Shown here piece after piece: positions 1 through 64,000 of a stretch of 64,000 nt of DNA. Source of the DNA: Dehalococcoidia bacterium (GTDB taxonomy: Bacteria > Chloroflexota > Dehalococcoidia > DSTF01 > JACRBR01); contig JAKFYB010000008.1 of assembly GCA_021731085.1 (NCBI GenBank), positions 62,001-126,000 on the forward strand. The letters are read 5' to 3'. A program made the position numbers and the translations under genes. Each line of letters opens with the position of its first letter. Positions within the stretch are counted from its first letter, which is position 1. The notes below the pieces were generated by a model. The model saw nothing but the letters and a program-made list of their open reading frames with translations, was not told where the DNA came from and ran no database searches.

Positions 1-2
1 AG

Positions 3-848
3 CGAGGCGCGTCCCCGGGCGCCGGCGGAATGGCGGGCCTGCCGATCGGGGGGCTCGCGAAGATGGGCATCCCCGGCATCATCATCATTATCGTGCTGAT
101 GGTCGTCATGGGCGGCGGCAGCATCCTCGGTGGCGGCGGCAGTGGCTTCGGCATCGACCCGCCGCTAGAAACGGAGCCCGGCGCAGCGGCGGATGAGTCG
201 CTCCCCGGCGCCCCCGACGAGATGGTGCAGTTCGTGTCGTTCGTCCTCGACGATGTGCAGGCTTCTTGGGACGAGTCGTTCGCGGCGTCCGGTCAGCGAT
301 ACGATGAAGCACAGCTCGTGCTGTTCACCGACGGCGTGCAGTCGGGCTGCGGCTTCGCGCCGTCGTCGACGGGACCGTTCTACTGCCCCGCCGACCAGCG
401 CGTCTACCTCGACCTCACGTTCTTCGACGAACTCGCGAGCCGGTTCGGAGCCCCGGGCGATTTCGCGCAGGCGTACGTCATCGCGCACGAGATCGCCCAC
501 CACGTCCAGAATGTCACCGGCATCAGCGACGAAGTCCGGCAGATCCAGCAGCAGAACCCCGACGAAGCCAACGAGCTGTCCGTCCGCCTCGAACTGCAGG
601 CCGACTGCCTCGCCGGCGTCTGGGGCTACACGACGTTCGAGCGCGGCATCCTCGAGACGGGCGATCTGGAGGAGGGCCTAGGCGCCGCTGCGGCCATCGG
701 CGATGATCGGCTGCAGGAGCAAGCCACGGGCCGAGTCAACCGGGACACATGGACCCATGGCTCGTCGGAGCAGCGGGTCAAGTGGTTCCGCCGCGGCTTC
801 GATAGCGGCGACGCCTCCAAATGCGACACCTTCGGCGGGGGCATCTAG
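3..848 (+). CDS. Neutral zinc metallopeptidase (YpfJ family), 5'-truncated by window edge
   Basis: A membrane-anchored zinc-dependent metallopeptidase-like protein. The frame is open to the window edge, so the true start lies upstream; the first internal ATG is at 30. Seen: a Gly-rich N-terminus and one hydrophobic segment (GIPGIIIIIVLMVV), then a domain with the zinc-binding HEIAH motif (about residue 153 from the ATG at 30) and the family's C-terminal signature around WTHGSSEQRVKWFRRGF. The YpfJ family usually has about 280-300 residues with this N-terminal anchor, so only a few residues should be missing. Substrates of this family are not established. A small hairpin (919-936) follows the stop. 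Family call is firm; function is not. Confidence 0.85.
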   Translation, partial: RGASPGAGGMAGLPIGGLAKMGIPGIIIIIVLMVVMGGGSILGGGGSGFGIDPPLETEPGAAADESLPGAPDEMVQFVSFVLDDVQASWDESFAASGQRYDEAQLVLFTDGVQSGCGFAPSSTGPFYCPADQRVYLDLTFFDELASRFGAPGDFAQAYVIAHEIAHHVQNVTGISDEVRQIQQQNPDEANELSVRLELQADCLAGVWGYTTFERGILETGDLEEGLGAAAAIGDDRLQEQATGRVNRDTWTHGSSEQRVKWFRRGFDSGDASKCDTFGGGI

Positions 849-1080
849 CTGCAGGGGGACGGACGCCCTCGCCGTCAGCAGGGCCAAACAGGCGAGGGAA
901 CTCCTGAACCCCGCGTAGCGTCTCATTGACGAGACGATCCCTCGCGTCAGATTCGCCTTAGATTCGGCCGGAAGCGGCCCTAATCGTTTCTATTATGGTT
1001 AACCTTTCCCACTATTCAGGCGTTCTACCACCAGATGTACAGGACTATTGCGTGGACGCCCTTTCCTATGCGCGGTTACC

Positions 1081-1698
1081 ATGCCTCTGATGACTTCGCT
1101 CCATTCCGAAGCATCGAGTATGGAGTTCCCAGCGCTCCAGGCCGTCTCGACCGAGGTCGAGCGCGCGACGGTGGATCGCGCCCGGGCCGGGGACCAGCAG
1201 GCGCTGGCCGACATCTACGACTGGTACATGCCCCGGGTCTATCGCTATGCCGTAGCTCGCGTGGGCAATACGCACGAGGCAGAGGATCTCACGGAAGAGG
1301 TCTTCCTGAAGCTGCTGAGCGCGATTTGCGACTTCAAGTGGCGGGACGTGCCGTTCTCGTCATGGGTCTTCCGGATCGCCCACAACTGCATCGTTACCCA
1401 CTATCGCCGGACGGCCCAGCGCGGCGGCCCAACGTCCGAAATTCCGCTGGACATGATCGACGGGCGGCACGATATCGCCTACGCGATCGAGGAACAGATA
1501 ACGATGGAGGAGGTGCGGGTTGCAGCCGCACAGCTTCCTGAAGCGCAACGCGAGGTGATCGCGCTGCGTTTTGCCGTAGGGCTGTCCATCGCAGAAACGG
1601 CGAAGGCGCTCGGCAAGCGAGAAGGAAACGTCAAGGCGCTACAGCACAAGGCCGTAGCGAAGTTGCAGAAGATGTTGATCCCGGTCGACGGGAAGTAG
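1081..1698 (+). CDS. ECF-type RNA polymerase sigma factor
   Basis: A group 4 (extracytoplasmic function) sigma factor of about 205 residues. Region 2 is visible from the YDWYMPRVYRYA stretch through EDLTEEVFLKLL and the WVFRIAHN segment. Region 4 is the C-terminal helix-turn-helix from LPEAQREVIALRF to the Lys-rich end. The ATG at 1081 is chosen as the first good start; the same frame continues to a TTG at 1048, and none has a convincing ribosome site. The next gene starts 13 bases after the stop, has its own GAGGA site, and encodes a membrane DUF5667 protein. This is the usual sigma/membrane-partner arrangement, so the two are probably co-transcribed. The inducing signal is unknown. Confidence 0.9.
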   Translation: MPLMTSLHSEASSMEFPALQAVSTEVERATVDRARAGDQQALADIYDWYMPRVYRYAVARVGNTHEAEDLTEEVFLKLLSAICDFKWRDVPFSSWVFRIAHNCIVTHYRRTAQRGGPTSEIPLDMIDGRHDIAYAIEEQITMEEVRVAAAQLPEAQREVIALRFAVGLSIAETAKALGKREGNVKALQHKAVAKLQKMLIPVDGK

Positions 1699-1711
1699 CG
1701 AACAGAGGAAG

Positions 1712-3172
1712 ATGACGGAGTTCGAGCAGCGGTTGAGCGAATGCCTGGAGGCCCTTGTGCAGGGTCGCCTGTCAGTCGACGAGTGCCTGGAGATGCATCC
1801 CCAGCACGCCGATGCCCTGCGCCCACACCTCATCGCCGCAACCGCGTTCGCCCGCACCGCCGACCAGCAGCCGAGCGCCGAGTGGGCGACAACGGCCCGC
1901 CAGCGTTTCCTCATCGCCAGTGGCAAGTCGCTGCAGGAAGCGATGGACATCGAGCCAGAGCCGACGTTCTTCGCTTCCGCCCGCGTGCGCTTCCTGTTGG
2001 CCGCACAGAAGCTTCGTCAGGAGCGCAGCACTGCGAAGCCACGTCGCGTGCCGTTGTTCGGCACTCCAATGCGGGCCGTTGGCGCACTCGCCGCGTCTGT
2101 TGCGTTGTTTGTTGGCTTCTCCGGCTACACCGTGCAAAGCGCGGATGCCGCCCTGCCCGGCGACTGGCGCTACCCGATCAAGCTACAGACCGAACGCGTG
2201 CGCCTCGCCGTCGCCTTGAGCGCCGACCAGAAGCGCGACGTCCAGTTCGACATCGCCGAGGAACGCCTACAGGAGATCGAAGCGCTTGCGTACAAGGGCA
2301 AGATCATCGGCCCCGGCGTCCTCAACCGCTTCGTCGAGCAGACTCAGCCCCTCGTCGAGCAAGCGAACGACGGCAATCTCGACGCCGGTGACGCAGCCCG
2401 CCTCCAGCAGGTCTCGATCCGAGGAACGCAGGTGCTCGATCAGGTCGAACCGCAGGTGGCAGCAGGCGCCGAGACAGAACTTGCCCAGGCAAAGGTGATC
2501 TCAGACACCGGCGTCACGGTCACACGCGAACTTGTGGTGAAGAATCCCGACCGCCCGAATATCGTCATCACACCGCAGATTCCTGTGTCAACAGCAACAC
2601 CGGAGCCGACTGAGGCGATCCCGACGGACGAACCGGGCGCCGAAACGCCGACGCCGGAGCCGACCGACGTTCCGGCGACCGAAGACCCTGAAGCAACGCC
2701 GACGGAGATCACGCCGGGCGAGGTTCCGACAGACTCCGTCGTCATGAGCGAACTGCCGATCGTGGAAATCGACGACATCAAGCTGCACACCCTTACGGCG
2801 GGCCGGCTGACGCTGCGTGCGCCGGGACCCAGCACAGGCTGGTATCTCGATGGGGTTCCGGAGTCCGGCGTGCCCCTGCTGGTCACGATGAAGACGCAGA
2901 ATCAACAGTCGTTCATCGTGCTCAACACGCAGAATGGCGACATGTACTGGTACGTCAGCGCCGCCAGCAACAACCGCTTCGACGAAATCCAGATGCGCCT
3001 GACGCGCGACGGCCAGGTCTTCCAGGCCGATGCCGCGGTGCTCCGGTACTTCTACGGCGATGCGGCCGAGATTCCGTTGCTCGTCATGAACAGCATCCGC
3101 ATCCTGCCGGAAGCCTCGCCGACACCCGAGCCCACCGCGACCCTTGAGTCGGAGCCGACTCCACCACTGTAA
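1712..3172 (+). CDS. DUF5667 membrane protein, probable partner (anti-sigma-like) of the upstream ECF sigma factor
   Basis: 486 residues. Residues 1-80 hold a Cys/His-poor cytoplasmic helical region with the pattern ECLEALVQGRLSVDECL followed by HPQHADALRPHL, typical of this family. One membrane segment lies at about residues 119-141. The external DUF5667 domain starts near residue 147 (LPGDWRYPIKLQTERVRLA). A Thr/Pro/Glu linker (about 290-340) leads to a predicted beta-rich domain and a second TPEPT tail at the C-terminus. Being 13 bases downstream of the sigma gene suggests a sensing or anti-sigma role; that is inference, because no classical zinc anti-sigma motif is present. The linkers suggest the C-terminal part is outside the cell. 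Confidence 0.8.
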   Translation: MTEFEQRLSECLEALVQGRLSVDECLEMHPQHADALRPHLIAATAFARTADQQPSAEWATTARQRFLIASGKSLQEAMDIEPEPTFFASARVRFLLAAQKLRQERSTAKPRRVPLFGTPMRAVGALAASVALFVGFSGYTVQSADAALPGDWRYPIKLQTERVRLAVALSADQKRDVQFDIAEERLQEIEALAYKGKIIGPGVLNRFVEQTQPLVEQANDGNLDAGDAARLQQVSIRGTQVLDQVEPQVAAGAETELAQAKVISDTGVTVTRELVVKNPDRPNIVITPQIPVSTATPEPTEAIPTDEPGAETPTPEPTDVPATEDPEATPTEITPGEVPTDSVVMSELPIVEIDDIKLHTLTAGRLTLRAPGPSTGWYLDGVPESGVPLLVTMKTQNQQSFIVLNTQNGDMYWYVSAASNNRFDEIQMRLTRDGQVFQADAAVLRYFYGDAAEIPLLVMNSIRILPEASPTPEPTATLESEPTPPL

Positions 3173-3254
3173 GCCGCGACATGAACACGGTTGGAAGAGG
3201 AGCGGGCTGCGATAGCCCGCTCCTCCGTCTTCACCGATTACACTGAGATCAGGC

Positions 3255-3330
3255 GGGCCCTTAGCTCAGTCGGTAGAGCAGCGGACTTTTAATCCGTCGG
3301 TCCAGGGTTCGAGTCCCTGAGGGCCCACCA
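3255..3330 (+). tRNA. tRNA-Lys (anticodon TTT), CCA encoded
   Basis: A full cloverleaf can be folded: acceptor GGGCCCT pairs with AGGGCCC, D-arm TAGCTCAGTCGGTAGAGCA, anticodon loop CTTTTAA giving TTT (Lys), and T-arm GGTTCGAGTCC. The discriminator is A at 3327 and CCA is encoded at 3328-3330. Confidence 0.97.
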
Positions 3331-3368
3331 CCATCCCCCCGTCTCGCCAGCGGCCATCTCAGTGAGGC

Positions 3369-4841
3369 GTGAACCACGTCATGCGGTACGAACCAACCCG
3401 CGATTCAGTACGCAAACACCAGACGCCGGACTGGTATCACGACGCCAAGTTCGGGATCTTCATCCACTGGGGGCCGTTCAGCGTCCCCGCGTACGCGCCT
3501 CGTGGGCACGGCGATATTCAGGAGATCATCGCGAACGAGGGCTACCAGTCGTTCTTCCGCAACATTCCCTACAGCGAGTGGTACATCAACTCCATACGGA
3601 TTCAGGGCAGCCCTGCCTCTCAGCATCATCAGCGCACATACGGCCGAAACGCGCCCTATGCTAACTTCGCCGCCGAGTTCAAGCGCACCAGTGCAGCCTG
3701 GCAGCCCGAGCCCTGGGCCGACCTCTTCCAGGATGCGGGTGCGCGATATGTCGTCGTGGTCACGAAGCACATGGACGGCTTCCTCATGTGGCCAAGCGCG
3801 ACACCAAACTACGCGCACGCGGGCCACCGCATGGACCGCGACGTTGTCGGTGAGTTGACGGACGCCGTGCGGGCAGCAGGCATGCGCATGGGTGTGTACT
3901 ACTCAAGCGCGCTCGACCAGTCGTACACAACGTCGGCGATGAAGGATGTCGTCGGGCTGCTCAGCGAAGGTGGCCCGATCGATGAGCGGTATGCCGCCTA
4001 CCAGCTTGCTCACTGGCGCGAACTCATCGACCGTTATCACCCCTCTGTCCTCTGGGGAGACATCGCCTATCCGCCGCGCACAAACCTGTTGGAGCTGTTC
4101 GCGCACTTCTACAACCAGGTGCCGGATGGCGTTGTGAACGATCGCTGGGGTCAGCTCCCGTTGTGGCTCCACCGGTTCATGCGCACGCCGCCTGGCCGCG
4201 CGTTGTTCAACGCCTTCGCGGGGCGCATCCTCCAGGCCGGCTCTTCCGGGAATGCGCCCGTAGCGCACTGCGACTTCCGCACCCCCGAGTTCACCACGAT
4301 GAGCGAGATTCGTCGCGAAAAGTGGGAGACCTGCCGCGGCATGGGGAGCGGGTTCGGCTACAACAGCGAAGAACGCGACGAAGATCACATCCAACTCCCT
4401 GACCTCATCCGCCTGCTCGTCGACATCGTCAGCAAGAACGGGAACCTGCTCCTGAACGTTGGTCCCATGGCCGACGGCACCATCCCGCCGGTGCAGGCCA
4501 GGCTACTGCGCGGCGTCGGTGAGTGGCTTCGTACCAACGGCGAGGCGATCTACGGTACGCGTCCATGGGATCGAGCCGAAGGTACGACCACCAGCGGCGT
4601 CGGCGTGCGGTTCACACGAAATGCCGAAACAGGCACTGTCTACGTCTTCTTCATGGACGGGATAAGCGCTGAACCTGTGACTATCAGGGATATGCGCATC
4701 GCTGGCACAGCCTCGGCTCGCGACGTCGCGACAAATCAACCTGTCGCACTTCAAGAAAAAGGGGAACACCTCACGCTCCATCTGCCCGGACCAGCCCACG
4801 ACGCGACGGTGACTGCGATCGCAATCGAACAGGCGCCCTAG
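3369..4841 (+). CDS. Alpha-L-fucosidase, glycoside hydrolase family 29
   Basis: 490 residues, a normal length for the GH29 catalytic barrel plus a small C-terminal beta domain. Seen: the N-terminal AKFGIFIHWGPFSVPAY motif, VVVVTKHMDGFLMWPS, and SVLWGDIAYP, whose Asp (about residue 231) fits the GH29 nucleophile position, then NGNLLLNVGPMADG. There is no signal peptide, so the enzyme is probably cytoplasmic and acts on imported fucosides. The start is a GTG at 3369; an in-frame ATG at 3381 is equally possible because neither has a strong ribosome site. The gene stands alone between tRNA-Lys and the acyl-CoA block. It releases terminal L-fucose; the natural substrate cannot be read from the sequence. 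Confidence 0.92.
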   Translation: MNHVMRYEPTRDSVRKHQTPDWYHDAKFGIFIHWGPFSVPAYAPRGHGDIQEIIANEGYQSFFRNIPYSEWYINSIRIQGSPASQHHQRTYGRNAPYANFAAEFKRTSAAWQPEPWADLFQDAGARYVVVVTKHMDGFLMWPSATPNYAHAGHRMDRDVVGELTDAVRAAGMRMGVYYSSALDQSYTTSAMKDVVGLLSEGGPIDERYAAYQLAHWRELIDRYHPSVLWGDIAYPPRTNLLELFAHFYNQVPDGVVNDRWGQLPLWLHRFMRTPPGRALFNAFAGRILQAGSSGNAPVAHCDFRTPEFTTMSEIRREKWETCRGMGSGFGYNSEERDEDHIQLPDLIRLLVDIVSKNGNLLLNVGPMADGTIPPVQARLLRGVGEWLRTNGEAIYGTRPWDRAEGTTTSGVGVRFTRNAETGTVYVFFMDGISAEPVTIRDMRIAGTASARDVATNQPVALQEKGEHLTLHLPGPAHDATVTAIAIEQAP

Positions 4842-4939
4842 CCAGCAATCAGCCTCCAGTCCCGCCCCACCGTCCGTGTCCTCAGGAGCGAACAGTCGTA
4901 TCCTGACAGCCCGCTCTCGATGCGAAGGAGGCTGCCCTC

Positions 4940-5709
4940 ATGGTTCTCAAGTACGAACTGGCTGACCACGTCGCGACGGTCACCCTCGACCGCCCGGAGA
5001 CGAAGAACGCCCTCAACCGGGAACTCTACGCCCGCCTCGAGCAGGCGTTAGCGGATGCGCACCGCGATCCCGAGGTGCGATGCGTGATCGTGACCGGCGC
5101 CGGAACGGCATTCTGTTCCGGCGACGACGTGCGCCCGGCGCGGACACGCCCGCCACCCGCCAGCGCGAGCCGATGCCGCGCCCAACGCCCGCTGCCATGG
5201 CGGTGCTGAACTGCGACAAGCCCGTCATCGCCGCGGTGAACGGCGCGGCCGTCGGCTGGGGCATGGATCTCACGCTGTTCTGTGACATCCGTATCGCCAG
5301 CGAGCGCGCGAAGTTCGGCGAGCTCTTCATTAAGCGCGGACTGGTCTCCGATATCGGCGGTCTCTGGCGGCTGCCGCAAATCGTCGGACCGTCGAAGGCA
5401 GCGGAACTGCTCTTCACGGGTGACATCATCGGCGCGCAGGAAGCCGAGCGCATCGGCCTTGTCTCGCGCGTTGTCGCCGAGAACGATCTCATACCGACCG
5501 CGATGGATATGGCGCGCAAGATCGCGGCGAATCCACCGATCGCCATGCGCTTCATGAAGCAGGGCCTGCGCATGACTGCACCTGGCGACCCGCGCGAGAT
5601 GGGCGCCTACGTCATGCAGTCGCTCGCCTATCTCTTCACGACCGAGGATCACCGGGAGGGCGCGCTGAGCTTCGTCGAGAAGCGCGAGCCCGTGTTCAAG
5701 GGTCGCTAG
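4940..5709 (+). pseudogene. Enoyl-CoA hydratase/isomerase family protein, interrupted by a 1-base frameshift
   Basis: The first 64 codons (from ATG at 4940, with AAGGAGG upstream) read as a crotonase N-terminus through GAGTAFCSGDDV. The continuation is in another frame from about 5137, with NGAAVGWGMDLTLFCDIRIAS (second oxyanion-hole region) and the full C-terminal part ending at 5709. One missing base between about 5132 and 5140 would restore a protein of about 256 residues, the normal family length. Both halves are well conserved, so a sequencing or assembly error is as likely as true decay. The stop is 1 base before the next gene, so this is the first gene of the acyl-CoA operon. Its expected role is hydration of 2-enoyl-CoA. 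Confidence 0.85.
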
Positions 5710-5710
5710 C

Positions 5711-6751
5711 GTGCACGAAGCATCCGGCACAGGACGAGTCGCCGTCGAAGCAGCGCGCGCGTACGCAGGCGCCACGGCAGACATCAGCACGCCCACGAAA
5801 CTCGCCGGCGGCGCCATGCACGACTCGTGGGCCGTCGATGCGACGCGCGGCAACGAGACTCGCGAGCTGGTAGTGCGCGTCAGCCCAGCGGGTCGTGCCG
5901 ACCACGAGAAGACGCAGCGCGAGTTCGAGGCGCTGCGGGTGGCGTTCGCGCGCGGCATCCGCTGTCCGGAGCCGCTCCTTGTCGGTGAATGCGTGACGGG
6001 TGAGGACTATCTCGTGATGGCTCGCGTAGCGGGCGATACGAACCCACGGCTGATCATCGGCGATGGGCGCCATGCTAGCGCACGGCCGCGGATGATCGAG
6101 CAGTTAGCCGAGGATCTCGCGGAGATTCACCGCATCACTCCGTTGGACGTCGCTGCAGCGCCGGGCATACGAAGCCCTGAAGTCGGCGAAGACCCATTGC
6201 GATTCGAGCGGCGCCTTGCCGAGGACGCCTATCGACTACAGGTGCTGAATCCGCATCCGGCGATCGAGTGGGCGTTTCGCTGGATCGACAGGGAGATCGA
6301 AAGACTGGAACCTCCGAATCGAGACCACTGCCTCGTGCACGGCGACTTCCGCATCGGCAACATGCTCTACGACGAACAAGGGCTCACATCGATCCTCGAC
6401 TGGGAAGGCGTACACATCGGCGATACCGATGAAGACATCGCGTGGTTGTGCACGCGCGTCTGGCGTTTCGGCCGCAATGATCTCGAGGCCGGCGGCATCG
6501 CCTCACGCGAGGCGTGGCTGTCGGCGTACGAGCGCGCGCGTGGACGCACGGTGGATCGCTCTCGCGTGGCAGCGTGGGAGGTCCTCCAGAACATCCGCTG
6601 GGCGCAGATCACGATGATGCAGGCGCGCGCCCATCTCGACGGCCAGACCGTCAGGCACGAACTGGCGGCCATCGGACGGCGCACGGCAGAAACGGAACTG
6701 GAGATCCTGCGGCTGGCGGGAGTGGAAGAGCGGGTGGCGCGTGCAGGATAG
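5711..6751 (+). CDS. APH-fold phosphotransferase family protein (LvaA / ACAD10-11 kinase-like)
   Basis: 346 residues of aminoglycoside-phosphotransferase fold. Seen: an N-terminal nucleotide-binding lobe and the catalytic loop CLVHGDFRIGNMLY (HGDxRxGN) near residue 213, followed by SILDWEGVHIGD, whose DWE supplies the metal-binding Asp. The GTG start at 5711 follows directly on the hydratase. It overlaps the DUF6285 gene by 11 bases, and an acyl-CoA dehydrogenase lies just beyond. This order is that of lvaA-lvaB-lvaC of the levulinate pathway, where LvaA with LvaB phosphorylates 4-hydroxyacyl-CoA. Here the substrate is inferred to be a 4-hydroxyacyl-CoA rather than an antibiotic. Confidence 0.85.
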   Translation: MHEASGTGRVAVEAARAYAGATADISTPTKLAGGAMHDSWAVDATRGNETRELVVRVSPAGRADHEKTQREFEALRVAFARGIRCPEPLLVGECVTGEDYLVMARVAGDTNPRLIIGDGRHASARPRMIEQLAEDLAEIHRITPLDVAAAPGIRSPEVGEDPLRFERRLAEDAYRLQVLNPHPAIEWAFRWIDREIERLEPPNRDHCLVHGDFRIGNMLYDEQGLTSILDWEGVHIGDTDEDIAWLCTRVWRFGRNDLEAGGIASREAWLSAYERARGRTVDRSRVAAWEVLQNIRWAQITMMQARAHLDGQTVRHELAAIGRRTAETELEILRLAGVEERVARAG

Positions 6752-7124
6752 GCCCACCGCCACCGAACTGCTCGACGCCCTCGGCGCCTTCATGCGCGAC
6801 CGCGCCGATCACGCGCGCGATCGCTGGGAGCGCTTCCAGTTTCAGGTCGCCGCCAATTCGATCGCGATCATCGGGCGCGAGCTTGAGATGGATTATGCGT
6901 TCATGCGCGAGGAGTGGGCCGGCCTCGACGCCCTGTTCGGCACCGAGCCTGTGCCGCAAGTCCAGCCTGCGTTCGCTGCGCGCCTGCTCGAACGCAACGA
7001 CAACCTCTCTCGTCGCATCGCGACGGGCGAGTTCGATGGCGAGCGAGAAGATGAGCTGCTCGCGCACATCTGGGCGACGGTCGTGAACAAGGTTCGCATC
7101 GCCAGCCCGAGAGAGATCCCGTAA
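6741..7124 (+). CDS. DUF6285 domain protein (LvaB-like small partner)
   Basis: 127 residues, starting at GTG 6741 inside the end of the phosphotransferase gene, which suggests translational coupling. Seen: the DUF6285 pattern RPTATELLDALGAFMRDR near the N-terminus and FQVAANSIAIIGRELEM around residues 34-50, in a mainly helical, soluble protein. In levulinate-degrading bacteria a small protein of similar size (LvaB) is needed together with the APH-like kinase LvaA. The same gene order here is the basis for suggesting the same partner role. No catalytic motif of its own is visible. Confidence 0.8.
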   Translation: MQDRPTATELLDALGAFMRDRADHARDRWERFQFQVAANSIAIIGRELEMDYAFMREEWAGLDALFGTEPVPQVQPAFAARLLERNDNLSRRIATGEFDGEREDELLAHIWATVVNKVRIASPREIP

Positions 7125-7170
7125 CGTATCCGCGTACGGCTGGGCGACCAGCTCGAGGAGGGACGACATC

Positions 7171-8421
7171 ATGGACTTCGAGATTCCCGCAGACATCACC
7201 AAGCTGCTCGGCGAGCTGGACGACTTTATCGAGGCCCGCATCAAGCCGCTGGAGATGCAGGACGACAATATCCGGTTCTTCGACCACCGGCGGGAGTACG
7301 CGCGCACGGACTACGAGAACGGCGGCGTCCCGCGGAAGGAGTGGGAGGCGCTGCTCGCCGAAATGCGCCTGCGGGCAGACGCTGCAGGCTTCCTGCGCTA
7401 CGGCATTCCGGCGAAGTACGGCGGCCGCGATGGTTCCAATCTAGCGATGGCCGTCATCCGCGAGCATCTCGCCGCGAAGGGTCTGGGCCTGCACAACGAC
7501 CTGCAGAATGAGTCGTCGATCGTCGGCAACTTCCCCACGATCAAGATGTGGGAGCGCTACGGCAGCGAAGAGCAGAAGGCGATGTTCCTGGACGGCATGT
7601 TCAGTGGCAAGACCCGCGTTGCCTTCGGACTCACCGAGCCGAATCACGGTTCCGACGCGACATGGCTCGAAACGAAGGCCGTGCGTGACGGTGACGAGTG
7701 GGTAATCAACGGCCAGAAACGCTTCAACAGCGGCCTGCACGCGGCAACGCACGACATGATCTTCGCGCGCACATCCGGCGACGATGGCAAAGCGAAGGGC
7801 ATCAGCTGCATCATCGTTCCGACAAATACCGCGGGCTTTTCCGTCGACTTCATGTGGTGGACGTTCAACATGCCGACCGACCACGCCGAAGTCACGCTCA
7901 AGGACGTGCGCGTCCCGGTGACGGCGATGCTGGGTGAAGAAGGCGACGGTCTGGCACTGGCCAACACCTTCACGCACGAGAACCGCATCCGGCAGGCGGC
8001 GTCCGGCGTGGGCGCGGCGCAGTACTGCATCAATGAGTCGGTGAAATACGCACAGCGGCGCATTACATTCGGACAGCCGCTGTCGACCAGGCAGGCCATC
8101 CAGTGGCCACTCGCCGAATTGCAGACGGAGTGCGAGATGGTGCGCCAACTCGTGTACAAGACGGCGTGGGAGCTGGACCATAAGCATCACATGGAGATCA
8201 GCGACAAGGTTGCGATGTGCAACTATCGCGCGAACAGGTTGGTCTGCGAGGCCGCCGACCGCGCGATCCAGGTGCACGGCGGCATCGGCTACACGCGGCA
8301 CATGCCGTTCGAGCACATCTACCGCCACCACCGGCGATACCGCATCACGGAGGGCTCGGAGGAAGTGCAGATCCGCCGTGTTGCGCAGGTCATGTTCGCG
8401 ATCAGCAAGCCAACGAACTAA
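7171..8421 (+). CDS. Acyl-CoA dehydrogenase family protein (LvaC / ACAD10-11-like)
   Basis: 416 residues with the full acyl-CoA dehydrogenase fold. Seen: VAFGLTEPNHGSDATWLETKA in the middle domain (flavin and substrate contacts), RQAASGVGAAQYCINES, the QVHGGIGYTRHMPFEHIYRHHR segment near residues 365-385, and YRITEGSEEVQIRR at the C-terminus. A GGAGGG ribosome site precedes ATG 7171. Neighbours are an APH-like kinase and DUF6285 protein, as in the lva operon and in the fused mammalian ACAD10/ACAD11 proteins. In those systems the dehydrogenase-fold domain removes phosphate from 4-phosphoacyl-CoA to give an enoyl-CoA, instead of a simple oxidation. That specialised role is inferred from context. 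Confidence 0.92.
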   Translation: MDFEIPADITKLLGELDDFIEARIKPLEMQDDNIRFFDHRREYARTDYENGGVPRKEWEALLAEMRLRADAAGFLRYGIPAKYGGRDGSNLAMAVIREHLAAKGLGLHNDLQNESSIVGNFPTIKMWERYGSEEQKAMFLDGMFSGKTRVAFGLTEPNHGSDATWLETKAVRDGDEWVINGQKRFNSGLHAATHDMIFARTSGDDGKAKGISCIIVPTNTAGFSVDFMWWTFNMPTDHAEVTLKDVRVPVTAMLGEEGDGLALANTFTHENRIRQAASGVGAAQYCINESVKYAQRRITFGQPLSTRQAIQWPLAELQTECEMVRQLVYKTAWELDHKHHMEISDKVAMCNYRANRLVCEAADRAIQVHGGIGYTRHMPFEHIYRHHRRYRITEGSEEVQIRRVAQVMFAISKPTN

Positions 8422-8424
8422 CGC

Positions 8425-8907
8425 GTGGCCACATTCCACCTCACATGTGGCCTGCCCTGCGCGGGCAAGACGACGCTTGCGAAGCAGATCGAGCGCGAGA
8501 CCGGCGCGCTGCGCCTCACGACTGACGAGTGGCTGACAAACATCTTCGGCGAAGGCGCGCCGATGGAGGTGGCCAACAAGGTCCGTGAAGAACTCGAGGC
8601 AACGCTCCTCGATCTGGCGATGGACGTGCTCGCGCGCGGCGTCGATGTCGTGCTGGACTTCGGTGTGTGGTCGCGGGAGGAGCGGGAGACCTTCCGCGAG
8701 CGGGCGGAGGATGTCGGCGCGCGCAGCGAGTTGCACTTTCTGGACGTGCCGTTGGAGGAGCTGGTGCGCCGACTCCGCGAACGCAACGCCGACTTGCCGC
8801 CGGGCACGTTCCGTATCACGGAGGAGCAGCTTCGCGAGTACGCGACATGGTTTCAAACGCCGGACCAAGATGAATTGTCGCCGCGAGAAGCCCCGCAACC
8901 GCTATGA
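8425..8907 (+). CDS. P-loop ATP-binding kinase-like protein
   Basis: 160 residues starting at GTG 8425, 3 bases after the acyl-CoA dehydrogenase stop. A Walker A motif GLPCAGKTTLAKQIE sits at residues 9-23, followed by a GALRLTTDEWL segment and DVVLDFGVWSREERE, the usual pattern of the AAA_33 / zeta-toxin-like small kinases in which the Asp after the third strand helps catalysis. These enzymes phosphorylate small molecules or are of unknown role. It is likely the last gene of the acyl-CoA operon, but no specific link to that pathway is visible. Confidence 0.8.
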   Translation: MATFHLTCGLPCAGKTTLAKQIERETGALRLTTDEWLTNIFGEGAPMEVANKVREELEATLLDLAMDVLARGVDVVLDFGVWSREERETFRERAEDVGARSELHFLDVPLEELVRRLRERNADLPPGTFRITEEQLREYATWFQTPDQDELSPREAPQPL

Positions 8908-8953
8908 TCCCCGCGCGGCCAACCAGGGCTGCGCATGAGCGGAGCTTCTTCGA

Positions 8954-10141
8954 ATGGCCGTGCCCCAACTGGACCTCAGCCGCTTCTACCATCCGATGTC
9001 CGGACGCGATCCCGATGAGGAGCACCGGACATCCACGCCGCTGGAGCTGTTCTTTGACCTTTGCTTCGTCGTCGCGATCGCGTTCGCCGCGAGCGGGCTC
9101 CACCACTCGCTCATAGACGACCACGCATGGGACGGGCTGCGCGACTACGCGTTCGTGTTCTTCGCCATCTGGTGGGCGTGGATGAACTTCACGTGGTTCG
9201 CATCGGCCTACGACACCGACGACGTTCCGTACCGCATCGTGACGATGGTCCAGATCGCTGGCGCACTGATCCTCGCGGCAGGCGTGCCGCGTGCGATGGA
9301 GAACGGCGACTTCGAGCTCGTGACGTGGGGCTACGTCGTCATGCGGCTCGCGCTCGTGACGCAGTGGTTGCGCGCGGCTCACGACGACCCGCCACGGCGT
9401 ACGACTGCGCTGCGATTCGCGATTGGCGTTACGATCGTGCAGTGCCTGTGGGTCGCGCGGCTCTGGACAAACGACCTAATATACGTGTCATTCGTGGTCC
9501 TGGCGATTGCCGATGTGTTGGTGCCTGTGTGGTCGGAGCGTGCTTCGACAGGGACTCGCTGGCATCCTGAACACATCGCGGAACGCTACGGGCTCTTCAC
9601 GATCATCGTGCTTGGTGAGGCAGTCCTCGCAGCGACGATCGCGTTCCAGGTCGCGCTCGATGCAGGCGGCGGCGATTTCGAGCTGCTGACGTTGTGTATC
9701 GCCAGCGTCCTGACCATCTTTTCGATGTGGTGGCTCTACTTCGACCATCCGCCCGACGACGACCTCACGTCAACCATGCGCGCATTCCTCTGGGGCTACG
9801 GGCACTACTTCATCTTCGGCGCGATCGCGGCGGCGGGCGTCGGCATTGAGGTCGCCGTCGATTACAGCGTCGGCGCGTCGGAGTTGTCAGAACGAGCGAC
9901 TGGCTTCGCGATATCGATGCCGGTCGCCGTCTACGTGGTCGGAATCTGGGCGTTGCATCTGCTGCGGCACATGCGAGGACCGCTGAATGCGGCATTCCCG
10001 CTGGCGGCCGTGCTCATCGTCGGAGCGGGACTGACGCCGATTCCAGTGCACATGGTGGCGGCAATACTCGTGGCCTTGCTCGCAGCGGTCATCCTCGAGG
10101 CGCCGCACACTGAGCGCCACGCCACGCACGTCGATCACTAA
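8954..10141 (+). CDS. Low temperature requirement protein A (LtrA) family membrane protein
   Basis: 395 residues, about ten hydrophobic segments. The N-terminal TPLELFFDLCFVVAIAFAAS is the LtrA family signature (residues about 28-47), and ERYGLFTIIVLGEAVLAAT near residue 210 is a second conserved block. The protein is an integral inner-membrane protein; the biochemical function of the family is not established (first noted in cold growth of Listeria). The gene has its own start 46 bases after the previous stop and no functional links nearby. Confidence 0.88.
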   Translation: MAVPQLDLSRFYHPMSGRDPDEEHRTSTPLELFFDLCFVVAIAFAASGLHHSLIDDHAWDGLRDYAFVFFAIWWAWMNFTWFASAYDTDDVPYRIVTMVQIAGALILAAGVPRAMENGDFELVTWGYVVMRLALVTQWLRAAHDDPPRRTTALRFAIGVTIVQCLWVARLWTNDLIYVSFVVLAIADVLVPVWSERASTGTRWHPEHIAERYGLFTIIVLGEAVLAATIAFQVALDAGGGDFELLTLCIASVLTIFSMWWLYFDHPPDDDLTSTMRAFLWGYGHYFIFGAIAAAGVGIEVAVDYSVGASELSERATGFAISMPVAVYVVGIWALHLLRHMRGPLNAAFPLAAVLIVGAGLTPIPVHMVAAILVALLAAVILEAPHTERHATHVDH

Positions 10142-10157
10142 GCCAGGCTCACAGCTA

Positions 10158-10176
10158 GCGGCGCGGGCTGAAAGCC
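10158..10176. repeat. Degenerate half-copy of the CGCGGGCT palindrome family
   Basis: GCGGCGCGGGCTGAAAGCC matches the left half of the palindrome seen at 42196, 45456, 56897 and 59645, but the right arm is lost. It lies between the LtrA and MFS genes. Confidence 0.4.
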
Positions 10177-10213
10177 ACGTTCAGTCTGGCAAGGTCTCGC
10201 CTACACTGGCGCC

Positions 10214-11431
10214 GTGACGCTGTCCCCTGACGCGCGCATCCTGTTGCTCACGCGGACGATCCGGTCGTTCTCCGACGGGTTTGTCTCCGTGCTGCTCGCC
10301 AGCTACCTCGCCGGCATCGGCTTCTCCGACGTGCGGATCGGCGCCATCGCGACGGCGACGCTGCTGGGCACCGCGCTCGCGACGCTCATCGTTGGTGCGG
10401 TGACCGATTCGCTCGGACGCCGCCGCGTGCTGGCCTACGCGACGTTGCTCGCCGTGGCGACGGGCCTCGGCTTTGCATCGACCGAGACATTCGTCCTGCT
10501 GCTGATGATCGCCATCGTCGGCACGTTGAACCCATCCGCGGGCGACGTGAGCGTCTTTCTCCCCGTCGAGCAGGCCGTCCTTCCGCAAACTGTCGACGCC
10601 AACCGGCGGACGCGTCTGTTCGCGCGCTACAACCTCTTCGGTGCGCTGGCTGCGGCCGCCGGCGCGCTCTTCGCGGCTGTACCTTCGCTGCTCGACCGCT
10701 GGTATGGCTGGGACCAGGTCGATGTCGAGCGCGCGATGTTCGTCGTTTATGCGGGGCTCGCTCTCGTGAACCTGCTGCTCTACACGCGCCTGACGCCCAA
10801 GGTCGAGGTCGAACGCACCGGCGGGGCGACAAAGAACGCGCCTCTGCATCGTTCGCGTGGCGTCGTCTTAAAGCTGTCGGCGTTGTTCTCGCTCGACGCG
10901 TTCGCCGGCGGTTTCGTTGTGCAGTCGATCCTCGCGCTGTGGCTCTTCAAGCGCTACGGGCTCTCGACGGGCGAGGCCGGCGTGATCTTCTTCGCAGCCG
11001 GCGTCTGTACTGCGTTCTCGATGCTCGCTGCCGCCCGCATCGCCGAGCGCTTCGGCCTGATCAACACGATGGTGTTCACGCACCTGCCGTCGAACATCCT
11101 GCTGATCCTCGTCGCCTTCATGCCGAATTTGCAGCTCGCGATCGTCATGCTATTGGGGCGGTTCCTGCTGTCGCAGATGGATGTACCGACGCGCCAGTCC
11201 TACACCATGGCCGTCGTCGATCCCGACGAGCGCGCAGCCGCCGCCAGCGTCACCGGCGTTTCACGCAGCCTCGCCGCGTCCGGCAGCCCGGTGATCGCCG
11301 GAGCGATGCTCGGCGCGAGCACATTCGGCTGGCCGCTGGTCATCGCAGGCACGCTGAAGTCGGTGTACGACCTGCTGTTGCTGTCGCAGTTCAGAGGCGT
11401 GAAGCCCGAAGAAGAGATCGTGAAGGTCTGA
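10214..11431 (+). CDS. Major facilitator superfamily transporter
   Basis: 405 residues with about twelve hydrophobic segments. The loop after the second segment has GAVTDSLGRRRVL, the MFS motif A (GxxxDxxGRRxxL). The start is GTG at 10214. The second half contains RIAERFGLINTMVF and SQMDVPTRQSYTMAVV, typical of drug- or sugar-type permeases of this superfamily. The stop is 3 bases from the stop of the convergent MoaD-like gene, so no transcription terminator of its own is seen. The substrate is unknown. Confidence 0.85.
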   Translation: MTLSPDARILLLTRTIRSFSDGFVSVLLASYLAGIGFSDVRIGAIATATLLGTALATLIVGAVTDSLGRRRVLAYATLLAVATGLGFASTETFVLLLMIAIVGTLNPSAGDVSVFLPVEQAVLPQTVDANRRTRLFARYNLFGALAAAAGALFAAVPSLLDRWYGWDQVDVERAMFVVYAGLALVNLLLYTRLTPKVEVERTGGATKNAPLHRSRGVVLKLSALFSLDAFAGGFVVQSILALWLFKRYGLSTGEAGVIFFAAGVCTAFSMLAAARIAERFGLINTMVFTHLPSNILLILVAFMPNLQLAIVMLLGRFLLSQMDVPTRQSYTMAVVDPDERAAAASVTGVSRSLAASGSPVIAGAMLGASTFGWPLVIAGTLKSVYDLLLLSQFRGVKPEEEIVKV

Positions 11432-11434
11432 CAG

Positions 11435-11710
11435 CTACATGCCGCCTGCAACGGCAGGCACGATGCTCACTTCATCACCAGGCTTGAGCGCCGTTTTGAT
11501 GTTATCGAGAAAGCGCACATCTTCGCCGTTCACGTAGATGTTCACGAAGCGCCGAATCTCGCCCTGCTCATCGACGATGCGCTCCTTGATGCCCGGAAAC
11601 TCCGTCTCAAGTTTGTCGACCGCCTCAGCAAGCGTTGCCGCCTCACTGTTCACGACATCAATGTCGTTCGTGAGCTTCCGCAGCGGCATAGGTATTCGTA
11701 TCGATGCCAT
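11435..11710 (-). CDS. MoaD/ThiS-family sulfur carrier with C-terminal GG-M
   Basis: 91 residues of ubiquitin-like beta-grasp fold. It begins at ATG 11710 behind an AGGGG ribosome site; a longer reading upstream lacks conserved sequence. The C-terminus DEVSIVPAVAGGM carries the Gly-Gly of sulfur-carrier proteins, followed by one extra Met. Carriers of this family are activated at the terminal Gly to a thiocarboxylate that donates sulfur to MoCo, thiamin, cysteine (CysO) or homocysteine (HcyS). The extra residue means a processing step would be needed, as for carriers trimmed by JAMM-type proteases. It is the third gene of a thrC / NIL-domain / MoaD run, pointing to sulfur amino acid synthesis rather than molybdopterin. 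No protease or E1-like activator lies in the window. Confidence 0.85.
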   Translation of the reverse strand: MASIRIPMPLRKLTNDIDVVNSEAATLAEAVDKLETEFPGIKERIVDEQGEIRRFVNIYVNGEDVRFLDNIKTALKPGDEVSIVPAVAGGM

Positions 11711-11760
11711 GTCGTTGATCCCCTGTTGTTTGCTGTTTGCTGTTGGCTGTGCCGCAGGCG

Positions 11761-12003
11761 CTAGCCCTCGACGATATCGCCCTGCACGGGATCGACGCGC
11801 ACGCCCTTCGTGGCCACCCACTCCAGCGCCTGCTCGATCTCCTCGATCGGGCCGTCCATCTCCAGCACCACCCAGCCGCGGTCGTCGGTGACGTCCGCCC
11901 GCCGAACATTTGTGACAATGTTGTACTGCTTGCCGAGCTCATAGATGATCGGCAGCGTAATGAGCTCCTGTGGGAACGTGAACTTCACTCGTTGCTTCGC
12001 CAT
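11761..12003 (-). CDS. NIL domain-containing protein
   Basis: 80 residues forming a single NIL domain: RVKFTFPQELITLPIIYELGKQ, the NIVTNVRRADV strand, and the DDRGWVVLEMDG segment ending in EWVATKGVRVDP. The domain takes its name from the C-terminal methionine-sensing part of MetN, and stand-alone copies occur with sulfide-to-homocysteine genes. The ATG at 12003 has a GGAG site 8 bases upstream. The gene lies 104 bases after thrC and 50 bases before the MoaD-like gene on the same strand. A regulatory, methionine-binding or sulfur-transfer partner role in the operon is inferred from family and context only. Confidence 0.88.
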   Translation of the reverse strand: MAKQRVKFTFPQELITLPIIYELGKQYNIVTNVRRADVTDDRGWVVLEMDGPIEEIEQALEWVATKGVRVDPVQGDIVEG

Positions 12004-12107
12004 AATGCGTCTCCTTCGGAGAGCCTGCGCCGTCAGGCAGTCACGTGATCGTTACAGGTTACAACCGACCGTGCCAATCGCGGGTCGCGCTGTGTGACAT
12101 TTCGGGT

Positions 12108-13364
12108 TCAGACTGCGGCAGCGGTCTCGCGCGCCTGCGTACGCTCGCCGAGCACCGCCTCGAACGAGGCCATCGTCGGCGCCACGTGCAGCGGCAGTTC
12201 GAGCGCGCTCTCAATCGCTTCCTGCGTCTTCAGGCCTCCGCCCGTGATGTACGCGACCGTCACTTCGTCCGGCGCGATCTTTCCGGCCAGCGCGAGCTTC
12301 CGCAGCCCCGAGATCACGACGCCGCCAGCCGTCTCAGCGAAGATGCCTTCGCTTTCGGCCAGCAGCTTGATTCCCTCAACGATCTCCTCGTCCTCGGACG
12401 CGACGCCATGCCCGCCGCTCTCCTCCATCACCTGCAGCGCGTAGTAGCCGTCGGCTGGATTGCCAATGGCGAGCGACTTCGCGATCGTATTCGGGCGGAC
12501 GGGCTTGATGTTGTGCGTGTGTCCTTCGAACGCCGTTACGATCGGCGAACAGCCGCGCGCCTGCGCTCCGGACATCTTTGTCTGGACGCTGTCGATCAGC
12601 CAGAGCTTCGACAGCTCCTGCAGGCCCTTCCAGATTTTCACGTACAGCGAGCCCGATGCCATCGGCGCGACGACGTGCTCGGGCGCGCGCCACCCGAGCT
12701 GCTCCGCCACTTCGTACGCCAGCGTCTTGCTGCCTTCCGCGTAGTACGGCCGCATGTTGATGTTGACGAACGCCCACTTGTACTTGTCCGCGAGTTCGCT
12801 GCAGAGGCGGTTCACGTCGTCGTAGTTCCCATCGACGGCGACGAGCGTCGCGCCGTACACGCTCGAGCCGATGATCTTGCCGCGCTCGAGGTCCGATGGA
12901 ATGAAGACGTACGCTTCGAGACCAGCGGACGCTGCGTGCGCCGAGACGCTGTTCGCGAGGTTCCCGGTCGATGCACAGGCCAGCGTCTCGAACCCGAATT
13001 CGCGCGCCTTCGTGGCGGCGACGGTGACGACGCGGTCCTTGAACGACCATGTAGGGTTCGCGCAGTCGTTCTTGATGTAGAGGTTCTTCAGGCCTAGGTG
13101 CTCGCCCAGGTTCTTCGCGCGAATCAGCGGCGTGAAGCCGGCATTGATATCGACGGCGTATGCCGGGTCGGCCGGCAACAGGTCGGCATAGCGCCAGACG
13201 GAGTTCGGGCCGCGCTCGATCGTCTCGCGCGTGATGTTCCGGTGCATCGCCTCATAGTCGTAGGCGACCTCCAGCGGGCCGAAACAAAACTCGCAGACGT
13301 GTAAGGGTTCAAGGCCGTATTCGCGGCCGCATTCACGGCAGCGCAGGGCTTTGGCGTAAGGCAT
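12108..13364 (-). CDS. thrC: Threonine synthase (PLP fold type II)
   Basis: 418 residues. The N-terminus has a zinc ribbon (CRECG ... CEFCF), as in one threonine synthase class. NPTWSFKDRVVTVAA holds the PLP-binding Lys and CASTGNLANSVSAHA is the phosphate-binding loop; AYITGGGLK lies near the end. ATG 13364 is preferred over the in-frame TTG at 13382 because the GGAGGT site (13375-13380) sits between them. The enzyme makes threonine from O-phosphohomoserine. The linked NIL and sulfur-carrier genes leave open a second possibility: sulfur addition to O-phosphohomoserine to give homocysteine. It is transcribed from a good promoter at 13552-13581 through a structured leader of about 180 bases. 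Confidence 0.9.
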   Translation of the reverse strand: MPYAKALRCRECGREYGLEPLHVCEFCFGPLEVAYDYEAMHRNITRETIERGPNSVWRYADLLPADPAYAVDINAGFTPLIRAKNLGEHLGLKNLYIKNDCANPTWSFKDRVVTVAATKAREFGFETLACASTGNLANSVSAHAASAGLEAYVFIPSDLERGKIIGSSVYGATLVAVDGNYDDVNRLCSELADKYKWAFVNINMRPYYAEGSKTLAYEVAEQLGWRAPEHVVAPMASGSLYVKIWKGLQELSKLWLIDSVQTKMSGAQARGCSPIVTAFEGHTHNIKPVRPNTIAKSLAIGNPADGYYALQVMEESGGHGVASEDEEIVEGIKLLAESEGIFAETAGGVVISGLRKLALAGKIAPDEVTVAYITGGGLKTQEAIESALELPLHVAPTMASFEAVLGERTQARETAAAV

Positions 13365-13387
13365 TGGTCGGCGTACCTCCAAAATGG

Positions 13388-13543
13388 GCCGCGCGAGGCG
13401 CGCGGCAGCAGGGGATGGCTCTATCCCAGGCGGGCGCCCCGGCTCTCCCGGGGCTGGAGCATCGCCATGCTGCGGAGGTTCATGCGCTTCCTGGTGAAGC
13501 CGACAAAGTCGGTCTTAATACATAATCCGCCCCACAGGCGGAT
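13388..13543 (-). promoter_or_regulatory. Hairpin-rich leader of the thrC operon (candidate attenuator or riboswitch)
   Basis: In transcript order the leader can form ATCCGCC/GGCGGAT (13525-13543), CCGAC/GTCGG (13500-13512), GCCCCGG/CCGGGGC (13436-13454, inside a 20-codon uORF), GGGAT/ATCCC (13412-13427) and a perfect 8-bp GCCGCGCG/CGCGCGGC with a 3-base loop (13388-13406). The last is followed by CCATTTT and then the thrC ribosome site. All five stems are perfect. The last resembles an intrinsic terminator, which suggests attenuation. No known riboswitch class was recognised. Confidence 0.55.
13421..13483 (-). CDS. Putative 20-residue upstream ORF (leader peptide) before thrC
   Basis: ATG at 13483 with an AGGA site 6-7 bases upstream, TAG at 13421. 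The peptide starts MNLRSMAML and ends PRESRGARLG. It has no Thr or Met run of the kind used in classical Thr attenuators. Its stop codon lies just before the last two hairpins, where a ribosome could influence their folding. Reality of translation is unproven. Confidence 0.3.
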   Translation of the reverse strand: MNLRSMAMLQPRESRGARLG

Positions 13544-13551
13544 CTGCGGGA

Positions 13552-13581
13552 AGGTTAGCAACGCACCCCTTCGGGTGTCAA
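13552..13581 (-). promoter_or_regulatory. Sigma-70-type promoter for the thrC operon
   Basis: On the minus strand TTGACA (13576-13581) is followed after 18 bases by TAACCT (13552-13557). This places the transcript start near 13545 and the whole hairpin series inside the leader. The -35 is perfect; the -10 is a 4/6 match. Confidence 0.5.
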
Positions 13582-13704
13582 ATATACAGCCTCGCGAACA
13601 TTTGACGCCGACTGGAACTGCGCCGGTTCGGTTCCTCGCATATAATCCTCCCACGTCCCCGCCTCGAATACCTCCGACCTCGAACCGCCACCCGGAGCAA
13701 CCGC

Positions 13705-16248
13705 ATGCGCCGCCTGCCCGCAATCACCGCCGGACTCATCGCGCTCGCAGCGCTCGTCGCCACCTTCACCGCGATCTCCATGCGCGTCGCCGAAGTCACA
13801 AACGCCGGCGAACCAGCCCCCGGCATCATCTTCCACATCGACTGCAACACGACGCTCGCCGGCATCCAGGATCAGTGCACGTACCCGACGGGTACGGTGC
13901 AGGTGGATGTTGACGTGGTCGTCGAGAACAACATAGGCGCAGCCTTCGATCTGGGAGCAGTCGGCTTTGAGTTGGTGAGCCTCGGTAATACGTTTTTCCG
14001 CCCGCTGTCTCCACCTTCATGCGATCCCGCGGGCAAGAACTGCAATCCGGACTTCAACGACACCGATATCAACGCACCCGATTGGGCGTGCAGTCCTCCC
14101 CCTCCGAGCGCTGACATCAACACAGACGGCAACCCGCAGACAGCTCAGGCATTCATAGGTTGCTTCAACGCGGGAATTCCGCCGTTCGTGAACGTGGCAC
14201 CCAGCTCGTTCTTGCGAATCGCGCGAACGAGGTATGCAGTTTCGTCCGACGTGACAGTTCCGCTGAGCTTGCGCGAGGTGAACATCTACGATCGGCACTT
14301 CGTTGAACTTGGTACATGCCCGACAATCATTGTTGCCGCAGACTGTCGGACAGCATCCGTGGTGATAGGCAGCGGCATCGCACCCACCCTCACGCCCACG
14401 CCGACATTCACCGTCACGCCAACGAACACACCCGGGCCGCAGACGACGCCGTCCGGCACGCCCACCGGCGCCGTTACCGACATCGTCGCCCTCAACCAGA
14501 GCGTCTGCATCGTTGCGAGCTCCATCTTCGCCGGAACCGCTCCGGTCGACGCCGCCCTCGGATGCCAGGGCGCGTCGTTCCAGCCGGACATCCAGAGCTT
14601 GATGGAATGTGTGCACCACCGACCGTTCTGCCCCGATGAGCCTCCACTCAACAAGGTCTTTCAACAAATCGACCCCGTCGACTTCGCCATCATCGACAGG
14701 GATCGCGATCAGTTCCACGCCGGGCAGGTCATGATGATCGCCGCCTTCGTAGACGGCGACTACCCCGTTCTGTTCGAGACTGAACAGGGCGTCCTGCTCA
14801 ATCACACCGGGTATCAGATGGGCCAGGAGGCCCTCTGCTACACGCCAAACCACGTCGACGCTAACCCCGGCGATCCCGACTGTGACGCGGATCCAACTAC
14901 CATCGGTGATGGAGTCGTGGTCGTGAAGATCTATATCGACGAGAGTGTCTCGCGCGGCACATTCGATGTGCGCGTCACCCAGGGGTTCGTCTCTCGCACG
15001 ATCCCGATCAACGTCGTTGGCCTTCCAACCACCATCGTCGTGGAGTCGCTTGACGACAAGACATCGATCGCCACCGGCGCGAAGCCGCGTACGATCGCCG
15101 GATTCACTCCGGACGTCGACGCCTGTGACTTCGCCGTCGATCCGCCCTTCTCAGGTGCCGAGTCTTCTCGAAAGACCAACCTGCTCATCAAGGTCCTCGA
15201 TGACGAGGGCGAAGAGGTTGTCGGTTCCCTGGTCGGCTGGACGCGCACCGGCAGCCGCTTCGACAGCGCGGCATTCGGCAGGACGGACATGCCTCATGGT
15301 GGCGCCGCCATCCCCCAGATCCCCATGCTCGATCTCGGCGCCCTGGGAGTGGGTTTCGTACAAACCATGTGCGGCGGCGCTACAGCCGGCACGATCAATG
15401 CCGTCCTGGTCTTCGACCCAGTCCTCGATTTCATGGCGCCACAGGACTACTCACTGCCGTACTCCATCGCATCGACCGGCACGCCTCCATCACCAACGCC
15501 GACGCCAACAGCCTGCGCAGACGACGCAGACTGCGACGGCGTGCCTGACAGCACCGACAACTGCGGCTACTACCCGCACAACGGGAACTTCTCCAACCTC
15601 ATAGGCCCCATCCCAAACCCCGATCAGGCCAACAACGATCGCAACTTCATCGACAACTCCCCGCCCTACGCGGCCGTCGCCGACGACCGCACCCGTGCCG
15701 ACTCCGACGTCTCCGGCGATGCGTGCGACACAGACGACGACAACGACGGACTCTTCGACATCGATGAAACCGGAGGCCCGCCCTGTCTCGCCGCCAGCGG
15801 CCCCACTGATCCTCTGAAGGATGACTCCGACAACGACCGCTTCCTCGACGCTGCTGAGTGCGCGATCAGCACCGACCCACTCGACCCGACTGACAAGCCG
15901 CCACTCACAGAATGCGGCCCACCCGGAGAGACCCTGTTTGCAATCCTCAGCGCGCGCACCGCGTTCTGCTACTTCGGTATCTACTTCAACTACCACTTCG
16001 CCAGTGTTGATTCAGATGCGGATGGCGATCTGCCAGCCGACGGCACCTACGATATCTGCGAGATCGCCTCCTTCAACGGCGACCGCCTCGTCAACGTCGC
16101 CGACACTGGCATGCTGGCTTTCGGCATCACCCGCGGGGTCACCCTCGCGAACATCGACCTCAACCGCGACGGCGTCCTCAACCCGGCCGACCAGGGAAGT
16201 CTGGCTGCAATTATTTCGTCGCGGGCCTGTCCTCTCCGGTTCAACTAG
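13705..16248 (+). CDS. Large secreted protein with Ca-binding TSP3-like repeats and C-terminal dockerin-like module
   Basis: 847 residues. The N-terminal hydrophobic segment (about 5-25) is a signal peptide or anchor. A beta-rich region with many Cys (about 30-220) ends in a Thr/Pro linker (TLTPTPTFTVTPTNTP). A second extracellular region follows to about 600, then Asp-rich repeats of thrombospondin type 3 style (DADCDGVPDSTDNC, DTDDDNDGLFDIDETGG). The last 55 residues contain two F-hand-like segments, FNGDRLVNVADTGMLAF and DLNRDGVLNPADQGSLAAI, matching the duplicated Ca-binding pattern of dockerins. A TATAAT at 13641-13646 may be its -10. The next gene, 56 bases on, encodes a cohesin-like surface protein, so the pair may bind each other. 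No enzyme domain is recognised. Confidence 0.75.
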   Translation: MRRLPAITAGLIALAALVATFTAISMRVAEVTNAGEPAPGIIFHIDCNTTLAGIQDQCTYPTGTVQVDVDVVVENNIGAAFDLGAVGFELVSLGNTFFRPLSPPSCDPAGKNCNPDFNDTDINAPDWACSPPPPSADINTDGNPQTAQAFIGCFNAGIPPFVNVAPSSFLRIARTRYAVSSDVTVPLSLREVNIYDRHFVELGTCPTIIVAADCRTASVVIGSGIAPTLTPTPTFTVTPTNTPGPQTTPSGTPTGAVTDIVALNQSVCIVASSIFAGTAPVDAALGCQGASFQPDIQSLMECVHHRPFCPDEPPLNKVFQQIDPVDFAIIDRDRDQFHAGQVMMIAAFVDGDYPVLFETEQGVLLNHTGYQMGQEALCYTPNHVDANPGDPDCDADPTTIGDGVVVVKIYIDESVSRGTFDVRVTQGFVSRTIPINVVGLPTTIVVESLDDKTSIATGAKPRTIAGFTPDVDACDFAVDPPFSGAESSRKTNLLIKVLDDEGEEVVGSLVGWTRTGSRFDSAAFGRTDMPHGGAAIPQIPMLDLGALGVGFVQTMCGGATAGTINAVLVFDPVLDFMAPQDYSLPYSIASTGTPPSPTPTPTACADDADCDGVPDSTDNCGYYPHNGNFSNLIGPIPNPDQANNDRNFIDNSPPYAAVADDRTRADSDVSGDACDTDDDNDGLFDIDETGGPPCLAASGPTDPLKDDSDNDRFLDAAECAISTDPLDPTDKPPLTECGPPGETLFAILSARTAFCYFGIYFNYHFASVDSDADGDLPADGTYDICEIASFNGDRLVNVADTGMLAFGITRGVTLANIDLNRDGVLNPADQGSLAAIISSRACPLRFN

Positions 16249-16304
16249 GTATACTCCTCAGCAGAATCCAACCACTTCGAGGGCATTAATAGCGAGGCGC
16301 CAGG

Positions 16305-17654
16305 ATGCGATACGCTCGACCACTTCTGCTTGCAGGTTCATTGATCGCGCTCGTCGCGACGTTCGCCGTCATGCGCATGACCACGGCCGACGCGGGTGCG
16401 CTCGAACCGACCATCACGCTGGTCGCACCTGCGGATGACGTGCATGTGGGTGACGAGTTCATCGTCACCGCTTATGCCGAGCACTTCTCCGGTGTCGGCG
16501 CCTTCGAACTCGAGCTGCGTTTCGATGATGAGGCGGTCGCGTTCCTTTCCTTCGATGAGGGCGATGTGCTCGGGAGCACGGGGCGCACCGTGTACTGCAT
16601 CCCCGGCCCATCAACCAGCCAAGACGTCATGTTCGGTTGCGCGACCTCCGGCGCTGCACCGGGCGCCAGCGGCGAAGGCATCCTCGCGTGGTTCACGTTC
16701 ACCGCCCTTCAAGAGGGCAACACCGACATCCGCCTGCGCGATGCCGCGATCGCCGACGTGAACGGCGACCCGATCGACGTCGACACAGAAGGCACAACCG
16801 TCTACATCAGCGATGCGTCGGCCGGCGAAGAGACGGTCACACACACGCAGACCGTCGCTGCACAGCCGACCTCTGGCACGACATCAACCGTCGAGCCCGA
16901 CGAAACGGTGGAGGTCACCGAGACCGCAGCGCCGGATGACACAGAAACCGCCGTGCCCACGGAACAAGCCGCGACCAACACGCCCGTCCCGACGAGCACC
17001 GAGGCCGTGGCGACCGAGACACCCGTAGTGCCTGAGACACCGGACGCCGAAACGCCCACCGTCGCCGCCGAAACAGAGACACCCGAACCGGAAGAGACGG
17101 TCGATGTGACACAGACGCCCGAAGAAGGCGAGACCACCACGCCCGAGACGACGCAGACGGTCGAGACGGAGACAGAGACGCCGGCGGCCGAAGAGACGCC
17201 CACTCCCGAAGAGCGTGCTACGGAAACAGCCACACCGGATCTGACCAAGCCATCGGAGACGCCGGAGAGCACCGGCACGCCCGGCTTCGTCCCGCCGACC
17301 GCCACCCCCGGCCACCAAACGGCAACGACGACGTCCGTCGCAACATCAACGAACACGGTCGTCGTGAACAAGACGCACACACCGGCCGCATCGACCAGCA
17401 CGCCGGACACGGGCACGACGCCCGGAGCAACGTCATCGCCAGGCGTAGGCGCCACCGTCGCTGCAACGCAGACCGAAACCAACGAGGTGCTCGGGGTAAC
17501 CAACCCTGAGCCCGAAGGCATCGTGCTGCCCGTGACGGGCAGTGGCGGCGATGACGGATCCGGTGGCTCGCTCGGCTACGTTGGCATTCTGCTCGCGGCA
17601 GGCATGGCAGCGACGATGGCCGTGTCAGTAGCCGTCAGACGGCGCGCACAGTAG
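16305..17654 (+). CDS. Cohesin-like surface protein with LPxTG sorting signal
   Basis: 449 residues. A signal peptide (1-30) leads into a beta-sandwich of about 135 residues (36-171) with cohesin features: the DDVHVGDEFIVTAYAEHF start, a FELELRFDDEAVAF strand pair, and GILAWFTFTALQEG. A 230-residue Thr/Pro/Glu linker follows. The C-terminus has LPVTG (408-412), a Gly/Ser stretch, a hydrophobic segment (about 423-444) and RRRAQ: the three-part signal used by sortases to attach proteins to the cell wall. The dockerin-bearing gene lies 56 bases upstream on the same strand. The inferred role is a surface scaffold that holds its neighbour or other dockerin proteins. No sortase gene is in the window. 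Confidence 0.78.
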   Translation: MRYARPLLLAGSLIALVATFAVMRMTTADAGALEPTITLVAPADDVHVGDEFIVTAYAEHFSGVGAFELELRFDDEAVAFLSFDEGDVLGSTGRTVYCIPGPSTSQDVMFGCATSGAAPGASGEGILAWFTFTALQEGNTDIRLRDAAIADVNGDPIDVDTEGTTVYISDASAGEETVTHTQTVAAQPTSGTTSTVEPDETVEVTETAAPDDTETAVPTEQAATNTPVPTSTEAVATETPVVPETPDAETPTVAAETETPEPEETVDVTQTPEEGETTTPETTQTVETETETPAAEETPTPEERATETATPDLTKPSETPESTGTPGFVPPTATPGHQTATTTSVATSTNTVVVNKTHTPAASTSTPDTGTTPGATSSPGVGATVAATQTETNEVLGVTNPEPEGIVLPVTGSGGDDGSGGSLGYVGILLAAGMAATMAVSVAVRRRAQ

Positions 17655-17677
17655 GAACGATTAGGCACGCGTAGGAG

Positions 17678-17875
17678 CTACGCGCGTCCGGCGGCCATGT
17701 TCGCACGAACGGCCGCCGACGCGCAAACCTTAGTGCCGTCTCCGCAGCAGCCCTCGCTCTCGACGTTCTTCCGCGCGAACCACGCTCGCCGCCAGCGCGC
17801 GCCTTCGATTGCTCGCGCTCGCTCGTCGACGATCGCCTTGTAGTGGTCTTGCATCATCATGCCAGTGAAGTCCAT
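17678..17875 (-). CDS. Small hypothetical protein (65 residues)
   Basis: ATG 17875 has a clear GGAGGT site 7 bases upstream, which is the main support. The product starts MDFTGMMMQDHYKAIVDERAR, is rich in Arg/Ala and has two adjacent Cys (residues 44-45) plus one more Cys. No family recognised, no membrane segment. It ends 24 bases past the stop of the convergent cohesin-like gene. It could be the last gene of the PaaI unit. Confidence 0.5.
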   Translation of the reverse strand: MDFTGMMMQDHYKAIVDERARAIEGARWRRAWFARKNVESEGCCGDGTKVCASAAVRANMAAGRA

Positions 17876-17927
17876 CTCGGTACCTCCTGCTCGCAAATTG
17901 GGGAAGCCAGTGGCCTATGCAGTAGGC

Positions 17928-18390
17928 CTATGCCGCTGCTTCCGTTCCGGGTACCCGCCGTCCCTCAGCCTTCTCGCCGCGCAACGTCAGGCACGTGCTC
18001 GACGCGTGGGCGATCAGCCGACCTCGCTCGTCCGTCACATCGCACTCCACCAACCCCACCGTGCTCCCACGCTGCTTCACCACGCCCTTCGCGGTGAGAC
18101 GGGCGTTCCACACCGGCCGCAGGAAATTGATCTTGAGTTTCGAGCGTCGTGAAGGTCTCGCCTTCGTTCAGGCCGCTCGCGTACGCCACGCCCATCGCCG
18201 CGTCGGCAATGTCGCAGAGAATGCCGCCGTGCAGCGTCCCCATCGGGTTCGCGTGCCGCGCCTCCGCATCGAACGTCACCACGGCCTCGCCCGGCGCCAC
18301 TCGCTCGACATCAAAGCCGATCAGGTCGGCGACCGGTGGCCGTGCGACAGTTCCGCTGGCCAATCGTTCCCCCAATTCGAGTCCGTTCAT
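17928..18390 (-). pseudogene. PaaI-family hotdog thioesterase, 1-base frameshift
   Basis: From ATG 18390 the frame reads ADLIGFDVERVAPGEAVVTFD and NPMGTLHGGILCDIADAAMG, the hotdog active-site helix with HGG, up to FTTLE near 18140. The continuation INFLRPVWNARLTAKG ... GLVECDVTDERGRLIAHASSTC lies in another frame down to 17928. Removing one A from the GAAACTC run at 18138-18140 restores TTLELKINFLRPV, the expected family sequence, and a protein of about 153 residues. The break is in a homopolymer, so a sequencing error is plausible. It would hydrolyse acyl-CoA thioesters. It is divergent from the HxlR regulator, which may control it. Confidence 0.82.
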
Positions 18391-18442
18391 CTCGATGCTC
18401 CCTTCGATCCCGCCGGGGATGCGCTCCCTGTGCAGGCTGTGG

Positions 18443-18471
18443 TATACTGGTTTCCTAAAGATACTATCTTT
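18443..18471. promoter_or_regulatory. Divergent promoter region with perfect 15-bp palindrome (HxlR operator candidate)
   Basis: AAAGATACTATCTTT (18457-18471) is a perfect inverted repeat with 7-bp arms and one central base, in the 109-base gap between the thioesterase and the HxlR regulator. A TATACT box (18443-18448) lies just before it and a second GATACT half-site just after. HxlR proteins bind such short dyads and often regulate a divergent neighbour. Confidence 0.6.
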
Positions 18472-18499
18472 ACGATACTCATATGTCAAGGGGTTTCTT

Positions 18500-19174
18500 A
18501 TGGGCAGGACAAAGACGTACGAACACTTCTGCGCGATGGCGCGCACCCTTGAAGTTGTCGGCGAGAAATGGACGCTGCTCGTTGTACGCGACCTCATGCG
18601 AGGGCCTCAGCGCTTCAGCGACCTTCTGCACTACGTCGGCGGCATCACGCCAAAGTGGCTCACCGCCCGCCTCCGCGACCTCGAGTCGGAAGGCATCATC
18701 GAGCGCGACAGCGAGCTCGGCCGACGTGAGGTTTGGTACCGGCTCACAGCCAAGGGCCGCGACCTGCGGCCCGTGCTCGAGTCGCTGCTTGTATGGGGAG
18801 TCGAGCACGCGATGAAGCCACCGGTGCCAGGCGAACCTGTGTACCCGGAGGTCGTCCTCCAGGGCACGTCCATTTATATGAACCACCGTGCCTTCCGCCT
18901 GCCTCGCCCTGTGACATGGGAGTTCCAGACCGAAGGCAACCCGCATGTACAGCTGCACTTCGACGGCGAACGATGGTCATCACGCAACGCGGACGCCGAT
19001 GCATCCAAGGCCGACCTCACGATCGCGACGACACCGGTCGACCTGGTGTCGTTCCTCAACGCCCGCCGCCGCGAACGCCCTGCCCTACTCAAGACACTAT
19101 CGATCGACGGCCCTGCGAAAGCTCGGGATCTCTTCCTGACCTCGATGGTCGGCACAACCGCACAGACTGCCTGA
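18500..19174 (+). CDS. HxlR-family winged-helix regulator with C-terminal SCP2-like domain
   Basis: 224 residues from ATG 18500, preceded by AAGGGG. Residues 1-100 are an HxlR winged helix: EVVGEKWTLLVVRDLMRGPQRFSDLL, then GGITPKWLTARLRDLESEGIIER and the wing VWYRLTAKGRDL. The C-terminal half (about 125-220) resembles a sterol-carrier/SCP2-type fold (VQLHFDGERW ... ADLTIATTPVDLVSFLN). This combination occurs in actinobacterial-type regulators and suggests sensing of a lipid or acyl ligand. The divergent PaaI thioesterase across a perfect palindrome is the likely target. Confidence 0.87.
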   Translation: MGRTKTYEHFCAMARTLEVVGEKWTLLVVRDLMRGPQRFSDLLHYVGGITPKWLTARLRDLESEGIIERDSELGRREVWYRLTAKGRDLRPVLESLLVWGVEHAMKPPVPGEPVYPEVVLQGTSIYMNHRAFRLPRPVTWEFQTEGNPHVQLHFDGERWSSRNADADASKADLTIATTPVDLVSFLNARRRERPALLKTLSIDGPAKARDLFLTSMVGTTAQTA

Positions 19175-19501
19175 CCTACGGCTTCCGCCTCCGCCTAAAG
19201 ACCGATGCGCACTCCGCCCTCCGCGCGAGGCGATGCCGACTCTTCTCGCCATATCCTCATAGCGAAGGACGGAGCAGGTAGAGACATCGGAGCTGAGTGA
19301 CACGGGTGAACAACACCCGGCACTCACTCCGGATCAAACCGCTCCCACTGCGGCCGGTATGCCCCCCAACGAACGGCCGCGGGACGACCGAGGGGCGGCG
19401 TCAGTTACCACACCGGCGCCGCCCCGCGGATCAGATACATCGAGATAGGCAGAGATAGACCATCAAAACAGCGCAATACGTCAGCGAAGGAGGATGCGGC
19501 G
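19175..19501. other. 327-base intergenic region with three consecutive perfect-stem hairpins
   Basis: Three hairpins lie in line: 19288-19331 (CGGGTG/CACCCG inside GAGTG/CACTC and CGGA/TCCG), 19350-19380 (GCGGCCG/CGGCCGC) and 19392-19425 (GGGGCGGCG/CGCCGCCCC). No open frame with coding character covers them. They may be a structured RNA or the leader of the small gene at 19502. No known RNA family was recognised. Confidence 0.5.
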
Positions 19502-19702
19502 ATGATGGAGTACTACCATCTCACGATGCACACACTGAACTACGATAGCTGTGCTGAAGCACGCCGCGTTCGTCTCCTGCGAGACGCCAAACTCGCAGAG
19601 GAACGCCGCCGTGAGAGCAGAAGGAGCGCCGGCTACAAGCGTGCTGTGAACGCTAACCCAGGCTCAGGAACACGGCATCGCAACCTTTCGGGCAAACCCT
19701 GA
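19502..19702 (+). CDS. Small hypothetical basic protein (66 residues)
   Basis: ATG ATG at 19502 is preceded by AAGGAGG at a suitable distance. The product has a short N-terminal HLTMHTLNYD segment and an Arg/Glu-rich helical middle (RRVRLLRDAKLAEERRRESRR). No family recognised. It follows the three-hairpin region, which would be its 5' leader. Confidence 0.45.
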   Translation: MMEYYHLTMHTLNYDSCAEARRVRLLRDAKLAEERRRESRRSAGYKRAVNANPGSGTRHRNLSGKP

Positions 19703-19789
19703 TACGCCGCGAGCTAGACCGGCTGATACCATGCCCCGATTGCTCCCCTCGCCGTTCGGGCGAGGCCATTCGGTGGAGGTACACCCAGC

Positions 19790-21259
19790 GTGTCGCAAAA
19801 CGCCAGCCCCCAGTTGCCGACCGAACTTCAACCACCCACCGCCATCAAGTTCGGCACCGACGGCTGGCGCGCCGTCATCGGCGAGGAATACACTTTCGCC
19901 AACGTCCGCGCCTGCGCACTCAGCGCCGCCCTCTATCTCAAGAAGCACAACCTCGCCGATCGCGGCATGGTCATCGGCTACGACGCCCGCTACGCCTCCG
20001 AGAACTTCGCCGACGCCGCGGCCGAAGTCGTCGCCGCTGCCGGCATCAAGGTCGCGCTCAGCGCCGGCCTCTGCCCCACGCCCGTCGTCAGCTACAGCAT
20101 CATCGACCGCAAAGCCGGCGGAGGCATTGTCATCACCGCCAGCCACAACCCGTGGCAATGGAACGGCTTCAAGTACAAGCCCGAATACGGCGGCAGCGCC
20201 TCCCCGGAAGTCGTCGCTCAGCTCGAAGAACACCTGCCCGCCATTGTCGGCCGCCGGATCCCGACGCTCGACATCAATGACGCCAAGAAGCAGGGCATGG
20301 TGGAAGTCTTCGATCCGCGCCCTGGATATCTCGCGCAACTCGGCCGCCTCGTCGATCTTGATCGCCTCAAGGCCGCCGGCCTCAACGTCTGCGTCGACGC
20401 CATGTATGGCACCGGCGCCGGTTACTTCGACGACCTGATCGGTGGCGGCAAGACGAAGGTCACCGAACTCCATGGCTTCCGCAACCCCATCTTCCCCGGC
20501 ATGCACGCGCCCGAGCCCATCGCCCGCAACCTGACGGTGATGCAACAGACGATGCAAGCCACCAAGTTCGATGTTGGCATCGCGAACGACGGCGACGCCG
20601 ACCGCGTGGGCATCGCGGACGAGAACGGCGTCTTCATCAACCAGCTCCAGGTCTTCGGACTGCTCTGCTACTACATGCTCGAAGTGCGCGGCGAACGCGG
20701 CCCCATCGTGAAGTCAATCACAACCACGGCTATGGCGCAGCGGCTCGGCGAAGCCTACGACGTGCCCGTGTACGAGACCCAGGTCGGCTTCAAGTTCCTC
20801 GGCCCGAAGATGATGGAGAGCGACGCGCTCATCGGCGGTGAAGAGTCCGGCGGCTACGGCTTCCGCGGCCACGTGCCGGAGCGCGATGGCATTCTCGCCG
20901 GCCTCTACATGCTCGACATGATGGCCCGGACCGGCAAGCGCCCCAGCGAATTGCTCGCCGATCTCTACGCAAAGGTCGGCCCGCACTACTACGACCGGCT
21001 CGACCTCGCGCTCAAGCCCGAAGACCGAGACAAGATCTGGGCAAAAGCAGAAGCGGCGAACCCCGATAAGGTCTGCGGCATCAAGGTCACCGCCCGCGAC
21101 ACTACCGACGGGTTCCGCTTCACGCTAGGCGACAAGGCCTGGCTCCTCCTCCGCTTCAGCGGCACCGAACCTCTCGTCCGCATCTATACCGAGGTCGTCG
21201 GCGACGAGTCGCTGGTGCAGAAGATCCTCGCCGAAGGCCGCGAGCTCATTGGGGCCTAG
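19790..21259 (+). CDS. Phosphoglucomutase/phosphomannomutase family protein
   Basis: 489 residues, alpha-D-phosphohexomutase superfamily. Seen: KFGTDGWRAVIGEE at the N-terminus, the phosphoserine loop TASHNPWQWNGFK (Ser118), the metal-binding DGDADR (267-272), the sugar-binding GGEESGGYGFRGH and the phosphate-binding RFSGTEPLVRIY near the C-terminus. The start is GTG at 19790. All four active-site loops are intact. It interconverts hexose 1- and 6-phosphates; glucose versus mannose preference cannot be decided from sequence alone. It has no obvious operon partner. Confidence 0.92.
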   Translation: MSQNASPQLPTELQPPTAIKFGTDGWRAVIGEEYTFANVRACALSAALYLKKHNLADRGMVIGYDARYASENFADAAAEVVAAAGIKVALSAGLCPTPVVSYSIIDRKAGGGIVITASHNPWQWNGFKYKPEYGGSASPEVVAQLEEHLPAIVGRRIPTLDINDAKKQGMVEVFDPRPGYLAQLGRLVDLDRLKAAGLNVCVDAMYGTGAGYFDDLIGGGKTKVTELHGFRNPIFPGMHAPEPIARNLTVMQQTMQATKFDVGIANDGDADRVGIADENGVFINQLQVFGLLCYYMLEVRGERGPIVKSITTTAMAQRLGEAYDVPVYETQVGFKFLGPKMMESDALIGGEESGGYGFRGHVPERDGILAGLYMLDMMARTGKRPSELLADLYAKVGPHYYDRLDLALKPEDRDKIWAKAEAANPDKVCGIKVTARDTTDGFRFTLGDKAWLLLRFSGTEPLVRIYTEVVGDESLVQKILAEGRELIGA

Positions 21260-21332
21260 TCTCGAACCAACATCCAAAGCCCACTGCCACTAATCGTCAC
21301 CATCACCAACACTGCGCGCCTACACTACCCCG

Positions 21333-22553
21333 GTGCCGCGGACGAAGACCTCCAACACCATCTCCGCCGACCACGCGCGACGGATCGCCGTCCGCGCGCA
21401 AGGTCTCGCTCTAACACCGGACCGCCCGAAGACGCCCGCCGAAGTCCTCCACCGCACCGGCGCTGTCCAACTCGACACGATCTCCGTTCTCGCGCGCTCG
21501 CACGAGCTCGTCGCCTACTCCCGCCTCGGCTCCGTGCCGCGCGAATCCGTCGAGAGCGCGTACTGGTCCGAGCCCGCCACCGCGTTCGAGTACTACGCCC
21601 ACGCAAACTGCGTCGTGCCGATGGAAGACTGGCCGCACTTCGCGTTCCGTCGCGGGCAGCTGCGAGCCGGCGTCTGGCCGCAACTGCTCAAGTCGCCAGT
21701 GATGGGCGAGATCCAGGCCGCCCTTCGCGATGGCCCGATCACCGCGAGTGATGTCGGCGGCGCGCGCAAGACGGCCGGCTGGTGGAACTGGTCGGAGGCC
21801 AAGCAAGCGCTCGAGCTGATGTTCGCGCGTGGCGAGGTCGTCTGCTCGATGCGTAAGAAGTGGAAGCGCGTCTACGACCTCCCCGAGCGGTGCATCCCCG
21901 CCGACCTCCTGGCTCGCGAGCACGCGGTCGAAGAGTCGTACCTCTACCTCGTGCGTAAAGCGGCGCGGGCCCTCGGCATCGGCACCCGCCGCGACATCGC
22001 CAACTACTACATGCTGCTCACGTCCTACGTCGGCCGTGGTCTCGACCGCAAGCGTCTCTTCGATGAAGCGATGGACGCGAGCGGCCTCGTCGAAGTGCAG
22101 GTCGAAGGCTGGGACGAACCCGCGTTCGCGCACGCAGACGCACTGAAGACAAAACCCACACCCTCGCGCACGACCCTCCTCTCGCCCTTCGACTCCCTCA
22201 TCTGGGCCGAACCGCGCATCGGCAACGGCCCACTTCGTGCGCGAGCACTACGTCTGTTCGACTACGACATGCTGTTCGAACCCTATGTCCCGAAGGAGAA
22301 GCGCGTCCACGGATACTTCACCATGCCGCTTCTCGCTGACAACCGCATCGTCGGCCACGTCGATCCCGGGCGCGAAGGCAAAACGCTCATCGCCCGCAAC
22401 CTCGCCCTCCACGACCCAACACAAATCGACGCGATGGCCACCGCACTGCGTGAAGCTACCGCCTGGGTCAATTGCGACTACATCCGACTTGAGAACGTGA
22501 CACCACGATCAGCAGCAGCAACGCTAAAGCGCGCGCTGAAACAAACAACGTGA
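21333..22553 (+). CDS. YcaQ-family winged-helix DNA glycosylase-like protein
   Basis: 406 residues, HTH_42/YcaQ family. The QLDTISVLARSHELVAYSRLG segment (about residues 46-66) contains the QxD motif linked to catalysis in interstrand-crosslink glycosylases. The family's FEYYAHANCVVPMEDWPHFAFRR follows, and LLSPFDSLIWAEPR lies towards the C-terminus. It starts at GTG 21333. Characterised members unhook DNA crosslinks; here the repair role is inferred from family membership. A hairpin terminator (22563-22587) follows. Confidence 0.85.
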   Translation: MPRTKTSNTISADHARRIAVRAQGLALTPDRPKTPAEVLHRTGAVQLDTISVLARSHELVAYSRLGSVPRESVESAYWSEPATAFEYYAHANCVVPMEDWPHFAFRRGQLRAGVWPQLLKSPVMGEIQAALRDGPITASDVGGARKTAGWWNWSEAKQALELMFARGEVVCSMRKKWKRVYDLPERCIPADLLAREHAVEESYLYLVRKAARALGIGTRRDIANYYMLLTSYVGRGLDRKRLFDEAMDASGLVEVQVEGWDEPAFAHADALKTKPTPSRTTLLSPFDSLIWAEPRIGNGPLRARALRLFDYDMLFEPYVPKEKRVHGYFTMPLLADNRIVGHVDPGREGKTLIARNLALHDPTQIDAMATALREATAWVNCDYIRLENVTPRSAAATLKRALKQTT

Positions 22554-22562
22554 CCAACGAAA

Positions 22563-22587
22563 GAGGCGCCCCAATTGGACGCCTCTC
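22563..22587. terminator. Hairpin between convergent genes, probable bidirectional terminator
   Basis: AGAGGCG (22563-22569) and CGCCTCT (22581-22587) form a 7-bp stem with an 11-base loop. It lies between the YcaQ-like gene (stop 22553) and the convergent zinc-ribbon gene (stop 22622). No strong T-run. Two 14-base direct repeats (TACTCACTACRAAC) follow at about 22592-22619. Confidence 0.5.
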
Positions 22588-22621
22588 TGTTACTCACTAC
22601 AAACTACTCACTACGAACTAG

Positions 22622-23053
22622 CTAGTACCGGTCGCGACCGCCCTTGCCACCGCTGTCATAGCCACCGCCGCCGCCGTAGCCACCACCACCGCCACCGTAG
22701 CCGCCGCCACCGCTGCGGCCGCCGCCGCTGGGCGAGCGCTGCTGGAAGCAATCGCGGCAGTACACCGGCCGGTCGCCACGCGGCTGGAAGGGCACTTCCG
22801 TCTGCTTATTGCACTGCGCGCACACGGCCGAGTGCATCTCGCGCGGACCGGACGAGTAGCCGCCACCACCACCGCCGTAACCGCTGCCGCCGCCATCATC
22901 GCCGCGCGACTGCTTCTTCGCGCGCCGGCAGTCCGGGCATCGCTTCGGCTCATTGCTGAACCCACGCGATGCGTGAAATTCCTGCTCTCCCGCGGTGAAG
23001 ACGAACTCCGCTCCGCAGTCGATACAGGCCAACGTCTTGTCGGTGAAACTCAC
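22622..23053 (-). CDS. Zinc-ribbon protein with Gly-rich tail
   Basis: 143 residues from GTG 23053, which has a GGAGGT site. The N-terminus (CIDCGAEFVFTAGEQEFHASRG ... RCPDCR) is the zinc-ribbon module found in many bacterial small proteins. A second module MHSAVCAQCNKQTEVPF ... VYCRDCF gives a further pair of CxxC. Linker and tail are almost pure Gly/Ser/Tyr/Arg (GGGGGYGGGG), like RNA-binding low-complexity tails. Nucleic-acid binding is likely but unproven. Confidence 0.85.
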   Translation of the reverse strand: MSFTDKTLACIDCGAEFVFTAGEQEFHASRGFSNEPKRCPDCRRAKKQSRGDDGGGSGYGGGGGGYSSGPREMHSAVCAQCNKQTEVPFQPRGDRPVYCRDCFQQRSPSGGGRSGGGGYGGGGGGYGGGGGYDSGGKGGRDRY

Positions 23054-23270
23054 CCGACGACCTCCTGTGAACGTTTCCTTGTCGTCAGGGCGGGCGAGGC
23101 AGGGTATGTCATCGCTACGGACTGGCTTCTGGGGAAACTGACTATATGGTGGGGCTACGGTAACAGGATCACCCCGATCGTTGCAATAGGCCCAGAGGCG
23201 CCACCATTCGGTCTTCGCTCCACATACCAACACTCGGCTTCGACCCGCGAAGGAGAGTCGATGCTATCCT

Positions 23271-23304
23271 TTGACTCAATTCCCCGAGGCATGAATTGAG
23301 TCAA
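23271..23304. promoter_or_regulatory. 11-bp perfect inverted repeat upstream of the GIY-YIG gene
   Basis: TTGACTCAATT (23271-23281) and AATTGAGTCAA (23294-23304) with a 12-base spacer, 27 bases before ATG 23332. It may be an operator or an mRNA hairpin in the 5' leader. It is AT-richer than the surrounding sequence, as is the gene. Confidence 0.5.
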
Positions 23305-23331
23305 GCTCTGAGTCTAAAGACGGAGTAAGCA

Positions 23332-24012
23332 ATGCCTGGACAGATTGAACCGACCCTAGATAGTGGGTCCACGTCCTACGCGTCCGAATCCCAACTCAGC
23401 ATCGTCTATGTATTGACGAATCCAGCTATGCCGTGCCTCGTGAAAATCGGCATCACGGGTCAGGATGCGGACGCGGGCAAACGAATCGGACAGCTCTACT
23501 CGACGGGCGTTCCCGTGCCATTCGATCTCGAATTCGCATGTCGAGTCCCCAATGCCCTGGAAGTTGAGCGTGCTTTGCACGTAGCATTTGCTCCGAATCG
23601 TATAAACCCCAAGCGAGAGTCCTTTCAGATCGAACCGGAACAGGCAATCTCAATCCTCAGGCTCCTCCACGTTGAAGACGCAACAACCGAACTTTCCAAC
23701 CAAGCAAGTGACGTCGATGTGCAATCACTAGTCGCAGGAGAACAATTGAAGCGCTCGCGGCGGCCAAACCTGAACTTCGTAGAAATGAACATCCCGCCAG
23801 GCTCTGTCCTCATTTTCAGCGATGACGGAACAACAACCGTGACAACAGTTGATGGAAAGAAGGTTAGGCTAGGCGAAGAGGAATTGTCACTCACCGCCGT
23901 AACGCAGCGACTCTTGAACCTCGAATACGCTGTTCAACCGTCGCCGCACTGGATCTTCGAGGGCCGATCGCTAAGAGAGATCTACAACGAGACGTACGGC
24001 GACCGACAATAG
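23332..24012 (+). CDS. GIY-YIG / T5orf172-type nuclease family protein
   Basis: 226 residues. Residues 18-110 form a T5orf172-like GIY-YIG domain: IVYVLTNPAMPCLVKIGITGQ, then RIGQLYSTGVPVPFDLEFACRV and VERALHVAFAPNRINPKRESFQI, with the conserved Glu. The C-terminal half has no known domain, with a HWIFEGRSLREIYNETYG ending that recalls adaptor tails used to bind partner proteins. An ATG with a GGAG site is at 23332. Base composition is clearly more AT-rich than the neighbours and codon choice differs, which suggests horizontal transfer. Target DNA is unknown. Confidence 0.82.
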   Translation: MPGQIEPTLDSGSTSYASESQLSIVYVLTNPAMPCLVKIGITGQDADAGKRIGQLYSTGVPVPFDLEFACRVPNALEVERALHVAFAPNRINPKRESFQIEPEQAISILRLLHVEDATTELSNQASDVDVQSLVAGEQLKRSRRPNLNFVEMNIPPGSVLIFSDDGTTTVTTVDGKKVRLGEEELSLTAVTQRLLNLEYAVQPSPHWIFEGRSLREIYNETYGDRQ

Positions 24013-24041
24013 GCGTACATCGCGAACGCGTTTCATCCAAC

Positions 24042-25310
24042 CTAGGCCTCATTGTTGGCACGCAACGGGCGCGCCGACAACACTTCCTCATACAGCGCGA
24101 GCGTCTTCTCCGCACACACCCGCCACGAAAAGTGCTCGCTGATTCGCGCCGTCCCCGCCGCCCCCATCCGCGCGCGCTTCTCGCCGTCGCGCAACAGCGA
24201 CTCGATCGCGTCCGCCAATGGCAGCGGCTGTCCCGGCGGCACCAGCATGCCCGTCACACCGTCCGCGATCACTTCCGGGAACGCGCCCGCCGTCGTGGCG
24301 ATCACCGGCACGCCGCACGCGTTCGCCTCCGCCGCCGGGAGCCCGAATCCCTCGTACACCGACGGCGACACCAGCACCTCCGCCTCGTTGTACAGCCGCG
24401 CCAGCTCGTCCACCGGCAGCCGCCCGACGAACGTCATCCGGTCGCGCACGCCCAATTCCTCCGCGAGCTTCGGCGCCATCTCCGCGTCCAACCGGTCCTT
24501 GAACACGAGATGGAAGTCCACGCCACGGTCTTTGAGAATCTTCACCGCCTCGATCAGGAACTTCGCGCCCTTGTTGCGGTCCTCGCTGTTCCCGACGAAC
24601 AGGATCATCCCCGGCTTTTTCGCCACATCCGGCATCGGTCGAAACACCTCCGTATCGACGCCGTCGTGGATCGCCGTGATCTGCTCGTCGCGCAGCGCGA
24701 ACGCCTTCTGCACCGACTGCCGCGACTTGTTCGAGCCCGTAATGATGCGGTCCATCCGCCGCGCCACCACCTCCTGCATCCAGAACGGATAGAACATCTG
24801 CACGCGCAGCATCCACCCCAGGCGCGTCGCCTGCCGCATCTGGTTCAGCCGGTCGATCGACAGCGGATGGTGGATGTTCGCGACGACGGGCATCCCCGAA
24901 GCCTTGATCATCCACGTGCCGTACCCCAGCACCTGCACGTCGTGCACGATGTCGAACTGGTACCGCCGCTGTAGCTCGCGCCACTGCATGTAGGCCCGCC
25001 ACGAGAACGCCGACATCACCGAAAACTGCCCCGCCCGGCTCGACGCAAGCTCGTACGCATTCAGCGGATGCAGAAACGACTTCGGATCGCGGCCGTAAAA
25101 CCAGAACCGCTGCGTCTCAAGCAGCCGGTACACGCTGTACGACGGCACTTTGTGCACGGTCACCAGCGGGTCCGCATCCGGCCACGGCGGCCCGACGATC
25201 AGGTGCACCTCGTGCCCCATCCGCGCCAGCTCGCGCGTAACCTCGGTCGTGTACACCCCCTGCCCGCCGGAGTACATGTTCCCCTGGTGCAGCGTGAAGA
25301 GGATCTTCAT
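24042..25310 (-). CDS. Glycosyltransferase family 4 protein
   Basis: 422 residues with GT-B fold. The N-terminal Rossmann half begins MKILFTLHQGNMYSGGQGVYTTEVTRELA (acceptor site Gly loop). The C-terminal donor half contains ILFVGNSEDRNKGAKFLIEA and SPSVYEGFGLPAAEANACG, the EX7E motif that binds the nucleotide sugar, followed by GVPVIATTAG and FPEVI. It uses a nucleotide sugar to extend a lipid- or protein-linked glycan at the cytoplasmic face of the membrane. It stands alone, with a dispersed palindrome (25333) just upstream of its start. Confidence 0.9.
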   Translation of the reverse strand: MKILFTLHQGNMYSGGQGVYTTEVTRELARMGHEVHLIVGPPWPDADPLVTVHKVPSYSVYRLLETQRFWFYGRDPKSFLHPLNAYELASSRAGQFSVMSAFSWRAYMQWRELQRRYQFDIVHDVQVLGYGTWMIKASGMPVVANIHHPLSIDRLNQMRQATRLGWMLRVQMFYPFWMQEVVARRMDRIITGSNKSRQSVQKAFALRDEQITAIHDGVDTEVFRPMPDVAKKPGMILFVGNSEDRNKGAKFLIEAVKILKDRGVDFHLVFKDRLDAEMAPKLAEELGVRDRMTFVGRLPVDELARLYNEAEVLVSPSVYEGFGLPAAEANACGVPVIATTAGAFPEVIADGVTGMLVPPGQPLPLADAIESLLRDGEKRARMGAAGTARISEHFSWRVCAEKTLALYEEVLSARPLRANNEA

Positions 25311-25332
25311 CGCGCGAGAACCGGCGTCGTGG

Positions 25333-25354
25333 GGGCGGCCCTACGTGGCCGCCC
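25333..25354. repeat. Palindromic repeat, GGGCGGCC family
   Basis: GGGCGGCC (25333-25340) ctacgt GGCCGCCC (25347-25354). The same arms occur at 47058 and 48103. Confidence 0.7.
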
Positions 25355-25462
25355 GCTGCTGGCAGAGAATCTTGGGTCTGTGTTCACATAGCGATTGTAT
25401 CGGCGCTCGAAACGACGCGCGATGCATGCAATGCCGGGTTCCAAACGGCTGAACGGACCTCG

Positions 25463-27652
25463 TCACAGCGGCAGATGCAGCTCCGGCTCCCGACTCCACA
25501 AACGGTGATTCGCCACTGCAGCGACGAGCTTCTGCGTGAAGCCACGCGTCACTTTCGCACCGACGATCGTCGCCTCGTCCGCAGGCTCCGGATCGTCGAG
25601 CATCCCTGTGCCGATCTCCGCTTCCTCCAACAGCTCGACGCCGCGCCCTGTCGCCGCGACGGCCTTGCAGTGCTTGTACGCGTCCTTCACAAACTCGACG
25701 GCATCAGCCTCGGCGAGCCACTCGACCGCTTTCTCGCCATCCGCAACGTACACGGCGTCGAACAGCACAGACGACGCAGTAAGGATGCTGAATTCCGGTA
25801 CGTAGACATCGCCGTTGTCCGCGGAAATGTCGCCCAGCTCCGGTGCAACCAGCAGCCCCTGTGCGCCTTCCGCCTCGAGCGCGCGTACGACGGCCGCCAC
25901 ACCTGCGCCGTCGAACTCCTTCGTGACCATGATCGCGACCTTGCGCGTGGCGATTGGCCCCGGCACGGAATCCATCATGCTCAACGGTACTGACACCGCC
26001 TCTCGGTCAGCGATGTCACGGTGCTGGTGCGCCTTCGCGTTGCCGTCAGCCGGCACGCTCATGTTCGGCGGCGGTGTCGCGCGCTTCGGCACAGCGATCC
26101 CCAGACCCTTCGCCACTAACTGTGCCAACGTCGCGTCGATCTGTGCCAAGTGTCCGACCATGCGCTCACGGATCTCGACCGTCTCAACCTTGCCCAGCTC
26201 GAATCGCAGCGCCTTGATGATGTGCTGCCTCTCGTGTTCCGCCTGGCTCATGAAGAACATGCGCGCCTGACTGTAGTGGTCGAAGAAACTCTCGCCGCGC
26301 GCCCGCACCTTCGCGCCCTCCGTCGCCGCCGGGAACGTCACGTAACCACCCGCAGCCTGCGGCACCTGCATCGGACAGCCGCCGCCGAGTGAGTTCGGGT
26401 TGTAGCTCACGCGGCCGCGGTTGATCTCCTGACGCATGTGTCCGTCGCGTTGGTTGTTGTGCATCGGCGCGACGGGGCGATTGATCGGGATTTCATGGAA
26501 GTTTGGCCCGCCGAGCCGCAGCAGTTGTGTGTCCGTGTACGAAAACAGTCGCCCTTGCATCAGCGGGTCGTTGCTGAAGTCGATGCCCGGCACGACGTTA
26601 CCAACGTGGAAAGCGACCTGTTCCGTTTCGGCGAAGAAGTTGTCCGGATTGCGGTTCAGCGTCAGCTTCCCGACGCGCTCCACCGGCACGAGTTCCTCCG
26701 GAATGATCTTCGTCGGGTCCAGCAGGTCGAACCCGAACTTGAATTCGTCCTTCTCCTCAACGATCTGCAGACCCAGCTCCCACTCCGGGAACGCTCCTGC
26801 CTCAATTGCTTCCCACAGATCACGCCGGTGGAAGTCCGGATCCTTGCCGGAGATCTTCTGCGCCTCATCCCACGCCACCGCGTGCACGCCCAGCAGTGGC
26901 TTCCAGTGAAACTTTACGAACTGCGATTTCCCGCGCGCGTTCACGAGCCGAAACGTGTGGACGCCGAAGCCCTCCATCATGCGATAGCTGCGCGGCAATG
27001 CCCGGTCCGACATCACCCACATGATCATGTGCATCGACTCAGGCATCAGCGATATGAAGTCCCAGAACGTGTCGTGTGCGGACGCCGCCTGCGGCATCTC
27101 GTTGTGCGGCTCCGGCTTCACCGCATGGACGAGGTCCGGGAACTTCACCGCATCTTGTATGAAGAAGACGGGGATGTTGTTCCCGACAAGATCAAAGTTG
27201 CCCTCGTCTGTATAGAACTTCACCGCGAAGCCACGAACATCGCGCGCGAGATCGGAAGATCCACGCGAACCCGCCACCGTCGAAAAGCGCACAAACACCG
27301 GTGTCTGCTTGCCAGCGGCGCCGAGAAAGTCGGCGCGCGTGTACTGCGAAAGCGACTCGTACACCTCGAACACGCCGTGCGCAGCGGAGCCGCGCGCATG
27401 CACCACACGCTCCGGGATCCGCTCGTGGTCGAAGTGCGTGATCTTCTCGCGCAAATGAAAATCTTCGAGCAGCGATGGCCCGCGTGCGCCAGCCTTCAAC
27501 GAGTTCTGATCGTCATTGATCGGCGCGCCATGGTCGGTCGTAAGGCTCGTTCCGTCGGGAATCTCGACGTGCTCTTCGAGCTGATCCCTTTTCGCGCCTG
27601 CGCCAGATCGTTGCGCACTGCCGCTTCGTTCCGAACTGCGTTCCTTGGCCAT
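25463..27652 (-). CDS. katE: Large-subunit catalase (HPII/KatE type)
   Basis: 729 residues, matching clade 2 large catalases. Seen: heme-pocket His in ERVVHARGSAAHGVFEVY, the VFVRFSTVAGSRGS segment, distal Asn in NNIPVFFIQDAVKFPD, and proximal heme Tyr in RLFSYTDTQLLRLGG. The C-terminal about 150 residues form the flavodoxin/DJ-1-like domain (KVAIMVTKEFDGAGVAAVVRAL) found only in large catalases. ATG 27652 has an AAGGAG site; a GTG one codon earlier is less likely. It degrades hydrogen peroxide in the cytoplasm. A ferritin-like gene follows upstream on the same strand, suggesting one oxidative-stress unit. Confidence 0.95.
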   Translation of the reverse strand: MAKERSSERSGSAQRSGAGAKRDQLEEHVEIPDGTSLTTDHGAPINDDQNSLKAGARGPSLLEDFHLREKITHFDHERIPERVVHARGSAAHGVFEVYESLSQYTRADFLGAAGKQTPVFVRFSTVAGSRGSSDLARDVRGFAVKFYTDEGNFDLVGNNIPVFFIQDAVKFPDLVHAVKPEPHNEMPQAASAHDTFWDFISLMPESMHMIMWVMSDRALPRSYRMMEGFGVHTFRLVNARGKSQFVKFHWKPLLGVHAVAWDEAQKISGKDPDFHRRDLWEAIEAGAFPEWELGLQIVEEKDEFKFGFDLLDPTKIIPEELVPVERVGKLTLNRNPDNFFAETEQVAFHVGNVVPGIDFSNDPLMQGRLFSYTDTQLLRLGGPNFHEIPINRPVAPMHNNQRDGHMRQEINRGRVSYNPNSLGGGCPMQVPQAAGGYVTFPAATEGAKVRARGESFFDHYSQARMFFMSQAEHERQHIIKALRFELGKVETVEIRERMVGHLAQIDATLAQLVAKGLGIAVPKRATPPPNMSVPADGNAKAHQHRDIADREAVSVPLSMMDSVPGPIATRKVAIMVTKEFDGAGVAAVVRALEAEGAQGLLVAPELGDISADNGDVYVPEFSILTASSVLFDAVYVADGEKAVEWLAEADAVEFVKDAYKHCKAVAATGRGVELLEEAEIGTGMLDDPEPADEATIVGAKVTRGFTQKLVAAVANHRLWSREPELHLPL

Positions 27653-27729
27653 CACTCGTCTCCTTCTACGAAACGAGCGGCCGCACTAACGCGACCGCTC
27701 ATCATCTCCGAGGAAATCCCGCATCGGTG

Positions 27730-28326
27730 CTACGTCAGCATCTCTTCGCGGGCGTTCTTCGCGCGCGCCGCGCCAATTGCCGTCTTCACCTTCTTCTCCT
27801 CTTCCGGCGGCGGCAGCACGGCGGGCATCCCAAGCGACTCGATCCACAGCTCACGCGCCCAGCCCATCGTGTGGTACAGGTGCTCGTCCTCCTGCTCCTC
27901 CACCTGCTCGAACGCCTCCGCAAGCGCCGCCGCCATCTCGCCATCGCTGTTCTCGGCGACCTTGCCGATCAGCTCCCAGTTCTGGTGATCTTTCGTTTCT
28001 GCTTCGACGACGCTCTCGGCCGCGCAAAGCTGTGCCGCGCCTGGACCGCCGTCCTTCTTCGCCATCTCCATCGCCGCAACGAGCGACCCGCCCTTGTGGC
28101 GCACGACGGCTCGGCCTGGCGTCTCTTTTTGAGGGTCGAGCCCGATGCGGCCGAACGCTTCAAGCAGCACCTTCTGGTGGTTCTGAGTTTCGGCCCGGTA
28201 CTTCTGCCACTCTTCCTTGAGTTCCGGGTTCTCTGCACAGGTGATAGCAGTCTGGTAGACCTTCTCGCCGCCAAGCTCCGTCTCGAGCGCCTGGTACAGC
28301 AGTTCTTCGACTTGATCTTGTTTCAC
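27730..28326 (-). CDS. Ferritin-like (DUF892-style) helical protein
   Basis: 198 residues, almost all helical. The four-helix core carries Glu/His residues at ferritin-like spacing: LYQALETELGGEKVYQ, EEWQKYRAETQNHQ, VVEAETKDHQNWELI and EQVEEQEDEHLYHTM. Such proteins bind a di-iron site or act in stress. The GTG start (28326) overlaps the stop of the preceding small gene as GTGA, and a GGAAGGAG site lies upstream, so translation is probably coupled. It lies directly before the catalase gene in transcription order, consistent with peroxide defence. Confidence 0.75.
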   Translation of the reverse strand: MKQDQVEELLYQALETELGGEKVYQTAITCAENPELKEEWQKYRAETQNHQKVLLEAFGRIGLDPQKETPGRAVVRHKGGSLVAAMEMAKKDGGPGAAQLCAAESVVEAETKDHQNWELIGKVAENSDGEMAAALAEAFEQVEEQEDEHLYHTMGWARELWIESLGMPAVLPPPEEEKKVKTAIGAARAKNAREEMLT

Positions 28327-28529
28327 GATGTTGCTCCTTCCCTTTCCGCAGATGGCTCTGCTCCCGGATCCCCATGACGATTGTCATGCGAACCGATCCC
28401 GTTCTCGGTCTTGCCGTCATCAATCGTTTGCCCACGGCCGTCCGCCGTCCGGATTCCACGCCTGTCGATGCGCACCCACTCCCGCAGTTGATCCGAGTGC
28501 GCAGCCGAGTGGCTCTGGGAAATGTCCAT
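28323..28529 (-). CDS. Small hypothetical protein coupled to the ferritin-like gene (68 residues)
   Basis: ATG 28529 follows a GGAGGT site closely. The stop TGA overlaps the GTG start of the ferritin-like gene (GTGA), the usual sign of translational coupling, and is the main reason to accept it. The product (MDISQSHSAAHSDQLREWVRI...) is hydrophilic, rich in Asp/Gly/His/Arg and probably unstructured. No family recognised. Confidence 0.45.
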   Translation of the reverse strand: MDISQSHSAAHSDQLREWVRIDRRGIRTADGRGQTIDDGKTENGIGSHDNRHGDPGAEPSAEREGATS

Positions 28530-28859
28530 ACGACCTCCGCGTTCTCGACGTTATTCAGGTGAGTGAGGAAGAAGGCAATGGACGGTCGACGGGGCATTCC
28601 ACCGCGCACATCCATTGCCTTCAGGCTTCGCTGAGGCCGCCAGCGGGACGGCGGCCACCCCAATTAAAACAGCGCCGCTGCAAATGATGGATGTCAGGCA
28701 CGGCCGCGTGCGTTGCAATTGCATCTCAGGCGACCTGCGCCGTCGGGTGACAACAGCCACGTTCTTGCAACGCAAGTGGAGAACATGTTCACGGCCGGGC
28801 GATCGTCGCTGCCATACCGTGTTTGAACTACACAACCCTCATGGAACGGAGAACACATC
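28530..28859. other. 330-base divergent intergenic region with a 12-bp inverted repeat
   Basis: GAAGGCAATGGA (28571-28582) and TCCATTGCCTTC (28611-28622) are perfect inverted copies separated by 28 bases. The region must contain the promoters of the divergent small/ferritin/catalase unit and of the SRPBCC gene. No coding frame of its own is convincing; no clear -10/-35 pair was picked out. Confidence 0.5.
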
Positions 28860-29540
28860 ATGACCAAGATCAAGAAAGAAACCACGATCGACGCGCCGGT
28901 CGCGACCGTGTACGCGGCCTGGCGAAACTTCGAGAACTTCCCATACTTCATGAAAAACATCGAGGAAGTCAGCTCGACGTCCGACACGATGTCCCACTGG
29001 AAGGCCAAGGGACCTCTCGGCATGGCTGCGGAGTGGGACGCCGAGATCACACTCGACCAGCCGAACCAGGCGATCGGCTGGCGCGGCATCGAAGGCGCGT
29101 CACCAGTGATCAACTCAGGTCGCGTTAATTTCAATGCAGACGGCGCGGATCGCACGCGTCTCGACGTGACTATCGAGTACGCCGCGCCCGGTGGTGTCAT
29201 CGGTGATCTGGCCGCCAAGATCTTCGCCAACCCCGACAACCAGGTCAAAGAAGACCTCGAACGCTTCCGGGAGTGCGTCGCCGGCGGCATGGTCGAGGGC
29301 ACAGGCCGCTTCACAGCAGCCAGCGCTCCGGGCGAGTCATCGCTCGGCAGCGGGATCGAGGACGGCCTCGAGGCGTCGAAGGTCCAGGGCGATGGCGCCG
29401 CAGTCCAACCGCTCGGTTCATCCATGGGCGCCGTCACCGAGAACGACCTCACGCACGCAGTGACGATCGGCGGGAACGGCAACGTCCCGCCAGCGACGTC
29501 GGATCCACTGGCCATCGGTGACATGAAGGACCGGCGTTAG
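28860..29540 (+). CDS. SRPBCC (polyketide cyclase/dehydrase-like) family protein
   Basis: 226 residues. Residues 1-145 fit the START-like helix-grip fold: KIKKETTIDAPVATVYAAWRNFENFPYFM, EWDAEITLDQPNQAIGWRGIEG, and LDVTIEYAAPGGVIGDLAAK followed by the long C-terminal helix. The last 80 residues are a Gly/Ser/Asp-rich, probably disordered tail. Members of this group are often found with stress genes and have no defined ligand. ATG 28860 is preceded by GGAGA. Divergent from the catalase group. Confidence 0.85.
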   Translation: MTKIKKETTIDAPVATVYAAWRNFENFPYFMKNIEEVSSTSDTMSHWKAKGPLGMAAEWDAEITLDQPNQAIGWRGIEGASPVINSGRVNFNADGADRTRLDVTIEYAAPGGVIGDLAAKIFANPDNQVKEDLERFRECVAGGMVEGTGRFTAASAPGESSLGSGIEDGLEASKVQGDGAAVQPLGSSMGAVTENDLTHAVTIGGNGNVPPATSDPLAIGDMKDRR

Positions 29541-29762
29541 GCACAATCTTCACGCGGAGGGAGGAGATATCGGGCCACCAGACGCCTCCTCTCTCCTCTG
29601 CTACCCCCGCCAAGCCGTCCCTGCTACCATGTCGGCTCAGGGGGACCCGACGGGCTGGGCAGCGCTGGTTGGTTGGCTGGCGTCAGAATCTTGAGCCCCG
29701 TGGGCACCTTCTGTGGAGCAACTGTCCCGCGGGGCAGCACTGCCTTTGGGCAGGAGGTCGGT

Positions 29763-31217
29763 GTGCTCCCAGACGACCTGAAGGAGAAATGCGGCGTCTT
29801 CGGCGTGTATGCGCCGGGCGAGGACGTCGCAAGGATCACCTTCTTTGGCCTCTACGCCCTTCAACATAGAGGGCAAGAGAGCGCCGGTATCGCGACATCC
29901 AACGCCAAAACCCTCCACCTCAAGACCGGCATGGGGCTCGTCTCCCAGGTTTTCGACGAAGACGACCTCTCCTACCTCCCCGGCACCTTCGCCATCGGCC
30001 ACACCCGCTACAGCACCACCGGCGCCTCCCGCGCCGAGAACGCACAGCCTTTCCGCGTCTGGGGCGAGCACGGCGAGCTGGCCCTCGGCCACAATGGCAA
30101 CGTCGTCAACGCCAACGAGATCCGCGACGAGCTGGTCGCGTCAGGCGTCACGTTTAGCACCGGCAGCGACTCCGAAGTCATTGCGCAGCTACTCGCCAAC
30201 GCGCCCGGCATCGACTGGAAGGAGCGCTGGGCGCACGTCATGCGCAAGCTCAACGGCTCGTACTCTGTCGCCGTCATCACGCCTGACTCACTGATGATGG
30301 CGCGCGACCCCATGGGCAACCGCCCCCTCTGCCTCGGCCGCATCGACGGTGGCTGGGTCGTCGCGTCGGAATCGTGCGCGCTCGACCACCTGGGCGCGAC
30401 GTTCATCCGCGAAGTCGAGCCCGGCGAGGTCATCTATATAGATGTAGAAGGCCTGCAGAGCTTCCAGCCGATCGGTGAGTCGGAGAAGAAGGCTTTCTGT
30501 GCCTTCGAGTACATCTACTTCGCACGCCTCGACAGCATCCTAAATGGCAAGCTCCTGTACTCGGTGCGCATGAACCTCGGCCGCCAGCTCGCGAAGGAGC
30601 ACCCCGTCGACGCCGACATCGTCATCGATGTGCCGGACTCCGCGACAGCGGCTGCGATCGGCTATTCGCAGGCATCCGGCATCCCGTTCGTGCAGGGCCT
30701 CGTGAAGAACCGTTACGTCGGCCGAACCTTCATCCAGCCCGACCAGCGGCTTCGCGAAGTTGGCGTGCATCTCAAATTCAACGCCATGCGCGAACTGCTG
30801 CACGGCAAGCGGGTCGTCATGGTCGACGACAGCATCGTGCGCGCGACAACCACGCAGCGCGTCGTCCAGATGCTCCGCAAGGCCGGCGCGACGGAGGTGC
30901 ACGTGCGCGTCTCGTCGCCGCCGATCACGCATCCGTGCTTCTACGGCATCGACATGGGCACGCGCTGGGAGCTGATCGCCGCCCAGAAGACGATCGACGA
31001 AATCTGCGAGAACATCGGCGCGGATTCGCTCGGCTATCTCAGCACCGACGGTCTTGTGAGCGCGATTGAGACCAAAGAAGACGAGCTCTGCTTGGCCTGT
31101 TTCACCGGCAAGTACCCCAGCCCCGTCCCACTCCAGATGGACAAACTCTCGATGGAGCCGACGAACGGCGCCGCCGACCGCCACGGCGAGTACACGCTAC
31201 CCCTCCGGCGGGTGTAG
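29763..31217 (+). CDS. purF: Amidophosphoribosyltransferase
   Basis: 484 residues. It catalyses the first step of purine synthesis: PRPP + glutamine to phosphoribosylamine. Seen: CGVFGVYAPG (the Cys is the N-terminal nucleophile after removal of a short propeptide ending DLKEK), LQHRGQESAGI, YSTTG, the glutaminase half, and the PRPP loop VVMVDDSIVRATTTQ. GTG 29763 is preferred because an AGGAGG site sits just upstream and only a 9-residue propeptide precedes the Cys; the frame stays open to a start at 29673. Two small hairpins (CTGTCCC/GGGGCAG and CTGCC/GGCAG) immediately precede the ribosome site. First gene of purF-purM-purH. Confidence 0.95.
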   Translation: MLPDDLKEKCGVFGVYAPGEDVARITFFGLYALQHRGQESAGIATSNAKTLHLKTGMGLVSQVFDEDDLSYLPGTFAIGHTRYSTTGASRAENAQPFRVWGEHGELALGHNGNVVNANEIRDELVASGVTFSTGSDSEVIAQLLANAPGIDWKERWAHVMRKLNGSYSVAVITPDSLMMARDPMGNRPLCLGRIDGGWVVASESCALDHLGATFIREVEPGEVIYIDVEGLQSFQPIGESEKKAFCAFEYIYFARLDSILNGKLLYSVRMNLGRQLAKEHPVDADIVIDVPDSATAAAIGYSQASGIPFVQGLVKNRYVGRTFIQPDQRLREVGVHLKFNAMRELLHGKRVVMVDDSIVRATTTQRVVQMLRKAGATEVHVRVSSPPITHPCFYGIDMGTRWELIAAQKTIDEICENIGADSLGYLSTDGLVSAIETKEDELCLACFTGKYPSPVPLQMDKLSMEPTNGAADRHGEYTLPLRRV

Positions 31218-31220
31218 CCT

Positions 31221-32294
31221 GTGACCGTGCCCACCCACTTGAGCAACACGACCGACGACCCGAATGCGGACGCGTATACGCGCGCCGGCGTCGATCTGAC
31301 TGCGCGCAACGACCTTGTCCATCGCATCAAGGACGTTGCGGCACGGGCGTCGCGGCCGGAGGTGTTGTCGGGCGTCGGTCCGTTCGGTGGGTTGTTCAAG
31401 CTCGGTCAGTTCCGCGAGCCCGTCCTCGCCTCCAGCACAGACGGCGTCGGCACGAAGCTCCGCATCGCGATGCTCATGAATCAGTACGGCACGGTCGGCC
31501 AGGATCTCGTCAACCACTGCGTAAACGACATCCTCTGCACGGGCGCGCACCCGTTGTTCTTCCTCGACTACATCGGCACGTCCGACCTCAGCGACGAAAA
31601 GAAACTCGAACTCGTCGACGGAATGGCGCGCGCATGTGAAGCGCATGGCGCCGCCCTCATCGGTGGCGAGACTGCCGACATGCCCGACATCTACGCATCG
31701 GGTGACTTCGACCTCGTCGGCTTCATCGTCGGCGCCGTCGAACGCGAACACGTCATCGACGGCTCGAAGATCGCGGAGGGCGACGTGCTGCTCGCTCTGC
31801 CATCGACGGGGCTACACACAAACGGGTACACGCTCGTGCGCAAGGTCTTCGACATCGGCACCGGTGGCGACGCTTCTGCCGATCGCGCCGTGCTCAACAG
31901 CAATTTCCCCGGCCTCGAAGGCACCCTCGGCGACGCGCTCCTCGCCGTCCACCGCTGCTACTACGAGGACCTCAGGCCCGTCCTCACGCGCCTGCACGGC
32001 ATCGCCCACATCACGGGCGGCGGCCTCACTGACAACATGCCCCGCATCCTCCCCGACGGTCTCGCCGTCCGCTTCGAGCGCGATGCATGGCGTGTGCCGG
32101 CGCTGTTCTCGCTGATCCAGGAGCGCGGCGCGATCAACGATGCCGACATGTTCCACACCTTCAACATGGGCCTCGGCATCGTCGTCGCCGTCGCGAAAGA
32201 AGAAGCGGAGTCCATCGCCGCCCAGCTCCGCGACGCGAAGCCTGTCGGCCGCGTGATCAAGCAGGTTGACGACCGCCGCGTCATCATCGAGTAG
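31221..32294 (+). CDS. purM: Phosphoribosylformylglycinamidine cyclo-ligase (AIR synthetase)
   Basis: 357 residues, GTG start 3 bases after the purF stop. It performs ATP-dependent ring closure of FGAM to AIR. Seen: ASSTDGVGTKLRIA (active-site Asp/Gly loop), VNDILCTGAHPLFFLDY, LIGGETADMPDIY, and GIAHITGGGLTDNMPR. Complete and of normal length. Translation is probably coupled to purF. Confidence 0.96.
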   Translation: MTVPTHLSNTTDDPNADAYTRAGVDLTARNDLVHRIKDVAARASRPEVLSGVGPFGGLFKLGQFREPVLASSTDGVGTKLRIAMLMNQYGTVGQDLVNHCVNDILCTGAHPLFFLDYIGTSDLSDEKKLELVDGMARACEAHGAALIGGETADMPDIYASGDFDLVGFIVGAVEREHVIDGSKIAEGDVLLALPSTGLHTNGYTLVRKVFDIGTGGDASADRAVLNSNFPGLEGTLGDALLAVHRCYYEDLRPVLTRLHGIAHITGGGLTDNMPRILPDGLAVRFERDAWRVPALFSLIQERGAINDADMFHTFNMGLGIVVAVAKEEAESIAAQLRDAKPVGRVIKQVDDRRVIIE

Positions 32295-32331
32295 CGACCT
32301 CGTCGCGTAGCGACAGCAAAGAGCACTACCT

Positions 32332-33897
32332 ATGCCACTGCGCGCCATCCTCGCCCCCTACGACAAGTCCGGACTCATCGACCTCGCCCGCGGCTTCGAG
32401 GCGCTCGGCATCGAGATGTACGCCACCGGCAACACCTTCCGCATCCTCACCGAAGCAGGCGTCGCCATCAAACCCGTCAGCGACCTCACTGGCTTCTCCG
32501 AGATCCTCGATGGCCGCGTGAAGACGCTGCACCCCGGCGTCCACGGCGGTATCCTCGCCCGCCGCGACCTGCCCGCGCACCTCGCGGAACTCGACGAGCA
32601 CGGCCTCAAGCCGATCGACATCATCGTCGGCGGGCTCTATCCGTTCCAGGAGACCGTCGCCAAAGACGGCGTGAAGCTCGAGGACGCGCTCGAACAGATC
32701 GACATCGGCGGGCCGACGATGCTGCGCGCCGCCGCCAAAAACTTCCTCCACGTCCTACCCGTTGTCGACCCCGCCGACTACAACGACGTCCTCGACGCGC
32801 TCCGCAACAACGAGACGCCTATCGACTGGCGCCGTAAGCTCGCGGTGAAGACGTTCCAGCACGTCGCGTCGTACGACACCGCAATCGCCACCTATCTCCG
32901 TGGCCATGAGCAGCCATTTCCCGACAACCTCACGCTCGCGCTCACTAAAAAGAGCGACCTGCGCTACGGCGAGAACCCGCACCAGCAGGCCGCCCTCTAT
33001 AAGCAGGTCAACCCGCTCGAACGCACGCCGGAGGGCATCGTCAACGCGACGCAGCTCCACGGCAAGGCGCTCTCGTACGTGAACATCCTCGACGCCGACG
33101 CGGCATGGTGCGCGGTGTGCGACTTCGACGACCCCACGATCGTCATCGTCAAGCACATGACGCCCTGCGGCATGGCCTCCCGCGAAGATCTCGCCGAAGC
33201 GTTCGCGCTCGCCTTCGCCGCCGACCCGATCTCGGCCTTCGGAGGCATCATCGCGATCAACCGCCCTGTCGATGGCGCGCTCGCGAAGGCCATCCGCAAC
33301 ACGAAGCACCCAACGAGCGGCCAGCGCCTCTTCGTCGAGATCATCATCGCGCCGTCATTCACGACAGATGCGGTCGAACAGCTCTCGAAGTCGAAGGACG
33401 TGCGCCTGCTCGAAGCACCCGCGGTCAACATGCGGCGTCGTGCGCTCGAACATCGCGGCGTCGTCGGCGGCATGCTCGTGCAGGAGTACGATCGACTCGC
33501 GAGCGATCCGCCGGAGTTGAAGGTGCTCTCAAAGCGCCAGCCAACCGACGCCGAGATCGCCGACCTGAAGTTCGCCTGGACTTGCTGCAAGCACGTCAAG
33601 TCGAACGCCGTCGTCGTCGTGAAGGATCGCAGCATGATCGGCATGGGCGCCGGCCAGACCAACCGCGTCCAGAGCGCCCGCATTGCCTGCAGCCAGGCCG
33701 CCGACGCCGCTCGCGGCGCCGTCTCCGCCTCCGATGCTTTCATCCCCTTCCCCGACACCGTCGAGGTCTGCGCCGAAGCCGGCATCACCGCCATCATCCA
33801 GACCGGCGGCTCCATTCGCGATGAGGATTCCGCAACTGTCTGCGACGCCCACGATATGGCGCTCGTCGCCACCGGCGTCCGCCACTTCAAGCACTGA
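32332..33897 (+). CDS. purH: Bifunctional AICAR transformylase / IMP cyclohydrolase
   Basis: 521 residues. It catalyses the last two steps of IMP synthesis. The N-terminal MGS-like IMP cyclohydrolase domain (1-150) includes YATGNTFRILTEAG, GRVKTLHPGVHGGILARR and IDIGGPTMLRAAAKNF. The C-terminal transformylase domain has LRYGENPHQQAALY, the VKHMTPCGMA loop with the catalytic Lys/His, and the VVVVKDRSMIGMGAGQTNR region. The start (32332) lies 37 bases after purM. With purF and purM it forms a partial pur operon; the other pur genes are elsewhere. Confidence 0.96.
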   Translation: MPLRAILAPYDKSGLIDLARGFEALGIEMYATGNTFRILTEAGVAIKPVSDLTGFSEILDGRVKTLHPGVHGGILARRDLPAHLAELDEHGLKPIDIIVGGLYPFQETVAKDGVKLEDALEQIDIGGPTMLRAAAKNFLHVLPVVDPADYNDVLDALRNNETPIDWRRKLAVKTFQHVASYDTAIATYLRGHEQPFPDNLTLALTKKSDLRYGENPHQQAALYKQVNPLERTPEGIVNATQLHGKALSYVNILDADAAWCAVCDFDDPTIVIVKHMTPCGMASREDLAEAFALAFAADPISAFGGIIAINRPVDGALAKAIRNTKHPTSGQRLFVEIIIAPSFTTDAVEQLSKSKDVRLLEAPAVNMRRRALEHRGVVGGMLVQEYDRLASDPPELKVLSKRQPTDAEIADLKFAWTCCKHVKSNAVVVVKDRSMIGMGAGQTNRVQSARIACSQAADAARGAVSASDAFIPFPDTVEVCAEAGITAIIQTGGSIRDEDSATVCDAHDMALVATGVRHFKH

Positions 33898-33992
33898 CAC
33901 CCACCAACGAGATCCCACTCCCGAAGCGCGACGCTTGCGCGAAGCTACAGCCACAGTCGATAATCCGCAGCTACATCGAGAGGGAGCAATCT

Positions 33993-35510
33993 TTGGCACG
34001 GCGAGGGCACACGCAGGGTCTCCTGACGATTCTGTTCACGGACATCGAAGCCTCCACGGCCATGACGCAGCGCATGGGCGATGCGCGCGCCCAGGAGATC
34101 GTGCGCGCGCACAACACCATCGTCCGCCGCGAAGTGCAGTCCCGCGGCGGCACCGAGATCAAACACACCGGCGACGGCATCATGGCGACCTTCCCGTCCG
34201 CGGCCCGTGCTGTCGCGGCGGCGGTTGCGATCCAGGAAGGCACGCGCGTATATAGCGAGGCCCACCCGGCAACCGCCTTTCAGGTCAACAGCGGCCTCAA
34301 CGCGGGCGAGCCGGTCGCCGAGGATGCGGACGTGTTCGGCACCGCCGTCCAGCTCGCCGCGCGGACATGCGCCGAGGCGCACGGCGGTAAGATTCTCGCG
34401 ACGAACGTCGTGCGCGAGCTCGTCTACGGGAAGGGCGCGCTGTTCGACGACATAGGCGCGACGTCGCTCAAGGGATATGACCAGCCCATCCACCTCTACG
34501 AAGTTGGAGTGGGCGCCGACGGCATCGACGAGGGTGCCGCTGCCGGAAGGAACTGGCGCGTGCCAGCAGTCTTAGGCGGAACCGTTGCGCTGATTGCGAT
34601 CGTGACAGTTGGCGCCGCCGCGTTCTCGCTGCGTGGGGATGGTGGTGATGCCGCAAGCGCCGATGCGGGTCCGGCGCTGACGGACTACCGGTTCTCAGCC
34701 AGCGGCGAAACGGAAATCGTGAGTCTCACGGGGGATTGCGTAGTTGAGGATGTCGTGATCATCGGGGAGATCCAGCAACAGGTGCAAGGAGATGTCGTCG
34801 GGACGGCGCTCACCACCTTTGAGGGACGCAGGCGTCTGTCCGACGACTGCGACTCGCTAGTCATCGCATCTGCTACCACGTACGACTTCGCGGGCCGCGG
34901 ATCCTTTGTCGACGAATCGGAGGGGTTCACGCGGCGTCAACTCGGGGAATTGGACGCTGCTGAGACCAGCGCAACGGACACGCTGGCAGGAGGCGTCGCG
35001 TACAACGGAACAGGTGACCTCAGTGGCGTTACTGGCACGATTTACTGCGCAGCGTCGAGTCTTCGCGATGAAGAAATTAGCCTGAGCAACCAGAGTGAAT
35101 GCGTCCTTCGCATGGCTTCAGCGTCGGAGCGCGTCGCCGTCACCGCGATAGGCGTTGCCGACACGTCCGATGTGACGACCCAGCTGGGCGCTTCCGGTGT
35201 CTCCAACAACTTCAAGTTTCTCGTCGTGTTCCGCAACAACAGCGAAGCCGACCTCGTCGACGCCGTCCTCTCGCTGCGCTTGCCCGAAGGCGTCTCGATC
35301 GAAGCGACTGCTTTCGGCGAGCAGCAGCCAGCTAGCAATCCGCTGTCATGGACGCTCGGCACGATCCCCGCCGGCGAAAACGGAAGCATCGAGTTCCGCA
35401 TGCAGCTCATCGAAAGCGACGCCGACAGCTTCACCATCACGCCCCACATCGAGGCCGAAGGCGCCGACATCCAGCACATGGAGCCCACCACGCTCACCGT
35501 CGTCCGCTGA
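33993..35510 (+). CDS. Class III adenylate/guanylate cyclase-domain membrane protein
   Basis: 505 residues, TTG start with an AGGGAG site. Residues 8-165 form a class III cyclase domain: TILFTDIEASTAM (metal-binding Asp), EIKHTGDGIMATF (second metal Asp and substrate Lys), and AVQLAARTCAEAHGGKIL. The last has Gln where many cyclases have the transition-state Asn, but the Arg is kept. One membrane segment follows (about 188-212). The outside half (215-505) is beta-rich with a DUF11-like C-terminal segment (FLVVFRNNSEADLVDAVLSLRLP). This order, cyclase inside and sensor outside at the C-terminus, suggests a surface signal feeding a cyclic-nucleotide output. Confidence 0.8.
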   Translation: MARRGHTQGLLTILFTDIEASTAMTQRMGDARAQEIVRAHNTIVRREVQSRGGTEIKHTGDGIMATFPSAARAVAAAVAIQEGTRVYSEAHPATAFQVNSGLNAGEPVAEDADVFGTAVQLAARTCAEAHGGKILATNVVRELVYGKGALFDDIGATSLKGYDQPIHLYEVGVGADGIDEGAAAGRNWRVPAVLGGTVALIAIVTVGAAAFSLRGDGGDAASADAGPALTDYRFSASGETEIVSLTGDCVVEDVVIIGEIQQQVQGDVVGTALTTFEGRRRLSDDCDSLVIASATTYDFAGRGSFVDESEGFTRRQLGELDAAETSATDTLAGGVAYNGTGDLSGVTGTIYCAASSLRDEEISLSNQSECVLRMASASERVAVTAIGVADTSDVTTQLGASGVSNNFKFLVVFRNNSEADLVDAVLSLRLPEGVSIEATAFGEQQPASNPLSWTLGTIPAGENGSIEFRMQLIESDADSFTITPHIEAEGADIQHMEPTTLTVVR

Positions 35511-35533
35511 GCATTGACGCATCGCCTCGACGG

Positions 35534-36001
35534 TTAATGATACGAATCCGGCACCGGCCCCACGATCTCCATCGCGTATCGCCCAGCGATCGCGCCCAGT
35601 TCCGCTTCGTCGTTGGAACCGCTGGCGAAGAACGCCGATAGCTCGTCGAAGTACCCGACCATCGCCGCCGGCGTGTAGATGTTGAGCTTGCTCCCGCCGG
35701 ACGGCCCGACCCGGAACGTGTGCTCCACGCCCTTAGGCACATACACGAATGAGCCAGCCGCACAGACGGTCTCCTCCCCGGCGATGAACATCGTGTACTC
35801 GCCGGCGATGACGTAAAACGACTCTGCTGCGTCGCGATGGATGTGCATCGGAGGACTCAGGTCCGCCGGCTCGTCCGACTCCAGTAGCGAAAACGCGCCG
35901 CCGGTTTCCGGCCCCGACGCCTTCACCACCATCGCGAATCCACCACCCATATCGATGCGGTGTCCGCCGCCGGGTAGAAGTACTACGGGTGCCTCAGCCA
36001 T
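35534..36001 (-). CDS. Cupin domain-containing protein
   Basis: 155 residues with a single cupin barrel. Motif 1 is PPMHIHRDAAESFYVIAGEYTMFI (His-x-His ... Glu) and motif 2 is AAGSFVYVPKGVEHTFRV. The metal-binding residues His, His, Glu and His are all present, so it probably binds a metal. ATG 36001 follows a GAGGAG site. Convergent with the cyclase gene (23 bases between stops). Substrate unknown. Confidence 0.85.
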   Translation of the reverse strand: MAEAPVVLLPGGGHRIDMGGGFAMVVKASGPETGGAFSLLESDEPADLSPPMHIHRDAAESFYVIAGEYTMFIAGEETVCAAGSFVYVPKGVEHTFRVGPSGGSKLNIYTPAAMVGYFDELSAFFASGSNDEAELGAIAGRYAMEIVGPVPDSYH

Positions 36002-36158
36002 TGTGTTCTCCTCTTTGTCGAGTAAATTGGGCCGTAGCGGGCGCGTCCGGAATCGAGAATGGCATCCTAAGGAGGGCGGTCGCAGGGTGCAAATGCACTA
36101 GACTTCATGCACGGCAGCAGCCGCGGACCGCGCGCCCGCAACGAACGAAACCAAGCTG

Positions 36159-36184
36159 GAACGCCCGCCCACCGACGGGCGTTC
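36159..36184. terminator. Strong hairpin in the 5' region of the GalT-like gene
   Basis: GAACGCCCG (36159-36167) and CGGGCGTTC (36176-36184) form a perfect 9-bp stem with an 8-base loop, 55 bases before ATG 36240. It is followed by TACTAT, not a clean T-run. It could be an attenuator of the downstream gene or the terminator of a short RNA. Confidence 0.4.
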
Positions 36185-36239
36185 TACTATGAAACCCACC
36201 AGACGGCCGCGCCACGGCCGATAACCCACGAGGGGATCC

Positions 36240-37331
36240 ATGGCCATCCAGCAGGACTACAGCATCGCCCAGATCGAAGACCTCGTCGACGCTCTGGGCC
36301 ATGACGAGCACGCGCGCTTCGAGCGCCTCTTCGACATCAGCAGCACCATCGGCTCGCTCGTCCCGCCGGATGCGATGGTGCCCTGGATCGAGAAGCAGTT
36401 CGGCAGCGTGGACGCGACGCGCGAGCAGAAGATCATCAAGATCACCAACAAGGTCACGCTTGAGGGCGTGCTTTTCAACTGGCTCCGTTCAAGCCGCCCC
36501 ATGTGGCATCACGAGATCGATCTCGACAAAGAGCTCGACGGAGGCATGCACGACGCGCTCGCCGATCCCTACAACGGCACGCCGGAGGATCTCTTCGGGC
36601 GCGTGCGCGGAAAGTACTGCGTGACTGCCAGCAACATCGCCAAGTTCGACGGCTTCCACGGCCTCGTCGTCTTCAATGAGAAGCACCCGCTCAAGTTCAC
36701 GCGCGAGATGGTGCACGACTACATCGACACCGGCGGCCGCTGGGGCGATCTCGCTCACGCATCCGACCCCGAAGCAAAGTACTACATGCTGCTCTGGAAC
36801 TGCCTCTGGCGCGCCGGCGCATCGCTCGTCCACGGCCACGCTCAGGTCATCATGGGCCGCGAGATGCACTACGCCGCCGTCGAGCACCTTCGCCGCTCCG
36901 CCGCCGTCTACCAGGCGCACGAACGCCACAACTACTTCACGGATTTCTATCTCGCACACCAATCCGTCGGTTGTGCGTTCGAGAAGGAGGGCACGAAGGT
37001 CATCGCCAATCTCACGCCAAAGAAGGAGAACGAGGTCATCCTTCTCGCGCCGTACGTCACATCGTCGCTGAAGGACCGAATCTACGAAGTCCTCGCCTGC
37101 TATCGCGATCGCATGGGCATCTCGTCGTTCAACCTCGTCATCTATGCGCCGCCGTGGTCAGAGACGTCAGAGTCGTGGGAGGGCTTCCCGGTTGTCGTGC
37201 GCATCGTCGACCGCGGCGATCCGTCGTCGCGCACGGCCGACTTCGGAGCGATGGAGCTGTACGCAGCCAGCGTCGTGTCCAGCGATCCGTTCGCCGTCGC
37301 GCGCACCCTTCGCGAAGCGCTCGAGGCGTAG
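36240..37331 (+). CDS. GalT/HIT-superfamily nucleotidyltransferase-like protein
   Basis: 363 residues. The key motif is SLVHGHAQVIMG (about residues 198-209): His-x-His-x-Gln, as in galactose-1-phosphate uridylyltransferases and related HIT enzymes, where the middle His is the nucleophile. Upstream FDGFHGLVVFNEKHPLKF fits the HIT fold, and the MGISSFNLVIYAPPW stretch fits the second half. ATG 36240 has a GAGG site. The usual zinc-site cysteines of GalT are not evident, so a sugar-1-phosphate role is likely but the substrate is uncertain. The methyltransferase gene starts 3 bases after its stop. Confidence 0.7.
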   Translation: MAIQQDYSIAQIEDLVDALGHDEHARFERLFDISSTIGSLVPPDAMVPWIEKQFGSVDATREQKIIKITNKVTLEGVLFNWLRSSRPMWHHEIDLDKELDGGMHDALADPYNGTPEDLFGRVRGKYCVTASNIAKFDGFHGLVVFNEKHPLKFTREMVHDYIDTGGRWGDLAHASDPEAKYYMLLWNCLWRAGASLVHGHAQVIMGREMHYAAVEHLRRSAAVYQAHERHNYFTDFYLAHQSVGCAFEKEGTKVIANLTPKKENEVILLAPYVTSSLKDRIYEVLACYRDRMGISSFNLVIYAPPWSETSESWEGFPVVVRIVDRGDPSSRTADFGAMELYAASVVSSDPFAVARTLREALEA

Positions 37332-37334
37332 CGT

Positions 37335-38042
37335 ATGCCGTGGCGCGTCCGCGAACGCTACTTTGCGCAGGAGTACCTGACGCCCGGCGTCCGTGAGACC
37401 GAAGATCTCGCCCGCACGCACATCGCGCCGGGCGCCGACACGCGCATCCTCGAGATTGCGTCAGGTAAAGGCACGACGGCGCTGAAGTTCGCGGCGGAGT
37501 ACGGCTGCACGGTCGTCGGCGTCGACCCTTACCTCCCTTTTGTCAGTGAAGCCGTCCTGAATGCTCGCGCCGCTCCAAGCGCAGCGTTCGTGTTTGGCGA
37601 GGGCGGGCGCGCGCCAGTGTGCGACAACGCGTTCGACGGGGCGATGTGCATCGGCGCGCCGAGCATCGTCGGCACTGCACCGTGCTTCCGCGCGATGTTC
37701 CGAGCGCTGCGACCGGGCGGCATCGCCGTCGCCAGCGACTGGACGTGGGCGACCGACAGCCCGCCGCCCGAAGCAGTGCCAGCCGGCGTGAAACCGCCCT
37801 TCACAACGCTCGACGCGTACACGGACGCCATCCGCGAGGCCGGCTTCGAGATCATCCACGCTGAACCGATGCCCCAGCGCGTCTGGGACGACTACTACGC
37901 CACCCTCCGCATCATCGTGGCCGAAGAGCGCGCGCAGATGCGCACCTTCCCCGAAGACCCCATCGAGTCCGAGATCAAGGCCTACGACGCCGGCGGCCAC
38001 CTCTGGCAATACAGCGCCTTCGTCGCGAGGAAGCCATCCTGA
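37335..38042 (+). CDS. SAM-dependent methyltransferase (class I)
   Basis: 235 residues. The Rossmann-type SAM site is visible: ILEIASGKGTTALKFA (motif I, GxG at residues 38-46), VVGVDPY (motif II acidic residue) and NAFDGAMCIGA (motif IV region). ATG 37335 lies 3 bases after the GalT-like gene, so the two are probably co-transcribed. The substrate cannot be inferred. Family assignment is good at the fold level only. Confidence 0.85.
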   Translation: MPWRVRERYFAQEYLTPGVRETEDLARTHIAPGADTRILEIASGKGTTALKFAAEYGCTVVGVDPYLPFVSEAVLNARAAPSAAFVFGEGGRAPVCDNAFDGAMCIGAPSIVGTAPCFRAMFRALRPGGIAVASDWTWATDSPPPEAVPAGVKPPFTTLDAYTDAIREAGFEIIHAEPMPQRVWDDYYATLRIIVAEERAQMRTFPEDPIESEIKAYDAGGHLWQYSAFVARKPS

Positions 38043-38076
38043 TCAGTGGGCGAGCACGTAGTGCATGTTCAGTACC

Positions 38077-38094
38077 GCGGAGCTTTAGCTCCGC
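38077..38094. repeat. Palindromic repeat, GCGGAGCT family
   Basis: GCGGAGCT tt AGCTCCGC, perfect 8-bp arms, in the gap before the ABC1 kinase gene. Further copies lie at 49286 and 58341. Confidence 0.7.
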
Positions 38095-38210
38095 CGCGCT
38101 CGTCGCTCAGGGCAGAGGGTCGGAGGAACAGTCGACTTCATGCTGATTTCCAAGATATCTGTTTCCATCTGTTCACATCTGTTGAAGTCCTCAACTGCAA
38201 CAATGAAGTA

Positions 38211-39566
38211 ATGACCACCGACGACCACCACATCCGCGGCAACCGCCTCACGCGCTCCCTCCGCCCGGTGCGGCTCGCCGGGCGCGCTGCAGTGCGCTGG
38301 GCTGGCACGTACACGGCGTTCGGCGAAAAGCGACAGCAGAAGCGCGAGCAGTTCGTCCTCCGCACGGCCGACGACGTCACACAGACCATGGGGAACATGA
38401 AGGGCGCCTTCATGAAGCTCGGTCAGGTGCTCTCGGTCATGGAAGGCGTCCTACCGCCGGAGATGCGCGAACAGCTCGCCACGCTGCAGGCCGATGCGCC
38501 GCCGATGTCCTACGAGCTGGTCGAGTCCGTCTTCCAGCGCGAGTTTGGAGCATCGGCTACGACGCTGTTTCGCAGCTTCGATCCTATTCCCGTGGCGGCA
38601 GCATCGATCGGCCAGGTGCATCGCGCCGTCATGCACGACGGCTCGCTCGCCGCAGTGAAGGTGCAGTACCCGGGCGTCAAGGAGGCGATCGATCACGACA
38701 TCGACAACTTCAGCATGTTCATCCCGCTCGCCGGCCTGATGGCGCCGGGCGCCGACGTCTCGAAGATGGCAAGCGAGCTCATCGCCGGCCTCCACAACGA
38801 GCTCGACTACCTCCGCGAGGCCGAGTGGCAGCAGCGCTTCGCCGAGCGTTTCGATGGCCATCCGTTCGCGCGCGTCCCGCGAGTCCACCGCGACCTCACG
38901 ACGTCGCACGTCCTGACGCAGGAGTTCATCGAGGGCAGCCCGTTTGCCGCCGCGCTCAAAATGTCGCAGGACGATCGCGATCGCATCGCCGAGATCATCT
39001 TCCGCTACTGCTTCGGCTCGATCTACCGGTACAACCTCTTCAACGGCGATCCGCATCCGGGCAACTACATCCTCTGCGATGACGGTCGCGTCGCCTTCGT
39101 CGACTACGGCTGCATCGTCGAGTTCGACGACGCAACGATCGCAAAGTTCGTCGCCATCATCCGCTCGATCCTCGATCGCAACCACGATGCTTGGCGCGCG
39201 GCCGTCGAGGATGCAGGCATCCTTCAACGCAACGCGCCGTTCACGACGGACGAACTGTGGGATCACATGCAGTGGTACTGGGCGCCCATCCTCGAGGACG
39301 ACGTCACGTTCACGCCGAACCTCGCGGCCGAAATGATCGCGCGCAACACGGCGACGACAGGGCTTGGCGGCCGCATCAACAAGTACTGCAACGTCCCGGA
39401 GGGCATGGTCTACCTGACGCGCATTAACTTCGGCCTCGCCGGCGTCCTCGCGAGCCTCAACGCGAAGGGCCCCTGGCGCGCCATCGTCCGCGAATACATC
39501 GACAACGCCCCACCAGCCACAGCCCTCGGCCGAGCCTCCGCCGCCGCCACCGGCAAGTCCATCTAG
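38211..39566 (+). CDS. AarF/UbiB (ABC1) atypical kinase family protein
   Basis: 451 residues from ATG 38211; a longer upstream reading runs through a dispersed repeat and is rejected. Seen: MGNMKGAFMKLGQVLSVMEGVLPPEM, the KxGQ motif diagnostic of the family (about residue 60), AASIGQVHRAVMHDGSLAAVKVQYPGV (Ala-rich nucleotide loop and catalytic Lys), ELDYLREAEWQ, FNGDPHPGNYILCDDG and VAFVDYG (metal-binding Asp). The family acts on quinone or isoprenoid lipid metabolism through ATP binding. Only two adjacent upstream genes point the same way; no quinone gene is nearby. Confidence 0.9.
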   Translation: MTTDDHHIRGNRLTRSLRPVRLAGRAAVRWAGTYTAFGEKRQQKREQFVLRTADDVTQTMGNMKGAFMKLGQVLSVMEGVLPPEMREQLATLQADAPPMSYELVESVFQREFGASATTLFRSFDPIPVAAASIGQVHRAVMHDGSLAAVKVQYPGVKEAIDHDIDNFSMFIPLAGLMAPGADVSKMASELIAGLHNELDYLREAEWQQRFAERFDGHPFARVPRVHRDLTTSHVLTQEFIEGSPFAAALKMSQDDRDRIAEIIFRYCFGSIYRYNLFNGDPHPGNYILCDDGRVAFVDYGCIVEFDDATIAKFVAIIRSILDRNHDAWRAAVEDAGILQRNAPFTTDELWDHMQWYWAPILEDDVTFTPNLAAEMIARNTATTGLGGRINKYCNVPEGMVYLTRINFGLAGVLASLNAKGPWRAIVREYIDNAPPATALGRASAAATGKSI

Positions 39567-39956
39567 CCATCCGGCAACCAAACGACGTCCGTCATTCTGA
39601 GCGCCAGCGAAGAATCTAGGTTGGCCACCTCAAAGCCCCATGCGAAAGCCCCACCCGCGCCAAGACTGAGCCCCCCTCTCCACCGACGTGGAGAGGGGTC
39701 GGGGGTGAGGTCCTCCCAAGCGACAGCGCCAACCGCGACACGGCCAAGCTCCCCCTCTCCGCCATGCGGAGACTCCACCGACGTGGAGAGGGGCCGGGGG
39801 TGAGGTCCTCCGCTGCGAAAACCGCAATGTTCGTCAATTTCCAAGATCATCCCTGATCCCCATTGACAGTCTGCCACTAGAGTGCCATCATAATGCCATC
39901 ACACAACCGGCTGAGTGCAGGCAAATAACCAGACCGCGCAGGATCAGGACCACCCG
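39567..39956. other. 390-base intergenic region with paired CCCCTCTCC repeats
   Basis: No convincing coding frame. It holds two copies of a repeat: CCCCTCTCCAC-cgac-GTGGAGAGGGG (39673-39698) followed by GGGGGTGAGGTCC, and a longer-spaced second copy (about 39751-39806) ending in the same GGGGGTGAGGTCC. The repeats account for most of the stretch. The last 50 bases should contain the promoter and leader of the gene at 39957. Confidence 0.6.
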
Positions 39957-40505
39957 ATGACCACCGAACTCCGAACCGAACCTGTATTCGATGCCCTTAA
40001 GCAGCCCCTCGCCCTTATCGAGAGCGACGACCGCCGCCGGGCCATCGAAACCTACATCGAAGCCGCCCGCATCCCCCTCGAGCGCGCTGTCCACGACCTC
40101 ATGTCCCAGATGGCGTCGGCCGTCGATGAGCAGGTAGCCGCGCACTACAAGGTCCGCCTCAACTACGCCCCGGGCGGCCTCCAGGTCGAGGTCGATGCCA
40201 AGGCGCCCGCAGCCGGCGAGGACCCGCAGGCCTTCTCCACCGCCGAGGGTGATGTCGAGAAGATCACCATCCGCATCCCCGCCGAACTAAAGGATCTCGC
40301 CCAGCAGGCGGCCTCCCAGGCCGGCACTTCTGCGAACACCTGGTTCGTGAAAGCCCTCGCACGCGCCGTCCGCAACATCGACGTCACGACAGCGCCCCCG
40401 CTTTCCAGCGCTTCTCCGCCCGCCAGCGCGCAGTGGCGCGAGGAGAAGCGCCACGGCGGCCGGGGCTCACGCCTCAGCGGTTGGGTCGGCGGCGACGACG
40501 AGTAG
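39957..40505 (+). CDS. Ribbon-helix-helix / HicB-like protein
   Basis: 182 residues from ATG 39957 (a GTG at 39915 in frame is less likely). The middle of the protein, EKITIRIPAELKDLAQQAASQAG followed by TSANTWFVKALARAVRN (about 100-140), matches a ribbon-helix-helix DNA-binding motif as in HicB/Arc-like antitoxins. The N-terminal half (helical, ALIESDDRRRAIETYIEA) is unknown, and the C-terminal tail is Ser/Gly/Arg-rich. No toxin gene is seen next to it. A dimeric DNA-binding regulator is inferred. Confidence 0.65.
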   Translation: MTTELRTEPVFDALKQPLALIESDDRRRAIETYIEAARIPLERAVHDLMSQMASAVDEQVAAHYKVRLNYAPGGLQVEVDAKAPAAGEDPQAFSTAEGDVEKITIRIPAELKDLAQQAASQAGTSANTWFVKALARAVRNIDVTTAPPLSSASPPASAQWREEKRHGGRGSRLSGWVGGDDE

Positions 40506-40595
40506 CGCCATCGGCGGAGCGAGGGCCTTCAGCCCACCGGTAAAAATGGAAGCAGCGCGGTCATCAGCCGCGAGAAACGGCAAAGGAGTCACACC

Positions 40596-40823
40596 ATGAC
40601 ATTCAACGACATCCTTCTCGAGCAGCAAATGGAGAAAGCACGCAAGCTCGATTTGGCATGGGCTCGCTTTCAGGACGAGGCTGTCCGCATGGACCGGGAA
40701 GCGCACCCAAACCGCGGCCCGGTTGCGAGCATACGCCACCTGACCGCTGCGGCGCTCGTGCGCATCAGCATCTGGCTCGACCGCCGCGCCGGCGAACGCG
40801 CTTTCACACCAACCGCGCAATAG
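40596..40823 (+). CDS. Small hypothetical protein (75 residues)
   Basis: ATG 40596 has an AAAGGAG site 9 bases upstream. Helical, charged, one weakly hydrophobic segment (HLTAAALVRISIWL, about 48-61) that might contact membrane. No family recognised. It is second in a same-strand run of small genes (39957-42135) before the parS site. Confidence 0.55.
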   Translation: MTFNDILLEQQMEKARKLDLAWARFQDEAVRMDREAHPNRGPVASIRHLTAAALVRISIWLDRRAGERAFTPTAQ

Positions 40824-40855
40824 CAGGACGCCGTAGCGTCCCGCGCACAGCAGAG

Positions 40856-41167
40856 ATGGATAGAGACGATCGGAGCACAGACATGCAGGACAGAGCATCA
40901 TGGCACGCATGGACCGAGCGCGAGTGGCGCGACGAAGTGGCCGACAAGGATGAACATCTCGGTCGCTTCGACGAGGACATCGACGGCTTCATCGACGACA
41001 TGAAGGACATGGCGCGCACAATCATCGAATGCACCGTCGAGCCTGTGCGGGCCTTCGCGCAAGGGTTCCCACGCACGATGGCGTTCGAGACGCAGTGGCA
41101 CGAGGCGCGCCGCTGGAGCAAGCCAAACAAGGCATGGCGTTACGCCCGCCGTCGCTGGCGCCTGTAG
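40856..41167 (+). CDS. Small hypothetical acidic/aromatic protein (103 residues)
   Basis: Chosen from ATG 40856; an ATG at 40883 is also possible. The middle is strongly acidic (DEHLGRFDEDIDGFIDDMKDMA) and the end is basic (KAWRYARRRWRL), with several Trp. No domain recognised. Same strand and tight spacing with neighbours suggest a small operon; an inverted repeat (41179-41242) follows its stop. Confidence 0.5.
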   Translation: MDRDDRSTDMQDRASWHAWTEREWRDEVADKDEHLGRFDEDIDGFIDDMKDMARTIIECTVEPVRAFAQGFPRTMAFETQWHEARRWSKPNKAWRYARRRWRL

Positions 41168-41178
41168 CACCCACGCTC

Positions 41179-41242
41179 GTAGGGACGAAGCTTCAGCTCT
41201 GTCCGAACAAGTGCTGGGACGGAGCTAAAGCTTCGTCCCTAC
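41179..41242. repeat. Inverted repeat, GTAGGGACGAAGCTT family (15-bp arms)
   Basis: GTAGGGACGAAGCTT (41179-41193) and AAGCTTCGTCCCTAC (41228-41242) are exact reverse complements, with a shorter imperfect copy between them. The right half matches the element at 58291-58314. Confidence 0.7.
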
Positions 41243-41257
41243 ACCCGAGAGGTCCAC

Positions 41258-41725
41258 ATGAGACTCGCAACCTTCGTCATCGCCCTCCTCCTCCTCGCCG
41301 GCACGGTCGATCCCACGCAGGGCTGGCTCATCGCGCTCACCGTCGTCGCGGGGCTGGCCGCGTTCCGGCCGCGATTCTGGGGCGCGCTCACCCTGAAGCC
41401 GGCCATCGACTTCCGGCTCGCGGCGTTTGTCTTCGCCGTACTGCTCCTCGTCGGCGCGATCGAACCGACGAAGGACTGGCTCATCGGCCTTACAATCGTC
41501 TCTGGCATCGCCATGGTGTGCCCGAAGGTCATCTCCATCGACCTCTTCGGAGAGCGCGAACGTGAGCGCACGAAGTTCTGGTACTGGACGACGAGCAGCC
41601 CCTTCGGGCGGCGCGTGATGGACGGCAACTGGGGCGCGCAGGCCCAGACCGAGTTCGATGATTGGGGCGGAGGCGGGCGCCGCTCACGGCACCAGGGTGA
41701 TATCTCCGGAGGTGAGTGGTCATGA
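41258..41725 (+). CDS. Small integral membrane protein (155 residues)
   Basis: ATG 41258 has an AGAGGT site. Two duplicated hydrophobic blocks are seen: FVIALLLLAGTVDPTQGWLIALT (residues 5-27) and FVFAVLLLVGAIEPTKDWLIGLT (about 60-82), so the N-terminal half arose by internal duplication. The C-terminal 60 residues are soluble, with WYWTTSSPFG and a Gly/Asp-rich end. The stop overlaps the next start (ATGA), implying translational coupling with the thioredoxin-like gene. No family recognised. Confidence 0.65.
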   Translation: MRLATFVIALLLLAGTVDPTQGWLIALTVVAGLAAFRPRFWGALTLKPAIDFRLAAFVFAVLLLVGAIEPTKDWLIGLTIVSGIAMVCPKVISIDLFGERERERTKFWYWTTSSPFGRRVMDGNWGAQAQTEFDDWGGGGRRSRHQGDISGGEWS

Positions 41726-42135
41726 CGATGCAGATTGCGCCGGAGCGCGCCATCACAGCCGAGACCGAGATGCTTATCCGCCAGGGGGTGCCCCTGATCA
41801 TCGAGTTCACATCGTCACGGGCGAAGCAGCGGCCGCTTGCCGCTCGCGCCGGCGGTATCGAGCTGATGCCCGGCGGCCGCATGCCGGTGCGAGCCGTGGA
41901 CATCGACCGCTACCCGGACCTGCGCAAGCGGTTCCGCATTAACCTCCTGCCAACGTTCATCGTCATGCAGGACCTCAACGAGATCGCCAGGTTCATCGGG
42001 CCGCACTCACGGCGCGAGCTGACGGGCGCCTTGCGCCGTGCGCTCGATCCGGAGATCGTGCGGCTGGAGGAGCCACCGAAGGCGAAGGCGCGCTGGAACG
42101 ACTTCACAACACGGCTCTGGGGCTTCTCGGTATGA
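41722..42135 (+). CDS. Thioredoxin-fold protein lacking the CxxC motif
   Basis: 137 residues from ATG 41722 (GGAGGT 8 bases upstream). PLIIEFTSSRAKQRPLAARAG occupies the place of the thioredoxin active-site strand and loop, and FRINLLPTFIVMQDLNEIARFIG matches the cis-Pro segment. The two active-site Cys are absent, so a redox role is unlikely; a structural or binding role is inferred. It overlaps the upstream membrane-protein gene by 4 bases, suggesting joint function. Confidence 0.6.
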   Translation: MTMQIAPERAITAETEMLIRQGVPLIIEFTSSRAKQRPLAARAGGIELMPGGRMPVRAVDIDRYPDLRKRFRINLLPTFIVMQDLNEIARFIGPHSRRELTGALRRALDPEIVRLEEPPKAKARWNDFTTRLWGFSV

Positions 42136-42195
42136 ACGGCCACATCACGCGAATATTCCTCGGCAGGGACCGCACATCCCACGCCTCCTGCGAGT

Positions 42196-42214
42196 CGCGG
42201 GCTGAAAGCCCGCG
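42196..42214. repeat. Palindromic repeat, CGCGGGCT family
   Basis: CGCGGGCT gaa AGCCCGCG, 8-bp arms, followed by CTCC. It lies 30 bases before the parS site. Same element at 45456, 56897 and 59645. Confidence 0.75.
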
Positions 42215-42244
42215 CTCCGGACCTATGCGGCATCCGAATGGTGA

Positions 42245-42260
42245 TGTTTCACGTGAAACA
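42245..42260. other. parS centromere site (ParB/Spo0J binding site)
   Basis: TGTTTCACGTGAAACA is the canonical 16-bp perfect palindrome bound by chromosomal ParB proteins. It lies in the short gap before the DUF4097 gene. parS sites cluster near the chromosomal replication origin in most bacteria. No parA, parB or dnaA gene is in the window. Confidence 0.85.
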
Positions 42261-42275
42261 TTGGGAGCGTAGACG

Positions 42276-43178
42276 ATGGACTTTACGCGTAGCGTCGTGC
42301 GGGAGTTTGAGACGGCCGAGAAGGCCGTGCTCCACCTCGAGGCGCGCTCTGGCACGGTGACGGTCGAAGCGCACGGCCACCAGAAGGTCGTCGTCGAAGC
42401 CATCGTCCACGTCTGGTCTGACGCCGCTTCTGAAGCCGACGAGGCCATCGCACTCGTCGATCGCGGCATGTCGCAGGACGAACAGCAGCGCGTCATCGTC
42501 CGCGCACCGTCACTTCCCCAAAGCGAAGGATGGTCGTTCTGGGGCAAGCGCGGCGCGCGCGTCGATTACAACGTCCTCGTCCCCGTTCGCACCGCCGTCC
42601 GCGTTCTCTCACGCAGCGGCCGCGTCGGCATCGCCCGCACCGAGGGCCGCGTGCACGTCGAGAGCGGCAGCGGCCGCATCGCCCTTGAGGAGATCACGGG
42701 CGAGGTAGCCGTCGTGTCCCGCAGCGGCGGCGTCTCGATCGCCCGCATCATCGGCGACGTCACCGCCGAGGGCCGCAGCGGCAAGATGGAAGTCCGCGAC
42801 ATCACAGGCAAGCTCACCCTCCAGTGCCGAAGCGGCGGCATCGACGTCCGCGACGTGACGGGCGACATGGAGATCCGCGGCCACACCGGCACCGTCAGCA
42901 TCGAGAACGCACATGGCGGCATCTTCGCGCGCGCCCACACCGGCGTCGTGCGCTACCGCGGCCGCATAGAAGGCGACACCGCGCTTTCCGCGCACACCGG
43001 CAGCATCATGCTCGCCATCGATCCCGCGCAGGGCTTCTTCCTCGACGCCGAGAGTGACACCGGCACCGTCCGGAGCGACCTCCCGCCACGACGCGCCTCC
43101 GCCGCTCCCAGCGAAGGGCCCGCGTACAAGGTCCGCCTCCGCACCCACACAGGCTCGATCCGCATCACCCGGCTCTAG
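42276..43178 (+). CDS. DUF4097 family beta-helix-like protein
   Basis: 300 residues. From about residue 85 on it is built of a short repeat of about 19 residues (SRSGRVGIARTEGRVHVESGSG style: Ser-Gly-x-hydrophobic-x-hydrophobic), which should fold as a stack of beta strands, as in DUF4097/YvlB-like proteins. No signal peptide or membrane segment is seen. ATG 42276 has a GGGAG site and the gene starts 15 bases after the parS site. Members are often linked to envelope stress, but no function is established. Confidence 0.8.
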   Translation: MDFTRSVVREFETAEKAVLHLEARSGTVTVEAHGHQKVVVEAIVHVWSDAASEADEAIALVDRGMSQDEQQRVIVRAPSLPQSEGWSFWGKRGARVDYNVLVPVRTAVRVLSRSGRVGIARTEGRVHVESGSGRIALEEITGEVAVVSRSGGVSIARIIGDVTAEGRSGKMEVRDITGKLTLQCRSGGIDVRDVTGDMEIRGHTGTVSIENAHGGIFARAHTGVVRYRGRIEGDTALSAHTGSIMLAIDPAQGFFLDAESDTGTVRSDLPPRRASAAPSEGPAYKVRLRTHTGSIRITRL

Positions 43179-43183
43179 CTCGA

Positions 43184-43534
43184 CTACGTCGTCTTCTTCT
43201 TGCGCTTGCTCGGCGCGGCCGAATCCGCGCCTGCAAGTCCCATCGTCACCCACCGCTGCAGCGCCGGGCCGCGAGACACGCCGGCCGGCGAAACGTACAC
43301 CATGCCTGTCATCGGGCGGCCCGTGAAGTCCATCGGTCGGGCGTGGGCGCTCTTGAGCGCAGCGCTGTTCTGTTCAGCGCCCGCACGGACGACGAGCTCG
43401 TCGTTGAGAACGCCCACGCACATCTTGCCGTCCTTCAGGAACGCAAGACCACCGAACATCTTTCGCTCGCTGATGCCCTTCTCAGCGGCCAGCATCTTGC
43501 GCACGCGATCCGCCAGTCGTTCGTTGTAGGCCAT
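43184..43534 (-). CDS. TfoX/Sxy family (N-terminal domain) protein
   Basis: 116 residues. The N-terminal TfoX domain is clear: MAYNERLADRVRKMLAAEKGISERKMFGGLAFLKDGKMCVGV, then LVVRAG. A basic Lys/Arg tail (KRKKKTT) ends the protein. ATG 43534 has a GGAGGG site. In gammaproteobacteria TfoX/Sxy proteins switch on competence, but the short stand-alone form in other phyla has no known role. Convergent with DUF4097 (5 bases apart). Confidence 0.85.
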   Translation of the reverse strand: MAYNERLADRVRKMLAAEKGISERKMFGGLAFLKDGKMCVGVLNDELVVRAGAEQNSAALKSAHARPMDFTGRPMTGMVYVSPAGVSRGPALQRWVTMGLAGADSAAPSKRKKKTT

Positions 43535-43543
43535 TCGTCCCTC

Positions 43544-44065
43544 CTACCGCGGAAAGCCGCGCCCGCCTAGTGCGCCGTGTAGCGCACAGAGCTCGCCCCA
43601 GTGCGAGAGTACGTGTCCGAGCACGCCTGCGCCTAACACCCAGCCGACACTCTTCTCACCAAACCCGGCGGCTGACAGATCCAGCGTGCGATCGAGGTCG
43701 TTCGGCGTCAATGTCGCCAGGTACGCATCCGTCGATGCCGCAACAGCCGCGCCATACGCGGACAACGCCACCAGATCGACCCGCACGCGCTTGCCCCAAT
43801 CCTGCCAATCACCATCTTGCGGCGGCATCTCGCTGATGCCCGTTTTCCCGGCCCAATCGCTGGCGAACAGCGGCACGCCACCTCGAATCAGTCCGTTGAC
43901 GAAGCCGTCCTCACCAGTCGCCAGATGTGCGTAGGTCGCGCCGATCGGGTTCATTGCTCCCGGCATCGGCGCGTGCGCATGCTCAACGCTGACCTCAGCG
44001 AGGGTACCCATGAGAAAGTCCTGTGCTTGCCGGCGCTGTTCTCGAAGAAACTGGATCGTGTCCAT
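43544..44065 (-). CDS. DinB superfamily protein
   Basis: 173 residues, four-helix bundle of the DinB/YfiT type. Metal-ligand His positions are visible at TYAHLATGE (about residue 48) and GHVLSHWGELCALHGALGG near the C-terminus. Family members use a metal site, some as mycothiol- or bacillithiol-dependent transferases. The gene is 9 bases upstream of TfoX on the same strand, so the two probably form a unit. ATG 44065 has a GGAGG site. Substrate unknown. Confidence 0.8.
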   Translation of the reverse strand: MDTIQFLREQRRQAQDFLMGTLAEVSVEHAHAPMPGAMNPIGATYAHLATGEDGFVNGLIRGGVPLFASDWAGKTGISEMPPQDGDWQDWGKRVRVDLVALSAYGAAVAASTDAYLATLTPNDLDRTLDLSAAGFGEKSVGWVLGAGVLGHVLSHWGELCALHGALGGRGFPR

Positions 44066-44258
44066 TGCCGTCCTCCGTCATATCGATCGCATTCGGAGCG
44101 AGCATACGCGCACCCCGCCGCAGCGAACAGTGCGCAACGGCCCGGTCGAGGGCTCGCTCCTGACAGCGTCTTGTCAGCGTGGCCCAACTCAACCTCGTGT
44201 CCCCAGTCCCTGGTCCCTCACCTGTCCCCCTACGGCGCGTATGCGTAACCTAACGACC

Positions 44259-45245
44259 ATGCGAATCGCACTGATCGGCCAGGCAGCATTCGGCGAAGCC
44301 GTCTTCAAGGCGCTCGTCGAGGCCGGCGAGCAGATCGTCGCCGTCTCATCCGTCGAGGGCACACCTGAACGCCCCGATCCGCTCTGGTCCGCCGCCTCCG
44401 CCGCTGGCCTTCCCGTCTTCCCAACCGGCAAGCTCAAGAAGAAGGCTGTGCTCGCCGAGTACACCGCGACCGCGCCCGACCTCTGCGTCATGGCCTTCGT
44501 GAACCACATCCTCCCCGAGTCCGTCCTCTTCGCCCCGGCGCACGGATCGATCCAGTACCACCCGTCGCTCCTGCCACGGCACCGCGGACGCAGCGCGATC
44601 AACTGGGCCATCCGCATGGGGGACGCGCAGACCGGCGTCACGATCTTCTGGACCGACAAGGGCATCGACACCGGCCCCGTCCTGCTGCAGCGCGCCTGCG
44701 ACATCGGCCCCGATGACACCGTCGGCTCCCTGTACTTCGACCGCCTCTTCCCGATGGGCGTCGAGATGCTGGCGGAATCGGTGCGGATGGTGCGCGAAGA
44801 CACGGCGCCGCGCATCGATCAAATCGAGGCGGACCAGACGTACGAGTCGCCGGCCGACGACGGCAACAGCGCGATCGCGTGGATGACGCCCGCTCGCGAC
44901 GTACATAACCTGATCCGGGGCAGCAATCCACAACCAGGCGCGCACGCGATCCTGTACGCGACGAAGGTGCGCATCTTCGATTGCAGCGTGACGCTCTTCG
45001 ACGACCCGAACGCGACTGGCGGCACGCAAGAGCATGGCGGCGTCGAGTACCCGACGGCACCGGGAGCGATCCTTTCCGCCAATGACGCACAGATCGACAT
45101 CGCTTTGTTGGGCGGGGTGTTGCACGCGAAGCGGCTGCAGCGCGATGACGGCAAGAAGGTGGGGGCGGGGGAGTTCGCGGCGGAGATGGGTGTTGTGGTC
45201 GGGGATGCGTTCGAGGATGGCATTGTCGACACGGAACTCACGTAA
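44259..45245 (+). CDS. Formyltransferase-fold protein (Fmt / FDH N-terminal-like)
   Basis: 328 residues from ATG 44259 (MRIALIGQ); an ATG at 44241 is also possible. The formyl-transferase domain (1-190) has GSIQYHPSLLPRHRGRSAINWAIRMG, with the catalytic His and the SLLPRHRG folate loop, plus TGVTIFWTDKGIDTGPVLLQ. The catalytic Asn and Asp regions (FVNHILPE, DIGPDDT) are present. The C-terminal 110 residues resemble the Fmt C-terminal fold. It uses 10-formyl-THF to act on Met-tRNA, or another formyl acceptor. No def gene is adjacent, so a specialised formyltransferase is possible. Confidence 0.8.
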   Translation: MRIALIGQAAFGEAVFKALVEAGEQIVAVSSVEGTPERPDPLWSAASAAGLPVFPTGKLKKKAVLAEYTATAPDLCVMAFVNHILPESVLFAPAHGSIQYHPSLLPRHRGRSAINWAIRMGDAQTGVTIFWTDKGIDTGPVLLQRACDIGPDDTVGSLYFDRLFPMGVEMLAESVRMVREDTAPRIDQIEADQTYESPADDGNSAIAWMTPARDVHNLIRGSNPQPGAHAILYATKVRIFDCSVTLFDDPNATGGTQEHGGVEYPTAPGAILSANDAQIDIALLGGVLHAKRLQRDDGKKVGAGEFAAEMGVVVGDAFEDGIVDTELT

Positions 45246-45455
45246 CCTATGAGGGCCATTGGCCTGGGACAAGATCCTTCTCAACGCAGAGGCGCAGAGT
45301 TTCGCGGAGAAAGCGCAGAGCATCTCAGGGTTCCCACCGCCTCCGCCACGTAGCCTGCGCAACAAAACTCGCTGCTCGACGAGGGCGCGGCAAGCGGCGC
45401 CCCTGCTCGTGGCTGGGCGTCGCTATCGCACCTGAGTGTTCGTGGCGTTCGAAGA

Positions 45456-45474
45456 CGCGGGCTGAAAGCCCGCG
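45456..45474. repeat. Palindromic repeat, CGCGGGCT family
   Basis: CGCGGGCT gaa AGCCCGCG followed by CTCCGG, same 24-base surroundings as the copy at 42196. Upstream, near 45285-45320, lies a second, looser GCAGAGGCGCAGAG-type repeat. Confidence 0.75.
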
Positions 45475-45491
45475 CTCCGGCATCGTAGTGA

Positions 45492-45983
45492 TCAGGCGGC
45501 TTTGTAGGCTTCTTCCAGCGGTGCTAGTTCCAGCTTCTTCATTTGCATGAAGGTGGCGGTGACGGCTTCGACCTTTTTCGGATTGGAGTCCTTGAGCATT
45601 TCGTGGAGGCGCTCGGGGACGACCTGCCATGACACGCCGAACTTGTCTTTGAGCCAACCGCAAACGCTCTCCTCCCCACCGTCGGCGAGCAGCTTGTCCC
45701 AGTAGTAGTCGATCTCCGTCTGGTCGCTGCAGGGGATCATGAAGGAGACGGACTCGTTGAACTTGAAGTCCGGACCGCCGTTGAGGGCGACGAACTGCTG
45801 TCCCATGATCTCGAAGTCGACGGTCATGACGGTGCCAGCCTTCTTGCCAGTGACCTCTTCGTGTCCCTTCGGATACCGCGTCGTGGCGCCGATCTTTCCG
45901 TCCTTGAAGATGCTGGTGTAAAACTTGGCGGCATCCTCGGCTTCGTTGTCGTACCAGAGGTGGGTGACGAGTTGCTTGGTCAT
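45492..45983 (-). CDS. VOC family protein (PhnB-like, 3-demethylubiquinone methyltransferase-type domain)
   Basis: 163 residues with one vicinal-oxygen-chelate domain pair: VTHLWYDNEAEDAAKFYTSIFKDGKI at the start, GTVMTVDFEIMGQQFVALNGGPDFKFNESVSF in the middle and YYWDKLLADGGEES and GWLKDKFGVSWQVVP in the second half. The family's conserved metal/substrate positions are only partly kept. ATG 45983 has an AAGGAGG site. Function within the VOC superfamily is unknown. Confidence 0.88.
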   Translation of the reverse strand: MTKQLVTHLWYDNEAEDAAKFYTSIFKDGKIGATTRYPKGHEEVTGKKAGTVMTVDFEIMGQQFVALNGGPDFKFNESVSFMIPCSDQTEIDYYWDKLLADGGEESVCGWLKDKFGVSWQVVPERLHEMLKDSNPKKVEAVTATFMQMKKLELAPLEEAYKAA

Positions 45984-46359
45984 GGCTTCCTCCTTGTGGC
46001 TGCATGTCCGCTGCCCGAATCGACTCGTTCACGGTAGCGCGCCGGGCAGTGGGCTCCGCTTTGGCCCGCGTGGGCGTGGGTTTCAAGATCGTATCGGGAC
46101 GGCCTTTCGACGCAGAGGGTTAACCTTTCGGCACCTGTGGCGTTGATCCGAAGCTGAACGTGGCCAACCAGGGGATCCTCTATATGCAAGGCGATCTGTA
46201 TCGGCGTTTTTTCGCCGGCGTCGCTGCCGACGTTACCAACGATTTCGTGTTCGTGACCGCGCCACGCGTGCCCTTGAGTTCGATGCTTGCGGCGGTCGGA
46301 AGTTTGCGCGGAGAGACGCCGACGATCCTCCCGCCTGAGACCGGATCTGCAGGGTTGCG
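45984..46359. other. 376-base intergenic region without convincing gene
   Basis: A 67-residue frame at 46160-46363 exists but has no ribosome site or recognisable sequence. No strong hairpin, repeat or promoter was picked out. It must carry the promoter of the VOC gene. Confidence 0.4.
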
Positions 46360-47013
46360 TTAGACGCGGCCTCTGGCGCGGGCCATGAAATAGCCGACCA
46401 CGACGAGCAGGACGAAGGCGCCCGTGCCGACCCACAACACCCACCACACCGCTTTGCCGCTAGCACTGCTGCTTGGATACGCGCGGAGCGTGAGGTCGAC
46501 GGTTTCACCCGCACCGACGTCAACGTGGTGCGCCAGGAACAGCGGGCCCGCGAATGCTGCCTCGACGACAACCATATCTGGCGTGCCTTCGATGTGCGGG
46601 CAGCAGCCGGCCTCGTACTCGCGGTATTCGGAGATCTGTAGATTTGGCCGGCGATATCCGGTGCGGATGGGCGGCGTTGGCGCGCAACGGTGGTAGGCAA
46701 CTTTGTACTCACCTGTGGGCACTGCAAGAGACGCATGGCCAGCCGGATCCGGCCCGGCTTCGGCAACGATCGGCAGCGTGTTCGATTCCAGCGTCACCGC
46801 GACGTCGCTCTTGAGTACCAACACGCGGCAGGTTGGTTCGAGGGATGTGCTGTCTTCGCCAGATGAAAACTTGCCATCGTTGTTTAGGTCGAGGTAGACG
46901 AATGTGTTGATGGTGGCGGCACCAGGTTCCTGTGCGGTGGTCTCAGTCGACATGGAGAGCATGGCCGCGGCCAACGACGCCAGCATAATGATGAGTCGCA
47001 TTCTATTCACCAT
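46360..47013 (-). CDS. Secreted/membrane-anchored protein with SdrD-B-like segment
   Basis: 217 residues from ATG 47013 (MRLI at 47001 also possible). Residues 1-30 form a signal peptide (LIIMLASLAAAMLSMSTETTAQ). TFVYLDLNNDGKFSSGEDS (about 38-56) matches the SdrD B-like/Ca-binding start of surface proteins. A Cys-containing region (RRPNLQISEYREYEAGCCPHIEG) follows, and a C-terminal membrane segment VWWVLWVGTGAFVLLVVVGYFMARARGRV. So it sits outside the membrane, held by its C-terminus. Partner and role are unknown. Confidence 0.7.
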   Translation of the reverse strand: MVNRMRLIIMLASLAAAMLSMSTETTAQEPGAATINTFVYLDLNNDGKFSSGEDSTSLEPTCRVLVLKSDVAVTLESNTLPIVAEAGPDPAGHASLAVPTGEYKVAYHRCAPTPPIRTGYRRPNLQISEYREYEAGCCPHIEGTPDMVVVEAAFAGPLFLAHHVDVGAGETVDLTLRAYPSSSASGKAVWWVLWVGTGAFVLLVVVGYFMARARGRV

Positions 47014-47057
47014 CAATACCGTGGATAACCTGGTCTCCACATTCTCGCCCAACCGGC

Positions 47058-47079
47058 GGGCGGCCACACAGGGCCGCCC
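47058..47079. repeat. Palindromic repeat, GGGCGGCC family
   Basis: GGGCGGCC acacag GGCCGCCC, 8-bp arms, 60 bases from the GNAT gene stop. Mirror copy at 48103 on the other side of that gene. Confidence 0.75.
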
Positions 47080-47092
47080 CTACGCCGACCAA

Positions 47093-47134
47093 ACGACCAA
47101 CGACCAACGACCAACGACCAACGACCAACGACCA
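47093..47134. repeat. Tandem array: six copies of the 7-mer ACGACCA
   Basis: Exactly six uninterrupted copies, ending 4 bases before the GNAT gene stop. Confidence 0.9.
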
Positions 47135-47138
47135 AACT

Positions 47139-47987
47139 CTAGAACATCACTGACGGGCACCAGGTGCCCTTGGGGTCTTCGTAGGGGCCGTATGCCATGA
47201 GCTGCATGACCTTCTGGTTGCGGTGGCCGGCGGCGAGGGCGCGGCGGTAGAGATCGCCCTGGCGGACGCAGCAGTTCGCGAGCGCGCCGGGCGTCGTTGC
47301 GCCGACGCCGGCATACAGCACGAGCAGGTCGTCGTCGGTTTCGGCGACGCCGTGGCCGATGGCGGTGCCGACGAGATAGCCGGCGATGTGGCCGCGGTCG
47401 ATGACGTAGATCGGGAAGCCGGACTGGGCGAGCGCGGCGTACTCGCCCTTGCGGCTGATGCGGTAGATCTCCTGGCAGAGCGCGTCCATCGCGTCGTAGT
47501 CGGCCGCGGTGGCGATGCGGAAGTTCGCGTTGATGGGGCCCTTGTCGGACAGCTGGAGGTAGGCAACGGACTCCTTCACGTCGAAGCCGAGGGAGGAGTA
47601 GAGGGCTAGCGAGCGCATGTTGAAGCTGTCCTGCATGAGGCGCACCATCTCGTGGCCGCTGGCGGCGGACTGCCGGAGAGCGTCGAGCATGAGCGTCTTG
47701 CCGATGCCGCCGCCCTGCGCGGTGATGTCGACGGAGACGGGGCCGATGCCGGCGACATCGCCCCACATGTTGGTGAAGGTGCTTCCGCGTGGGGTATCGC
47801 CGTCGTAGGCGCCGGCGACGTACACCTGCTCGTTGGACATGAGCAGCGAGATGATGCCGACGCAGAACTCGACGCTGGGGAAATCGGGCGGAAAGCCGTG
47901 GGAGGTGGCGATGTCGTTGAAGGCGTCGAAGAGGATGCGCGCGAGTGCGGGGACGTCTTCCTGGGCGGGGCGGTGGATGTGGAGCAT
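47139..47987 (-). CDS. GNAT-family N-acetyltransferase
   Basis: 282 residues, probably two GNAT domains: MLHIHRPAQEDVPALARILFDAF starts the first, with the acetyl-CoA loop VDITAQGGGIGKTLMLDAL (Q/R-x-x-G-x-G) at about residue 88-106; the second half repeats the fold with IATAADYDAMDALCQEIY. It ends YGPYEDPKGTWCPSVMF. Neighbours give no substrate. The gene is bracketed on both sides by a tandem array and a matching GGGCGGCC palindrome, unlike any other gene in the window. Confidence 0.82.
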   Translation of the reverse strand: MLHIHRPAQEDVPALARILFDAFNDIATSHGFPPDFPSVEFCVGIISLLMSNEQVYVAGAYDGDTPRGSTFTNMWGDVAGIGPVSVDITAQGGGIGKTLMLDALRQSAASGHEMVRLMQDSFNMRSLALYSSLGFDVKESVAYLQLSDKGPINANFRIATAADYDAMDALCQEIYRISRKGEYAALAQSGFPIYVIDRGHIAGYLVGTAIGHGVAETDDDLLVLYAGVGATTPGALANCCVRQGDLYRRALAAGHRNQKVMQLMAYGPYEDPKGTWCPSVMF

Positions 47988-48002
47988 TTGGCCTCCGGCC
48001 AG

Positions 48003-48050
48003 CTAGTCAGCTAGTCAGTTAGTCAGTTAGTCAGTTAGTCAGTTAGTCAG
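48003..48050. repeat. Tandem array: six copies of the 8-mer (C/T)TAGTCAG
   Basis: Two CTAGTCAG then four TTAGTCAG, uninterrupted, just upstream of the GNAT start. No spacers, so not CRISPR. Confidence 0.9.
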
Positions 48051-48102
48051 GCACATTGTCCACGGGAATCATCAGCAGGGCCAACATCGGCCTCAAAGCA
48101 AC

Positions 48103-48127
48103 GGGCGGCCCCGGAAAGGGGCCGCCC
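48103..48127. repeat. Palindromic repeat, GGGCGGCC family
   Basis: GGGCGGCCCC ggaaa GGGGCCGCCC, 10-bp arms. Same core arms as at 25333 and 47058. Confidence 0.75.
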
Positions 48128-48165
48128 TACAATGGACGTTCGCCAATACGAGCAGGTAGTGGCCG

Positions 48166-48888
48166 CTAGAGCTTTTCGGCGAGGTGGGCGCGTTTGCGTT
48201 CGTACTCTTCTTCGGTGATGAGGCCGTCGGTCTTGAGCTGGTTGAGCTCGCGGAGTTCGGCGGCGACGTCCTGTACGCCCGGCGCGGGCGGCGGAGGCGG
48301 CGCGGGTGGCGCTGCTGTCGTGCCGCCGATCGGGAAGGCCGGCGGGACGGTGTAGCGAGGCGGGGCGAACTCCATGTAGTCCATGCCGGCGGGGAGGCCG
48401 TGTGGTGCGTAGACGACGACTTGCTTGAGAACCTTGTCATGGAGGGCCTGGCGATCCTTGTCGAAGAAGAGCCACACCGCGTCGATGAGGCCGGCGAGTC
48501 CGCTTGTGAAGCTGTTGAGGGCGCCGATGACGAGCATCTTCACGACGACTTCGCGCAGCCATGAATCACCCTGCCCGATACGGCGTCCAGTTTCGAGGTT
48601 GATGGGGTAGGTGTTGACGAGACGCTTGGCGGGCGACTGACCGGTCTTCGATGTGAAGATCATCCAGATAAACCAGCCGATGACGAGCGTGACGATAATC
48701 AACAACCCTTCGAGCACCCAGTCGCCGAAGAAGCGGCGCGTGTACGTCGCGCGCTCGACGGTCAGGGTTTCGTCGCGCATGTAGACACGGCAGTAGTCGC
48801 AGAAGACGCTGCCTTTGTGGTTGGGGTTCTGGCAGCGAGGGCAGACGGCGGGAATCGCCAGTGCGGTGGTTGAGGGAGCTATGGCCAT
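48166..48888 (-). CDS. RDD family membrane protein with zinc ribbon and SHOCT domain
   Basis: 240 residues from ATG 48888 (AGGAGG site). Residues 14-35 hold a CPRCQNPNHKGSVFCDYC zinc ribbon. An RDD-type region (40-165) follows with membrane segments (LLIIVTLVIGWFIWMIF; MLVIGALNSFTSGLAGLIDAVWLFF) and the LHDKVLKQVVV end. A Pro-rich linker (PPAPPPPPAP) leads to a C-terminal SHOCT motif ELRELNQLKTDGLITEEEYERKRAHL. The function of RDD proteins is mostly unknown; SHOCT often mediates oligomerisation. A 9-bp inverted repeat (48994-49020) lies upstream. Confidence 0.82.
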   Translation of the reverse strand: MAIAPSTTALAIPAVCPRCQNPNHKGSVFCDYCRVYMRDETLTVERATYTRRFFGDWVLEGLLIIVTLVIGWFIWMIFTSKTGQSPAKRLVNTYPINLETGRRIGQGDSWLREVVVKMLVIGALNSFTSGLAGLIDAVWLFFDKDRQALHDKVLKQVVVYAPHGLPAGMDYMEFAPPRYTVPPAFPIGGTTAAPPAPPPPPAPGVQDVAAELRELNQLKTDGLITEEEYERKRAHLAEKL

Positions 48889-48993
48889 GGGGCGCCTCCT
48901 GCTGTTCGCGGTGCGCGCGACAGCTTCGATTGATTCGGGGTGATGGCCGCGGATCCTGCTTGGCCCGGTGCCGTCGTTTCTACCTTGTTTCGC

Positions 48994-49020
48994 ACAGTAC
49001 CTGAGACAGCAAGGTACTGT
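48994..49020. promoter_or_regulatory. 9-bp inverted repeat upstream of the RDD gene (operator candidate)
   Basis: ACAGTACCT (48994-49002), 9-base spacer, AGGTACTGT (49012-49020), about 106 bases before the RDD start codon. Perfect arms in a region otherwise without coding sequence. Confidence 0.45.
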
Positions 49021-49070
49021 CAAGGGCACAAGGAAGGGAGCTGCCGCGCGAGCGTACGTCATGAGACGAC

Positions 49071-49090
49071 GACGGGCGGGGGCGCCCGTC
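49071..49090. repeat. Palindromic repeat, GACGGGCG family
   Basis: GACGGGCG gggg CGCCCGTC followed by CTCCT, the same motif that is found inside the moaA gene (62792-62851). Confidence 0.7.
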
Positions 49091-49285
49091 CTCCTGCAAA
49101 GCGGCTCGGTCGTCGCACGACGAGGGGTCCAGAGCAGCGCCGACGCAACGATGAGCAGCGCTGCCGCACTGGCGGCGATGGTGCGATTGGTCTCAGCAAC
49201 GTCGGCGCACGATGAGGGTGCGGCGGAGGGTGCCGGGAAGCAAGCGCCCCTACGTGGGCGATGGATCGCGCTGTCGCATGCCGCG

Positions 49286-49303
49286 GCGGAGCTGAAGCTC
49301 CGC
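49286..49303. repeat. Palindromic repeat, GCGGAGCT family
   Basis: GCGGAGCT ga AGCTCCGC, 20 bases from the stop codon of the ABC permease gene. Confidence 0.7.
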
Positions 49304-49323
49304 GGTACTGCGGGTCGGAGGGG

Positions 49324-50247
49324 CTAGTGCTTGTCGCCCATGGAGCCGCGTAGGCGTGGGTCGAGGATGTCGCGGAGGGTGTCGCCGAGGAGGTTGAATC
49401 CGAGGACGACGATCGAGATCGCGAGGCCGGGCCAGATCACGAGCATCGGATAGGTGATGCCTTCATTTGAACCCTCACTGAGGTCGATCCCCCAACCCGG
49501 CGTACCTGGCTGAGCGCCGAGGCCGAGGAAGCTGAGGGTGGCCTCGGCAATGATGGCAACAGCAAATACGCTGCTGATGCCAACGAGGACGTAGGGCATG
49601 ACGTTCGGGACGATGTAGCGACGGACGATGTCCCACTCTGTCGCTCCGACAGCGCGCGCTGCAAGCACGTAGTCCTTGTGCTTCTCTACGAGTGATACCG
49701 CCCGAAGAAGCCGCGATCCGCCGAACAGCCCGCCAATTGCGATGACAACGGCAACTGATTTAAGACCGGGCCCGACGGCAGCGATGATGGTCAGCAGGAT
49801 GATTAGCTGAGGGAACGCCGCCCACGCTTCGCCGGAGCGCTGGATGGCGTGATCGATCCAGCGGCCGAAGTACCCGCTGGCAATGCCCAGCGCAGTGCCG
49901 GGAACGAAACCGAAGATCATGACGACGATGCCAAAGATGAGCGATAGGCGCGCGCCGTAGAGAATGCGGCTGAACATGTCCTGCCCGAGAGCCGTTGTGC
50001 CCATCGGGTGCGCCCACGAGATGCCCTCGAAGCGCGCCTGCGCATCAAGTTCGCGCGGGTCGTAGGGGGCGATCCAGGGGCCAATGATGCCGAGAACGAT
50101 GAAGCCGACGGCGATGATGAGCCCGATGAAACCTGCGGGATTCCGAAGCCAGGGCTTCATGGCGCGAACGATGAACGGCTTCTCCGCGGGAAGCTCCCAC
50201 GACTCTTGCTCGTGGACGATGGCCTGTTCGCGCGCGATTGTCGCCAT
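49324..50247 (-). CDS. ABC transporter permease (OppC/DppC type)
   Basis: 307 residues with about six membrane segments. After an N-terminal cytoplasmic tail the first segment is GFIGLIIAVGFIVLGIIGPWIAPYDP. GIVVMIFGFVPGTALGIASGYFGRWID and the EAWAAFPQLIILLTII block precede the EAA loop (ARAVGATEWDIVRRYIVPNVMP, about 200-220), which contacts the ATPase. The start overlaps the stop of the OppB-type gene (TGATG), so translation is coupled. With the other permease and the binding protein it makes an importer for oligopeptides or related solutes. Confidence 0.92.
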   Translation of the reverse strand: MATIAREQAIVHEQESWELPAEKPFIVRAMKPWLRNPAGFIGLIIAVGFIVLGIIGPWIAPYDPRELDAQARFEGISWAHPMGTTALGQDMFSRILYGARLSLIFGIVVMIFGFVPGTALGIASGYFGRWIDHAIQRSGEAWAAFPQLIILLTIIAAVGPGLKSVAVVIAIGGLFGGSRLLRAVSLVEKHKDYVLAARAVGATEWDIVRRYIVPNVMPYVLVGISSVFAVAIIAEATLSFLGLGAQPGTPGWGIDLSEGSNEGITYPMLVIWPGLAISIVVLGFNLLGDTLRDILDPRLRGSMGDKH

Positions 50248-51197
50248 CAGGAGTACCTCACACGCGGATCGATATAGCCGTAGGACAGGTCAACGATCAG
50301 GTTCATGACGACGACGACGAACGCCGAATAGACGACGAGGAACTGCACCACCGTGAGGTCACGCTGCAACGATGCGAAGAAGAACCATTGGCCCAATCCC
50401 TGAATGCTGAGGACTTGCTCGACGATGATGGAGCCACCGAAGACGGCAATGAATGCGGTGCCTACGGCGGTGACGATCGGCGTACCAGCATTGCGGAGGG
50501 CGTGAGAGAAGAGGACGGTTTGCTGGCGCAGGCCCTTGGCCTTCGCGGTCCGCACGTAGTCGCTCTGCAATACTTCGAGCATTGTCGTGCGCGTGAGACG
50601 CATGAGGCCCGCAGAGCCGGCAATGCCGAGGATGATGGCCGGCGGCAACATCAGCCGCATGTTGGTCCAGGGATCTTCGTAGAAGGGGACGTAGCCGCCG
50701 ACAGGCTGTGAGTACTGCCAGAGATACGCTGGCACGACGATCAGCAGCGTCAGCATGAAGAATTCTGGAATGGACGAAAAGGCGACGGCGCCAAAGCGGA
50801 CAACGTAGTCCGGGGATCTGTTGCGGAAGATGGCGGAGATCACGCCGAAGCCGATGCCCAGAACAGTTCCGATGACGAGGCTCATCATGACGATCTGAAA
50901 GCTGGGGGGGAAGCGGCGGATGAACTCGTCCTTAATCGACTTCTGGCTGTAGAACTCCTCACCAAAGTCGCCGCGGAGAAGGTCCGTGACCCACACGCGG
51001 TACTGATCCCAGATGGGTTCGTTCAGGCCGAGCTGTTCTTCAAGCGCTTCGATTTGCTCCGGCGTCGCGCCCTGGCCGGCGATGATTTCGGCCGGGCTCT
51101 GTCCGGGGAGGACGCGGAGCATGACGAACACAACGGCCGATACGCCGAAGAGGATGATCGGGAGCCAGATGAGACGCCGGAGCGCATAACGAAGCAT
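50247..51197 (-). CDS. ABC transporter permease (OppB/DppB type)
   Basis: 316 residues. The N-terminus MLRYALRRLIWLPIILFGVSAVVFVMLRVLPGQSPAE is characteristic of OppB/DppB permeases (first membrane segment plus the PGDP-like loop). SFQIVMMSLVIGTVLGIGFGV and the EAA loop DYVRTAKAKGLRQQTVLFSHALRNAG (about 228-250) are present. It follows the binding-protein gene by 12 bases and overlaps the OppC-type gene by 1 base. Confidence 0.93.
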   Translation of the reverse strand: MLRYALRRLIWLPIILFGVSAVVFVMLRVLPGQSPAEIIAGQGATPEQIEALEEQLGLNEPIWDQYRVWVTDLLRGDFGEEFYSQKSIKDEFIRRFPPSFQIVMMSLVIGTVLGIGFGVISAIFRNRSPDYVVRFGAVAFSSIPEFFMLTLLIVVPAYLWQYSQPVGGYVPFYEDPWTNMRLMLPPAIILGIAGSAGLMRLTRTTMLEVLQSDYVRTAKAKGLRQQTVLFSHALRNAGTPIVTAVGTAFIAVFGGSIIVEQVLSIQGLGQWFFFASLQRDLTVVQFLVVYSAFVVVVMNLIVDLSYGYIDPRVRYS

Positions 51198-51209
51198 CGG
51201 TGCGGACTC

Positions 51210-52979
51210 CTACGACTGCTGGCGGCGCTGCTCGTCGCTGAACCATGTCGTGCGGTTGAAGAGACCTAGCGAGCCGCGACCGGTGATTGCGCCCTTCACG
51301 TATTCGTAGCGACCGGCGAAGTTGATCGCGGAGTGCGTGTTGAACATCGGCGCGGCCTTGCGCATGATGACGCGCTGAGCCTCCAAAACCTTCACGACCC
51401 GCGCCTCTTCGTCGAGTTCCTGCGCGGCGGCTAGGACGGCTGCGTTGACGTCATCGTCCGAGTAGTCCATGAAGTTTGCCGGTCGGCCGGTCGATGTGTC
51501 GGCGCCGAGGTAGAAGCGGAGTGGCAGGTCGACGTCCTCATAGGCGAGGTGCTGGAAGCACGTCATCGAGAAATCGTGCTGGTTGAGGGTCTGGGTAAAC
51601 CAGCGCACGAGGTCTTCCTGGACGAGCTTGATCTTGACGCCGCCACGGGCCAGTTGCTGCTGCAGCACTTGCCCCAGTGTTGAGTCGCCTACGCGGTTAC
51701 TGTGCTTGAGTTCGTACTCCTTGTCGTAGTCGAAGCCAGCAGCGTCCAGCAGCGCCTTCGCTTCCTCGACATTCGACGTCCAGTAGTCGACGAGCACTTC
51801 GTCGTCCTCCGGGAGCAAATAGCGCGTGTGCGCCGGGGGGATGGGGGCGGCCTTGAGGCCGTCGCCGTCTTCGATGAGCAGGATGGCCTCGTCACGGTCG
51901 ATGAGCTTGTTGATCGCCTTGCGTACGCGCTCATCCGCCCACGTCGGATCCTTCATGTTGAGCATGAGGTTCATGTAGTCACGCGCGAGGTCGCTTCCTG
52001 TGGCGATGTCGTCGCCGAGCTGAGCGATGGTGTCGTCCATCTGCTTCTTGCTGGAGAACCCGTGCGTATCAATCTCGCCCGCGAGAAAGGCAGCGAGTGC
52101 GGCGTTGTCGTCGGTGATGAAGACGAAGTCGACGCCGTCCATGTACGGCTGTCCAGTGATGTCCCCACCGTTCTGGAACGTGCGGAAGTTCTGGAACTTG
52201 CGGAACTTGACGTTGGCGCCGTTGTCGTGGCTATCGAGGAACCAGTGCCCGGAGCCGATGCCATCGCTCTGCATGAAGTCGGCGTCCTGGAGGATTTCCT
52301 CCGGCATGATCGAACTGAAAATCGGTGAGCCGGCATTGGAGGAGGTAAACATCCACGCCCAGGGGAACTTCTGCTTGATGTTGATGGTCTTGTCGTCGGT
52401 AGCCGTGATCGACTCCATGACGTCCTGCAACCAGCTATAGCCGATCGGTACTTCCTGTGAGAAGCGCATGTAACTCGCTGCAACATCCGAAGCGAGAATC
52501 CTGCGGCCATTGGCCGGCGCCTTGTCGTGGAAGGTCGCGTCACCAATGGTGACGATCGTCTCGAGGCCCTGATCATCGACCTGCTCGACGTTGGTCGCGA
52601 GGAAGAGTTCGGTGACACCAGTGTCAGTGGGGACATACCACAGGTGGTCGAAGATCGTGAAGCCGAGCGTTAGTCCCTGAGCGAGGGGAAAGATACCAGG
52701 GCCGAATACGTTCATGCTTGGCAGCGCGGCCGCCTGACGTACACGAAGGATGCCGCCGGGCTGACCCGCGCCGTCTTGCGTACCGTCGTTCACGGTTCGT
52801 GTCGGTACTTCCGGATCACTGCCGCCGTTTCCGTTGCCGCCGTCATCGCTGTCGCTGGAACAGCCGACAAGTGCGATTGCGCCGAGCGTTGCGCCGCCGG
52901 CGACTGCACCGGAAAGCACACGACGGCGCGTTACACGCTGCCGTCCCCAGTACCGCAGATCGAGTCCATCGTTTGACAT
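51210..52979 (-). CDS. ABC transporter substrate-binding protein, family 5, Tat/lipoprotein
   Basis: 589 residues from ATG 52979 (GGAGGT site). The N-terminus has a twin-arginine stretch TRRRVLSGAVAGG and a lipobox-like ALVGCSS (Cys about residue 38), followed by a Gly/Asp/Asn-rich linker, so it is exported and lipid-anchored. The body is an SBP_bac_5 fold (DHLWYVPTDTGVTELFLATNVEQ ... YMRFSQEVPIGYSWLQDVMES). First gene of the operon with two permeases; no ATPase gene lies nearby. Peptide or related solute import is inferred. Confidence 0.93.
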   Translation of the reverse strand: MSNDGLDLRYWGRQRVTRRRVLSGAVAGGATLGAIALVGCSSDSDDGGNGNGGSDPEVPTRTVNDGTQDGAGQPGGILRVRQAAALPSMNVFGPGIFPLAQGLTLGFTIFDHLWYVPTDTGVTELFLATNVEQVDDQGLETIVTIGDATFHDKAPANGRRILASDVAASYMRFSQEVPIGYSWLQDVMESITATDDKTINIKQKFPWAWMFTSSNAGSPIFSSIMPEEILQDADFMQSDGIGSGHWFLDSHDNGANVKFRKFQNFRTFQNGGDITGQPYMDGVDFVFITDDNAALAAFLAGEIDTHGFSSKKQMDDTIAQLGDDIATGSDLARDYMNLMLNMKDPTWADERVRKAINKLIDRDEAILLIEDGDGLKAAPIPPAHTRYLLPEDDEVLVDYWTSNVEEAKALLDAAGFDYDKEYELKHSNRVGDSTLGQVLQQQLARGGVKIKLVQEDLVRWFTQTLNQHDFSMTCFQHLAYEDVDLPLRFYLGADTSTGRPANFMDYSDDDVNAAVLAAAQELDEEARVVKVLEAQRVIMRKAAPMFNTHSAINFAGRYEYVKGAITGRGSLGLFNRTTWFSDEQRRQQS

Positions 52980-53190
52980 TGTCCTACCTCCCTGATCGAC
53001 GCGGTACTCCATCGGCACCGACCTGGTCGGCGCTGACCCTTTCACGGGTCAGAGTCTTCACTGAATGGAGTTCATTGTCCGTTCAGATTCATCCACTGTC
53101 AACAGTACGTTTCCATCATGTGAAGTGTTGCTCATCCACCCGCCACAGATGTTACGGAAGGATGATCAGACGGGCGATGGGGGCAGTAAG

Positions 53191-53212
53191 CGGCGGCTCG
53201 GTTGAGCCGCCG
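53191..53212. terminator. Perfect 9-bp hairpin between minus-strand genes
   Basis: CGGCGGCTC ggtt GAGCCGCCG (53191-53212) lies 24 bases past the stop of the 53237-53551 gene. No T-run on that strand (TTT on the other), so the terminator call is tentative. Confidence 0.45.
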
Positions 53213-53236
53213 TTTGAGTAACTCACGGGTCGCGGC

Positions 53237-53551
53237 CTAGTGGTGCCCCGAATCAACGGGTGGGGTGTAGGCGGTTAACCCAAGCTTCCGGCGCAAGAGA
53301 TACGCTCCCGTTCCGAGCACAAACACGGTACCGATGACGATCCCGAGCACTAGGAGCTGCACTTCGACGCGATCGTCGTCCTCGTCGCCGTCCACATCGA
53401 AATCTATGCCGGCCGACGAGGCCTCTGAAGCGGGTTCCGCTGCAGCGCCCGTATTGGACGCATGCACGCTGGCATCGCGAAGGGCGAATGCACCGCCTAT
53501 CGTCAGAACAAGTGCAACCAGCAGAATGCGGGCGATAGCAACGACTCCCAT
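53237..53551 (-). CDS. Small membrane protein (104 residues)
   Basis: From ATG 53551 with a GGAGGG site. A signal-like first hydrophobic segment (IARILLVALVLTIGGAFAL, residues 5-23), an acidic external stretch (FDVDGDEDDD) and a second segment (LLVLGIVIGTVFVLGTGAYLL, about 70-90) followed by Arg/Lys. A two-pass or anchored exported protein of unknown family. Confidence 0.6.
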   Translation of the reverse strand: MGVVAIARILLVALVLTIGGAFALRDASVHASNTGAAAEPASEASSAGIDFDVDGDEDDDRVEVQLLVLGIVIGTVFVLGTGAYLLRRKLGLTAYTPPVDSGHH

Positions 53552-53599
53552 AGACGACCCTCCAACTGAGCGAACTCTAGCAAGCACGCGACGTAGGGA

Positions 53600-54088
53600 C
53601 TACGCGGACGTGTCGACCGCGGACGTGTCGACCGCGGACGTGTCGACCGCGGACGTGACCTTCTCGATCGAGACGACCGTCATGGTGCGGGGAAAGTGCC
53701 GCACAACCAGCGGCTTCTCCAATTCGAGGAATACCCACACATCCGCGTCAATCTTAAACACGTGGCGGTCGACGAGGATGAAGCAGCTCTGCCAGACGAT
53801 GAACAGTTCGGCGCGCTGCCACTTCCGAGCGAGTACACCGCGGGTCTCGCCTGCCTCAGACTGCAGATCGCGGCCGAACTGCCACACCTGCCAGAGACAG
53901 AGACCAGCGAGCACGGCAACGACGACCAGCGATACCCAGCCGAACCCGCCGGGAGGCAGCGAGTAGATGTACACGGCGGAGATCGCGCAGGCGACACCGA
54001 CAATGAGGTAAAACAGGAGACTGCGCGCCATCGAAAAGCGAGCCCTACGAGTGGCTGCTTCAACGCCGATATCAAGCTGCTGGATCAT
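53600..54088 (-). CDS. DUF2244-like membrane protein ending in a tandem pentapeptide repeat
   Basis: 162 residues. Two membrane segments (LLFYLIVGVACAISAVYIYS, about 24-43; FGWVSLVVVAVLAGLCLWQVW, about 48-68) precede a soluble domain WQRAELFIVWQSCFILVDRHVF, resembling small Chloroflexota/proteobacterial envelope proteins. The C-terminus ends in the repeated unit SAVDT (from a 15-bp tandem repeat, 53604-53657). The unit number could vary between strains. Function unknown. Confidence 0.6.
   Translation of the reverse strand: MIQQLDIGVEAATRRARFSMARSLLFYLIVGVACAISAVYIYSLPPGGFGWVSLVVVAVLAGLCLWQVWQFGRDLQSEAGETRGVLARKWQRAELFIVWQSCFILVDRHVFKIDADVWVFLELEKPLVVRHFPRTMTVVSIEKVTSAVDTSAVDTSAVDTSA
53604..53657. 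repeat. 15-bp tandem repeat within the 3' end of the membrane-protein gene
   Basis: Unit GCGGACGTGTCGACC, three full copies plus one partial, in frame with the coding sequence on the minus strand. Confidence 0.9.
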
Positions 54089-54139
54089 CGCCGCCTCTGA
54101 ACGCCTCTCCCCTTGTCATGGGGCTACTCCGGTCGCGGC

Positions 54140-54748
54140 CTACTCCGGTAAGGGGGGCAGAAGCATGGTCTCGCCGGGCTGAAGATCGGCCGTGTCGACC
54201 GTCCAGCCGTTCAGGGTCGCTATCGCTTCGACGTACTGTGCGATGTCATCGCCCGGCGCGATGGTCGCGGTGGCGATGTCGTACAGAGTGTCGCCCTCAA
54301 CGATGACGTACTCACGGAAGGTGGCCTCACCGGGCGCCTCGGTGGGTTCGGGCGTCGCGGGGGGCGGCGTCACGTCAGCGCCGGGCGTCTCAGAACCGGC
54401 GGCCTCGGTACCGTCGGACTGGGGCGGCGTGTTCTCAGCTGATGTTGGCTCGGGCGCTTGCGTGGCGTCGCTGCCGCCAGCGGGCGTGACCGTTGGGGTC
54501 GAGCGGCCGACGACGACGGGCGGCGAACCATCGGTTTCGCCGGGCGGCCGGACGAGCAGGAAGATGGCAACGGCAGTGCCGACGAGCATCACAAGCAGAG
54601 CGCCGCGATAGAGGTTGAACGACGGCATCGCGCTCGATGGCTCGAGGCACTCGGCGCAGTAGGTCGCATTGCCGTGCTGGTCACAGTACGTCTTCGCGCA
54701 GCGTTTGCACGCGTTGATAGCCGGCTGGTCGCAGGAGAAACAGTTCAT
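54140..54748 (-). CDS. Membrane protein with N-terminal Cys/His zinc finger and C-terminal LysM domain
   Basis: 202 residues from ATG 54748 (54787 also possible). The N-terminus MNCFSCDQPAINACKRCAKTYCDQHG ... YCAEC has B-box-like Cys/His pairs. A membrane segment (GALLVMLVGTAVAIFLLV) follows, then a 90-residue Thr/Pro/Glu linker, and a LysM motif EYVIVEGDTLYDIATATIAPGDDIAQYVEAIATLN at the C-terminus. So the zinc finger faces inward and the LysM reaches the cell wall. It may bind peptidoglycan; the zinc finger's partner is unknown. Confidence 0.72.
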   Translation of the reverse strand: MNCFSCDQPAINACKRCAKTYCDQHGNATYCAECLEPSSAMPSFNLYRGALLVMLVGTAVAIFLLVRPPGETDGSPPVVVGRSTPTVTPAGGSDATQAPEPTSAENTPPQSDGTEAAGSETPGADVTPPPATPEPTEAPGEATFREYVIVEGDTLYDIATATIAPGDDIAQYVEAIATLNGWTVDTADLQPGETMLLPPLPE

Positions 54749-54809
54749 GTTTTGGCAGTCATTCCTCACAAAAGGGAGCGATGACATGATACCAGCGCGG
54801 GCTAACGCA

Positions 54810-54874
54810 GAAGCTGGAGGCTAGATGCCGGAAGCTGGACTTGATCCAGCCTCGAGCTTCCAGCCTCCAGCTTC
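54810..54874. repeat. Large inverted repeat downstream of rplL
   Basis: GAAGCTGGAGGCT (54810-54822) and AGCCTCCAGCTTC (54862-54874) are exact reverse complements; inside lie GGAAGCT/AGCTTCC and GCTGGA/TCCAGC. It is at the end of the ribosomal-protein unit and may end transcription, though no T-run is seen. Confidence 0.6.
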
Positions 54875-54910
54875 GGTTGTTCTTCGCTGAGCTAGTGCTA
54901 GCAGCGCGAC

Positions 54911-55294
54911 CTACGTCAATTCGACGGTTGCGCCGGCTTCCTTGAGCTTCGCGGCAATGGCCTCGGCCTCGGCCTTGGCAAGACCTTCCTTGACGGTCGC
55001 GGGCGCGGCCTCGACGAGGTCCTTCGCTTCCTTGAGGCCGAGGGTCGTCACTTCGCGGACAGCCTTGATCACGTTGATCTTGTTCGGGCCGGCTTCCTTG
55101 ATGACGACGTTGAACTCGTCCTTTTCTTCTTCGGCTGCGGCGGCCGGGGCAGCGCCGCCGCCGCCGGGGGCCATCATCATCGCCGGCGCGGCGGCCGTGA
55201 TGCCGAATTCTTCCTCGATCTTCTTGTTGAGATCGCGGAGCTCGATGATGGTCATGCCGCCGATAATCTCAAACGCTTCGTCAACCTTCGCCAT
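54911..55294 (-). CDS. rplL: 50S ribosomal protein L7/L12
   Basis: 127 residues, normal length. The N-terminal dimer domain ([22 protein letters not shown]), an Ala/Gly/Met hinge ([20 protein letters not shown]) and the C-terminal factor-binding domain ([38 protein letters not shown]) are intact. Last gene of the tuf-secE-nusG-rplKAJL run. AAGGAG site upstream. Confidence 0.97.
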
Positions 55295-55371
55295 GTCGTC
55301 CTACTCCTTCTGCGCCGTCTCCGGCATTGCTTACTGAATGAACAGTTTCTGTCGTGCGTTGCTGTCTTGTT

Positions 55372-56064
55372 CTACGTTGATTCCTCAGCTGCTTCGCCGC
55401 CTCCGCCCTCCGCTGGCGCGGCTTCCGGTGCCGGCGCTGCTTCTTCTGCCGAAGGCGACTCCGCGGCCGCCGCTGTCGGCTCCGTGTCCGGCGCTTCAGC
55501 CACTGCTACGGCAGACTGCGCTGTCTCGCCAGCGCCACCGCCTGCGCCTTCGAGCTGGACTGCTCGCGCTTCGGCGAGGCGTGCGAACGACTGGATGCTG
55601 TCGTTGAGCAGCACGGCGAGCTTCTGCACCGGCGAAACGAAGGCGCCGACGAGCTTGCCGATGAGTTCTTCGCGCGATGGCAGCGACGCGAGGTCGGCGA
55701 CGATCTTGCCGTCGCTGATGGCGCCGTCCATGAAGACCTTCTTGGGGACGAACGCGTTCTTCGCGCCCTTCTGATAGTCGGAGACGGCCTTCGACGGGGC
55801 GACGATATCGCCGAAGCCGAAGATGACGAGCGAGGGGCCGTCGGCAACTTCGCCCGCGGTCTCGACGCCGGCCTGGGTGGCGGCGATGCGGAAGAGCTTG
55901 TTCTTGACTACGCGCGCTTCGACGCCGGCGTCACGGAGCTGGGCACGGAGGGCGGTGATCTCCTTCACGGTGAGGCCGCGGTATTCGGCGCCGATCATGA
56001 TCGTCGAGCGCTCGACAAGATCCTTGAGTTCGGCGACGTTGGCGATTTTCTTTTCCGTCGGCAT
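55372..56064 (-). CDS. rplJ: 50S ribosomal protein L10, with long acidic C-terminal extension
   Basis: 230 residues from ATG 56064. The L10 core (1-175) is seen in VAELKDLVERSTIMIGAEYRGLTVKEI and ARVVKNKLFRIA, followed by the C-terminal helix that binds L7/L12. The last 55 residues are an Ala/Glu/Pro-rich tail (AEAPDTEPTAAAAES), while most L10 proteins end near residue 170. An L10 leader RNA precedes it. It anchors the L7/L12 stalk to the ribosome. Confidence 0.95.
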   Translation of the reverse strand: MPTEKKIANVAELKDLVERSTIMIGAEYRGLTVKEITALRAQLRDAGVEARVVKNKLFRIAATQAGVETAGEVADGPSLVIFGFGDIVAPSKAVSDYQKGAKNAFVPKKVFMDGAISDGKIVADLASLPSREELIGKLVGAFVSPVQKLAVLLNDSIQSFARLAEARAVQLEGAGGGAGETAQSAVAVAEAPDTEPTAAAAESPSAEEAAPAPEAAPAEGGGGEAAEEST

Positions 56065-56135
56065 AGGCGTGTTCCTTTTCCGTTCCGTCAGAAGGACGGG
56101 CCTGCGCAGCTGCGCTCTCGCCCGTCGAATAGCAA

Positions 56136-56163
56136 CAAAAAACCCCTGTCCAGAGACAGAGGC
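56136..56163 (-). terminator. Intrinsic terminator/attenuator within the L10 leader
   Basis: On the minus strand CCTCTGTC, loop tctg, GACAGGGG (8 bp with one G-T pair) is followed by TTTTTTG. It lies about 75 bases before the rplJ start, as expected for leader-controlled attenuation. Confidence 0.75.
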
Positions 56164-56275
56164 CGCACGTACAACGCAATCCACCGAAGTAGTGGTTGGG
56201 TTCTCGTATTGCACCTCGGCAGGCTGTCGATTAAGCCTCCTTCCGTGGAAGGACGCACCTGCTGTCTTTGGTGGC
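56136..56275 (-). ncRNA. Ribosomal protein L10 leader
   Basis: The conserved L10-leader core reads AGACAGCAGGTGC ... CCTTCC/GGAAGG hairpin ... GGCTTAAT ... AGCCTGCCGAGGTGCAATACGAG on the minus strand, then an intrinsic terminator with TTTTTT. L10 (with L7/L12) binds this motif and controls rplJ-rplL expression. Boundaries are approximate. Confidence 0.85.
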
Positions 56276-56313
56276 TCAATCATATCCGATCGACTGCGTG
56301 ACGACAATCGCTA

Positions 56314-56871
56314 CTACGACACGGCGCGGTACCGAACGTACACCGTGCCGCCAGCAAACCGCCGCTCCTCAACCAACTCGAACTTCATGCGCACGTCATC
56401 AGGAAGCGAGCGCTTGCCGCCACCGACGATGATCGGTGTGAAGAAGTGGTGGATCTCGTCGACGAGGCCCGCTTTGAAGGCGGCCCTGGCGAGATTGGGG
56501 CCGCTGATGCTGATGTCCTGCGTCGCGGCAGCCTTCATCGCCCGCACCGCATCGGGATCGAACCGGCGCTCGAGCCGCGTTCTGGAGGTGGTGACGGCGT
56601 CTAGCGTCGTCGAATAAACGACCTTGTCCGAGGACAGCCAGCCCTTGGCGAACTCCCGCGTGAGTGGTGATTGGTCGGGCGTATCGAGATCCTCCCAGAC
56701 GCGCATGACTTCGTACATCCGGCGGCCGAACAGGTACGTGCCGATGGCGCGCTCGAGTTGATTGCAGAACGCGTGTACCTCTTCGTCAGGTTCGGCCCAG
56801 TCGAAGTTGCCGTCGGCGTCCTCGATGTAGCCATCGAGGGATGCGATTGCGGAGTACGTCAGCTTTGCCAT
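56314..56871 (-). CDS. Dihydrofolate reductase / RibD C-terminal family protein
   Basis: 185 residues. DHFR-like fold: KLTYSAIASLDGYIEDADGNFDWAEPDEEVH at the start, TYLFGRRMYEVMRVWE, then DISISGPNLARAAFKAGLVDEIHHFFTPIIVGGGKRSLP near the end (NADPH-binding Gly stretch). The YyaP/RibD-C group lacks proven DHFR activity. It sits between rplA and the L10 leader, on the same strand, with GC-rich palindromes at its promoter side (56897-56960). It is foreign to the usual rplKA-rplJL order. Confidence 0.87.
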   Translation of the reverse strand: MAKLTYSAIASLDGYIEDADGNFDWAEPDEEVHAFCNQLERAIGTYLFGRRMYEVMRVWEDLDTPDQSPLTREFAKGWLSSDKVVYSTTLDAVTTSRTRLERRFDPDAVRAMKAAATQDISISGPNLARAAFKAGLVDEIHHFFTPIIVGGGKRSLPDDVRMKFELVEERRFAGGTVYVRYRAVS

Positions 56872-56896
56872 CGGCTCTCCGTTCTTGGCACGAAAA

Positions 56897-56960
56897 CGCG
56901 GGCTGAAAAGCCCGCGCTACGTCAATCCCCACCCGCGCGGGCTTGAAAGCCGGCGCTACG
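56897..56960. repeat. Two palindromic repeats, CGCGGGCT family, in tandem
   Basis: First copy CGCGGGCT gaaa AGCCCGCG (56897-56916) followed by CTACGTCA; a second, degenerate copy (about 56935-56960) is again followed by CTACGTCA. They fill the gap between rplA and the DHFR-like gene. Confidence 0.75.
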
Positions 56961-56970
56961 TCAGTAACAC

Positions 56971-57681
56971 CTACGCACCCTTCATGGCGAGCGTTGGCGT
57001 GGGATCGAGTTTGATGCCGGGGCCCATGGTTGTCGTCATGGTGATCGACTTCATGAAGTGGCCTTTGCCGCCCGTCGGCTTTGCCTTGACGATCGCCGAG
57101 ATGAGGACGCCCATGTTCTCCTGCAATGCGGCTTCGTCGAAGGACACCTTGCCGATAGGGACGTGGATGATGGCTGTGCGGTCGAGACGGAACTCGACGC
57201 GGCCCTGGCGGCTCTCGTCGACGGCCTTCGCGATGTCAGCGCCGTCGACGACGGTGCCTGTGCGCGGGTTCGGCATGAGGCCTTTGGGGCCGAGGACACG
57301 CCCGAGGCGGCCGACCTTGCCCATGAGGCTACGCTCGGCGATCGCGACGTCGAAGTCGGTGTAGCCGCCCTCGACCTTCTTGATGAGTTCGTCGCCGCCG
57401 ACTTCGTCCGCGCCTGCCGCTTCGGCGTTGCGGGCGGCATCACCTTCAGCGAAGACGAGCACGCGCACCGTTTTGCCCAGGCCGTGCGGGAGGAGGGCGG
57501 TGCCGCGGATCTGCTGGTCGGCGTGGCGGGGGTCGAGGCCTGTGCGCAGGTGGAGTTCGACTGTCTCATCGAACTTCACGAACGACATTTCTTTCGCGAG
57601 CTTGATCGCCTCTTCCGGCTCGTAAAGCTTCTCCGGATCGACGAGCTTTGCCTTTTCTTCGTACTTCTTGCCGCGCTTCAT
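56971..57681 (-). CDS. rplA: 50S ribosomal protein L1
   Basis: 236 residues. Seen: [84 protein letters not shown] and the [16 protein letters not shown] end. It binds 23S rRNA at the L1 stalk and can regulate its own mRNA. ATG 57681 with AAGGAG site, 106 bases after rplK. Confidence 0.97.
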
Positions 57682-57787
57682 GGTGGTGCTCCTTCTTGTC
57701 GACGTTCTCCGCCATGCGGAGGGAGGCGGCCGTTATGGCCTACGTCATGGTTGGGTGATTTGCTTACAATTCACTACAAGAAACGAA

Positions 57788-58210
57788 CTAGTTGACCTCG
57801 ATGCCCATACTGCGCGCGGTCCCTTCGACCATGCGCATCGCGGCTTCGATGTCGTTCGCGTTGAGGTCCTTCATCTTCATCTCAGCGATCTTCTGCACCT
57901 GATCGCGCTTGATGGTCGCGACCTTCTCGCGCTTCTGTGCGCGGGAGCCCTTCTCGATGCCAGCGGCCTTCTTGAGCAGGTCGCTTGCGGGCGGCGTCTT
58001 GAGTACGAACGTGAACGAGCGGTCCTCGTAAACGGTGATCTCCGCCGGGACGACCATGCCGGCCTGCGAGGAGGTCTTTTCGTTGTACTCCTTGCAGAAG
58101 CCCATGATGTTGATGCCGTGCTGGCCCAGCGCGGGGCCGACGGGCGGGGCGGGGTTCGCTTTCCCTGCCTCGATTTGCAGTGTGATCACTGCGCGAATCT
58201 TCTTTGCCAT
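57788..58210 (-). CDS. rplK: 50S ribosomal protein L11
   Basis: 140 residues, normal. The N-terminal [22 protein letters not shown] (Pro-rich helix that meets thiopeptide antibiotics) and the C-terminal rRNA-binding part ending in [26 protein letters not shown] are intact. ATG 58210 with GGAGG site. A repeat-filled gap of 165 bases separates it from nusG. Confidence 0.97.
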
Positions 58211-58290
58211 GCTTGTCCTCCAAACGCTCCCTCAACTGCGGGTCAATGCCCGCCCGAGGTCCAACGCGTTTAACTCTCTCGGAAACTGCT

Positions 58291-58358
58291 GGGACGGAGC
58301 TAGAGCTTCGTCCCTACGACGGTCTCTGGCGACGGCTGCGGCGGAGCTAAAGCTCCGC
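58291..58358. repeat. Two palindromic repeats (GGGACGGAGCT and GCGGAGCT families)
   Basis: GGGACGGAGCT ag AGCTTCGTCCC (58291-58314, one mismatch) followed by CTACG, and GCGGAGCT aa AGCTCCGC (58341-58358), both between rplK and nusG. Their sequence matches the elements at 41179-41242, 38077 and 49286. Confidence 0.75.
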
Positions 58359-58375
58359 TAGTACACCCTTCTTAC

Positions 58376-59002
58376 TTACAACCGCTCGACCTGCAGGAAG
58401 TCCAACTCCACCGGCGTCTCGCGGCCGAAGAAGGACACGAGTACCTTAACCTTGCCCTTCTCGAGGTTGATGTCGTCGACCTGGCCATGGAAGTCCATGA
58501 ACGGGCCATCGACGATGCGCACCTTCTGGCCGAGCTCAAACCCGACCTTGACCTTCGGCGCCTCGACGCGCATCTGGCGCAGGATGCGCTTCACTTCCGG
58601 CGGCTCGAGCGGGACGGGGCGCGTGCCCGAACCAACGAAGCCGGTGACACCGGGCGTGTTGCGCACGACGAACCATGCGCGGCTGCTCTCGATATCGTCT
58701 TCCTTCAGCTCGATCATCTGCGTCAGGACGTAGCCGGGGAAGATCTTGCGGGCGACGGTTCGCCGCTGACCATCGCGGATCTCGATCTCGTCCTCGGTCG
58801 GGACGACGACCTGAAAGATGAGATCCTTCGCGTCCATCGTCTGGATGCGGTGTTCGAGGTTTGTCTTGACCTTGTTCTCGTAACCGGAGTACGTGTGGAT
58901 CACGTACCACTGGCGGCCTTCTTGAATCGCCTCTTCTTCGGGCGACTCGGCATCCAGCGCTGCCTCGTCTACCTCTGCGGTAGCCTTACCTTTGCGCGCC
59001 AT
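58376..59002 (-). CDS. nusG: Transcription termination/antitermination protein NusG
   Basis: 208 residues. An N-terminal extension of about 28 acidic residues precedes the NGN domain (QWYVIHTYSGYENKVKTNLEHRI ... GYVLTQMIELKEDD), followed by the KOW domain (GQKVRIVDGPFMDFHGQVDDINLEKGKVKVLVSFFGRETPVELDF). It links RNA polymerase to Rho and to the ribosome. Two bases after secE. Confidence 0.96.
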   Translation of the reverse strand: MARKGKATAEVDEAALDAESPEEEAIQEGRQWYVIHTYSGYENKVKTNLEHRIQTMDAKDLIFQVVVPTEDEIEIRDGQRRTVARKIFPGYVLTQMIELKEDDIESSRAWFVVRNTPGVTGFVGSGTRPVPLEPPEVKRILRQMRVEAPKVKVGFELGQKVRIVDGPFMDFHGQVDDINLEKGKVKVLVSFFGRETPVELDFLQVERL

Positions 59003-59004
59003 GC

Positions 59005-59343
59005 CTACCTCAACAGTGTGTTATCGACGAGCCAGTTGAAGAAGAAATCGACGCCGCCAAGCGCGATACCGATCGCGATGGTGACGACGAGGACTACGCC
59101 CGTCAGGCGCGTCACTTCTTCGCGCGAGGGCCATGTCACCTTCTTAAGCTCGTTGATGATGTCTTGCAGCGGGCTGCCGATTATGGGGATCCGCTGCGCG
59201 AAGGTGCGCTTCTTCTTCGCCTCGGCGACCGCTTCGGCCGAGACCTTCTGCGTAGGCGGACGCTGCCCGCTTGGCTTGAATGCAGGCTGCTTCGCCGGTG
59301 GCTTGTTGACCAGCGGACCCTGCCGTCGCATCGCCCGGCTCAT
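59005..59343 (-). CDS. secE: Preprotein translocase subunit SecE
   Basis: 112 residues. A long N-terminal basic, Pro-rich part (about 50 residues, unusual but seen in actinobacterial-type SecE) leads to the conserved amphipathic helix DIINELKKVTWPSREEVTRLTGVVLVVTIAIGIALGGVDFFFN with one membrane segment. It clamps SecY in the translocon. ATG 59343 has a GGAAGG site. Confidence 0.95.
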   Translation of the reverse strand: MSRAMRRQGPLVNKPPAKQPAFKPSGQRPPTQKVSAEAVAEAKKKRTFAQRIPIIGSPLQDIINELKKVTWPSREEVTRLTGVVLVVTIAIGIALGGVDFFFNWLVDNTLLR

Positions 59344-59436
59344 GTCGTTACCTTCCCCGGCCCGCGCGGCCGGTTATCGCATCAGTGTAGACAAGTGAGG
59401 GCCGCACGATGCAGCCCCGCGTGTCGAGATTTCCCG

Positions 59437-59601
59437 TTATCGAACCTCGCGGTGCGCCTTGTGGAGACGGCATCGCGGGCAGAACTTGCTGAGTTCCAGC
59501 CGGTCCGGATCATTGCGCCGGTTTTTGGACGTCGTGTATGTCCGCTCCTTGCATTCGGTGCAAGCCAGCGTGATGATCTGCCGGTCGTCCTTCTTCGCCA
59601 T
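59437..59601 (-). CDS. rpmG: 50S ribosomal protein L33
   Basis: 54 residues: [20 protein letters not shown] starts it, followed by [20 protein letters not shown] and [13 protein letters not shown]. Two CxxC pairs (C-T-E-C and C-P-R-C) make the zinc-binding form of L33. It lies between tuf and secE, the normal place for this gene. Confidence 0.95.
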
Positions 59602-59644
59602 GTGGCGACCTCATTCCTCGAGCCCACCGCGTGTGCTCTAAACC

Positions 59645-59664
59645 GCGCGGGCTGAAGGCCCGCG
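59645..59664. repeat. Palindromic repeat, CGCGGGCT family
   Basis: GCGCGGGCT gaa GGCCCGCGC followed by CTACAG, just past the end of the tuf gene. Confidence 0.7.
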
Positions 59665-59677
59665 CTACAGCTTTTCT

Positions 59678-60877
59678 CTACTCGAGAATCTTCGTTACGG
59701 CGCCGGCGCCAACGGTGCGACCACCTTCGCGGATGGCGAAGCGCAGGCCGTCTTCGACGGCGACCGTCGTGATCAGCTCGACCGTCATCTGCACGTTGTC
59801 GCCCGGCATGACCATCTCGACACCCTCAGGCAGGCCGATGGTGCCCGTAACGTCCGTCGTGCGGATGTAGAACTGCGGCCGGTAACCGGGAAGAAACGGC
59901 GTGTGCCGTCCGCCCTCGTCCTTCGAAAGCACGTAGACTTCGGCCTCGAACTTGCTGTGCGGCGTGATCGACCCGCTCTTGCAGAGCACCTGGCCGCGCT
60001 CGATGTCCTCGCGCTCAATACCACGGAGCAGCGCACCGACGTTGTCGCCGGCCTGACCCTGGTCAAGCGTCTTCTGGAACATCTCGACACCAGTGACGGT
60101 CGTCTTTCGCGTCGTGCCGAAGCCGACGATTTCGATTTCGTCGCCGACCTTGACGATGCCGCGCTCGACACGGCCGGTGACGACGGTGCCACGGCCCTTG
60201 ATACCGAAGACATCCTCGACCGGCATCAGGAACGCCTGGTCGACGGCGCGCTCCGGCGTCGGGATGTACGAGTCTACAGCGGCCATAAGCTCGAGAATCG
60301 GCGCGTAGGCCGGGTCGTTCGGGTCGTCGCTGGTGCAGGCCATCGCCTTTGTAGCGCTGCCCCGAATAATCGGAATGTCATCGCCGGGGAAGTCGTTCTT
60401 GCTGAGCAGCTCGCGCAGTTCGAGCTCGACCAGCTCGAGCAACTCCTCGTCGTCCATGAGGTCGACCTTGTTCAGGAAGACGACCATGCTCGGCACCTGC
60501 ACCTGCTTTGCGAGCAGGATGTGCTCGCGCGTCTGGGGCATGGGGCCGTCGGGCGCGGCGACGACGAGAATCGCGCCGTCCATCTGCGCCGCACCGGTGA
60601 TCATGTTCTTGATGTAGTCAGCGTGACCGGGGCAGTCCACGTGCGCGTAGTGCCGGTTCTCGGTCTCGTACTCGACGTGCGTGATGGCGATGGTGATACC
60701 ACGCGCGCGTTCCTCGGGAGCGTTGTCGATGCTACCGAAGTCTCGGTAGCTGGCGAGCTTCTTCAGCGCGAGGACCTTGGTGATCGCCGCGGTGAGCGTG
60801 GTCTTGCCGTGGTCGACGTGACCAATGGTGCCGATGTTTACGTGTGGCTTCGTGCGCTCGAATTTCTGCTTCGCCAT
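59678..60877 (-). CDS. tuf: Elongation factor Tu
   Basis: 399 residues. Seen: [13 protein letters not shown] (P-loop), RARGITI (switch I Thr), DCPGHADYI (switch II, catalytic His), NKVDLMDD (NKxD) and the beta-barrel domains 2 and 3 ending in [16 protein letters not shown]. The residues after switch I read AITHVEYE where NTAHVEYE is most common. ATG 60877 has an AGGAGGAG site. It delivers aminoacyl-tRNA to the ribosome. It follows the two tRNA-Thr genes, the usual order. Confidence 0.97.
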
Positions 60878-61004
60878 GTCCGGCTCTCTCCTCCTGGTGC
60901 CCCCGTTGGTGCGAAGGGCTCTGCTGTGCGGCGACTTCAACTAATGAATGGGTAGCTGCTGGGTCCGGCACGGCCCATCGGCTATGCCCTGACTTCTACT
61001 TCAA

Positions 61005-61080
61005 TGGAGCCCACAATCGGATTTGAACCGATGACCTCACCCTTACCAAGGGTGTGCTCTGCCAACTGAGCTATGTGGGC
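61005..61080 (-). tRNA. tRNA-Thr (anticodon GGT), CCA encoded
   Basis: Minus-strand cloverleaf: acceptor GCCCACA/TGTGGGC, D-arm TAGCTCAGTTGGCAGAGCA, anticodon loop TTGGTAA giving GGT (Thr), T-arm GGTTCAAATCC. Discriminator T followed by encoded CCA (61005-61007 complement). Confidence 0.96.
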
Positions 61081-61159
61081 AGATGCCCGGTCAGTGACCG
61101 GTGCCTTTCTCCGGCTGACCTCTGTGCGTAAGCCGACGCGGTTCAGCTGGAATGGGTGC

Positions 61160-61234
61160 TGGAGCCCGGGAGGGGATTCGAACCCCTGACCTGCCGATTA
61201 CAAATCGGCTGCGCTACCATTGCGCCACCCGGGC
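61160..61234 (-). tRNA. tRNA-Thr (anticodon TGT), CCA encoded
   Basis: Minus-strand cloverleaf: acceptor GCCCGGG/CCCGGGC, D-arm TGGCGCAATGGTAGCGCA, anticodon loop TTTGTAA giving TGT (Thr), T-arm GGTTCGAATCC, discriminator T followed by encoded CCA. Confidence 0.96.
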
Positions 61235-61396
61235 CCGAGTCCGTCCACACTAACGTAGCGTGGGCCCAAAGTACGCCGACTCCGAATCCTGCCGAACAAA
61301 AATCAACCCCCGCCGAGGCGGGGTTCGCGCAGGCACAGTATAGGAAGCGCGGCGTCAAACAGTCAAGCGTTCAGCCTTTTGGAGCGAGGTGGCCCA

Positions 61397-61708
61397 ATGA
61401 CAACAACCAGCACCCTCACCCGTACGACGACCATCACGAAGCCCGAGGACTGGGACAAGCGTGTTACCGGCCTCCTCGCGCGCCTGGAGCCGTATCTTCA
61501 GAAACAGCCGGGCTTCGTCTCGCACACCCTCACTAAAGAGGGGGCCGGCGGCGCGATGACGCAAACGACTACCTGGGCCACGCCTGACGATTGCACCAAC
61601 TACATCCGCGGCGGGGCGGCGGCGATGGCGGCGACGTGGATCGATGGCTTCCTGCCGACGGCGCCGTACCCGAACGGCAACTGGGTGCGGGAGACCGTCA
61701 CAGCCTAA
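61397..61708 (+). CDS. Small ABM-like (antibiotic biosynthesis monooxygenase-type) protein
   Basis: 103 residues from ATG 61397. A ferredoxin-like alpha/beta pattern: STLTRTTTITKPEDWDKRVTGLLARLEPYLQKQPGFVSHTLTKEG, then TQTTTWATPDDCTNYIRGG. This resembles heme- and quinol-monooxygenase-like dimers by fold only. No signal peptide; no partner. Substrate unknown. Confidence 0.55.
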   Translation: MTTTSTLTRTTTITKPEDWDKRVTGLLARLEPYLQKQPGFVSHTLTKEGAGGAMTQTTTWATPDDCTNYIRGGAAAMAATWIDGFLPTAPYPNGNWVRETVTA

Positions 61709-61777
61709 CCCTCTCTATTGATCCACGAAGGGCCACGAATAAGGCCTAAGGATCAAGGACGGAAGGCGGTGGCGGGA

Positions 61778-62887
61778 CTAGCCGCCGATGTACGACATCT
61801 CCACCTTTTCGAGCGGGACCGTGTTAGCGGAGCGGAGCTCTGAGTAGCGGTCTTCGCGGGCGATCCAGACGTCGCGCACGAGCGAGGTTAGATCCTCGTC
61901 GCTGCTCCCATCCCGGAGACGCTCGCGCAGATCCGTGCCGTCGGTGGCGAAGAGGCAGGTGTAGAGCTTGCCGTCTGCGCTGATGCGGGCGCGCGTGCAG
62001 TCGCCGCAGAACGGCTGCGTCACCGACGTGATGACACCGACTTCGCCAGCGTTGGGGCCGTCAGCGTAACGCCAGCGGCGGGCGACCTCGCCTTCGTAGT
62101 TTGGGTCGGCGGCGACGAGAGGCATCGCTTCGCTGATGCGGCGTACGATCTCCTCGCCCGGTACAACATCGTCGAGCCGCCAGCCGTTCGTGTGGCCGAC
62201 GTCCATGTACTCGATGAAGCGCACGATGTGCCCGCGCGTACGGGCCCAGCGCGCGAGATCGGCAATGCCACCATCGTTCACACCGCGCTTTACGACGGCG
62301 TTGATCTTCACCGGCAGGCCGGCGGCTGATGCCGTCGCGATGCCCTCCATCACACGCTCGACGCTGAAGTCGGCGTCGTTCATCGAACGGAACGTCGCGT
62401 CGTCGAGCGAGTCGAGGCTGACGGTGATGCGCTTCAGGCCCGCCTCGACTAACGCCGGAGCCTGCGCCGCCAGCAGCGATGCATTGGTAGTGAGAGCAAT
62501 GTCCACACCATCGATCGCCGACAACATCCGGATCAGCTCTGGAAGTCCGTTGCGAAGCAGTGGCTCGCCGCCGGTGAGCCGCAGCTTGCGCACGCCCTGG
62601 GAGGTGACGATGCGGGCAACGCGCGTGATCTCCTCGAACGAGAGAATGTCGCTGCGGCCGAGGAACTGCCAGTCCGCGCCGTAGACCTCGCGCGGCATGC
62701 AGTAGCGGCAGCGGAAGTTGCAGCGATCGGTGACGGAAATGCGCAGGTCGCGCAAGTGCCGGCCAAGGCGATCGACGAGATCCGATGCGGTGGAGGACGG
62801 GCGCCCCCGCCCGTCAACGACGTGATCGACGGGCGAGGGCGCCCGTCCTCCTGTCACATCCGTCGTCTCAGCCTGATCCTGCTTCAC
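61778..62887 (-). CDS. moaA: GTP 3',8-cyclase (molybdenum cofactor biosynthesis)
   Basis: 369 residues. Radical-SAM core: [17 protein letters not shown] (CxxxCxxC [4Fe-4S], about residues 49-65) and [17 protein letters not shown] (SAM Gly-rich). The C-terminal second cluster is in [21 protein letters not shown], and MoaA ends with YIGG (the GG needed for the reaction). It makes 3',8-cyclo-GTP, with MoaC completing cPMP. The N-terminus (residues 13-32) is coded by a palindromic repeat (62792-62851). It starts at GTG 62887 within the end of rdgB. Confidence 0.94.
62792..62851. repeat. 60-bp inverted repeat inside the 5' end of moaA
   Basis: GGAGGACGGGCGCCC (62792-62806) and GGGCGCCCGTCCTCC (62837-62851) are exact reverse complements with 15-bp arms; inner CGCCCGTC/GACGGGCG also pair. 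It codes for about 20 residues ([20 protein letters not shown]) in moaA. Confidence 0.85.
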
Positions 62888-63500
62888 GCGATAGTTCCTT
62901 CAGCACATCTAACGCCTTTGCAGCCGCCAGTCCGCGGTGGCCGATGCGATTCTTCTCGTCCGGCGGCAGTTCCGCGCTCGTCCTGCCGCCGTATCCCGGC
63001 ACGATGAACAGCGGGTCGTAACCGAAGCCGTTCTCGCCGCGCGTCTCATGCCCGATGTGCCCCGGCCACTCTGCTCGCACGAAGCGCATCTCACCGCCCG
63101 GAAGGGCGATCGCTATCGCACAGACGAAGCGCGCCGTGCGGCGATCGTCGGGCACACCAATGAGCTCGTCGAGCAACAGACGAAGCTGCTCTGATTCGGC
63201 GATATCGTCGCTGAATATGCCGGATCCAGCATAGCGCGCCGAGAAGAGCCCCGGCCGTCCGTCAAGGGCGTCCACCTCGATGCCCGAGTCGTCGCCGAGC
63301 GCCGGCAGGCCACTGATGCGCGCGGCCTCCTCCGCCTTGATGGCGGCGTTCTCTTCGTACGTCGCACCGGTTTCGGCGGGGTTGAAGTCGATGCCGAGGT
63401 CGCGAGGTGTGACTAACTCGAAGCCGCAACCGTCGAGGAGGCCAGCGTACTCGCGCAGCTTGCCGCGATTGTTGGAGGCGATGATGAGCTTCGGCGTCAC
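62868..63500 (-). CDS. rdgB: RdgB/HAM1 family non-canonical purine NTP pyrophosphatase
   Basis: 210 residues from GTG 63500. Seen: [17 protein letters not shown] (SxNxxK), [42 protein letters not shown] and the [15 protein letters not shown] signature. It hydrolyses ITP, XTP and dITP, keeping them out of DNA. Start overlaps the ppa stop (GTGA), and it overlaps moaA's start by 20 bases. Confidence 0.96.
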
Positions 63501-63979
63501 GCGAAGGCCGCTCGCGCTTCGGCGATGATGCGCCACGCCTCCGCGCGGTCGCCCCAGCCGTAGATGTCGACGGCCAGTTCCTGCAGCTTCTTGTACGTGC
63601 GGAAGAACTGGTCGATCTCGAGCTGCCAGTGCGCGGCGATGTCCTTGAATTCATTGATGTTGTGGAAGCGCGGGTCCGCCACGGGCACGCAGATGATCTT
63701 GTCGTCGAGGCCTTTGTCGTCGCGCATGCGGAGGACGCCGATCGGGCGCGCGGTCACCAGGCTCGGCGCGATGCTCGGCTCTTCGCAGATGATCAGCGCG
63801 TCGAGATGGTCGCCGTCGTCGGCATGCGTGTTGGGGATGTAGCCATAGTCCGTCGGGTAGTGAACGGAGGAGTACAACGTGCGGTCGAGGCGCAGCATGC
63901 CACGCGCTTCGTCGTACTCGTACTTATTCCGGCTCCCCTTCGGGATCTCGACCAGAACTTCGACCGTCGTCTCCTGCAT
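63497..63979 (-). CDS. ppa: Inorganic pyrophosphatase (family I)
   Basis: 160 residues. Seen: EIPKGSRNKYEYDEARGMLRLDRTLYSSVHYPTDYGYIP and the metal-binding stretch DGDHLDALIICEEP, plus VPVADPRFHNINEF. It hydrolyses PPi to phosphate and drives biosynthesis. First gene of the ppa-rdgB-moaA run; translation of rdgB is probably coupled to it. Confidence 0.97.
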   Translation of the reverse strand: MQETTVEVLVEIPKGSRNKYEYDEARGMLRLDRTLYSSVHYPTDYGYIPNTHADDGDHLDALIICEEPSIAPSLVTARPIGVLRMRDDKGLDDKIICVPVADPRFHNINEFKDIAAHWQLEIDQFFRTYKKLQELAVDIYGWGDRAEAWRIIAEARAAFA

Positions 63980-64000
63980 AGGTGGATGATAGCAGCGTCC

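Follow-up and report, generated by a model that had tools for sequence, protein, structure and literature searches.

The window, a 64,000-nucleotide stretch of a Dehalococcoidia contig, contains a three-gene operon on the minus strand. The operon is headed by a thrC-like gene (12108–13364), followed by a gene for a NIL-domain protein (PF09383; 11761–12003) and a gene for a ThiS/SAMP1-like sulfur-carrier protein with the C-terminus GGM (11435–11710). This order is kept in 72 of the 77 related loci with enough downstream DNA (80 named loci were surveyed, three of which were too short downstream); the remaining loci have only the ThiS gene (4) or only the NIL gene (1). Two long secreted-looking proteins with proline/threonine-rich linkers are encoded divergently from the operon (13705–16248 and 16305–17654, plus strand). 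They may contain dockerin- and cohesin-like stretches, but Pfam gave no supported domain in either of them.

The window thrC-like protein scores 285 bits against TIGR00260, and a second ThrC copy in the same genome scores 313 bits. A full-length PF01053 enzyme was not found in the window genome, where the best match reaches 31.1 bits over one third of the model; the control searches were positive in 14 of 14 genomes. PF01053 is the usual homocysteine-forming family. Given the second ThrC and the negative search for a full-length PF01053 enzyme in the genome, the thrC-like gene probably encodes a MetM-like homocysteine synthase of methionine biosynthesis and not the threonine synthase implied by the name thrC in the preliminary description. 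According to PMC12172450, which cites Hasebe et al. 2024, MetM is a thrC-like homocysteine synthase of Streptomyces with a SAM riboswitch upstream; the same paper names metO, a sulfur-carrier gene. A NIL/ferredoxin protein is required for homocysteine synthesis in Desulfovibrio, as reported in PMC5764234. Therefore, the thrC-NIL-ThiS operon most likely serves homocysteine formation. We infer its assignment to the methionine pathway from the operon context, the lack of a full-length PF01053 match and the second ThrC, and the earlier suggestion of a tie to sulfur or aspartate-family metabolism agrees with this apparent methionine operon. The window operon resembles the MetM/MetO route, as cited in PMC12172450, in that the thrC-like enzyme adjoins a sulfur-carrier protein, and the SAM riboswitch of Streptomyces has a counterpart in the SAM-I elements before thrC in class relatives. 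The window operon differs in its extra NIL protein.

The leader of the operon is preceded by a candidate promoter on the minus strand, with a perfect −35 hexamer TTGACA (13576–13581) and, after an 18-nt spacer, the −10 hexamer TAACCT (13552–13557; 3/6). Transcription would start near 13545. A TTGACA-like hexamer, a spacer of 17 or 18 nt and TANNNT precede the upstream open reading frame (uORF) in 12 of 15 leaders from the order of the window genome (14 of 3,000 shuffles); no such arrangement is present in the order leaders L119, L125 and L023. The promoter had been called good, but its −10 hexamer is weak and it is missing from the list of a strict promoter scan. A 7-bp hairpin ATCCGCC...GGCGGAT (13525–13543) is present in six of six leaders of the window's family. 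It is positioned close to the presumed 5′ end. In some other leaders, L123 and L122 among them, the uORF begins only 8–9 nt past the −10 box, which leaves no room for a 5′ hairpin.

All five perfect stems attributed to the leader exist, at 13577–13564 (5 bp), 13543–13525 (the 7-bp 5′ hairpin), 13512–13500 (5 bp), 13454–13436 (7 bp) and 13406–13388 (8 bp) of the minus strand. However, the first is located between TTGACA and TAACCT, inside the promoter, and is therefore probably not in the mRNA. Three of the perfect stems observed have 6 bp or more and a loop of 3–8 nt, against a mean of 0.41 such stems in 300 dinucleotide shuffles, two of which had as many. Conservation in close relatives, the check proposed in the preliminary description, is found for stems 2 and 4 within the family, but not for stems 3 and 5. 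Stem 4, the P2 hairpin GCCCCGG...CCGGGGC (13436–13454), lies within the uORF. The 8-bp stem 5 (13388–13406) is located ahead of the ribosome site and is not conserved in sequence. The CCATTTT that follows it, singled out in the preliminary description, forms no proper terminator and lacks conservation among the family leaders. Stem 5 was rejected as a terminator for its lack of conservation and of a proper U-tract. A strict scan for a GC hairpin with a U-tract gave no intrinsic terminator before the window gene, and a looser one gave a single match, which is absent from the other five family leaders. Terminator-like hairpins follow the uORF in leaders of the families f2, f3 and f68 (L083, L030, L023, L122 and L220; 40 of 1,900 shuffles), and may add transcription control there.

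The uORF of the window leader (MNLRSMAMLQPRESRGARLG; 13421–13483, minus strand) is composed of 20 codons and a stop, and AGGAAG stands ahead of its start, as the preliminary description had recognized. The same description had seen no run of regulatory amino acids in the encoded peptide. On the contrary, Met-Ala-Met in this peptide corresponds to the stretch of the leader that is conserved best, the Met-x-Met motif ATGGCGATG (13460–13468, minus strand). The conserved core of the leader, which the preliminary description had overlooked, is a uORF with Met-Ala/Val/Thr-Met, encoded by AUGGYGAUG, and then a GC hairpin. We collected 144 upstream regions of thrC-like genes with at least 50% identity, 108 of which were left after duplicate removal. 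ATGGYGATG or ATGACGATG is found in 31 of these 108 regions, 76–196 nt before the gene, and a mirrored control pattern in 0 of 108; two extra matches that lie farther upstream (329 and 366 nt) were excluded. The motif is present in all 15 genomes of the order in which the start of the thrC-like gene was found, and the genomes G001, G007 and G016 (72–77% completeness) had no usable gene start.

In each of the 15 order leaders, the motif is positioned in an open frame started by ATG, which is expected for about 12% of leaders with shuffled flanks. When the frame is shifted by one or two, it is open with an ATG in 0 of 16 leaders (the 15 order leaders and L127, included because it has a start). 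The motif begins exactly five codons after the uORF start in 12 of the 15. The length of the uORF is 63 in all six f1 leaders and 81, 81, 81, 81 and 75 in five f4 leaders. The uORF lengths of the order leaders thus keep frame, while the gap from the uORF stop to the gene varies in all three phases. Codons 2–5, between the start and the motif, change amino acids freely, which indicates that the start, Met-x-Met and the frame are kept, and not the peptide. Each of the 16 uORFs compared has two or more internal Met codons; two are fixed at one place across four families, and no others are invariant. The proposal of a regulated leader with a leader peptide is consistent with these sequences: the leader is real and conserved, and the uORF is kept throughout the order leaders. 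The classical Thr attenuator had been set aside earlier, in agreement with the Met-x-Met codons conserved before an apparent methionine-biosynthesis operon.

The motif is complementary to the ribosome site of the thrC-like gene in most relatives, where it is also the anti-ribosome-site strand of a helix, P1. We paired the 14-nt motif with positions −18 to +6 of the gene in all 31 motif leaders. The mean energy is −12.85 kcal/mol, compared with −11.42 (sd 0.37) for permuted partners, none of 2,000 permutations being as low, and −8.39 kcal/mol for shuffled ribosome-site targets. Strong pairing is seen in f4, with as many as 13 contiguous pairs, in f2, in the group of L126, L128 and L129, and in several f1 leaders; 13 contiguous pairs are formed in L100 and L123. 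It is weaker in L127, and weak in the f5-type outgroups and in L132, L133 and L136. In L027, a change in the motif is matched by a change in the ribosome site. Alignment A1 contains 17 leaders, as L023 and L122 were dropped from 19 as too divergent to align. In A1, 87.9% of the cells are paired, a value not reached in 500 shuffles, and slid versions give at most 58.2%. Only two pairs are changed on both sides, a number reached in 98 of 500 shuffles. The reason is that the motif strand is almost constant, while changes in the ribosome-site strand stay within C/U and A/G exchanges. RNAalifold recovers five P1 pairs unaided.

The motif has the form ATGGCGATG in 13 of the 15 order leaders, and ATGGTGATG and ATGACGATG in one each, whereas the 10-mers before the thrC start codon have 14 different forms in the same leaders. 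A strand that stays nearly invariant against so many partner forms must be under a second constraint, of which the Met codons would be the simplest. In computed folds of 19 leaders, a ribosome placed at the Met codons leaves the ribosome site of the gene more accessible than one placed at the stop in 15 cases, and the order is opposite in L098, L121, L126 and L129.

In the window itself, the Shine-Dalgarno sequence and spacer of the thrC-like gene (GGAGGTACGCCGACCA; 13365–13380, minus strand) form with the motif a degenerate P1, whose 4+4+4 pairs are interrupted by a bulge and a gap; its energy is −12.1 kcal/mol and its summed pair probability is 0.1. The predicted fold pairs the Shine-Dalgarno GGAGGU with ACCUCC of uORF codons 2–4 (13474–13479, minus strand), which leaves the Shine-Dalgarno nucleotides with unpaired probabilities of 0.00–0.08. 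CCTCC occurs at this place of the uORF in four of six family leaders. The uORF ACCUCC is thus predicted to hide the Shine-Dalgarno sequence of the window in place of the P1 helix. Masking of a ribosome at Met-8 raises the computed openness of the Shine-Dalgarno sequence from about 0.03 to about 0.25, and masking at the stop codon to about 0.19. The mean openness of the window ribosome site is hardly changed by masking at the Met codons (0.56 to 0.57). Since masking at Met-8 and at the stop opens the Shine-Dalgarno sequence alike, the modeled switch appears poor in the window. The degenerate P1 would also suit a structural leader without sensing, in which the uORF and the pairing set a low fixed level of translation, by coupling or re-initiation, with no response to Met. 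The same anatomy is expected of such a leader, and several leaders have a weak Shine-Dalgarno sequence before the uORF. It would not, however, explain the two internal Met codons held at one place over four families, nor the control of the gene by SAM-I in class relatives, and we consider it unlikely.

We hypothesize that the leader is a Met-responsive leader-peptide attenuator, mainly translational, acting on a homocysteine-synthesis operon; judged from sequence, we give this reading an even chance. The uORF with its Met codons shares nucleotides with stretches that can mask the ribosome site of the gene, and thus the enzyme is probably made only when Met is short. The leader would be transcribed from its own promoter and encode a short uORF with Met-x-Met. 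The RNA of the uORF would pair with the thrC-like ribosome site, in most relatives through AUGGYGAU and the spacer from the Shine-Dalgarno sequence to the start, and in the window through the adjacent ACCUCC and the Shine-Dalgarno sequence instead. When Met is plentiful, the ribosome would finish the uORF quickly, the pairing would re-form, and the gene would be closed. When charged Met-tRNA is scarce, the ribosome would stall at the Met codons and cover the pairing strand, and the gene would be opened. From this arrangement, we infer that the uORF is translated and that ribosomes stall at its Met codons, as well as which way the control works and what the signal is.

Outside the order, 7 of 16 motif leaders lack an ATG in the 13 codons that precede the motif (L126, L128, L132, L133, L136, L114 and L142), and L128 has an early stop in the motif frame. 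When the outgroup leaders were searched more widely for pairing of the motif elsewhere, the set as a whole gave no significance (the shuffle fraction averages 0.29), L149 and L135 being suggestive. The motif is thus kept where the ribosome-site pairing is absent, as it would be if AUGGYGAUG were read by the exit tunnel as a nascent arrest peptide, or by a regulator protein, and not through Met-tRNA supply. Against such a reading, the residues flanking M-x-M are poorly conserved and the outgroup frames end at M-V-M-R or M-[AV]-M-P, too short for usual arrest peptides; we find it improbable. In the f5-type loci L114, L135, L138, L142, L143 and L149, as well as in L113, these frames are four codons long and are located between a SAM-I riboswitch and thrC, with TAG directly before the GC hairpin.

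Searches of every Rfam family at the gathering score and at E ≤ 5 gave no match on the leader strand except a chance snoRNA, and neither the SAM-I (RF00162) nor the T-box model matches the window leader. The best sub-threshold match is on the opposite strand (22.3 of 50 bits). The preliminary description had proposed an unclassified riboswitch, in which the RNA would bind SAM, Met, homocysteine or another ligand and close the ribosome site. Only 4 of 200 shuffles fold as well as the leader (z −2.47), AUGGYGAUG and the hairpin are conserved, and the place is otherwise occupied by SAM-I in class relatives. In addition, the third base of the middle motif codon is fixed as G, also in outgroup leaders, for which the Met-attenuator reading does not account. 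However, the leader has no family-wide conserved unpaired core, its hairpin loops and linkers vary freely across families, and the motif is the only strongly conserved non-helical part. The open reading frame is conserved, and together with the lack of an Rfam match this makes a riboswitch quite unlikely.

RF00162 (SAM-I) matches are found in 40 of 60 relatives. The sole SAM-I of the window genome precedes a cluster that we read as mtnA-mtnP-ahcY-metK. In Rfam scans of 37 loci, SAM-I is present in 21, always upstream of thrC and often in tandem with the motif; L073 and L111 have SAM-I and no motif. No SAM-I was found near the thrC-like gene in the order leaders scanned, in L158 or in L220. We labelled 44 proteins in a tree as motif only (16), both elements (17) or SAM-I only (11), some labels coming from RF00162 matches in relatives or from a sequence pattern. 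The labels need 6 changes on the tree, against a shuffled mean of 20.5. The order and L220 form a motif-only group with support of 84/60, which is not firm. This group adjoins a clade of leaders with both elements and one SAM-I-only leader, within a branch supported 98/87. The f5-type clade with both elements is separate, and the motif there is therefore likely, though not firmly, of common origin. It is possible, at somewhat short of an even chance, that a leader peptide that senses Met-tRNA and hides the ribosome site evolved in Dehalococcoidia, works in tandem with SAM-I in some families as the second of two independent end-product sensors, and replaced SAM-I in the order of the window genome.

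The leader element occupies a single genomic site. A covariance model built on it, R1, has a single strong match in each of 13 genomes of the order, out of 18. In 393 genomes of the class, R1 has 21 matches with E ≤ 1.4e-5, all of them before thrC-like genes. Among the best 30 loci, none of the matches weaker than that is before thrC, and the lower-ranked ones all have E ≥ 0.0156; no other targets of the element appear among the matches of these 30 loci. As the training sequences of R1 are among the 21, the new evidence consists of L217, L218, L219 and L220. In L220, an in-frame ATG and a terminator-like hairpin are present, and the ribosome site contains TTCGCCATCA, which complements the motif. 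The pattern ATG-N12-ATGGYGATGC was set aside as a genome-wide regulon marker. In genome G006, a second near-identical uORF start with the motif is found at a contig end (C131:28426–28450), apart from the thrC leader of that genome; the gene downstream of this copy is beyond the end of the assembly.

Amino-acid attenuators of the trpL type combine a short uORF that contains end-product codons with alternative hairpins and a biosynthetic operon downstream. The window leader resembles them in its end-product (Met) codons before an apparent Met-biosynthetic operon, and the f2, f3 and f68 leaders also in the terminator-like hairpin after the uORF. It differs in that the codons are those of Met, and in that the window's family and f4 conserve pairing with the ribosome site, not a terminator. 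Translational attenuators of the erm/cat type respond to an antibiotic, and the ribosome site of their gene is sequestered by the region of the uORF. Such sequestration is also predicted for the leader, and a ribosome on the uORF would free the site, but the proposed signal is Met-tRNA supply. In class relatives, SAM-I stands where this leader does, ahead of thrC, but it differs in giving no match at the window leader, its one copy in the window genome being before mtnA-mtnP-ahcY-metK. In the open-access literature, with subscription papers mostly outside its coverage, we found no description of a Met leader-peptide attenuator or of a SAM-riboswitch thrC in Chloroflexi. If the Met-attenuator reading is true, uncultivated Chloroflexota have a Met-specific attenuator, a leader-peptide device has taken the place of a riboswitch at a single gene throughout a clade, and a gene with a threonine synthase annotation is marked as a methionine gene. 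Elsewhere in the window, a ribosomal protein L10 leader (RF00557, 53.5 bits) is located at 56289–56128 of the minus strand.

Follow-up and report, generated by a model that had tools for sequence, protein, structure and literature searches.

The neighbouring genes ORF A and ORF B of a Dehalococcoidia bacterium probably belong to a non-cellulolytic cohesin-dockerin display system, in which ORF B would be a surface receptor and ORF A would dock on it, on a larger scaffoldin-like protein, or on both. The pair would be one locus of a genome-wide set found in an order of Dehalococcoidia, which agrees with the claim of the first-pass annotation that such genes occur here outside cellulosomal clostridia, namely in Chloroflexota. 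The source genome is a draft of 3.58 Mb, 96.6% complete, and the window is the stretch of 64,000 nucleotides of its contig C1 from base 62001 to 126000.

Domains of ORF A and ORF B

ORF A (13705..16248, + strand) encodes a protein of 847 amino acids and ORF B (16305..17654, + strand) encodes a mono-cohesin protein of 449 amino acids with a wall-anchor signal. They are neighbours on the same strand, separated by 56 bp, and their positions had been annotated exactly. Neither protein has an enzyme domain, which was also noted before. Upstream of ORF A there is a threonine-synthase-like gene on the opposite strand, and downstream of ORF B there are an HxlR-like regulator and a phosphoglucomutase-like gene; judged by reading only, these flanking genes look unrelated. 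A promoter and terminator scan of the pair gives no signal exceeding that of shuffled sequences.

ORF B has a signal-peptide-like N-terminus, followed by the cohesin domain (residues 35-168; 16407..16808, + strand), a T/E/P-rich linker of 231 residues (T 29%, E 15%, P 13%; 16827..17519, + strand) and a tail with LPVTG, a hydrophobic stretch and RRRAQ (17526..17651, + strand), which is a sortase sorting signal by pattern. The genome encodes sortases, and ORF B is thus a predicted sortase-anchored surface protein, which would be covalently attached to the envelope. The first-pass annotation had described a linker of about 230 residues and a wall-anchor signal, and both the linker and the LPVTG-TM-RRR tail are found. 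The isolated domain scores 26.1 bits with the Pfam cohesin model PF00963 (cut-off 24.1) and passes the cut-off only without the linker, therefore the linker probably hides the cohesin signal from full-length scans. The same model matches 27 of 27 members of the ORF B domain alignment, and a leave-one-out profile recovers the domain with 109.5 bits (E 4.8e-31). The AlphaFold2 model, built with 32 sequences, is all-beta, with pLDDT of 95.6 and pTM of 0.88; its top PDB match in Foldseek is 2xdh (E 1.3e-11, TM about 0.8) and the best 50 PDB matches listed are cohesin-containing entries. By model and structural match, the domain has the cohesin-type beta-sandwich fold, so the cohesin-like domain annotated in the second gene holds, as does the structure prediction proposed as its check. 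Two cysteines, Cys66 and Cys80 of the domain, are invariant across the cohesin family, and a disulphide between them is likely because they lie on consecutive strands in the model.

ORF A has a signal- or TM-like start, followed by a domain named AN (residues 36-226; 13810..14382, + strand), a domain named AM (residues 256-590; 14470..15474, + strand), TSP3-like acidic repeats (15511..15999, + strand) and a C-terminal dockerin (residues 789-837; 16069..16215, + strand), which is formed by two F-hand repeats and includes NGDRLVNVADTGML and NRDGVLNPADQGSL. The leave-one-out family profile matches this dockerin with 56.6 bits (E 8.5e-15) and reports none of 200 shuffles of the full ORF A and none of 300 shuffles of its tail. 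The generic model PF00404 gives 12.6 bits, under its cut-off of 22.9, which several members of the same dockerin family pass, and the family profile matches solved cellulosomal dockerins (2y3n_B, E 3.5e-10). Weak generic matches are not used alone here, since the generic Pfam search at a loose E-value fires in nine control genomes. Position 1 of the first F-hand is Ser, not Asp, and the AlphaFold2 model of the dockerin alone, from a single sequence, has a pLDDT of 44. The leave-one-out match and the family match to 2y3n_B support the two dockerin-style segments that had been read at the end of the first gene. The TSP3-like repeats, which had also been described, are only weak in ORF A itself (TSP_3 profile E 0.005, below the cut-off), while TSP3 repeats are the commonest domain of its dockerin paralogues.

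Scanned at full length with Pfam and NCBIfam, neither ORF A nor ORF B gives a cohesin or dockerin match, as expected if acidic repeats and a beta-sandwich had been misread as dockerin and cohesin; ORF B is assigned to no family at all in these scans. Such a chance resemblance is rejected by the leave-one-out profiles, the shuffles and the predicted structure, and its probability is negligible.

The AN domain, which the first-pass annotation overlooked, is a divergent cohesin-like domain. Its leave-one-out profile gives 166.8 bits (E 2e-48), its alignment to the cohesin family by hhalign has a probability of 96.1% (E 3.7e-9), and PF00963 matches 3 of 14 AN relatives. The source genome has 37 AN matches, one ORF having five in tandem, and within the order the searches detected AN in families f1 and f2 and nowhere else. 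No AM paralogue is found in the stretches of the same genome around the matches. AM does have relatives in other genomes, with 37-40% identity in G002 and G001; these relatives carry tails of LPxTG-like type and, at the C-terminus, a domain resembling invasin-D3/Big_1.

The genome-wide set of dockerins and cohesins

The dockerin profile finds 56 ORFs above 30 bits in the 3.6 Mb genome, a few of which are fragments or run off the fetched stretch, and so the dockerin proteins that had been expected elsewhere are present. The dockerin lies within 25 residues of the C-terminus in 53 of the 56 ORFs, and two main types occur, "NxADxG" (n=43, including ORF A) and "NSxDLL" (n=11). By Pfam, the cargo includes subtilases (three), a C25 peptidase and a penicillin amidase; a beta-lactamase-fold hydrolase, a PHB-depolymerase-type esterase, a GDSL lipase and two metallophosphoesterases; Kelch, NHL, RCC1 and PD40 propellers and three glucose/sorbosone dehydrogenases; and LamG, HtaA, lamin-tail and Ig-like domains. 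Some of the cargo proteins are thus enzymes, namely peptidases, esterases and phosphoesterases.

Outside the window, at C11:94453-101937, there is a scaffoldin-like protein of 2,494 amino acids with eight cohesin-like modules, which has a dockerin-like segment after the last cohesin and then a LPFAG-TM-basic tail. Modules 5-7 of this protein are recovered by the iterated AN profile. Two sortase genes are located at the start of contig C21. The term mini scaffold, used in the first-pass annotation, is too narrow for a genome with this eight-cohesin protein, sortases and many cargo proteins.

The multi-cohesin scaffoldin, the dockerin cargo and the surface anchors have the architecture of a cellulosome for polysaccharide breakdown, and LamG and NPCBM domains occur in a few cargo proteins. 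Against this function, Pfam detects no glycoside hydrolase domain among the 56 proteins with dockerins, and the full-length scaffoldin has no Pfam match and no cellulose-binding module in a scan that missed its cohesins too. A polysaccharide-degrading cellulosome is rejected on the glycoside hydrolase count and is very improbable, in agreement with the earlier suggestion that the complex may not be cellulolytic.

Co-occurrence, gene fusion and the possible partners of ORF A

Relatives found by sequence come from metagenome genomes of Chloroflexi and Dehalococcoidia. The ORF B cohesin family is found in 42 of 294 genomes of the class (E 1e-8) and in 10 of 301 genomes of the phylum (E 1e-12). 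Scaffoldin-like proteins of the relatives have up to nine cohesins, and several end with LPDTG or LPNTG, a TM segment and arginines. Among 40 genomes, in which cohesins were counted with the ORF B domain and dockerins with Pfam, the two numbers of matches follow each other (Spearman 0.89) and presence coincides (Fisher P 1.5e-8); as the genomes are related, the P of 0.001 obtained after collapsing them to families is the fairer figure. Two genomes of family f3, from the same order, have neither cohesins nor dockerins and still carry sortases, which are present in 20 of 20 genomes searched. In family f4, dockerins that the generic model recognises are missed by the dockerin profile of the source genome, and therefore dockerins diverge between families.

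The nearly constant position of the dockerin as last module, often behind TSP3 repeats, resembles that of a generic tag, and the dockerins could be C-terminal caps stabilised by Ca2+ or sorting tags, with the cohesin-like domains as Ig-like spacers and no binding between them. The coincidence of both modules across genomes argues against such caps or tags, and so does the ORF B model, whose nearest structures are bona fide cohesins, including several that were determined together with a dockerin; this explanation is unlikely.

Gene clusters of relatives associate the same modules with sortases. In G001, G002 and G008, proteins with AN and AM domains and LPxTG-like tails precede three sortase genes, while in G005 (contig C7) and G004 (contig C10) cohesin and cohesin-dockerin genes are about 5-6 kb from sortases on the same contig. 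In the source genome, the counterpart of this sortase cluster seems to lie partly at the end of contig C22 and partly at the end of C21, two ends which would be joined. ORF A and ORF B as two neighbouring genes are not found in other genomes. G001, which is of the same genus, has an ORF of 1,347 amino acids, truncated by the contig start, with the arrangement AM-COH-AN-AN-COH-linker-LPATG. The last third of this fusion ORF aligns with the cohesin and the tail of ORF B at E 3e-56 when the low-complexity filter is off, and with the cohesin alone at E 2e-21 and 42% identity; the modules of ORF A match with E 2.5e-28 and 2e-20. Its flanks and those of the pair in the window have no neighbours in common in their gene order. 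The modules that form one anchored chain in G001 would thus be divided here, some being on a protein with a dockerin and others on an anchored protein with a cohesin. This fusion is the best evidence for ORF A and ORF B acting together and suggests that each is one half of a single surface unit.

In the display system proposed here, ORF B would be fixed to the envelope by a sortase and its long linker would present the single cohesin. ORF A would be secreted, and its C-terminal dockerin would plug into the cohesin of ORF B and/or those of the large scaffoldin, so that a non-covalent, Ca2+-dependent plug would replace an LPxTG anchor of its own and leave the AN and AM domains pointing outward. 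The AN domain at the far end might itself receive a dockerin, which would make ORF A an adaptor. The assembled surface would probably serve adhesion and local turnover of protein, ester and phosphate.

Pairing of ORF A with ORF B is plausible from their adjacency and from the G001 fusion protein, while exclusive binding is unlikely because the dockerin type of ORF A is common to about 40 proteins, and a private pair was given less weight for this reason. A quite conceivable variant of the preferred explanation, which leaves the system unchanged and differs in the partner, is that ORF A docks mainly on the C11 scaffoldin or on other cohesins, that ORF B takes other dockerins, and that the adjacency is incidental or serves co-expression only. 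The shared dockerin type and the many further cohesin modules of the genome favour this variant, against which stand the adjacency of the two genes and the union of their modules in one chain in G001. A broader reading, which we put forward tentatively, is that much of the secretome of an order of Dehalococcoidia is displayed by a cargo-neutral plug-and-socket system. Its plugs would be dockerins of two or more types, its sockets would be multi-cohesin receptors anchored by sortase, and the lineage-restricted AN domain, with its 37 matches and five-tandem arrays, would be a second class of socket; in evolution, surface proteins could switch between covalent LPxTG anchors and dockerins.

Relation to known cohesin-dockerin systems

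The best-known setting of cohesins and dockerins is in cellulose-degrading machines, and Peer et al. 2009 is reportedly the field reference behind studies of non-cellulosomal ones. If the display system proposed here is true, cohesin-dockerin pairing would be a general means of cell-surface display in uncultured Chloroflexota, with a set as large as that of cellulosomes, and it would account for the retention of secreted enzymes and adhesins by these bacteria. The cysteine-paired cohesins and the AN domain could be used as orthogonal plugs. Standard full-length domain scans overlook such cohesins and dockerins, probably through long T/P-rich linkers.

The cellulosomes of Clostridium thermocellum and Ruminococcus flavefaciens share with this set a multi-cohesin scaffoldin, dozens of secreted proteins with a C-terminal dockerin and surface-anchored cohesins. 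Among the 222 dockerin proteins of R. flavefaciens there are many peptidases and proteins of unknown function (PMC2930009). Unlike in cellulosomes, the dockerin proteins described here have no glycoside hydrolases, no cellulose-binding module is detected, the cohesins have two invariant cysteines, there is an extra cohesin-like family, AN, and the host belongs to Chloroflexota.

Non-cellulosomal cohesin-dockerin sets are already known in Planctomycetes, Cloacimonadota and ANME archaea. The planctosome of freshwater Planctomycetes is a cohesin-dockerin complex proposed for peptide degradation, which also has TSP3 repeats and lamin-tail domains (PMC6461901). The proposal for it involves a single anchoring protein and a single adaptor (PMC6461901), whereas the present genome has 56 dockerin ORFs, a scaffoldin-like protein with eight cohesins and sortase-type anchors. 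The complex of the cloacimonadotal Ca. Stygibacter resembles the present set in having a large scaffoldin-like protein and in placing dockerins on peptidases of families S8 and C25, but it includes GH18/GH57 and CBM2/CBM3 and is attached by a C-terminal domain (PMC8542988), in contrast to the LPxTG-like anchors and absence of glycoside hydrolases here. ANME archaea have expanded non-cellulosomal sets, with up to five cohesins and a dockerin in one protein, and differ in being archaea and in having ABC transporter substrate-binding proteins as common cargo (PMC9012536). The structure closest to the ORF B cohesin, 2xdh, is a non-cellulosomal cohesin of Archaeoglobus fulgidus, with 18% identity.

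A study of Anaerolineae, which are Chloroflexi, found neither cohesin nor dockerin (PMC4877987), and no description of dockerins in Dehalococcoidia, Chloroflexi or Chloroflexota was found in open-licence papers, so the system of Dehalococcoidia is apparently undescribed. Compared with the known sets, what is new here is an architecture and a scale similar to those of cellulosomes without glycoside hydrolases, the sortase-type anchoring, a family of cysteine-paired cohesins and the lineage-restricted AN family of cohesin-like domains.

Single-chain and tandem architectures

In the same-genus genome G001, a 1,347-aa ORF cut off by the start of contig C194 (L189:1-4044) carries, on one chain, the middle domain of ORF A (AM), a cohesin, two divergent cohesin-like domains of the ORF A type (AN), a second cohesin, a linker and an LPATG motif, in this order. 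It is a single-chain counterpart of the pair ORF A and ORF B. In the present genome (G000), five AN domains stand in tandem on one ORF (C24:53506-58030; L191:507-5031), which gave zero matches in a Pfam scan and is possibly a second scaffoldin class.

Cohesin annotation and distribution

Neither the full-length scaffoldin (L059:4454-11938) nor ORF B (window 16305-17654) matches Pfam, while their isolated cohesin domains do; cohesins seem to be masked in annotation by long T/P-rich linkers. A contig filed under Planctomycetota (L132) encodes a scaffoldin cohesin that shares 64% identity with a cohesin from Chloroflexi, through either misbinning or transfer.

Dockerin cargo

A dockerin protein of G000 contig C28 (L075:9828-11636) has an HtaA (haem-binding type) domain. 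Near-identical dockerin tails on unrelated proteins in tandem runs (G000 C1:17-28 kb, L062; G000 C8:2.6-8.7 kb, L061) suggest that the tail was recently copied onto new cargo.

Sortase-linked clusters

The end of G000 contig C22 (L070, L195) holds a three-gene cohesin/dockerin cluster and AN-LPNSG genes, and sortases lie at the end of C21 (L185); these are probably one cluster, split by assembly. In related genomes, three sortase genes lie next to genes for AN and AM proteins whose tails are LPxTG-like (G002:C2, L178; G001:C260, L179; G008:C3, L180). This arrangement suggests a cluster dedicated to surface assembly, possibly of a pilus-like kind.
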